The notes under the pieces are model-generated. The model did not search any database. It saw only the letters and a list, made by a program, of their open reading frames with translations, and was not told the origin of the DNA. From Cliona cf. orientalis (lineage: Eukaryota > Porifera > Demospongiae > Clionaida > Clionaidae): a DNA stretch of 64,000 nucleotides. Both the position numbers and the translations under genes were made by a program. The stretch lies in NCBI GenBank assembly GCA_963930775.1, contig OZ005699.1, forward strand, positions 124,001 to 188,000, read 5' to 3'. Each line of letters begins with the position of its first letter. Position 1 is the stretch's first letter. Of the stretch, positions 1-64,000 are shown piece after piece.

Positions 1-38
1 ACGTGATTCAATCGCTAGAACGGCCGATCTTGAGATCC

Positions 39-3000
39 ATGGCTAGCAGTACGTTCGTCAGTCCTCCCGTATCGGCGATCGATGACGATCAACAGAGCGA
101 GGACGTCGAGGCGCAGCTGGCGCCGCTAAGGAAGGCCGTGCAAGAGCAAGTGAGTAGATAATTTATACATACTGCATGTACTGGTGGACCTTTACTAGGA
201 TAATTATTAATTTTAGGAACGGCGGGTTACAGTAAGTTACAGTCTATACTGTGACCTGCACATTTACAAATGCAATTACCGACAAATAAAATAATAATTA
301 CATTATAATAATTTTGCTAGACACTGTCGGGCGGAGAATGTTTTACTAGACATTATCTGGCTGAAAATAATTTGCTGGATGAATATTTTGCTAGACATTG
401 TCCAGCAGAAAATATTTTATTTTGCTAGACATTGTCCAGCAGAAAATATTTTATTTTGCTAGACATTGTCCAGCAGAAAATATTTTGCTAGATATTGTCC
501 AGCAGAGAATATTTTTTTGAGGGATATTTTCTGTCAGAGAATATTTTTTAAATTTGCATGATCCCAGCTGGATAAATAAAATATGTGTTTTCTACTAATC
601 ATTTTCAGCTGCCTCAAGGAATTTTAGATCTCTTATTTAATATAATTTCAATACACATTACTTGGGGGATGTTTTAAGATTATCTCTGATTGCAGGGTGC
701 CATTGTTCGTCGCCTGAAGTCCGAAGGTCGTCCAAAGCTCGAGGTGGCTGAGGCCGTGGCCCTGCTCAAGGAGAGGAAGAAGACACTGGAGAAGAGAGAG
801 AAGGAGCTGGCCGCCAAAGAGACACAGTTTGACAGAGCTGGGGTGGAGGGACTCACCAAGAGGAGGTTCTTCTATGCTCCAGCATTCAGCATATACGGAG
901 GTACGACTCATCATAATACATACACACTTACTATACTTAATTATAATCTAATACTGCATATGAAAAAAAATAATTTTGAAAACACACGCTTTTCTGGTAA
1001 AGATCGTTAATCGCTCCACATGTACACGTTATGAGAATTCATAAAATCCTAATTTCTTACGTTAAATTGGATCATACGTTGTATTCGATTAACTACGGTA
1101 CTATAATTTTACCTAGCCTTGCTCCTTTACAGTCTATACACTATGTACAGTGGAACCCATCTATTCTAGACACCCTTAAGATCTCCTAATTAAAGGAGTT
1201 ATCCCCATTTCATAGGAGTCCTTAGTACTTGTATGGAGTAACATTCCAAACCTTTTTAAATTACATGCACACGTACGTAATATTATTATACATGCATTAA
1301 TTTAGGAGTTGCTGGTTTGTATGACTTTGGTCCGATGGGCTGTGCCATGAAGGCCAATCTTGTGTCGCTATGGCGATCGCACTTTGTCCTCGAGGAGAAC
1401 ATGTTGGAGGTCGACTGCACGATGCTGACCCCTGACCCCGTCCTGCGTACGTCCGGCCACGTGGAGCGGTTCTCTGACTACATGGTGAAGGACGTGAAGA
1501 CGGGAGAGTGCTTCAGGGCGGACCACTTGCTGGAGGATCACCTAGAGAAGCTAGCTGCCGAGCCAAAGTGTAGCCAGGAGAAGATAAAGGAGTACAAGGA
1601 TGTTATTGCTAGGGTGAGTCAGGGGACTGAAGTGCAATGAGGGTCTCTCTTCCCTTCTCTCTCTCTCTCTCTCCCCCTTTCAATATTAATGTTGGCTTAA
1701 ATTTCCTGATATTCAGTTGGATAACTATTCTCGTGACGAGCTAGGTGAGTTGTTTGTCAAATACGATGTCAAGGCTCCTCTCAGTGGCAACGACCTTTCT
1801 CCACCTTTGGACTTTAACCTCATGTTCGGGACGAGCATTGGGCCTGGTGGAAACATACCAGGGTAAGCACCTCGATAACATCATCATTACATCACTATAG
1901 TGCAAATTTTGTTGATGGCTATTCATCTTAATATCATTATGATTTTAATTATAAATTTGTTGTTAAAAATTCTGCAGGTTTCTGCGACCTGAAACAGCTC
2001 AGGGGATTTTTGTCAACTTCAAACGACTGTTAGAGTTCAACAATGGGAAGCTGCCCTTTGCTGCAGCTCAGATCGGCAAAGCTTTTCGGTATGTTAACCA
2101 ATCAACAAAAAAAAATTCAATCCTTTGCTATAGTTACATATGCCATATAGAAATTGAAAATTTTGTGCCTTGTGTTTCAGTAATGAGATATCCCCCCGTG
2201 CCGGGCTGCTGAGGGTGCGAGAGTTTGAGATGGCAGAGATAGAGCATTTTGTCAACCCAGACAAAAGACAGACGTTCAATAAATTCAGCAAAGTGGCCGA
2301 TCTACAGCTTGCCTTCTACTCCGCCTGTAATCAGATGGAGGGGAAACCCCCGCAATTAATGCGCCTAGGGGATGCCGTTAAATCAGTGAGTTCAATCCTT
2401 GTCAATTTATGTTCAGCACTGCTTCTGCATGGTGAAGGCAAATTTTGTAGAAATACAGTTGTGAAAATAAGCCTTGTGATTATGCAGTTATTGTGAGGAT
2501 AGCATTATTCCTCGGCTATTCAGTGAACCTCAGCTCTATAGTAACGGCTAAATTCATCATGAAAAAGTTGATATCATTACACAAATTTCCTCTATCTTTA
2601 ATCTCCCCAGGGGCTTGTCGCTAACGAGACGCTAGGGTACTACATTGGTCGTATCTACCAGTTTCTTGTTCGAGTTGGAGTCAATCCAAAGTGGCTGCGG
2701 TTCCGTCAACACATGGGCAATGAAATGGCACACTACGCCAAAGACTGCTGGGATGCAGAGTGCAAAACATCATATGTATGTGAGCAGTTTATTGTCTATG
2801 ACATAATCACTCAATCTTAGTTCGTGTACATTTACATGTTTATCAATACCGGAGTAAAATAAATTGATTCTCAAACTGTATATAGCATGAACTCTACTGT
2901 ACATAAGCATAATTATTGTTTTACATGACATTGTGTGTTCAAGAGTGCAGTCAAACAAATGACTATGGTGTGAACTATTGTACATGCACATGTATAATTA

Positions 3001-4539
3001 TTGTTTTGCTGTATTAACATGCACACCGTCGGCTCCAGGGCTGGGTGGAGTGCGTTGGCTGCGCTGATCGTTCATGCTACGATCTCTCTCATCACTCAAC
3101 TGCCACTAAAGTGGAGCTCTCCGCAAAGGAAGAACTACCTGAACCAGTAAGAGAGAGAGGGAGGGGGGGGGGAGAGTGAGAGAGAGAGAGCCCTTTGACA
3201 TCGGCCGATTTTATTACCTCCTATAGGTTAGTGTTGATGTGGTTGAAGTTGTTCCTGATAAAGGAGTCATTGGAAAGAAGTATCGTAAAGAAGCCAAGCC
3301 TCTAATGGAGTGGCTGGCTGCACTCACTAAAACACAAGTTGAAGACCTCGAGAAAAATCTCACAGACAATGGGCAAGTATTCTACAATAACTTCTTTGTG
3401 CTACGTTGTGATTTCAATTATTATTTTAATTATGCAGGAGTGCGGAAGTGAGTGTTGGAGACAGCAAGTACACGATCGAGCCAAACATGGTTAAGGTGAA
3501 ACGCTACCAAAAGAAGGAACACGGTCAGTAGTTATAGTCACATGACGATCATGTGATCATTTGTGGATGTTTACGTTTATTTCAATCCATTTAGTTGTTG
3601 ATGTTGTACCGTCTGTCATCGAGCCGTCCTTTGGTATCGGGAGAATCATGTACTCCATCTTGGAGCACACGTTTAGGGTTCGTGAAGGTGACGAGCAGAG
3701 GGTGTGGCTTGCCCTGCCCCCTTCCATCGCTCCAATCAGCTGCTCCATCCTGCCGCTCTCTGGAAATGAACAGTTTGAGCCGTTTGTTGAGAGGATAGGT
3801 GAGATGGATGGCCATGTCCCTGTCTTTTTTCTCCTAAATTCATTTTCTCGTATCCAGGCCTTCCCATATTTTTCAGTAGCTAATCTGTACCATTATAAGT
3901 TCTCTAATTACACTATTTCCTTGATAATTATTGCCCTATATAGTACGGCAGCATGATAGAATTTTCTTGTGTCTACAGAGTTCTATCTCTTATGATATTG
4001 TGATGTGTTCTTTTCTCTGAACAGCGGGAAGTTTGAAGGGTGCTGGTATATCTCACAAGGTGGATGACAGTGGAGGCTCCATCGGTAGACGCTATGCCCG
4101 CACGGATGAGATCGGCATACCTTACGGGGTCACAGTTGACTTTGACACGACCAAGACAAACACGGCCACTCTGAGGGAGAGGAACACAACCAAGCAAGTC
4201 AGAATAGAGGTAAAGCCAAGGGTCTCTCCCCTACCCCCCCCCTCCTCCTCTGTTTCACACTTTATGCCGATCTGTTGTAATAATTTAATGTCATGTGACT
4301 TATTTACTTGAGAGGCCATAGGAAGTTGCGGTATGTACCTGACATTTTGTATAATAATATGGTAGTGATAAGATGTCCACAAGTGCTGTCATGGCAATAA
4401 CTGTTGACTAATTGTTATTACACAGATTGAGAAGATATCAGAGACGGTTCATGGTCTTGTGACAGGTCACATGACCTGGGAGGATGTTCTCGACAAATAT
4501 CCCCTCTTCACAGGTCAAGAGTCCACCCAACAGTCATGA
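39..4539 (+). CDS. GARS1: Glycyl-tRNA synthetase (cytosolic start; 13 exons)
   Basis: Charges tRNA-Gly with glycine. The exons, joined in phase, give about 697 residues: 39-149, 696-900, 1306-1613, 1717-1862, 1978-2088, 2181-2385, 2611-2775, 3039-3146, 3227-3372, 3438-3523, 3595-3798, 4025-4209, 4426-4539. An N-terminal WHEP-type helical region (about residues 20-75) is followed by the class II catalytic core with family words such as [33 protein letters not shown] and RNEISPR, then the anticodon-binding domain. Intron 9 uses a GC donor (3373). ATG 39 fits the cytosolic start, but the frame stays open upstream to the window edge, so an upstream start making a mitochondrial leader is possible, as in other animals. 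Family identity is very secure. Confidence 0.96.
931..1100. mobile_element. Small inverted-repeat element (MITE) in GARS intron 2
   Basis: About 170 bp in intron 2 of GARS. Its ends are imperfect inverted repeats (right-end complement TACCGTAGTTAATCGAATAC; left end similar with a short insertion). A second, larger copy lies in BBS5 intron 8 (about 13880-14316). The shared interior includes words such as TTTCTGGTAAAG and CTTACGTTAAATT. No coding capacity. The superfamily is unproven. Confidence 0.6.
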
Positions 4540-4859
4540 CAAAAACCATCAATATTGTGAGACTACTACCAGCATACTTAGGGGAATATTTTATGAATAT
4601 TACTATTTTCGTACTGTCTGACCCCAGGTCACATGACTTTGGTGTTAATTATATATTATGAATAATAACTATTATTATGACATCATCGATCTTAAGAAAT
4701 GATAATTATGACAATTACTGTTGGTACATTTGCTACACACAGTCACTGGAGTGTATATAACTGATAGATAGATATTATTAAAATCAAACAAACATTACTT
4801 TAATGGCATGCATGGGGTTGGGACAAAAACATCGATCAATCAGTTTTGAGAGTTTGTGG
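4540..4859. other. Tail-to-tail spacer between GARS and the CD225 gene
   Basis: The 3' flanks of two convergent genes. AT-rich; I see no gene or structured element here. Confidence 0.6.
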
Positions 4860-5477
4860 CTAAGCCGCGTTGGCCGCGACTGCCGCTATCACGAGGATGA
4901 CGTAGAGAATGACACCGACCACTATACCAACAATATTCCACATCCGAGCACTCGCAGAGAGCCGACGAGCACCATCATGATCACCACTCAACCACGCAGA
5001 GTCAACCTAGAGGGGGAGGGAGGGAGATCAGATTCTTGAAATGCTGCTAGCAAACAATGCCAGCTATATAGGTGACTATTATGTCACCAGACTTGTAGCA
5101 GACAGTGGTAAAAGAGGAAATTTCCCTCCTGGAGTCCAGGTAGACAAATTAAAAATTTGTGGGCTGACGGTAATCAAGGGCCTGTATGGCGCTTCTGATA
5201 GAAAACATGCCGAGTAGCAATAATAATATTATTATAATTTTATTAAAAGCTTATGTGTACGTACGAATAATATACCTGCAGGCCAACTACTAGTCCAATA
5301 AGGCCAAAGATCCAGCAGAAAAACAGCAGCGTGATGATAGAGAGAACCACGTAGTTTGGCGGCTTTATCTCCACGAACACTCGGCTCTCCACGGGCCTCG
5401 CCTGTGTCACGATCACTGTATTCCTCTGGGCCTGCTGACCCCCGCCATAGCCGTAGCCCTGCTGCGGAGGGGGAGCT

Positions 5478-5510
<33 letters not shown>

Positions 5511-5627
5511 AGAAAAAAGGGGAGTGGAAGAATGTGCTGGCAAAGGTTTCTTGAAGAGAGAAGCCTCACCTGCTTGGTAGGGCGGTGGCGCAGAGGGCGC
5601 GCCCATCAATGGCTGCTTGTCAGACAT
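4860..5627 (-). CDS. CD225/dispanin family two-helix membrane protein
   Basis: Three exons (5570-5627, 5276-5475, 4860-5006) give about 134 residues. A proline- and glycine-rich cytosolic N-terminus is followed by a first hydrophobic segment (IITLLFFCWIFGLIGLVVG) containing the family CW..G pattern. Next comes a short loop with GDHDGARRLSASARMWN, the usual dispanin basic loop, and then a second membrane segment ending in AANAA. This is the architecture of IFITM/PRRT1/SYNDIG1-like dispanins, which act in membrane organisation and vesicle traffic. The exact vertebrate counterpart cannot be chosen. Exon 2 starts after a long GA repeat that serves as the pyrimidine tract on the coding strand. Confidence 0.85.
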
Positions 5628-5722
5628 GGCTAGCGAAATAAATCGATACGCGACAGAGAAGAAGGAGTTGATCGCCCAAATCCGAGTGTAGTCTAGTACA
5701 GAATATAGGTCAGCAACACATT

Positions 5723-5733
5723 ACGCATGCGCA
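5723..5733 (-). promoter_or_regulatory. NRF1-like palindrome upstream of the CD225 gene
   Basis: TGCGCATGCGT on the minus strand, about 100 bp upstream of the CD225 start codon. It matches the NRF1 consensus YGCGCAYGCGCR at nearly all positions. Similar sites lie in three other promoters in this window. Confidence 0.5.
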
Positions 5734-5828
5734 AAACACCCTTGAGCCACACCCCCAAGTACTGGTCTTGCATCTCCCAAAGTAAACAATAATATTTTAG
5801 TGATCATGATTGCATTTTGCTATGTTAA

Positions 5829-7028
5829 CTAGAATGGTTTAAATTTTCTCCTTGCTTTCATTTCTGCTACTCTGCGTTTATCTTCTTCGAATTTCTGACG
5901 CAGTTCGGCAATTTGCTGTCGCTGTGTTTCTCTCTGCTGCCATGGATAAAGATTCACCAACTCTTTCTTTTTCTTCTTCCTTTGAGGAGCCTATAACAAT
6001 TGAGACCATGACAGTTTAATTTTTTCTCTGTAGAAGTTCGAATGCACATGTAAAGTAACAAAAAGAAGGAAAAGGCAGGGCATTCAGGAAGTGACTAAAA
6101 TTAATAGCATTTAAGCTATATTATAGTAAAACGTCATTCCAAAAACAAAAAGCACAAGGTAATAATATAAGGACATGTACCGGAAAGCAAGGCAAAAAAA
6201 GACACAGGACTACGAAAACAGTTTTAAATAATCACCGATAATAATCTGGTAAGGCCTATACACAAAGTTCTGCCATAAACTCACCTGCTGAGAATGATCA
6301 GATTTCCTCTTCCTGGTGACAGTAATCCACCCGTCCTCGTCAGGCTGCTGGCCACGCCTCTTTTCCTTCAGCCTCTCCTTGAACTGCCGACGGTCGTACG
6401 AGTTGACCACACCCACTGCATCGCCCTCCAATGATGTCATACTCTTTCGTTGTTTTGCGTAGCCTAGCGACCATTTCTCCAGTCCAAGGTCGGAGGAGGA
6501 GAGAGGGCAAGGCAGAGCGGTGTCCGCCTCACAAAGACCAAGAGCTGAGCTGGCCTCGTCCACTGATGACATCACTACATAACCAATCTGCAAAATTATA
6601 CACATTAGCAGGCCATTAAAATGCATTATCTATAAGGGAAATGGGAAATTTCAATCAGGATGTATAGGTATGCACCACAATAGGGTATGTCCAACATTAC
6701 ATGTGTGCTCCCACAAGTGTCATAATTTCATTATCACCTGAAATCCCGGGGGTTGCCCCTGTGATAATGAAGGAGTTGTTCTATTGTTGTCCACTGCACC
6801 GGGGCTAGCTTGAAGAAACACCTCTGTCACGTGCCCAGCTCTGGAGAAGAGTTCCTTGATGGTTGATTTGCTGCAATACGGAGGCCAGCCCAGTGTGAAC
6901 AGAGTACGGTCGTTTGGCGTGAGGTCAGAGTTCATACGCACTCGATGAGTCTTGCAGTAGATGGTGTGCGTGGAGCTGGCGCCGCTTGGAGAACAAAACG
7001 CCACGCGAAGACGCTCAAATTCGTCCAT
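5829..7028 (-). CDS. RRP7A: Ribosomal RNA-processing protein 7 (RRP7A)
   Basis: Three exons (6738-7028, 6285-6587, 5829-5990) join in phase to about 251 residues. Residues about 35-130 form an RRM-like fold (DRTLFTLGWPPYCSKSTIKE, then IGYVVMSSVDEA). The C-terminus is the conserved basic RRP7 helix, with RQKFEEDKRRVAEM and RRKFKPF at the end. Exon 2 carries DEDGWITVTRK, another RRP7 hallmark. The protein works in the nucleolus in small-subunit processome assembly. Same orientation as its neighbour TMEM67, whose stop lies about 190 bp upstream. Confidence 0.93.
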
Positions 7029-7085
7029 GTCTTCTCACAATGCATGTGGTTTCATCTGGTACAGGATCGATGAAATAGTCGAGCG

Positions 7086-7096
7086 GCGCATGCGCA
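7086..7096. promoter_or_regulatory. NRF1-like palindrome upstream of RRP7A
   Basis: GCGCATGCGCA, a perfect GCGCATGCGC palindrome about 60 bp upstream of the RRP7A start codon. Matches the NRF1 core. Confidence 0.55.
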
Positions 7097-7214
7097 AGCT
7101 TAAGATGATAGTATTTACACTAGTAATTTTAATGTCTAATAGTTGTATGCTTGAAAGATTGACTCCACAGAAAAGGTTTTAAGTGATATTAATTTTAACA
7201 ATAATTTCATGGCG

Positions 7215-12214
<5,000 letters not shown>

Positions 12215-12371
12215 TCTCTTCAGCTTCGCACATAGATCGACGATTCTGATGCGGTGGGCTGGGTTCCACTGTCGCTATGGAGATCGAGATAAACCATGGT
12301 GTGCTCTATTTAGCGAACTCTTAATATCTACCGTGAGGTGGATGTTCGATGGTTTCTATACTTGACCCGTC
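12215..12371. promoter_or_regulatory. Bidirectional promoter of TMEM67 and BBS5
   Basis: Only 157 bp separate the start codons of these two divergent ciliary genes. It contains an X-box-like site (listed separately). No TATA box is evident. Confidence 0.8.
12271..12284 (+). promoter_or_regulatory. X-box-like RFX site
   Basis: GTCGCTATGGAGAT fits the RFX X-box pattern RYYNYY-N(1-3)-RRNRAC at 11 of 12 constrained positions; only the last base differs. It lies 57 bp from the TMEM67 ATG and 88 bp from the BBS5 ATG. RFX factors drive ciliary genes in other animals. Use here is inferred. Confidence 0.55.
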
Positions 12372-15300
12372 ATGGCTTCGAGCAACCAATCGGTGAAGGT
12401 ATGGCAGGACAGAGACATCAAGTTCGACGCTTTTGAAAGGTACGTTGAATACTGATCAATATTATCTATCAATTTCTATCATCATCGATGCATGCTACAG
12501 AATTAATTTTTTTTTTTTTTTTGGTACTGTAGCCAGCTTCAGCCTTGCCCTGGTGAGGTAATTATTGACTTCCTGGCTCATGTGGAGGACACTAAGGGAA
12601 ATAATGGAGATAAAGGTAATCTGTTTACAGGAGGCCTAGGAATGCAATATGTGCAAATTATCATAATAATATATTTTTTAATAATAATTATTAATCATGC
12701 ATGATCACATGGCAGTCGTAATCTATATTTGTAAAATCATAATAATATAAATCATAATATCCCACAAAATTAGAGTATGTAGTACACTATCTCACAAATT
12801 AGAATTGATGGTACTCTATGCAGGATATTATCCTACAAAATTAGACTAGCTCTTCCAGACGTGTCTAGCAAAAATAAGTCTCCTTGCCGGATATTTTTAA
12901 TGCAATAGAAATTGCAATCTTAATTATTATGGTGATTGTACTGCAATGTTATACTGTGCAGGAAAGTTGTATGTGACAAATTTGCGATTGATTTGGGTGT
13001 CAGGAGTGTACCCAAGAGTTAATCTTTGTGAGTGAAACAGTTTGTTTTTTTCCATTGATATGACATTGTGTAGATTAATCTTTTGTTACTATGCTGCAGC
13101 CATTGGATATCGCTGTGTGACAACTATCAACACCAAGAGAGCTAACTCAGTAAATATCACACAGCACATGCACTTGATTAGAGGATATTGGTGAACTTCT
13201 TTATATAATTATTCAGAAACTGCGAGGCAACACGGAGGCACTTTATGTCATGACAAAGATCGATAAGACACACTTTGAGTTCATCTTCACCAACCTGGTA
13301 TGGTACTGAATACTGAATAAGTGTACCATCACTTTTATCTCTCTCTCTCTCTCTCCTTCTCTCTCTCTCTCCCTAGGTTGCTGATAGTCCCCGGCTTTTC
13401 TCCACAGTAATGGCGGTACACCGAGCCTACCAGACTAGCAAGCCGTACAGGGAGCTCAAACTGAGGGCGGCTCTGCTTCAAGGCAAGGAGCTAAGGCTGC
13501 TACCCCTGGAGCAGCTCTACACCAAGGTAGCTGACAATAAGTATCACACCTGCTAAGCCCAGTGCATGCTCACTGTAATTAAAGTATAATTTTAACGTAA
13601 TACATGGCACCGTTGATTTTTCTCTTTTGATTGTAGCTATCTGGTGTATGGAACCTGTGCAGTGATCAGGTGAGTGTTATTGTATGATCATGTGACTTGT
13701 CATGTGATGTGCTGGTCGTCCGTTGTGTGTGTGTGTGCGTGTGTGCAGGGTAATCTTGGTACGATCTACATTACCAATATTCGGGTGGTCTGGCACTCCA
13801 ACATGAACGATAGCTTCAACATCAGCATACCATACCTACAAATGGTGAGATATATAATATTATGTACTACACCTCTATGCTATGCTGTACTTAATCTAAT
13901 ACAACGTATGGAAAAAATATTTTGAAAAAATGTGCACTTTCTGGTAAAGGTCGTCAATCGCTCGTATATACATGTATAATATACGTTATGAGATATTGAA
14001 AAATGCTAATTTCCTACGTTAAATTTTGATCATATGTGACTTGCTATGAGAAAAGGGACCGTTCGCAGTAGTAGACTGAGTATGAAACACGACCAATTTT
14101 ATCATGACAATGACCAACTTGCTTTCTACAAATGTAGTGTAGTAAATATACTTGTATCAGTGTATTGACACCAACATACAGCGGCTACAGCTTATTATTA
14201 TTCCCTACACACTATTACGAGCTACATATGACAAACATGAATTCCAAATGGTCCCTTTTCTCAGAGCTGGTCACATACATGTTGTATATATGTTGTATTC
14301 GATTACCTATGGCAGTCAAGGTTGAATTTTGTTTTTCACAATCAGCACAATTCTTGCCAAAAATACATGCATCTCAAAGTGAAAATGTGTCAAATGATTT
14401 ACGTAGAAATTCTTGCCAATTTCGCCACCTGCTCTTATTGGCGAAAATTTTATCATGCTAATTGTGTTAAAATTTTCATGCACGCGGTATCTCTCCATGC
14501 AGGGTATAGTTAAGATCCGTGATTCCAAGTTTGGTGTTGCCATGGTGGTCGAGACGACAAAGGAAAGTGGCTCATACGTGCTCGGTTTTCGCATTGATCC
14601 ATACGAGAAAATGAAAGACATCGTCCAGGAAATCCACAGCCTCTACCAGGTCTACCACACCAGCCCCACATTCGGAGTCGACTTTGAACTCGAAGATCAG
14701 GTACAGGTAGATATTTACCGCATAGCTGGAAATATTGGTGGGATTAAATTTGGCGGTTGAGCCCAAAATCACTATTGCAAGAATATTGGTGGATTTAAAT
14801 TTGGCGGCTCGGTACGGGATCGCCATACTTGGCCATACATATATATGCGAGTAGGAAATTTTGTCGGATTTTAATTTGGTGGTTGTAGTATAGACCACCA
14901 AACCGCCAAATTTAATTCCCTGCCAAATTTTCCGGCTATACAGTACTTGCAAATTTTTTATGACTATTATTATTCCGCACTTTATTGGCTTAATTTGCAC
15001 CCCTCACCAGGAATTGCTGTATCAATAATAATTTGTGTGTGTTTGCAGCCAGAGCCGACCTCCCAGGTGGTAGGGGAACCCCCTCAAGATGACGTCGACA
15101 TCATACAAGCCTCCAGTCAGACAGACACATTTGCAGTAAGCACAATAAAATATTATTATCATAGAGAAAGTCCTGATCAGTCAATGGCTGTAGTCTCCAT
15201 ACCATACAGAAGTCATAAGCTTACAATATTAACAAGCCTAGCTATATAGTACATGTAGCTTTATGATCATGTTCCTTAAAAACTGTGACTACTGTAAATT

Positions 15301-15648
15301 GCGAATATTTCGTGTCTAAAATATTTCATGTGATAATTTTTCACGTTAAATAATACGACCCTGTACCGCATTATTGTTAATATTGCGCATGTATTTCGTG
15401 CGTTTAATTTTCGCACAAGCCAGGCTGTCTGAAAATATTGTAACAACGAAATATTCGTAATTTATAGTATACTATAATAGTCTGATACACTCATCAATTC
15501 GATTCAATGATTCTTTGTGCAGGCATACCTAGCTGATCCTCACAAGCCGAAGGACCGTGAACCAGAGTTCAATCCGGAGCTGGGTCTGGCCATGGAGAAG
15601 CTACCAGAGGGATACACACTCAGTGACTTATGGGATATCAAGTTTTAA
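12372..15648 (+). CDS. BBS5: Bardet-Biedl syndrome 5 protein (BBSome subunit)
   Basis: Eleven exons join in phase to 345 residues: 12372-12439, 12533-12615, 12962-13027, 13100-13149, 13217-13297, 13377-13526, 13637-13669, 13749-13844, 14503-14700, 15049-15135, 15523-15648. Human BBS5 is 341 residues. Two PH-like DM16 domains are visible: [15 protein letters not shown] in the first and [18 protein letters not shown] in the second. Conserved words include [28 protein letters not shown] and the C-terminal [22 protein letters not shown]5 is the phosphoinositide-binding subunit of the BBSome, which moves cargo in cilia. Introns 8, 9 and 10 hold MITEs. Confidence 0.96.
13880..14316. mobile_element. 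Nested MITEs in BBS5 intron 8 (outer copy)
   Basis: A relative of the GARS intron 2 element: shared AATACAACGTATG ends and interior words TTTCTGGTAAAG and CCTACGTTAAATT. It is split by a younger 241-bp insertion at 14035-14275. Confidence 0.55.
14035..14275. mobile_element. Inserted MITE with TGTGAC ends
   Basis: 241 bp, TA on both sides. Inverted ends: TGTGACTTGCTATGAGAAAA on the left and TGTGACCAGCTCTGAGAAAA read inward on the right, both followed by GGGACC. The insertion interrupts the outer MITE; comparison with the GARS copy supports the empty site. No coding capacity. Confidence 0.65.
14718..14943. mobile_element. GGCGG-rich MITE, copy 1 (BBS5 intron 9)
   Basis: 226 bp between TA dinucleotides. 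Ends CCGCATAGCTGGAAA and, inward from the right, CTGTATAGCCGGAAAATTTG. The interior repeats AAATTTGGCGG in both orientations. Same family as 17550-17750, 41933-42151 and 44369-44585. Confidence 0.75.
15292..15467. mobile_element. TA-flanked MITE in BBS5 intron 10
   Basis: 176 bp with inverted ends: CTGTAAATTGCGAATATTTC on the left and CTATAAATTACGAATATTTC read inward on the right, two mismatches in about 20. TA flanks both sides. No coding capacity. Confidence 0.7.
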
Positions 15649-15707
15649 AGAAACACTCATAATAATTAATAATGCCGGCAACCCTGTGACTTGTAATGAT
15701 GAAGATT

Positions 15708-15810
15708 ATTGTACTATAATATACAACGAAAATATTTTTCAGATGGAAAATATATAGTCCGTATCCTAACCTGGAGGGCATAAAAGATGCACTCTCCTAC
15801 AAATTTAGAA
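15708..15810 (+). repeat. Dispersed repeat, copy 1 (ACGAAAATATTTTTCAG family)
   Basis: Shares ATACAACGAAAATATTTTTC and CCTAACCTGGAGGGCATAAA with the copies near 18048-18125 and 63899-64000. Nature unknown; probably a fragmentary non-autonomous element. Confidence 0.6.
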
Positions 15811-16371
15811 GGCTTACGATTGGTCAGAATTGTTGTGTTGTACGTACAAACAAGGTGCCAGGGCCTAGGGGCCATAGAGATGCATTCTATTATTGAAGAA
15901 GCTTGGTATGTATACTGTGGCATAGTCTAACACGTTCAGGACCATAGTAGCTGCTTTCATCTGCTCAAGAACTACATTTTGGTTTTTGTTCCAGCTCCAT
16001 AGCTCTTTCCGTTGCTGAGATATACTTTAAATTTGGCGCGCGCCGCGGTGCACAGTTAATGATATTCATAGCTTTTAATTAATTACGTCACGGTCTGTAC
16101 ATTCACGGATCCAACGTGAAACCCATACGCGTTTTGCTACCCCCTGTCCCAGCTCAATAAATAGCATTTTCCGGGAGGGACTATCGGGGCCAGACCCCCT
16201 CTGACACCTGCAGCTGAAAACTGCACATGGTCCTGGGCATATATGGCTTAGGGGTCGCCCAGGTTCCTCCCTCGAATACCCCCCATCCTGGATAAAGCCT
16301 GGTAATCCACCATAGGCTGACTTTGGTCCCCTGTGGCTGTGACACAGAAGCCTAACTGGCTGCAGTATTAA

Positions 16372-16783
16372 AGGCATTGTGTCCATACATAAGGCCTAAT
16401 TGCTTCTTAATGAGCTCATTAGTTCAAAAATTCAATTAAAGTGGGCACAGGAAGTACGGGCGCGCCAAATATCACGGTATAGTCCACGGATGTACGCGGA
16501 GATCGAACACGTGCAGCGCAAAAGACGTTCGCGACGGTCGAGTTGAGAAGCCTGCAATCTTCGGTTATGGACAGCTAAAGAGTAAGAAAACTGATAAGTA
16601 TAGGATCGAGAGCCTACACGATGCCTAGAAAGTCGAACGCCCAGCAGAGCGAGCCTCAGCGGACAGATTTGAATGTACACGCGAACTTATCAGCCATCCG
16701 CCACGCCCAATGTTCATTTACCGCGTGGGCGCGTGCGGCTTCAATTAGCAGGCAATCAGCGCTTATAGCATGACACAATGCCT
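16372..16783. mobile_element. Inverted-repeat element flanked by TTAA
   Basis: 412 bp with perfect 12-bp inverted ends AGGCATTGTGTC, each flanked by TTAA, the target used by piggyBac-type elements. The inverted similarity continues past TTAA to CTGCAG, so the true ends could lie further out. No transposase is visible. Confidence 0.45.
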
Positions 16784-17179
16784 TTAAATGTCTGCAGTGC
16801 ACCCTGACCAACGTTCCAGCCTAGAGCTTGGAAGGTCGACTGGAGGATGGGGTTATAATTTTTTTTTTTTTTTTATTTCAGGAAAATGTATCCCTCATTG
16901 TGGCCTGCTATAACTATGCCATTTTCTTGAAATGTTTTTCTTCATAATTATTATTTTTTAATGTCATGATCATCATGGGATAATGTGGCTAGTATATTAT
17001 GCATGATCATCTATTAAACAAGGTTATTATCATTCAATTTCCCTGATTTGCAAGTTGACCAATAACAGCATTAGACATTTTTATTGCAAAATTATTTTCA
17101 CATACAAGAACTGCACAAATAAGAGAGACCCTATAGACTGTGAATGGTCCATGATTCAATAATTTGAATGACATCATTA

Positions 17180-21186
<4,007 letters not shown>

Positions 21187-21334
21187 TTATAATCAATTAA
21201 TATTAGATCTAATTTTATCTCAAATTTAATATGCAGATGTCAACATTTCTTTCATACCTTGTGTTAGAGTTCTTCAAAGGAGCAGCTTCTTCAAACAGAA
21301 TCAGAGGTCAAGTCAACTCCACGTGGAAAGTAGA

Positions 21335-21347
21335 GAAAGTTCCAGAT
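21335..21347 (+). promoter_or_regulatory. Heat-shock element
   Basis: GAAAGTTCCAGAT reads as GAA-ag-TTC-ca-GAt: two perfect inverted nGAAn units and a third with one mismatch. Expected HSF1 site. Confidence 0.55.
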
Positions 21348-21382
21348 ATATTATTATACACGTGGTTGATGCAATTCCCTAT

Positions 21383-21394
21383 TGCGCATGCGTA
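21383..21394 (+). promoter_or_regulatory. NRF1-like site in the HSP60/HSP10 promoter
   Basis: TGCGCATGCGTA matches YGCGCAYGCGCR at 11 of 12 positions. NRF1 controls many nuclear genes for mitochondrial proteins in other animals. Confidence 0.55.
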
Positions 21395-21429
21395 GTTCTG
21401 CTGATGCACAATATACAATGTGCACACTA

Positions 21430-21437
21430 GAAATTTC
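21430..21437 (+). promoter_or_regulatory. Second heat-shock-element-like site
   Basis: GAAATTTC, two perfect inverted units; a third unit is not clear. Confidence 0.4.
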
Positions 21438-21488
21438 CAGGCTCAGATTCCACGTGGTTCGACCTTTGAGAAAGTGCAATTAAGGAAG

Positions 21489-22359
21489 ATGGTGAGCTAA
21501 CTAGCAACGACTCGTGCTCTGGAAAGCTTTGTCTTTTTTTTTAACTTACACATGGTTTGTTGAATACTTGCAGGCTGGTTTGTTTCGGGGATTCCGTCCA
21601 CTCCTCGACCGAGTACTAGTGGAGAGATTTGCACCAGAAGTTGTGAGTCACTCTTGTAGCCAAAAGAAATAGCCTACTATCAGGAGAATTCTAATAATGA
21701 TATTAAATAAATGATATTTGAATGTGTAGAAGACGAAGAGTGGTTTGTTCATCCCTGAGAAGGCGCAGGGCAAGGTGAATGAAGCCACTGTTGTAGCCGT
21801 TGGACAGGGAGCAAAGGACAAGGTAAACTTCGTATAATTTCGATACTCTAAAATTCTTCAGCGAACTCTTCTATAATTATTATTAATTGAGATGAGAAAA
21901 TTGTTATTGAGTTCCTCTGGATTTGTTATTGAGTTCCTCTGGATTTGGCATTGAATTATCGGATTAAATAGCACGAGAGCCCTATGAATTTTAATGTCCT
22001 TAACGAGTGGCAATTTTTGCCAACGCTAGTCCTTATTAGCCAGCAGTGTTTTGGCAATGCCGCGAAGTTATTAATGTGTTGTGACTGTGTTAATTACATT
22101 TGATACATTTTCATTCTCTCACGCACGTGTGTACACAAAGGAGGGCAAGTCGATACAAATGAGCGTCCAAGTTGGAGATAAAGTGCTCGTCCCCGAATAT
22201 GGAGGAACAAAACTGACCTTTGAAGAGAAGGTTGGTGGGTTCATGCAGTAACTCACTAGCTATTCTTAACGTTCCCTCCCTCCTCTATAATAATTATTAT
22301 ATCTGCAGGACTATTATTTATTCAGAGATGGCGACATTTTAGGAGTATTTGACAGCTAA
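21489..22359 (+). CDS. HSPE1: Mitochondrial co-chaperonin HSP10
   Basis: Five coding exons (21489-21491, 21574-21642, 21730-21822, 22141-22230, 22309-22359) give 101 residues, the usual length. Family words are LLDRVLVERF, KSGLFIPEK, QGKVNEATVVAVGQG, the mobile-loop region, LVPEYGGTK and YYLFRDGDILG. The first coding exon is only the ATG, followed by a good GTGAGC donor. Exon 4 has a weak GTTGGT donor. Forms the lid of the HSP60 ring in the mitochondrial matrix. Confidence 0.96.
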
Positions 22360-22529
22360 ACCGGCAAAGTTATAGTGTTGCAGCAGCTTATGCTGGTACT
22401 CAATGCTTCTATATAATTATTATAGACACACACCAATCATTGTGACAATTATTAGTTATCTTTTGCTGAAATCATGTTTGTACTGAACGTGTGGTAACAT
22501 TAGGGTACAATAATAATGTATGCATGGTG

Positions 22530-23165
22530 TCAGAATTGCATGTCCATCTCGTTTTTGGCTTGGCTATGTGTTGGTGAGAACAGCTGAGGAAAGTTCGCTG
22601 CCAACTGAACCACTTCATTGTAGGCCCCGAGATCTGCATTTGGGATAGAGAAAAATTGATGATGTAATGATGAGGTAATGCTATAATGAGCCACACCCAC
22701 CAAAGTCGGTCCCATAGTTGACTATTCTCTCGACAGTGATGGTGAGATCTTGGTCCACTCGGCCAAGCACTTCAACATACGGATCCAACGGATCTTGCTG
22801 CAAAAGACACGATTTGAAATACGGTTTAAAGAAGGGGGCCGGGGGTCAGTGACAGCTATAGTATGCGCTAGGGGACCTACCAGAGGACTGGGGAACTTGA
22901 GTGTGATGCTCTTCCCATCACTGCACTCCAGTGTCATGGATGCGCCGCCATGGGATACCTGAGATGCATGGAACAAAAGAAGGAATCATTGATATTACAC
23001 AACTCATGCCACTGGCACTCCCATGACATGACATGACATGATCGTGGAGGCTAGTCTATGGAGTCAACTCACGCCCATGTTCTTTCCAACCAAGCAGACG
23101 TACTGTCCCGCGTGTTTGGCCAGCATAGAGCCGTTCACTCGAGGCTTAGCACTTGCAGTATCCAT
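22530..23165 (-). CDS. RPA3: Replication protein A 14-kDa subunit
   Basis: Four exons (23073-23165, 22881-22958, 22701-22797, 22530-22633) give 123 residues; human RPA3 has 121. Matches to the family: PRVNGSMLAKHAGQYVCLVG at the N-terminus, an OB-fold core with DPYVEVLGRV, and DLGAYNEVVQLAANFPQLF at the C-terminus. Third subunit of the single-stranded-DNA-binding RPA trimer in replication and repair. Convergent with HSP10 and divergent from the docking protein (305 bp between starts). Confidence 0.93.
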
Positions 23166-23470
23166 TCCTAAAAGCGTGTCAGAAGCACACACCTACGATC
23201 TTCTAATGTTCCATTTGGCGCGCGCGGGCTTTCACGCGATTTCCGTATACTTGCACCGTACACGCCGGAAACCAGCTCCGGAATCTAGTGCATGCAATTT
23301 TTCAGCTAGTTTCCGGTTAATTAGAATCAAATATTAATCGACAATCGGCGGTTCGGTAAATTACCACAGCGATCTCTCGATCGCATATTAAAAGGAACGA
23401 CCACGCAAAGCAGTCGAAAGATTCGATCACTTTTGCTGAGACTAAATCAAACAAGAAGCTAGCAGTTGCT
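23166..23470. promoter_or_regulatory. Shared upstream region of RPA3 and the PH-PTB gene
   Basis: 305 bp between divergent start codons. Contains GGCGCGCGCGGG near 23217 and no TATA box. Bidirectional promoter use is inferred from spacing only. Confidence 0.5.
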
Positions 23471-26400
23471 ATGTCTGTATCGCCGCATAGCGTATCTCCC
23501 GTTGATTCGCCGATCTTTGGCTCGTCGGCCGCTGTTCCATCGCAAGCTCTCACCGAGAACGGCCGCTTCTCTCCCTACGTGCAGATGAGCGCAGCTGAAC
23601 CGGCTGCAATGGCGGGCGCCTGCTCTCCGCCAGGACACGAAATCGTCTTGTTCGAGAGCTACCTGCAGAAGACGCCACCACTCAAGAGCCTCGTTATGGT
23701 GAGCCGTAAGCCGATATCGTTGTGCGTGCGCACTCAAGCGCGTCAACATCTTCAGCACTAGCATGATATGTAGTTTTATGCGTTGAGCAAAGCCGCAGTT
23801 GTAAAAACTATGAATTTTATACTATGTTCTCATGTTATCTTGCAGAAATGGACTAAAAGATGGTTCGTTCTCTCAAGGAAAGATATGGTGAGTCCTCACT
23901 AGTACTAGCACTTCAGTCCTAATTATAATTTAATTAGTAAGCTTTGACATTGAGAGGCTTTCATTTTGAGAGCACGGTACCTGTACAGCATAGTCTATTA
24001 GAGCGCCTTGGCAACTAATGTATAGCAAGCTTTGTGACATTTGGCAAGTATACATGTATCAATTAACAAAACTGAGTAGTATCCTCCATGGATCATTCCC
24101 CTGAGCAGTGTTGCATAGTCATGATGCCTAAGTTAATTTCCCGATGCCTAGACATGCAATTGGTAACGCTATTTGCATCAAATTGAAACCTGCAAAGTTG
24201 AAAATAATGTTATTCTCTAAAGGGCATGGGATATGCCCCCCCCCCTCTCCTCCTTTCTCTGGAGACATTCCCAAATTCAAGCATCAAGCGAACTTTCTAT
24301 TCAATAACTGTCTTTAATAATATCATTTTCAAATTTCAATGCCAACACTGCATCACTATAAGATGGAAGCTACGCGATCCGCGACATATTTATTCCAAAC
24401 TTGGTTAACTGTGGGGAAGAAGCTCCCCCTAGTCCATACATGAACTCTGCAGCCCTATAATCTTTGTAAAGTCCACAATATTAAATATTAAATATTCCCA
24501 GGGGGCTGAGGTAGCTCTCAGCTTATTAAATTAAATTATTATTATTATTATCCACTGTCGGTTCATAATCAGCGACAGGCCCGGGCCCGGCTGGCCGGCC
24601 CAGCGAGGCGCATGTCGGTAAAAGTGCATCTCCGGTTGAATTATGCGATGTTACCTTGCACTCCTTACTTCCCTGAAATGCTCTCAGGACAAAACACTGT
24701 CCCCAATTTGTAGCGGCGTATTAATCAGCGTACTCTACATCGCAGTGGCGGATTCCGGTGTCCCATCCGTATAGTGTAGACCTAATGCCTGGCGTGTATA
24801 TTGTATTAACTAGCATATGCTGCGCGGATTGCCATACACCTGCATGCTATTTATAGCAGCGCTCTAGCTATGCGACATCTATAGTTTGTTTATTACCAGG
24901 GCCTAAATATAGCACCACAGGTACTGAAGTTCTATAAAGACAGGGCATCATTATAATATATATATTGCATCACAGCCTTCATCTCTAGCTATTAATAGCG
25001 CAGGACTCTAGTAGGTTTACTTGGAATGAGGCAGTGGTAGCTCCCTAGCTTTTGCTTTTGCTAAGGCTGCTTGCGCGCACAAAACATCACGTAGAACCAA
25101 TCGGAACTGACTCTGTATTGGTAGACCCTGAAGGAATGCCAGCTCGTAGACCAAACTCAGAATCCCTTCAGTTCAAGGAGTGGCAGTCAGAGACTGACTC
25201 GGATCATGCCATGGGTATGCCTGACTAACACTGTATCGTGAGATTGCAATGTAATTATACAAAAAGTGAATGTTGACTCGCTCTTGCTCAGCATATATAG
25301 GGAAAATTTCGTGGTCAGCATTTTCAGGCTAGGTAAACATGAAATAGAAACTCAGCACAGTAGAGACAGTTTTGATATCACAGCCCAGAATAGCTGACCG
25401 AGTGTGTAGTCTTTGAAACAGTTCAACTTATCCTTCTATTTTCCTAGTCAACAGCTAGGTGCATAGCCACATAATATTATTATTATTATTAGCCTGTTTA
25501 TTTCCTTCATTCATGCACTGACAAACAGAATGTTCCCACCAGCATTGAGCTCTCCTACTACAAGGATGCTAGCAAGAAAGAGAAACGCCAGACCATTGAT
25601 CTCTCAAAGTTCGTTGGCATTCGACCCAACGCCAAGGTGGGGACGAAGGAGCACGTCTTTGCCATCGAGACCGAGGAGAGGAAGTACATTCTGAAGGCTC
25701 CTGACCAGAATACGAAGAACATCTGGCTGGCAAAGCTCTGTGAGCTGTGTGGACAAGGTCAGTTGCAGTCCAACAAATTTAATGATAAAAGTCATTTGTG
25801 AAGGTGTAATTTTATTATTGCATGTGTAAAATCAGTTTTAGCAAATTACTTAGAGTGTAAGTGGGATTGAAAGAACAGTCAGCACCAGTAAATACTTTTT
25901 TTTTTTCCTTTTCGAATTGATGTTGTTATGCATGAGAGTGAAGCCACCGCATCTTCGTTGCTAAGAGACTCACTTCCCTCTCCTCCTTTGTGTACGAGTT
26001 GAAATATTCAAACAATCACATCGTGGCCAAGTTGAAATATTCGAATATCTCTCCTTAGCTCTTCGTGTGGTTACTGTTTGTTGGAGCTTCCCCCCTCACC
26101 CCTAGCTGGCTGTGGTAGCTCCTTGACCCAATGATAACAGTGATATCAGTGTGGTGTGCCTCTAAGGTCGGTCAGGGAAAGAAAACCCTCTCCATTGGCT
26201 ATGTCAACAGTGCCTGGTATGCGAGGGTCAAGGCCACAGGCAGATGGCTGGTGGAGAGAGGCACTTAAGCTGGCCAGCTACCCCCTTATCTAGAGAATAG
26301 CAGCGTGGTCAAGTTTCTCACCCACGACACTTCTTTGTACTCTGAGTGTGAGGGCATGTAGCTCTCTCCGTTTGAGTGCATGGGGCAAGATAAGGTACGA

Positions 26401-27611
26401 ATAATATTACGCTTGTTTGCCCAAGTATATATCAATCTATGAAAGGAAATATGCATCAGAAAACTACTCATTTGCTTTGCCAATCTGCAGAGCAAATGTG
26501 CCTGAATTCATTTACTAATGGGATACATAGTTCCTATTATTTAAATCGCCTCTCCCTCTCCCTCTCTCCCTCCCTCTCTCTTTCTCTCTCTACAGAGCAA
26601 GTGTATCACATCACCATTCCTCATCAGCCCAACATGGTCCAAAGCGAGGCTATCCTGAAGCTTTCCAGCCAGTCCAGTGTCACTGCCATCGTACCCTCCA
26701 CGGGCATGACCCTAATCGATATCCCCTTCGAGAAGATACGTCGCCTCGGAAGCCTAGAAGCTTACAGCCACGATGTCATCTGGTTTGAAACTTGCCACAA
26801 TTCGTCGCCGGGAAACTTCCATTTTTTCACGGTGCCATCGGGAATGGAAGTCGCCCAGCAGATCATCAAAGACCTCAAAGCCTCGATCGAGTGCTACACG
26901 TCCTCTCTACTCATAATGGAGGACTGTTGTGACTTGGAGCTATCGTTCATCTCAAGGGAGCACTATGGCTGCCGAGAATTCTCACCTTTCACTCGTAACC
27001 ATCTCCTACAATCAGGTCTGAGGCAGCTGCCCCCTCGCTGGCCCCCTACAACGATGCTCCACTCACAGGGTAGCCTGCATGGACGACGGGGGAGCGATGC
27101 CCCCACGACACCATTCATGAGAGCCATGTCATGTGACCTGGGGAGCCCGGCAGTGGCGGGAGTTTCATTGGAGGAGTGGGCCGCCAACAAGGGACGTAGA
27201 AATATGTCAATGTCATCATCAAGAGGGCCCCCCTCATTGTCGAGAAAGCCCACCTTGGACCAATTTCGACAAAACAGCACATCTTCGTTCGATCGCTCCT
27301 CCAACTTGGACCTGAGCGAGGGCCATTTTTCTGACTCCATTGGTAGCGACGTCTTTGAGCCAACGCCGCGCAGCAATTCCCCTAGGAAACTGTCGCAGCA
27401 AAACTCCATCTCAAGCCAGAGCAGCTCCGTGAGCTCCCACCCTCCCGGCAGCCCTGCCACCATGGAGAACGGTAGCTTCGTGTATGAAGACGGTTCACCA
27501 CAAGCGAGACGAATGCTCAGTTTTACGTCTCATACGGCTCCCGTTGTTCCACCAAGATCAGTGGTTTCTCTGAGGAGACAAGATGCATCGTACATCGAGT
27601 CGGTAGCATAA
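23471..27611 (+). CDS. PH-PTB docking protein (DOK/IRS-like adaptor)
   Basis: Four exons (23471-23698, 23846-23887, 25529-25757, 26596-27611) give 504 residues. A PH domain spans about residues 55-166 (KWTKRWFVLSRKDM ... LSYYKDASKKEKRQTIDLS ... HVFAIETEERKYIL ... IWLAKLCEL). An IRS-type PTB domain follows at about 170-275 (ILKLSSQSSVTAIV, LIDIPFEKIRRLGSLE, FHFFTVPSGMEVAQQIIKDL). The rest is a long Ser/Pro-rich tail with few tyrosines, such as VYEDG and SYIES. This is the layout of DOK and IRS adaptors that bind NPxY motifs of receptor tyrosine kinases. I cannot assign it to one vertebrate subfamily. Intron 2 is 1.6 kb and holds nothing recognisable. Confidence 0.88.
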
Positions 27612-30249
27612 CCTCCCCTCCCCCTCCCCCTCCAAGAACGCTTTTTATTTATTTGAACTCTTTCTTTCAACTGACTCAATCACTTTCAACTGGTTGCCCT
27701 TTTGTCTGCCTGTCTGTCTGTCTGTCTGTCTGTCTGTGTGTGTCTTGAAAACAGCTGAGCTGTGTCTGTGGTAACCTCCTCTACACCTGATTCTGGGATA
27801 ACTATAGCTCACTTAATTATGAGGCCAGTGCTTACCCCCACCTTTCTCCCTCCTGGTCCACTCACCTCTCTCTCTCTCTCTCTCTGCCAACATTTTGGCC
27901 ACTTATCCTCCCAATAATGGCTTCCCTATCACTCAACCACAGACAACTAAAGACTTTGTCCGTCTCTCTCTCTCTCTCCGTCCTCAAATTCACTTAAGCT
28001 ACAGGTTTGTCTTTGTTTACTACTGAAGATTACCATACAGCTCTCTCTCTCTCTCTCTTGTTGCCCATCAGCGCAGTCAACAACCACATAAACATGTACA
28101 TGCATGTACATCACCACATGTCTGGCACATGCATCACCGGCCCGTATACCGTACAACACGTACGTCACTACAGCTGTCAGTCGATCGATATTATAATATT
28201 ATAATTATTATAGTAACATTCTCTCTCTGTGTACGAACTAAAAAACAAAAAACACGTATATAGCCATGCATTGTGCATATGGAAAATGAAAACCTCTCAT
28301 TCACTCACGAGTCAGTTTTCTTGTTGCTGTTATTTGTGAGTTTTGATGTTTTCCACTGCACGGGATTTTAGTCCGATCGAACATATATATGTATGTGTGA
28401 ATATTTTGTTATTTTTTGTGTACATATCCTTTAACGTGTGTTCGTTCGTGTACGTAGTTACGACAAATCTTTTATTGTCCTTCATTTTCCCCTTTACCCC
28501 GTCACTACTATCCTTTGTCAATTATTGTTACGTTACCCCCAGCAACCAGGCCCCACCACACCCACTGGCACTTTGTGTATCATGATCTCTTACCTGCTGT
28601 ACATGATTACGTAATTATATTGTTTTTTATGTGATATTTTTGTACTGTGTGCCTTGTATTCAATTACATTGTGTATGTATGTGCATAGTGTTTGAAAAAT
28701 TTGTACTTTTGACTTTTTGAAAGAAAAATTTAATATTATTACCATTCAGTGAAATTGTCAGCCAAAATTTGCACCAATTAGTGGTAACATGACTTGCGTT
28801 TGAAAAGAGAGTCTCTGAATGGCCAGGACGATTAGAGCATGAACTACACCTGGGGGATCGAGGGGGAACAAGCCTCATCCAGGCCCCCCCAAAAAACAGC
28901 AAAACATGACTATACATCTGCTACATACGTGTAAATAAAGCCTTGTACAATCATTCTTTTCGAAATTTAGCACAAATTGCTATTATCATTATGGCGTAAC
29001 TGGCAACTAGCTAAGATAGAGCTATCGATCATGGGCTGTAGCTGTGTGATTAGAATTTGACAGCTGCTTCTCTATTGCATAACAACTACATTACATAATG
29101 TGTCCGCGATAGCAGCAGCTAGCTATAGATAGGCTTGGGGGTTGAGGGGGCCCAGATAAAAGCCAAGAAGCTTAAAGTGGTCCTTTATTGTGGCCAGCTT
29201 AACCTAACATTCCGCTCTAATGGCAGCTATGCCACTTGAAATGCCATCACACCTCATCTCCCCAATCATCCTCCCTCCTCAGAGATATCAAATGAACAAA
29301 AACACACGTTGGTCATGATGGTCTTGGCCTGCGCACTCGTGATGACAGCCACCCAGCGATGTTCACCCATATTCCGTCACCGTGGCGACCTGCTTACATA
29401 CGCAAGCCACATATGTACGTCCCATGTGTTCGGTAACGAGTCAAGTACTAGTTGAGACACTGAGGAGCCAGTAGACATACATAGCTAACGTCTGAGTACG
29501 GAGCACGTATGACCATACTACAGCGTATCGTTGTGCCATAATGTACACAACTAATGAGCATGTACGCATGTAGGTTGTAGTACATACACTCTAATGGCAG
29601 AAAGAAAGTGCTGCCATTAGAAACCTATTATATGCCATTAATACAGTGTAGCTGTTCGGATTCGGAGTATACACACACACACACACACACACACATGTAC
29701 ATGTACACACTCTCTCATGCACACGTGTCGTAGCACGCACACACGCATATGCACTTCGTTAGAGTATACTATTGTGTACTCCTTAGCACGTACAAGTGAA
29801 CGGAATAGACAGTGCTTAGGGTATATACCTGTCAACGGACACCTGCGCTATAATAGACACCAGCCATCCCAAAGATTGACTGCTTTTCGCTAGTCTAAGC
29901 GCACATGCTGTGGAGCTAGCTACCCCCCACACAGGACAAACACACAGTCTTGACTAGCAGTAGTTCAAAGGGGTAGTACACATCTTAAGCTTTTTAGCTC
30001 GAGACTCGCACACACAGATTTCCTAAAGGAGAGGCTAGCTTTACACCTGCTGGACCATGGAGCCACACTCTCTCTCTCTGCTGGAGTGAGTTATGTAATG
30101 GAGGCAGGTTGCCAAGTCAGGTCCTTGGCAACTGGGCTGGCTAGCTATAGATGAAAAGCAGCTGCAGCTCACTGAGGCTTACAATGGTGTCTATAGGGAG
30201 AGGATCAATGGAGAGTATGGCACTACTAAATAGCTAAATAAGGGAAAGG

Positions 30250-30346
<97 letters not shown>

Positions 30347-30598
30347 GAGTAGATATACAAACATTTCCTCGAGTAATAGTGATAAAACATGATTTTCATA
30401 AATCATATCAATCACAATAACATATTAAATGCTAAGTTAATTAATAGTTAATATTAGGGGCTTAGCTCCTATCATCCTAGTTTAAATAGTTGTGCAAGAG
30501 AGAGGGAGGGAGAGGGAGAAAACTTTTAAAACTGTGACAGCTGTTGGCTAGTAGTGAGCTCTGGAGGATACTGTTTGTACGCCTAACCTGAAGAGAAG

Positions 30599-30640
<42 letters not shown>

Positions 30641-32010
30641 GGAGAAAGGGAGAGAGAAAGACAATCAATCCCATTCTGTTTGGTCAAGTTTCAAGAATGT
30701 CTATATAGGTAGTTATTTCAAAGGACATCTGCCGCTGTCAAGCCAAAGAAAAAGAAAACTGACTAGAAATAACTGTTTGCGGTTTTTGAAAGAGTAAATA
30801 AAATTTGCATAGGGAGGTCGGATCACACACACACACACACACACACACACAACTGAGAAGCACTGATCTCCTTTGGGAGCAAGAGGCTGTAATTTTCAAG
30901 ATGGAGAAGTTACTACACAAAATTTTTGTTAGTTCTTAGTGAGTTTGGTACACAGCTCACTTTGACCACCGTACGATAATTTACAAGCTAGAGAGGAATT
31001 AAATGACCATATATGGCAAAATACATGTACGATGTAGCGAGTTATTCCCAGCGGTACAGCTAGCGAGCGAGCGAGCGAGCGAGTGCGGGATGGGGCTAGT
31101 CGACAGCTGACACCAAGGACAGACTGAAGGATGTGGCAAGGCTACTCCTAAATACCAACATAAAAAGCTTAATGCTCAGCAGCTGAGTACATGTAATAAT
31201 ACCACACTGCCTGTATAGAGAGCATAATATTATAGCATAGAGAGCACACACAATCATGAACCATCCTCCACACCTTTAAAACTAAGGAAGCTGCTACATG
31301 AGCTGTTATCCTGCCTGTGGGTATAATTATACTGGTACACTTGGCTAAGGTAAAGCAGCTAGTTCAGTGGTTGACCAGGTCAGACAGACACAATTAATTT
31401 CTGGTGGTGAAGGATCAGCTGAGAAAGCCCAGCCACTTGAAAGCCCATCAGCTGGTGAAAATGGAGCAATTGTGGTCCCACCTGGACCAGCCTTTGACCA
31501 AGGGAGGGTCATGCAGGTCAACCAGCTCACTCAAGACACCTCTTTTACTGTCTGACAGTGACTGCTTAGAAGTTAAGTAAGCCTCAAGCTCTTAAGCTTT
31601 GAATAGCTAGCTAAGTGGCCAACAGGGATTTTGTGGTAAGGCTATGGTAGTGTTGGTACTGTCTAGAAAGTCATGGAAATAGTAAAGCCTAGCCTATGGA
31701 GCAGCCAAAAAAACCATCCCACAAAGGAGAGAGGAAGAAGGAGAGAGAGGGGAGAGGGGGGAAAGGGGGAGAGGGTAATCTTAAGAAGTGGGTACTAGTC
31801 TGGTCAGACAGCTGGGGCAACACAAGGCTCTTATATGGAGAGGCTTGGTGAGCAATTTGAAGAAAGAGAGAATAGGGAGTGTGGGGGAGAGGGGGAGGAA
31901 GGGAGGGTCCACCATGCTAGCAGACTGTGAAGCCACAATGGCTGTCAACATGGTTGGCCAGAGACACTCAGCTGGTGAGAGAAAGGGTTCACCAGCTGAT
32001 CCCCAGACAG

Positions 32011-32043
<33 letters not shown>

Positions 32044-32924
32044 AACACTACAATTAGCCCACCATACACACACACTCACACAGAGAAACCTCTAATGCAG
32101 ATCAGCTGTGGAACAGTGGTCTGGGGTAATTGGATGCAGCTACATGCACAGCCTAGCCAGGCCCAGGACCAAGCCCTCCACTGTTCTGTAGTTAATTGGG
32201 CAGCCAACCATGGCAGACAGCTGATGGGTATGGCCACAACTCAGCTATGGCTGAAGGGACAGAGATGATGTAGGGATATAAAGGTGGACAAGGCTACTTT
32301 ACTTTATATTATACATATGCTCCGAATCTTACTAAGCCTCAAGTACAGAGTATAATATTATTATTATGCACAGTCACACTTATACGTACATACATGTACA
32401 AAACAGTCACACTCACAAGTACACATACACACACTAATTAATGTACATGTAGATACACAATGTACATGCATGTACATGTACACGCACAAACTGATGTTAA
32501 AATTGTACACATATACACCACATGAACAGCTACAGCTCAGCTAGCTATGGGTGTACGTACGACACGTAGCGCACGCACGCACAGCTACAGCCCACCACCT
32601 GGCCTGGTGTACACAACAGTTCACTCCACTGGGAACAACTTCGTTAGTACAACGTTGACTTAACACCAGCTATCCACTCGCTTGCTACAGCCCCACGCTG
32701 CCAAGATAACTAACCATGGACTCTCCCCCCATAGCAAGAAGTTACAAATTGTGTTAAAGTTTTTTTATTAATGGATAAATAAATAATGTATGAAAGACGC
32801 ATGTAGTAGATTGGGGTAGTAATTTTTCACACACATACAGACACACAAACACACTAGTCATGAATTACAAATCAAGGAAAAATAAGTGATTTTAGTTTTT
32901 TTTTAAATAATCTGCTCTGCTGGT
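27612..32924. other. Simple-repeat-rich tail-to-tail spacer
   Basis: Between the PH-PTB gene and kinesin. It has many CT/GA and CA runs: GA about 30251-30343 and 30601-30633; CA about 29671-29695, 30825-30851 and 32012-32041. No open frame here has coding character. 27612 to about 28900 probably includes the 3' UTR of the upstream gene. A short perfect hairpin (10-bp arms) sits at 29591-29620. Confidence 0.6.
30251..30343 (+). repeat. (GA)n microsatellite
   Basis: About 46 uninterrupted AG units, the longest pure run in the window. Confidence 0.95.
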
Positions 32925-46900
<13,976 letters not shown>

Positions 46901-47412
46901 TGTCTACTGTTGATAAAATTTTAATATTGCGCCTTACAGGTCGCAAGGATTTTTATAAACACAGCGAAGAAACTTGTCAGCTTGATTGATTTGGTCGGTA
47001 CATAGCGCTCACCAGGCCTTCGATCCAACACTGGCCAAGAATCACCTGCGATCCACAACTCCCAGCGAATGTATGGCACGCCAAATGTAACATAATAGCA
47101 CACTACGTGGAGACGTTCTTAATTAGATTACTTATATCACGTGAGCATGCATGTCAACCTTTGACCCTCGAGTCTGCACCCGAGATTACGTCGAAAGTCA
47201 ACGCTACGTTCACGGCCTCGATTCTTTGACGCCTACGTCCAAATATCTGACCCTACGTTACTGAGCTAGAAACACTACGTCAACCGAGACACTTTGATCC
47301 GGACTCTTTTCGAATTCGAATTCTGCCCCCGCCACCTTTGACCTTCCAGGGTTTCGCCAACTTGCCCCTCCTCTCCGCCACCTTTGACCTCTAGATTGTT
47401 TTGCAACCGGCC

Positions 47413-49673
47413 ATGGACGGACCTCAGGGCTGGAGTGATTTGTTTCAGGAGATTTCACAACTGATGCAGTCAAGTAGTCGGCAATTTTCGACTGCGAATG
47501 AAGAATACATGGAGTATGTGTTGGAGAGATTGGCCATCTGCATTAGAAGTGTGAGCACAATTAAAGATCGAGTGGAAGAAGAAGTGGGTGGGGATGGCAG
47601 CCATGTATTGTTCCGAATCTATCAGTTGTTGCGTGATATTGTAAGTCGGCTTCAAGTCCTTAGGCGTCAGTGGTCGGAGCAGCTTGAAAACCTAGCAATT
47701 CGGTTCAATTTTCACTATCAAGCTCCAACAGCTTCTGAAATTGCTACCTTGGGTCGTCCCAGATTCGAAATAACACGTGCTCAGTTGGATTACCTCCGTT
47801 CCTTATCTTTCTCGTGGACTGAAATTGCTCACTTACTGGGAGTGTCAAGAATGACTGTCTATCGAAGGCGTGTTGAATATGGACTAATGGAAGAGCCCAG
47901 TCACACTCTGACAGACGATGATCTTGATGAAATTCTTCGTCAGCTAAGGGTCGAGTTACCTGAACTAGGCGAGACAATGGCAGCTGGACGTCTACGATCT
48001 CTGGGGTACAGGGTACCAAGACAGCAACTCCGGGAAGGACTACGAAGGATAGACCCACTGAGTGCTGCCCTAAGATGGAGTACTAAGACCTCACGCCGCC
48101 CATACACAGTGTCTGGACCCAACTGCTTGTGGCACATAGGTAAGTTACGTCAATGCACTGATAGTATATAACTAGTGATGATGAAAATCATCTGTGCTGG
48201 GGTGAGCCTTCGTGAAAGTCACAAGATTTCTTTGGAAGATCATGCTCATGGCACTACCATCAGTGTCATGGGGCTGGTACTCCAGACTACAGTGGCATGT
48301 CAGTCAGTTGCATGAGTAGTGGCAGCATGCAGTGATGTTGGTTGTGGACCTGAACCTTGCCAGCGTGGTCAGGCACTCACCTTTCCAGTTTCATGAGGTC
48401 ATCTGCCAAGTTGTGCAGTGTGTGCATGCACTTGACGACCATTACCTATGCGCACTTCATGAACTATCACCCATTCCGCAAACATATAGCATTATTATAA
48501 AACCACTTCCTGTCTCGTGTATTTGACACTCGCTCAGGCTCGCCCCGAAATATGAGTTAGAGCGGGTGCCTGTGTGTGGCGTGTACTGCCACGGCCACAC
48601 TATGCTGTGTACATATGCATGTACAACGTCCTTACCACTTCCTTGTACATTTAAAATTGTGTTATTTCTATGCAGATGGGCATCACAAGCTTATACGCTG
48701 GCGAATGGTGACACATGGGGGAATAGATGGTTATTCACGACTGATTGTGTACCTCCAGTGCTCCTCGAATAACAAATCGTCCACTGTCTACAAGCTACCG
48801 TATTTCTTCTAAAAATTCGGCCCCTCTAATTATTCGGCACCCTTTACCGAATGATTGAATATAGTCTCTAATTTTTCGGCAAAGGTCGTCATGCGTATAT
48901 GCTATAAACGGGAATGGAATGCGTACGCAGACAGTTTGTTGAATATTAACCTCTAAAAATTCGCCGAAGCTAAAGCAATATTATTATTTTCATGCCGAAT
49001 TTTTAGAAGAAATACGGTATTCCTTGAAGCAACCAGACGCTACGGTCTTCCATCAAGAGTGAGGTCGGATCAGGGGGGAGAAAACTATGCAGTGGCAGTG
49101 CACATGCTACGCCACAGAGGAGTCGATCGAAACAGCATGATTACCGGTGCTTCCATCCACAACCAGAGGATCGAGCGTCTCTGGCGAGATGTTCACCAGT
49201 CTGTCACCATTTTGTACTATCGTCTGTTTTACTTTCTGGAGAGTCAGCAGTTGCTTGACCCATTAAATGAGATTCACTTGTATGCACTGCATTATGTGTA
49301 CCTTCCTCGGATTAGGCGTGCCTTGGATATCTTTCGGGAGGGATGGAATCACCACAGCATTAGAACAGAGAGCAACCTTACTCCTCATCAACTCTATGTT
49401 CAAGGCACTCTCAGTATGCACTCGTCTGGCTTAAGTGCGCTGGATTTCTTGGACGAGGTTGATGACATGTATGGAGTAGACGATGTGGATGATGTAGAGG
49501 CAAGTGTCAGGGGACCAGAAACTGTTACTGTGCCAGAATCTATTTTGACTGTTTCTGATGCTGTTTTGCAAGAACTAGCTCAAAGGGTAAATCCCTTGTC
49601 GGCAAGTGATAATTATGGAATCGACATATACCAGGAGGCAGTGGACATGTTAACACAACATTTTGGTACCTAA
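47413..49673 (+). pseudogene. Integrase-fold DDE transposase, left copy, disrupted
   Basis: Exon 1 (47413-48139) matches the intact right copy throughout in translation. Exon 2 (48676-49673) has the 220-bp MITE 48798-49017 inserted after the codons for SSTVYK, which ends the frame soon after. The rest, including VRSDQGGEN and [10 protein letters not shown], is preserved downstream. The open upstream TTG at 47401 is not needed; ATG 47413 is the likely start. Probably inactive. Confidence 0.85.
48798..49017. mobile_element. MITE inserted in the left transposase
   Basis: 220 bp between duplicated TA dinucleotides; the right arm provides the exact empty site (CAAGCTATTCC). Ends CCGTATTTCTTCTAAAAATT, mirrored at the other end. 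Interior repeats AATTCGGC-type words. Same CCGTAT-type terminus and TA target as other MITEs in the window. Confidence 0.9.
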
Positions 49674-49726
49674 GTGTTACATTGTTTTTTTTTTCACTTG
49701 ATCTGTCATCATAATAGTCATTGATA

Positions 49727-51458
49727 TTAGATAACAGTACTGTTGATGGCATGGCCAGTTCCTGAGTAGGATTGAAGGGTTTATAAATTATCATCAGAAT
49801 GTTGCTGCCATAGTAAAAAAAATTATCTGCTGTCCATGGCCAGCAAGCAGTCCCAAGCATCCCCTCCTAGTATAGGTTAGCAGAAACTGTTGCTTGTTAT
49901 AGCCCAGTGTTGTTAGAGTCCCCTCCTATGTATACTTGGGTGCTGTTGCTGAGTTGCTAGCAGTTGCCTGTGGTATATATTCCATGCAGTGTTGCCGGAG
50001 TCTTCATCAGTCTCCAGCATCCCCCGAGGTGTTGCTGAGTTGCCAGCAGTTGCCTGTGGTAGCCCATGCAGAGTCTCCAGTATCCCCTCCTATATAGGTG
50101 AGCAGTTGCTCATAGCCCAGTGTTGTTACAGTCTCCTCCAGACTGATACTATTAGGTGCTGTTGCTGATCGAGTTGCCAGCAGGTGCCTGTTGTAGTCCG
50201 GCCAGTGTTGCCAGAGCCTCCATCAATCCCTCCTATAGAGTTTCCTGGTGTAGCTATCCCTTTATTCCTGACATGGTTGCCTGTTGCCAGCTAGTCCATG
50301 GCCAGTGTTGCCATTCAGCTAGAGTCTCCACTCTCCAGTATATACCCGCCTCCTATACTATAATAATTATTATTATAGTGTAACTGAGTTACCAGCAGTT
50401 GCCTGTGGTATGGTAGCCAGCCATGCAGAGTTACCAGAGTTTCTTCAACCCCTCCTATGTTGAGTCTCCATGCAGCATCACTGCTGTTGCTGAATTGCCA
50501 GCTGTTGCCTGTTGTATAGTGACTCCAGTGTTCGTTGCCAAAGCATCCATGTATAATTATGACATTGTATTATAATAATATAATATTATTATGCATTACC
50601 AGTCTCCATCAACCACCCCCTCCCCCCAGGTATATATACTCCTGAGTTACCAACAGTTCTGTTCCGTGAGCCCAGTGTTCTGAGCTGGCAACTTAGCAAC
50701 TGGAGATTCTGTCATCAGGTAACTGCTGCCATGGCAACTCAGAAATACCTAGGGGGAGGAGGATGGGGAATTTGGCAACTATCATGGGAAATAGCACAGT
50801 AATATTTTAGAGAGAATAATTATAATATCTCATAATGACTATATGAATATGCTATACTATTATTATTATCATTATGATTCTTATGCATAACCAACATAAA
50901 TATTGTAAATCTGCAACTATTAATGCATTAAAATTTGAACACTGCTCTGTTTAATACTGAATAACACTTTGATGCAAATTTCCTATAGTGATCCATTCAG
51001 GATTATTCAGATATATTATTTGACATAACACCCGAGAAACATTAATCTCACCACTGCCCCATACTGAAAGTGTGCATGAAAGTTGCCAAGTTGAAAGTTA
51101 TGCTAAAAGTATAGGTATAATACTTTAATACACCTGAGAATGTTACATTGTACATAGTAGCATAGATCATATGATAGTATATAGCTAGTTCACATGAGAC
51201 TTCAAGTAGTAAGATGGAGATCTGAAGATATGTTGAAGTAATCATCTGGATGGAAATTAAATTTAGTGTCAACTATATAGTATGACTTCCACACCATGTG
51301 CGCATGCGCTCTGGCCACTAAACCGCCAGCTACCCGCCATAATTTCTAGTTGCTGATCATCTTGAGCCTAGGTGTTTTCGATAGTAAGTAAGTCTTGTCT
51401 AAGCCTTAAAGCAGTGCCGCTGTCTCTAGCACACTTAAGCTTTATTCGGTAGATAGTT
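49727..51458. other. Spacer between left arm and HECT gene, with degenerate repeats
   Basis: Roughly 49850-50720 holds a degenerate array in which GAGTTGCCAGCAGTTGCCTG and close variants recur about six times at roughly 80-120-bp spacing. The remainder is AT-rich. An NRF1-like palindrome occurs at 51299-51310. No gene seen. Confidence 0.6.
51299..51310 (+). promoter_or_regulatory. NRF1-like site upstream of the HECT gene
   Basis: TGCGCATGCGCT, about 150 bp upstream of the HECT start codon, matches YGCGCAYGCGCR at 11 of 12 positions. Suggests the cargo gene has its own host-type promoter. Confidence 0.5.
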
Positions 51459-54400
51459 ATGGCGTTGATGGAGTCTGGATCAACTTCAGCAACAGTTGCT
51501 GCTGCTGCTACAAAGGAGGTATTGGCGTGTTTCGGAGAACACAAACGGGTGCTCAAATTCTCTTCTGGGTCTCCAGCTCAAGAAATTAGCAGTTTGAAGC
51601 AAGCTTTTCTTATCACCTTCAGCGATGTGTTAGAGAATGGTGTGGAAGAGAAGAACTTGGTGGTGCAATTGAAAAATGAACTGTGGCGTGACCAATTCCT
51701 GGATGTTACCGATGATCAGATAATCTCAGATCGCAGCGTAGTCAATGTTGCCCTTTCATCACCAAGTGATAGTGTAAGTCAAATTGTGTATAATTTGTAC
51801 GTATTTATAGCTACATTTTAATACAAACAGATCAATAATTTTCTCCCTCCAAAGTTTTCCATTTATGATTCATTTTAGGGTCACCAGAATGAGGTGGGCT
51901 ATGGATTGATTATACAAAAATAAGATTAGTACAAAATCCCAAGTTTAATAATGTGTCACACTCTAATATTATCTATGCTTGTTGTTTCATCACATAAGCA
52001 AATTACTCACAATAGGCATGTACTATATCCACCCCCATGTTGCCCTGAAATGTGATTGATTCTCAATAATAATAATTATTGATGTGTTTGATCGATACTC
52101 TTAATAATTATACAGGTTGTACGTTTAGCACAGCAGATAGCAACTGGATCTGGCAGCCTTATCAAGATGAGGGAATCTGAATCAAAGGCTCTCAGTAGAT
52201 TATTTCCTTCTTCCACTTCACGGAAACGTCCTACCCCAATGTTTGATCCTAAGGCTGAATGTGTTGCCGCAGCACAACATCGTAAGAAAAAGGCAACAGG
52301 TTCTAGTGGACGGCCATCAAATGTAGTTGTCTTTATGTTGCCCAAGTTCACATCAAATGTACCACGGGGCAAACATAGAGCTCAGCTAGAGAGTATTGGT
52401 AGAAGGAAAACGCTAAAATTCTCTCGAAACATGTCCAACGAACAGGTAGAACTTGTTATTCGCCGAGGATTTGGTGTAGGTACACATTTTAAGTACCTTG
52501 ACTGTATTGACAATAAGCTTCAGATATCCGAGGAACAAGAACCCGATGGTTCAATAATTGTCAGCCGCAAGAGTGCTGTATATCTTATGGAGGCAACAGA
52601 AAATGTGCAGGTACACTATACTTGTGGTTGTTTGTGCGTGTGTGTGTGTGTGTGCATGCATGTGTAGATGTGTGTGGGAGCACCCGTTTATTGGAAGTTT
52701 GGAGTATAATTGCATGACTGTGTTGATTATTTGCACATGTATTAGGCTGGTAGCTGGCCTTTCTAATGTTTTTGGACCTCCTTTGGATACCCAAAGTTAA
52801 ATTAAAAGGATAGCTTGGGCATAGAGCCTCCTTGAAGCTGAAAGTTTTTTGGTAGCTAGAGGGAATTAGCATGGTTTAGATACTGTGAAGAGTGCAAGGA
52901 TCCAGACTTGCAAATAGTTAATTTATGTTGCAGCCATTATACTTGTGATGACAGTATTATAGCCAAATTAGTTGCATGCATGAGGCTGATGTATTCAATA
53001 ATTATTGTTCACAGCCACAGTAGCAGTCTGCTGTTTTGGTCAGACAATAATAATAAAATAATATTTTGCAGTGTATGAAAGCTAGTTTAGTGGTAGCAAG
53101 GTACAGCTGACTACTACAGGTACCTGGCTCAGTGGTCAAACTCAGACACCACACTTGTAGAGCTATTGCAACAGTGGAGAAAAGTGTGCACACATGCAGC
53201 TGCAATTGGACATGCTGTATTTGACTGCTATAGGCTAGTTCCTTATTAATAGTTAATGCACCTCCAGTTGCAGGATGTTTCCAGCCACAAATAGCAATAG
53301 CCAGACTACATTGATGAGCATGCATAAACTGTTTCACTACAATTGCCTATAACTAGTAATAATAATTATTTTACCTGTGGCTTTTCTATTGCAAAGCTGC
53401 CTGGTCACCATTATGAGCTCTTCATCAGGCCACACACACTGTACCATTCCATGCACAAGGCTAAAACCATGACTTTAGGATGTCTGATCAAATTTGAATA
53501 TGTCCGACCGTTTTAAAAATACTGTATAATTATAGAATATACTCTTGGTGCTAATATTGGCAACATTTACCCCTATCACCTAGCTTTTTTTACGTGAAGT
53601 ACATTACAAGTGGTCCTACTTGCGGTTCTCACCTTGCTCATTCTATTGTGTGGGTGTATGTGTGGCTATTATGTTGAATGCCATAGTGATAGTTCATGCC
53701 CATTACTTACAGTGAAACAGAATCTTATCACACAGTATAGTAAGTGTAATCTATTGCACTAATTTTAAGTTGATAACTTGTGTGTATTCTAGCTTGGACA
53801 TGGAGGTAGTGGAGCAAGGTGACTGCTATCAGTTGTAGCTATCTGTAGTACATCTTGTGAATTGTGGGTATTAAATTCAATACCTTCTCTTTAGGGAGAA
53901 TCCTTGGTTTCTCTAGTAGCAACATGGGGAGGGACTCTGGTGTTGGCATGTGACACTGTAGTGGTTACAGAATTGTGGCATACCATGACTCATTACTAAA
54001 AGCATCCATGCAGTGAGGGTAATCATGTGCATACTCTCTCCCACAGGAGCATGATATAATATTATAGTATTTGAGTACATACATCTTATCTCTTACAATA
54101 AAATTATGTTGGCGTGATGCACATAGTTATGGTGCCATTGCCTACAATGTGTATAATACTCTAGCAGTACATTAATTGAGTTTGTTAGCTCTCAATTTAA
54201 ATGAGGGATTATTCTAGATGCTTGTGCCTAGATTTTAATTTCTCCTTAAAATATTATAGATATCTAAAGAAGTTGATGCTCCATCTGAAGGTCTACCCAA
54301 TCGTAGTTCTGTCAACACGGACGAAGTAAGCTCTCTCTCTCTCTCTCTCTTACACACACACTCACGCAACGCACAGAGCTTTGGGATGTATGAGCCCTAT

Positions 54401-57400
54401 CGATATGTGCATCAAAGGGACCATTAACCTACTAGATATTATGTGCACCGAAGAAGGTGATAATATTATATCAGTAGATAAGAAGATTAACTCCCGATAT
54501 GATTATTATTCTCTGTAGCATACAAGGAGAAGTGATTCTGATAGCGAGAGTGAACTACCAGTGGTGAACTTTGGAAGGGTGAGACCATAATATTAACATA
54601 GGAATACCTTATACTGGCCACATAAGCAGTAAGTCACCCTCTTCCTTATTAGGAAATTATTACATCTAATGAAGTGGGGTAGCTTACCACCACCTGCAAA
54701 ACCCTCATTCTCAGTGATTTGCATGGAAATAATGTATGAGTAGTGCTGAAAATTTGTACATCCTGTCAGTGAACATGTGTGTGCGCACGCAGTGGTGTAT
54801 CAAGCATGGAGGCCCTCAGCTATGGCCGCATGACAATAGCCAGCTCAGTATATACCTCAGTGATCAATGATAATCGATAATTGGCAGTTCCTACCAGCAC
54901 AGTAAATTTCACTGGCCTTTAATATTCGCTCCTTAAACAGCATCTTCCTCCTACAGATCCTGGATATGCCACTGTGTGTGTGTGCATGTGTGTGTACACA
55001 GGAATTCCCCCAGAACAGAATCCAATCCGGGTGCTTAATGATATTCATAGGCTTTTAATTAAGTTGTGGCTTTAAACTCCACCCATTTCTTTGATGTTTA
55101 TCCAATTAGCCCAAACTCAAACTGGGTGGGCCACCCTCGTTCAGGTATGCTGGGGGAAACACTGGTACGTGATCCAAAAGTAGGAGTAGTGGATCTTTGC
55201 AGTTGTGATGTAGATGCATGTCACTAATAGAAAGTGCTATAATCGTAGCCTCGTCCCAATGTGGGAAGAATTAAGGGCCTTTAGTGGTGCGTAGGCAGGG
55301 AGGTGCTCAGGGTTCTCAAGCACCCCCCTGTGCTCTTGGCCTAGTCATGCCTAGTTCATGAACAGCCTCATCCAGCACCTCCTTAGCTACTCCAAACCAT
55401 AATAAAAAGGCTAAGAAGACAGTGGAGGCCTGGGGAAAAGTGCTAGCTGTAACTGATGATTTCTACGCATTGTATTATGTACTATAATATTATTATGTTC
55501 ATCAGAGTATGCGAGTTAACAGCCTAAGTACACCGGGAGAATCATCTGCATCGATAATACAGCAGCAAAACAGAGAGTATGAGCAGAGTCTTCAAAGAGA
55601 TAGGCAAAAGGTGTGGATGTATAAAAGTAGTTGCATGACATTAATTTACTGATATTATATAATTATTTTGTAGGTTGAAGAATCAGAAGGTAAAGAAAGA
55701 GATCTAGAGGTATGTGGTAGATGAGGTATTGGGTAATTACCATGCATGCAGGGGCAATAAAAAAAGGGGGGACCTGACATCTTTGATGGTATATATATAT
55801 ATATATATATAGATGTAAGTACTGTGACCATTAATAATTATTGGTATGCCATGGCCACCTAAGGGGACTGGAGGCATGCATGGTTCCAGAAAATTTGTAA
55901 GTATAAACTCTGTTTTTGGAACTAACTAATCTACTCGCATACTGAGTGTCCAACCAATGTGAGTTAGTGGCCCATGATGTCACTCATAGTGTAATAATTA
56001 TTAATAACAGAAGCTCAGCGTCCCCCACCCCCACCCCATAATATTCTCCTTAGTCAGCAAGTGATTATAAAATTATAAATGTACAGATATTGAGGCAAAT
56101 GCGGGTGACTCTATTGGAGCAGCTTCCTACACCTACAGAACGTGGTGAAGCACTCAAGTTAGTGTTTAAACTTCCTGATGGCACGAAATTAGAAGGAGAT
56201 TTTGATAGGAATTCAAAACCAAAGGTATTCAATTACTTTAATTTGTGTCCAATAGCATAATATATCCCAATAATGCAGTTGCTGTATGAATTTGTATTTG
56301 CAAAGTCTACTTTGGATACTGCTTTTTCAATCTCCACTACCTTTCCTCGTAATGTGATTTCTGTTGCATCAGCCACAAGTATTGGTGATCTTCGATTGGA
56401 AGGGTTATTGACCGTAACGAACGAAGAGAATTCGCCTGACCCTCTCTCATATTTAATAAGTGAGGAGTACAGCCTACCAAAGGTGATTGATTTATGGTGC
56501 CATAATTATTATTAGTTTAAGTATTGTCATACCCACCGGACCATCTATTCATGTTTTAGGTCACAGAGCAGCCTTTTCTGGCAGTATTGGAAAAAGGTAT
56601 ATCTACATAGCTATGTAGGATTCAAGCATGTACTATGTATATGTACTACACATGTACAATGTTACTACCATTGCTGCATCAGTGTAATATACATTATTAT
56701 AATTATTGCTGGGGAGGGAAACAATACACAAGAGCTGGAGGGTGCTTGGTTCTCCAGTTTTGCCTATCAAACAGCTAGCATAAGGTCCATGATCGCAGCC
56801 CCTTGGCTGTAAGTTTTTTGGTCGGTAATGATCATTACACGGAAAAGTCACAATCCCTCCAATAATCCCCCTCCCCACTGCAAAATAACAATATCATTAA
56901 TATGGCTGTGTCATAGTTTGGTAGCATCCTAACCCCCTCTCCCATAATCCTGGATTTTCTAGTGTAATACAGGGATTGTTTGGGCTTTCAAATTCTGTGT
57001 TTGTTGGTATTGACTGGGGTGTGTGTACGAGACCACAATATTGCTGGGAGGGAACAATGCACAAAAGGCCCAGTATATGTTTGATCCATGATGGTGGAGA
57101 AAGCTTGGTTTTGAGGGAGGGATCAACTTTCAATGACAGGTAGCTCATTAATTAAACTGAATGTACTTTATTTCAACAGCAAAGTCTAAACGAGAGAGTT
57201 TTATGAAAGGACTAAAGCTACAGGGAGGTGCCAAATCTTCGGTTGTCCGCAATGAGGAGTATGAATCGATTTTCAAGTTGTATCAGGAACCTCAACTAGT
57301 CGATACGCTTTCAAAATATCCATTCAGGATCCGCTTTGTTGGGGAAAAGGGAGTTGACCTTGGGGGAGTATGCCGTGATGCGTTCACGGCATTTTATGAT

Positions 57401-58264
57401 GTTGCTTATCGAAAATATTTTGATGGGTCCACATTGGTGACTCCAGCTATCCATCCTGGAACAGATATTACGGCGCTTAAAACATTAGGATGTATTGTCT
57501 CCCATGCCTACCTCACTTGTGGTATACTGCCTGTGAGAGTTGCTTTTCCGTGTCTGGCACAGATGCTCTTGCCTCATGATGGCTTAACCATTCCAGATGA
57601 AGTGTATGTGCAAACTTTTTTCGACAGCTTAAGTGTGCACGATCAAGGGGTTTTGAAGGCTGCATATGAAGAAATAAAACAGAAAAGGCCAAGTTTTTCT
57701 GAAGGTGTTAAATCAAGTTTACAAGTTGTGCTGAGCCTGTATGGTTGCAGGGAACTACCACACCCAGACAACCTGCAGAGAATTAGTCTGCAGATAGCCA
57801 AGTTTCAGTTTCAGCTTCAGCCCTCAGCTGCTATCTCAGCAGTGAAGAGTGGGATTGCAGTTCAGCACGCACCATTTTGGAAAGCAATGTCTTTGGGCGA
57901 GCTATATCGAATTTATTGTGCTCTATCGGTGTCACCAGCCAAGGTAATAAAAATGTTGGAGGATGTACCTGTTAATAATAAGGCTGAGCAGAGGGTTTTG
58001 GGCTACCTGCATCAGTATATCGGTAACATCAGTAATGAACAGTTATGTGACCTGTTACGCTTTATCACTGGGTGTGGAGTGTGCATTGGTCCTATTTCAG
58101 TCATGTTCAATGGTCTGGATGGATTTGAAAGGCGACCTATGAGCCATACTTGTAGCAACACGCTTGACCTCCCTTCAACATACTCAACATACATGGAATT
58201 CAAACATGAGTTTGATTTGATATTGAAGAATGTTGATACTTTGTGGAAAATGGATTCTTATTGA
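51459..58264 (+). CDS. UBX-HECT E3 ubiquitin ligase carried inside the composite unit
   Basis: Ten exons (51459-51773, 52116-52610, 54260-54325, 54519-54578, 55506-55610, 55674-55709, 56087-56224, 56279-56482, 56560-56596, 57180-58264) join in phase to 846 residues. A conserved N-terminal module (GRRKTLKFSRNMSNEQVELV, then an acidic, Ser-rich linker) resembles that of multi-copy HECT genes in fish and corals labelled G2E3-like. At about 370-470 lies a UBX-like beta-grasp domain (LKLVFKLPDGTKLEGDFDRN ... STTFPRNVI). The HECT domain spans about 500-840: RIRFVGEKGVDLGGVCRDAF and the catalytic-cysteine loop HTCSNTLDLP with Cys about 810. HECT enzymes take ubiquitin onto this Cys before passing it to substrates. 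The gene looks intact. Target unknown. Confidence 0.87.
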
Positions 58265-59264
58265 CAGAATAAACTACATTAAGTAATGAAAATTTGACCG
58301 AGTACCAATACTATTACAGCTACAACTATTGAGAATGTTGAGAAAAATTAATACATAATGTAATTATAGTATTTTGAGGAAAAGTATTATTGTTAATAAT
58401 AATATTATTGGTGTGGTAATAATATTCTTTTATGATATTGTGTAATATTCATTATAAGGAATTGAAGTCCAGTGATGTATGATCAGCAAGAATCCTGGTA
58501 CAGTAATACTACCTACAGTGTAGTGGTTGGAGTATGCTGGGCTGTAGCTGAGTGATTCAATTTGATGGTATCTGCCAATCACATGTACTTGATGGTGTCC
58601 CACAATCACTGCTGCAATGTTGTGCTGAGATAGTATAGTATGACAAATTGTATAAAGTAATGTCACTTGGAGCTTGAACTATGATTATTACCATTCATGC
58701 ATGAGGGTCTCCAGACACAGCGTTAGCAAGACTATAGGATGATAATTTGCAGATCATGAAATTCTTTGCTCTGAGTGTGCAAGAGGAGGCAAGGCATTGT
58801 GTGTGCACAGTGTCATGCATGTATGCATAGATCATGGAGAATCCATGCAGTAAGTTATGACTTATAATTATTATAATAATAATACTGGTCACTTGTATTC
58901 TAGCCTGTTAACTATAAACAATTATTGACATACTAATAGCTCATTTGGTCACAAAACATCTGAGTATATATCATAGATCATAATTATAATATGATGCATG
59001 GTATATACACATTGATAGAGCTTGGGGAATCATCATAATTATAACCATAGATTGAGGCTTTAATGCTCAGTATAAGTGCTCTTGATCTGCAGTATTGGTC
59101 CACTCTGGATCCAGCATCATATATTGTATTATTATTATTCATCCCCCCAGCGTGTCCAATGCCATAACATAATATTAAAATTTAATTACTCAGACTCATA
59201 ATTATTCAGGAATTGGCCATATGTATGCAATCAATAGTAACTGTTATCAAAAATAATTAATGTT
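58265..59264. other. Spacer between HECT gene and right arm
   Basis: AT-rich, probably including the HECT 3' UTR. No gene seen. About 60-70 bp next to the right arm retain weak similarity to the sequence just inside the left arm (GATAACAG-TACT-TTGAT, then GGCCA-TTCCTGA). Confidence 0.55.
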
Positions 59265-61699
59265 TATCAATGACTATTATGATGACAGATCAAGTGAAAA
59301 AAAAAAAACAATGTAACACTTAGGTACCAAAATGTTGTGTTAACATGTCCACTGCCTCCTGGTATATGTCGATTCCATAATTATCACTTGCCGACAAGGG
59401 ATTTACCCTTTGAGCTAGTTCTTGCAAAACAGCATCAGAAACAGTCAAAATAGATTCTGGCACAGTAACAGTTTCTGGTCCCCTGACACTTGCCTCTACA
59501 TCATCCACATCGTCTACTCCATACATGTCATCAACCTCGTCCAAGAAATCCAGCGCACTTAAGCCAGACGAGTGCATACTGAGAGTGCCTTGAACATAGA
59601 GTTGATGAGGAGTAAGGTTGCTCTCTGTTCTAATGCTGTGGTGATTCCATCCCTCCCGAAAGATATCCAAGGCACGCCTAATCCGAGGAAGGTACACATA
59701 ATGCAGTGCATACAAGTGAATCTCATTTAATGGGTCAAGCAACTGCTGACTCTCCAGAAAGTAAAACAGACGATAGTACAAAATGGTGACAGACTGGTGA
59801 ACATCTCGCCAGAGACGCTCGATCCTCTGGTTGTGGATGGAAGCACCGGTAATCATGCTGTTTCGATCGACTCCTCTGTGGCGTAGCATGTGCACTGCCA
59901 CTGCATAGTTTTCTCCCCCCTGATCCGACCTCACTCTTGATGGAAGACCGTAGCGTCTGGTTGCTTCAAGGAATAGCTTGTAGACAGTGGACGATTTGTT
60001 ATTCGAGGAGCACTGGAGGTACACAATCAGTCGTGAATAACCATCTATTCCCCCATGTGTCACCATTCGCCAGCGTATAAGCTTGTGATGCCCATCTGCA
60101 TAGAAATAACACAATTTTAAATGTACAAGGAAGTGGTAAGGACGTTGTACATGCATATGTACACAGCATAGTGTGGCCGTGGCAGTACACGCCACACACA
60201 GGCACCCGCTCTAACTCATATTTCGGGGCGAGCCTGAGCGAGTGTCAAATACACGAGACAGGAAGTGGTTTTATAATAATGCTATATGTTTGCGGAATGG
60301 GTGATAGTTCATGAAGTGCGCATAGGTAATGGTCGTCAAGTGCATGCACACACTGCACAACTTGGCAGATGACCTCATGAAACTGGAAAGGTGAGTGCCT
60401 GACCACGCTGGCAAGGTTCAGGTCCACAACCAACATCACTGCATGCTGCCACTACTCATGCAACTGACTGACATGCCACTGTAGTCTGGAGTACCAGCCC
60501 CATGACACTGATGGTAGTGCCATGAGCATGATCTTCCAAAGAAATCTTGTGACTTTCACGAAGGCTCACCCCAGCACAGATGATTTTCATCATCACTAGT
60601 TATATACTATCAGTGCATTGACGTAACTTACCTATGTGCCACAAGCAGTTGGGTCCAGACACTGTGTATGGGCGGCGTGAGGTCTTAGTACTCCATCTTA
60701 GGGCAGCACTCAGTGGGTCTATCCTTCGTAGTCCTTCCCGGAGTTGCTGTCTTGGTACCCTGTACCCCAGAGATCGTAGACGTCCAGCTGCCATTGTCTC
60801 GCCTAGTTCAGGTAACTCGACCCTTAGCTGACGAAGAATTTCATCAAGATCATCGTCTGTCAGAGTGTGACTGGGCTCTTCCATTAGTCCATATTCAACA
60901 CGCCTTCGATAGACAGTCATTCTTGACACTCCCAGTAAGTGAGCAATTTCAGTCCACGAGAAAGATAAGGAACGGAGGTAATCCAACTGAGCACGTGTTA
61001 TTTCGAATCTGGGACGACCCAAGGTAGCAATTTCAGAAGCTGTTGGAGCTTGATAGTGAAAATTGAACCGAATTGCTAGGTTTTCAAGCTGCTCCGACCA
61101 CTGACGCCTAAGGACTTGAAGCCGACTTACAATATCACGCAACAACTGATAGATTCGGAACAATACATGGCTGCCATCCCCACCCACTTCTTCTTCCACT
61201 CGATCTTTAATTGTGCTCACACTTCTAATGCAGATGGCCAATCTCTCCAACACATACTCCATGTATTCTTCATTCGCAGTCGAAAATTGCCGACTACTTG
61301 ACTGCATCAGTTGTGAAATCTCCTGAAACAAATCACTCCAGCCCTGAGGTCCGTCCATGGCCGGTTGCAAAACAATCTAGAGGTCAAAGGTGGCGGAGAG
61401 GAGGGGCAAGTTGGCGAAACCCTGGAAGGTCAAAGGTGGCGGGGGCAGAATTCGAATTCGAAAAGAGTCCGGATCAAAGTGTCTCGGTTGACGTAGTGTT
61501 TCTAGCTCAGTAACGTAGGGTCAGATATTTGGACGTAGGCGTCAAAGAATCGAGGCCGTGAACGTAGCGTTGACTTTCGACGTAATCTCGGGTGCAGACT
61601 CGAGGGTCAAAGGTTGACATGCATGCTCACGTGATATAAGTAATCTAATTAAGAACGTCTCCACGTAGTGTGCTATTATGTTACATTTGGCGTGCCATA
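59265..61699 (-). mobile_element. Right inverted arm (intact transposase copy)
   Basis: 2435 bp, the inverted counterpart of 47072-49726 without the MITE. Its transposase faces inward toward the HECT gene, as does that of the left arm. Confidence 0.85.
59320..61358 (-). CDS. Integrase-fold DDE transposase, right copy, apparently intact
   Basis: Two exons (60632-61358 and 59320-60095) give 500 residues. The N-terminal half includes a helix-turn-helix ([20 protein letters not shown]). The rve-type catalytic core follows: first Asp in WHIDGHHKL (split by the intron, donor GTAAGT, acceptor TGCAG), second Asp in VRSDQGGEN, Glu in [10 protein letters not shown]. The C-terminal part is acidic. Related integrase-like proteins are numerous in fish, cnidarian and sponge genomes. 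The family name (IS3EU, Ginger or other) is not settled here. Confidence 0.85.
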
Positions 61700-61880
61700 C
61701 GAATGCGGCGGCTTCGATTGATCTTCAAGCGAGTTTCCTGTGTGTTCTAATTAATGCGCACCCCATCAATACAGCTGTTTATGCTTGCACGTGATTGTCA
61801 TGTGAACAGTAGATCAGGAAACGAGCTTCAAGACCTACCGACCCCTTGCACAGTTTTGGAGAGGAGAGGAGAAGGCAGAG

Positions 61881-63411
61881 ATGTCTAGAGGCGGCAAACT
61901 CCACGATATGGTAAGCAGCCTGAAGATTCACATGCACTATCAATTTATCTATACTTTCTGAACGTCTACAGACCAGGGACCAGGAGGTATTTGAGACCCC
62001 TGACCCTATTGACACTATGGAGAATTATGACGTAAGTGCAGACGGACATCTAGCACATCAAATGTTTTGATCCACAATTATTATGTAATAATTATTTTTT
62101 TCTAGGATGATCAGAAGAGCGAGGTCGTCCACAAGTTAGCGATGAACGTCCAATCGTCCTACGATAAGTTCAAGGACAAGGTTCTCGATGGGAAGAACAC
62201 GGGTAAGATTGCAAGAAAGAGAGAGTAAAACCCTGCCATTTTCCACAATGTACCACAGATGTATTGAATTTTCACTGTATAGTCCCTAGTCTATCTTCAT
62301 ATTTTCAATTACATGTATACTCTTTACCCTTCATTATTCTTATATTTAGATTTCTCTGGTCGTGTGGACATTCCCGATCGCCATGGTTACCGTGCGGAGC
62401 CATCAGACTACGAGATGTCGGTAGTCGATCGTGAGCCGGAGACGCTCCTCCAGCGCTATCAGCGGCTGAAGGGAGAGGTCACCGAGCTAGTCAGCGACGT
62501 GGAGAAGGTCAAAGAGAGTCAGGAGAGCTCAGAGAAGCTGCTTCAAGTATCTCCAGCCGATCTCCTACAAGATGTAAGATAATGATAACAAAGGTTCCCT
62601 ATACTCCCACCAAGTTACATGTGGCCATCAAATTTTGCTTCACTGATTGTGGCTGCTAGTCTCATTTATTTTGAGACCACCAGCACAGGTCATGGAGAAA
62701 TATCTGTATACTTTGGAAACTCCTAGATTAGCATATTATAATTATTGCTGGATTCTGATTTTTGACACTTAGAAATTTCATAAAATTTCCCGTTTTGAAA
62801 TATTTGGGTATTTATAATTTATTATATGGAGTGTCCGGGCCTTCCCTGCTTATAGAGTCTACTGTCACTGATATGTACATCTCTCTTTCTTTCTCTCGCC
62901 CTCACTCTCTCTCTTTCTCTCTCTCTCACTCAGGTCCAGCTGCTACAGAAGCAGTTGCATGGTTTACAGTTGGACCGGAGTCTGGGTAGCCAGCTGATGC
63001 TGAGCGCTGAGCACCCCTACCACACTGTGCTACTCCGTGACCTCAAGGCCCAGCTGGAGGCTCTCAAGGAGGGGCAGAGCGTAGAGGGAGGGAGAGGGGG
63101 GAAGCAGCCTCCTCAGGGGAGCAAAGAACAGCTGCCAACTTACGAGATCTATGCCAGGACCGAGTCTGCCAAGTTTGCACAGCTCTCTAAAGTGAGTTAG
63201 GGCAGTTGATCGTTATTAAAGTTTTATTAGTAAGCCAGAGCTAAGTATAGCAATTGTCATCTAAATATAGCAATTATCGTCGTTTAGTGGCCAATTTTAA
63301 GATGATATTTATAGTTGATGGTTTTTTTCCATTGTTTCTGCAGCTGAGTGAGGTGGAGCAGCGCTTGAGCCAGCTGGAGGCCCTCGTAGGAACACAGGAC
63401 ACGACCGTGGT

Positions 63412-63462
<51 letters not shown>

Positions 63463-64000
63463 AGGGAGAGAGAAAGATATTGTACATTGATGTGTTCTGC
63501 AGTCTGCTGTGGCAGGAGGGCTGGATGGTGACCAGAGAGATCTGTCGGTATGGCTAAATTCAGAAATTTTTCTCTTAAAAAAATTTTAGATGATTTTTTT
63601 TTTTTACTTTTCCCCTAGTCTGCTGTGTTGAACCTCCAAGCTAAGGTTGCTCTGTTGGATCCCTCCCACATCAGCGCCATAGGGGGGCAGCTGCAAGTAA
63701 GTCCAATTTTGACTGAGGAGTGATGGTGTCAGAAAATGTCATTAATTTTTGTGTTTGTGTTGCTAGAATGTCCTCCAATTGCTCGAGCAGATCAGTGAAC
63801 AGGCAGAGAAGAAGGAGGCCAGTCCTGATAAGAAGACACAGGTCAGTGGAGGGGTGAATATTTGTACTAGTACTTGATAGCTTAATACAGGACCTTTCTC
63901 ATTATACTATATACAACGAAAAATATTTTTCAGACAATCATTTTTCTTATAATGGTCCGTGTCCTAACCTGGAGGGCATAAAAGATGCGCTCTTGTACAA
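61881..64000 (+). CDS. DCTN2: Dynactin subunit 2 (dynamitin), 5' part
   Basis: Nine exons are visible (61881-61910, 61972-62031, 62106-62202, 62350-62573, 62934-63191, 63344-63409, 63503-63547, 63619-63696, 63767-63841); the gene continues past the right edge. Family features: N-terminal VFETPDPIDTMENYD; the SGRVDIPDRHGYRAEPSDYE segment; PETLLQRYQRLKGEV; and long coiled coils including LSEVEQRLSQLEALVG. Dynamitin is part of the dynactin shoulder, which links cytoplasmic dynein to cargo. Its start lies 175 bp from the right edge of the composite unit, and before that insertion it would have been about 350 bp from the kinesin-1 start codon, head-to-head. Confidence 0.94.
63899..64000 (+). repeat. 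Dispersed repeat, copy 3 (runs off the edge)
   Basis: ACAACGAAAAATATTTTTCA and CCTAACCTGGAGGGCATAAA match the copies near 15708 and 18048. Sits in a DCTN2 intron. Confidence 0.6.

Follow-up and report, generated by a model that had tools for sequence, protein, structure and literature searches.

What kind of element holds a HECT ubiquitin ligase gene between two inverted copies of a transposase gene, and how did it come by this layout? The question is raised by a 14.6-kb element in a 64,000-nt stretch of the Cliona cf. orientalis genome (contig OZ005699.1, positions 124,001 to 188,000; hereafter the window), in which a HECT-gene interior lies between two inverted arms of ~2.43 kb. A first-pass annotation of the window had offered two readings, a Tn5/Tn10-like composite or a single element whose giant inverted ends contain the transposase.

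Element layout and movement as a unit

The outermost ends of the element are TATGGCACGCC, from 47072, and GGCGTGCCATA, finishing at 61699, and both are abutted by the 6-bp direct repeat CGAATG (47066-47071 and 61700-61705), as the first-pass annotation had reported. The 500 bp flanking the left end are single-copy in the genome, as is the right flank. Alignment of the left arm (47072-49726, forward strand) with the right arm (59265-61699, reverse strand) bore out the claim that they are alike save for a MITE and two T bases: aside from 222 bp inserted into the left one and a two-T difference in a T-run, their complementarity is 100%, and without that insertion they measure 2433 bp (left) and 2435 bp (right). 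The insertion is a 220-bp MITE with CCGTATTTCTTC terminal repeats (48798-49017) plus the duplicated TA (48796-48797 and 49018-49019), and at least 34 further copies of this MITE are present at 96-98% identity. As annotated, there is no TIR inside a single arm; at its inner boundary the arm reads TATCAATGACTA..., unlike TATGGCACGCC on the outside, and each arm has only one transposon end.

The transposase ORFs of both arms point inward, with the HECT ORF between the arms. On the reverse strand of the right arm, exon 1 (HTH region, 60632-61358, from the arm gene model) and exon 2 (DDE core PF24764 and C-terminus, 59320-60095, from Pfam and the same model) form an intact 500-aa transposase with a GT-AG intron. 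On the forward strand of the left arm, exon 1 (HTH region, 47413-48139, placed by its sequence identity to the modelled arm gene) is followed by exon 2 (PF24764 core, 48676-49673), which the MITE interrupts; this transposase is broken, and no two-exon gene model was found in the window's left arm. With exons mapped in both arms, the annotated inward-facing genes and transposase-containing ends both stand.

The transposase core matches PF24764 at 6e-82 in Pfam, and the HTH matches lie below the Pfam cut-offs. Both exons match, colinearly and far below the curated cut-offs, the NCBIfam models IS481 (1.4e-5 and 8.5e-5) and IS3 (1.3e-4 and 6.9e-3). In alignment A1, D61 and E96 are invariant with 34 residues between them, and we take these to be catalytic. 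No relative of alignment A1 was found in viral contigs, and exon 2 had no match in PDB up to E 1.

A second whole copy lies at C19:2570350-2584752 (14,403 bp) with its own 6-bp duplication, GGTCCG, and the same HECT gene between inverted arms. It differs from the window copy by three substitutions, the MITE, which it lacks, and four small indels; its arms show zero substitutions between them, and each encodes an intact 500-aa transposase. Because two near-identical copies bear different 6-bp duplications, we conclude that the whole unit transposed, as the first-pass annotation had proposed, and for the same reason an assembly error at the window locus is unlikely. The near identity of the two copies, on C11 (the window) and C19, suggests very recent activity.

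The exact ends face inward within 15 kb at 11 pairs in the genome, nine of which have identical 6-bp flanks; the exceptions are C1:24567312 and C10:8415112. Adding a divergent element, L049 (described below), brings the count to 10 of 12 end pairs, although CGCGCG accounts for four of the 10 matching flanks, some within longer CG-rich runs, and is weaker evidence.

The HECT gene and relatives with one transposase

The HECT-domain exon (57161-58264, forward strand, 367 aa) matches PF00632 at 1.1e-7, over the cut-off, and contains a putative catalytic-cysteine motif, SHTCSNTLDLP, of which SHTC..LDLP aligns to the Itch HECT domain. Two exon-like ORFs lie upstream on the same strand, one covering an N-terminal part (51453-51821) and a second at 52092-52667 with homologues in elements on C6, C9 and C1. 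Compared with a related copy at C1:19.85 Mb, in which the first is kept, their dN/dS is 0.27 over 94 codons and 0.15 over 166 codons, respectively. The annotated intact multi-exon HECT gene is thus upheld as far as these three open, conserved segments go.

In the relatives on C6, C9 and C1 (11.4, 11.7 and 7.3 kb) the inverted repeats are short, and a single transposase lies tail-to-tail with a homologous HECT gene. Identity in these relatives is ~40% for HECT and 61-66% for the transposase core. Across the genome, the HECT exon matches 24 rows at 19 loci; based on the 46 strongest PF24764 rows, a transposase core lies within 5 kb of the HECT exon at 15 of these loci, tail-to-tail in all 15. 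HECT dN/dS is 0.13 over 352 codons between C6 and C9; less telling for constraint are C5 and C2, at 0.36, and C5 and C3, with only two replacement changes. Of 14 HECT rows, 12 entered the HECT tree together with the exon of the window; the L049 HECT was excluded. HECT is an old gene of the element lineage under purifying selection and not trapped cargo, since single-transposase relatives carry its homologue. This sets aside the annotated possibility of cargo between insertion sequences and leads us to reject the idea that a host HECT gene was captured here.

The copy at C1:19.85 Mb, a relative at 90-96% identity, includes one arm, divided by a 3.1-kb insertion, and some interior sequence. No HECT-domain match was present within the 18.5 kb examined. 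As a search for its left end did not locate one, this copy does not demonstrate a single-arm ancestor of the family. Between this copy and the window, transposase dN/dS is 0.45 for exon 2 and 1.6 for exon 1 (104 codons), and constraint on the transposase is therefore not evident in this pair.

Relation to known transposons

Polintons (Mavericks) have a 6-bp duplication together with DNA polymerase and capsid genes. A Pfam scan of five ORFs of the window element returned an integrase core, HECT and a sub-threshold HTH, and no polymerase or capsid. TATGG..CCATA is found at both ends of the window, C19, C6, C9, 7.3-kb C1 and L049 elements. From these ends, the 6-bp duplications and the IS481/IS3-like transposase, we class the window element as a probable member of the known IS3EU group of DNA transposons, an assignment made on TA..TA termini (TAYGG..CCRTA), duplication length and IS3/IS481 likeness of the DDE transposase.

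IS3EU/GingerRoot (Kojima and Bao 2023; PMC10045372) shares with the window element its TA..TA ends, usually 6-bp duplications and a transposase allied to IS3/IS481; it differs in that we found neither a HECT gene nor a transposase-containing TIR in the text examined. Fungal IS3EU elements have TAYGG..CCRTA ends, 6-bp duplications and TIRs of >30 bp, and those that carry TET genes (Kojima 2025; PMC12730594) resemble the window element in having extra genes and an opposed orientation, there of transposase and alpha-kinase, here of transposase and HECT. Their cargo, however, is a TET/JBP dioxygenase and an alpha-kinase, and the text searched has no mention of HECT or ubiquitin. Our literature search, which covered papers and not Repbase, turned up none that treats HECT within IS3EU, and none on HECT as a passenger gene with a transposase.

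Nor did it find a paper on TIRs that hold a whole transposase; among long-TIR matches there was only Galileo (P superfamily, Drosophila), whose TIRs grow by inverted recruitment of adjacent internal sequence at the opposite end (PMC3573991). KolobokP is likewise an animal element, termed composite-like, with long terminal repeats, but these are direct (~450 or 660 bp), the transposase is internal and solo repeats occur (PMC9587614); identity with KolobokP is ruled out by the inverted, transposase-containing arms of the window element. The first-pass annotation knew of no animal element with this exact layout; the window element fits the described IS3EU superfamily, and its doubled transposase is the unusual feature.

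Origin of the doubled transposase

We consider it highly probable that the window element is an IS3EU-type transposon with transposase and HECT ligase genes, whose transposase end was copied, inverted, onto the HECT-5′ end. The lineage carries a DDE transposase of IS3/IS481 likeness and, in the opposite orientation, a HECT-type E3 ubiquitin ligase. In this account, the self-encoded transposase would cut at the outer TATGGCACGCC..GGCGTGCCATA ends. The right arm, where the gene order matches the single-transposase relatives, would be the ancestral position of the transposase end and the left arm its derived copy. Copying most likely took the form of a break at the other end, repaired from the transposase end via short-TIR homology, which would have enlarged a TIR that once spanned a few tens of bp to its present 2.43 kb, with a complete transposase gene per arm. 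The ligase is kept by selection, and we speculate that it aids the element against host control or acts in transposase turnover.

In Tn5/Tn10 composites, the inverted transposase-bearing arms that surround a gene are insertion sequences, each complete with its two ends. The window element shares the inverted transposase arms around another gene, and its 6-bp duplication is on the outside only, as if two independent inverted IS3EU insertions had captured and moved a host HECT gene. Yet the window arm is without a second end, and single-transposase relatives already contain HECT, with the gene order unchanged. We also searched the genome with the C19 arm, without the MITE, as the query, since an earlier search with a MITE-bearing arm was dominated by MITE matches (best 40 of 1820 candidates). 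Among the best 40 of 685 candidates, whole arms occurred only in the window and C19 copies plus the one diverged, split C1 copy; the remaining rows were a repeat of the arm intron (arm positions 1080-1490), and none of the matches was a solo arm flanked by a duplication of its own. A composite is accordingly very improbable. Perfect inverted repeats of such length are easily misassembled, and an assembly artefact or segmental duplication would account for the layout without transposition. This reading too is very improbable, given two loci that differ in their flanks and 6-bp duplications, a MITE and indels private to single copies, the single-copy window flanks, and the same layout in L049, a third, distantly related element.

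L049 (C1:18611549-18620985, duplication GGGTCG) bears on whether doubling is a maintained strategy, in which both transposases are selected, for dosage or as a backup against insertions, and gene conversion keeps them identical. Its arms stop exactly at the transposase stop codon (0 bp past), and those of the window family extend ~50 bp past it, the whole gene being included in both. The layout is found in two separate starred clades of the transposase tree (built from 32 of 38 rows after removal of fragments and duplicate arms; 19 unlabelled rows excluded from group counts). These observations and the lack of substitutions between the C19 arms favor such a strategy. However, a recent origin equally predicts arm identity, the tree is compatible with a single origin and losses, and gene modelling yielded no intact spliced transposase in L049. 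Moreover, inward transposase pairs within 20 kb number only three, two from the same family, among the 46 strongest of 137 PF24764 rows (from the best 150 of 204 candidates). We therefore regard a maintained strategy as unlikely. Given the same layout in the divergent L049, the doubled layout may have arisen twice. A broader proposal, which we hold to be doubtful, is that IS3EU elements in this genome have time and again acquired a transposase gene at either end, as part of the TIR and kept identical by conversion, around a transposon-owned HECT that would disarm host silencing, by analogy with the role proposed for TET in fungal transposons, including IS3EU.

The element presents a ubiquitin ligase that an animal DNA transposon lineage has kept over the long term under selection. 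It also presents TIRs that would have expanded to include a whole transposase gene, a condition shared by two distinct element lineages of this genome. The signs of very recent activity make the roles of transposase and ligase open to testing. For genome annotation, HECT genes near integrase-like genes may be transposon-owned.

The whole block transposed as a unit

The first-pass annotation described 47066-61705 as a composite-like transposon in which two inverted transposase arms carry a HECT ligase gene, and the sequence bears out what it said of arms, ends, 6-bp direct repeat and inward-facing transposase genes. The left (47072-49726) and right (59265-61699) arms match except for two T bases and an insertion of 222 bp in the left one. 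The insertion comprises a TA-flanked 220-bp MITE with CCGTATTTCTTCTAAAAATTCGG ends (48798-49017) and its TA duplication. A genome search with the arm recovered at least 34 further copies of this MITE at 96-98% identity. The reported lack of a terminal inverted repeat (TIR) within a single arm was borne out: the inner arm end is unlike the outer end, so an arm alone is not a transposon.

The same search found a near-identical two-armed block at C19:2570350-2584752. This copy, 14,403 bp long, lacks the MITE and is otherwise distinguished from the window copy by 3 substitutions and four small indels. GGTCCG lies on either side of it; the flanks of the window element are single-copy in the genome. 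The different target sites and duplications indicate transposition, and the near-identity of the two copies that it was recent. The block thus moved as a unit, arms and interior together, as the annotation had proposed. The encoded enzyme would cut and paste the element at its outer ends.

Among the best 40 of 685 candidates retrieved with a MITE-free arm query, whole arms were present at the window and C19 copies only, and a relative at C1:19.85 Mb has one diverged, split arm; the other rows correspond to a repeat in the transposase intron (arm positions 1080-1490, e.g., window 60210-60620). This repeat, which may be an old inserted element, is found on most large contigs at 66-93% identity, often fragmented.

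The window element sits between a minus-strand kinesin gene (42800-44800; PF00225, 8e-28 and 1.5e-12) and a plus-strand dynamitin gene (62163-63900; PF04912, 4e-12). A coiled-coil ORF of the kinesin gene (39314-39790) gave no kinesin match in a profile search.

Ends and related elements

Across the 217-Mb genome there are 55 occurrences of the pattern TATGGCACGCC, compared to 6 of the reversed control pattern. The annotation had suggested looking for other loci with such ends and 6-bp duplications; 11 inward pairs lie less than 15 kb apart, and 9 of these have identical 6-bp flanks (CGCGCG in four), the exceptions being a 7.3-kb element and a short element on C10. Two of the pairs are the window and C19 copies, three more are elements 11.4, 11.7 and 7.3 kb long, and the remaining six are short (0.7-1.2 kb). 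Five of the short elements have end sequences in common with the 11-kb family, from which they seem to be non-autonomous derivatives. The targets of five short copies (L037-L040 and L042), CGCGCG (4) or CGCGTG (1), suggest a preference for GC-rich 6-mers.

The transposase of the window element matches the PF24764 integrase core (6e-82), and its two exons show colinear matches to transposase models for IS481 and IS3, with scores far below the cut-offs. TA..TA ends with 6-bp duplications are the published hallmark of IS3EU/GingerRoot (Kojima and Bao 2023, PMC10045372); for fungal IS3EU, the ends are given as TAYGG..CCRTA, again with 6-bp duplications (PMC12730594). The window element has this end type and duplication length in common with the published descriptions of IS3EU/GingerRoot.

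One half of C1 (16.7-36.6 Mb) looks unusually rich in PF24764 elements, holding 21 of the 46 strongest rows; C1 makes up ~17% of the assembly. A distant PF24764 group (C7:8376839, C1:25630326, C1:26013956 and C1:28351984) has open frames of 340-411 aa; its sole aligned member, C7:8376839, is ~30% identical to the window match. Nearly the same sequence, gatcggcctaagact, adjoins the C1:19.85-Mb element on its right (L036) and the C1:24.57-Mb element on its left (L035), as if each had landed in a copy of the same repeat.

The doubled arms

Gene models show that a doubled intact transposase is present in the C19 copy (two intact genes, 500 aa); the window copy has one intact and one MITE-split gene, the left-arm transposase being disrupted in this copy only. 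Because the transposase of relatives lies on the HECT-3′ side, like the right arm, the left arm is best read as a derived copy that replaced the old left end. From the terminus, the duplicated segment reaches ~50 bp beyond the transposase stop, and the arm would have grown through repair copying.

The annotation had also proposed searching for a HECT gene between inverted arms elsewhere, and a second, divergent doubled-arm element, L049 (C1:18611549-18620985; 9,437 bp), has a HECT C-lobe there (PF00632, 5e-12). It has TATGGCATTCC ends with GGGTCG on either side. Its arms (2,397 and 2,405 bp, 99.3% identity) each contain transposase matches and end at the transposase stop codon. Gene modelling yielded no intact spliced transposase for L049, and a genome search found no further whole copy of its arm. 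The L049 and window transposases belong to different supported clades (100/98, 6 rows, vs. 100/99, 3 rows). The doubled-arm label requires two changes on the transposase tree, of which the starred branches force only one, and 95/500 label shuffles do as well.

The HECT gene as part of the element

Relatives on C6, C9 and C1 (7.3 kb) carry a single transposase and a HECT gene arranged tail-to-tail. The TIRs are 34 bp (C6) and 66 bp (C1); C9 has only a short imperfect match, judged by eye on the printed ends. The C1 relative is damaged, with a stop within the HECT exon, and gene modelling found no intact transposase in it.

A genome-wide search with the window HECT exon, which retrieves window-like HECT genes and not every HECT gene of the animal, returned 24 rows representing 19 loci. 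A transposase core lies within 5 kb of HECT at 15 of these, window and C19 included, and all 15 are tail-to-tail; a further locus, C1:19.22 Mb, is ~2 kb from a TATGGCACGCC end.

The C6/C9 family is grouped in both the transposase and HECT trees. The two trees conflict over C2:9.63 and C1:26.30, which form a pair for the transposase (96/91) but not for HECT, and the branching order further down is not firm. It is thus likely, not proved, that the two genes have descended together over the long term. The catalytic-cysteine motif is retained. HECT dN/dS is 0.36 between C5 and C2, resting on few changes, and 0.13 between the C6 and C9 exons (352 codons); on this codon comparison, HECT is shown to be under constraint in the C6/C9 family. 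On the sequence evidence, HECT belongs to the element's own genes.
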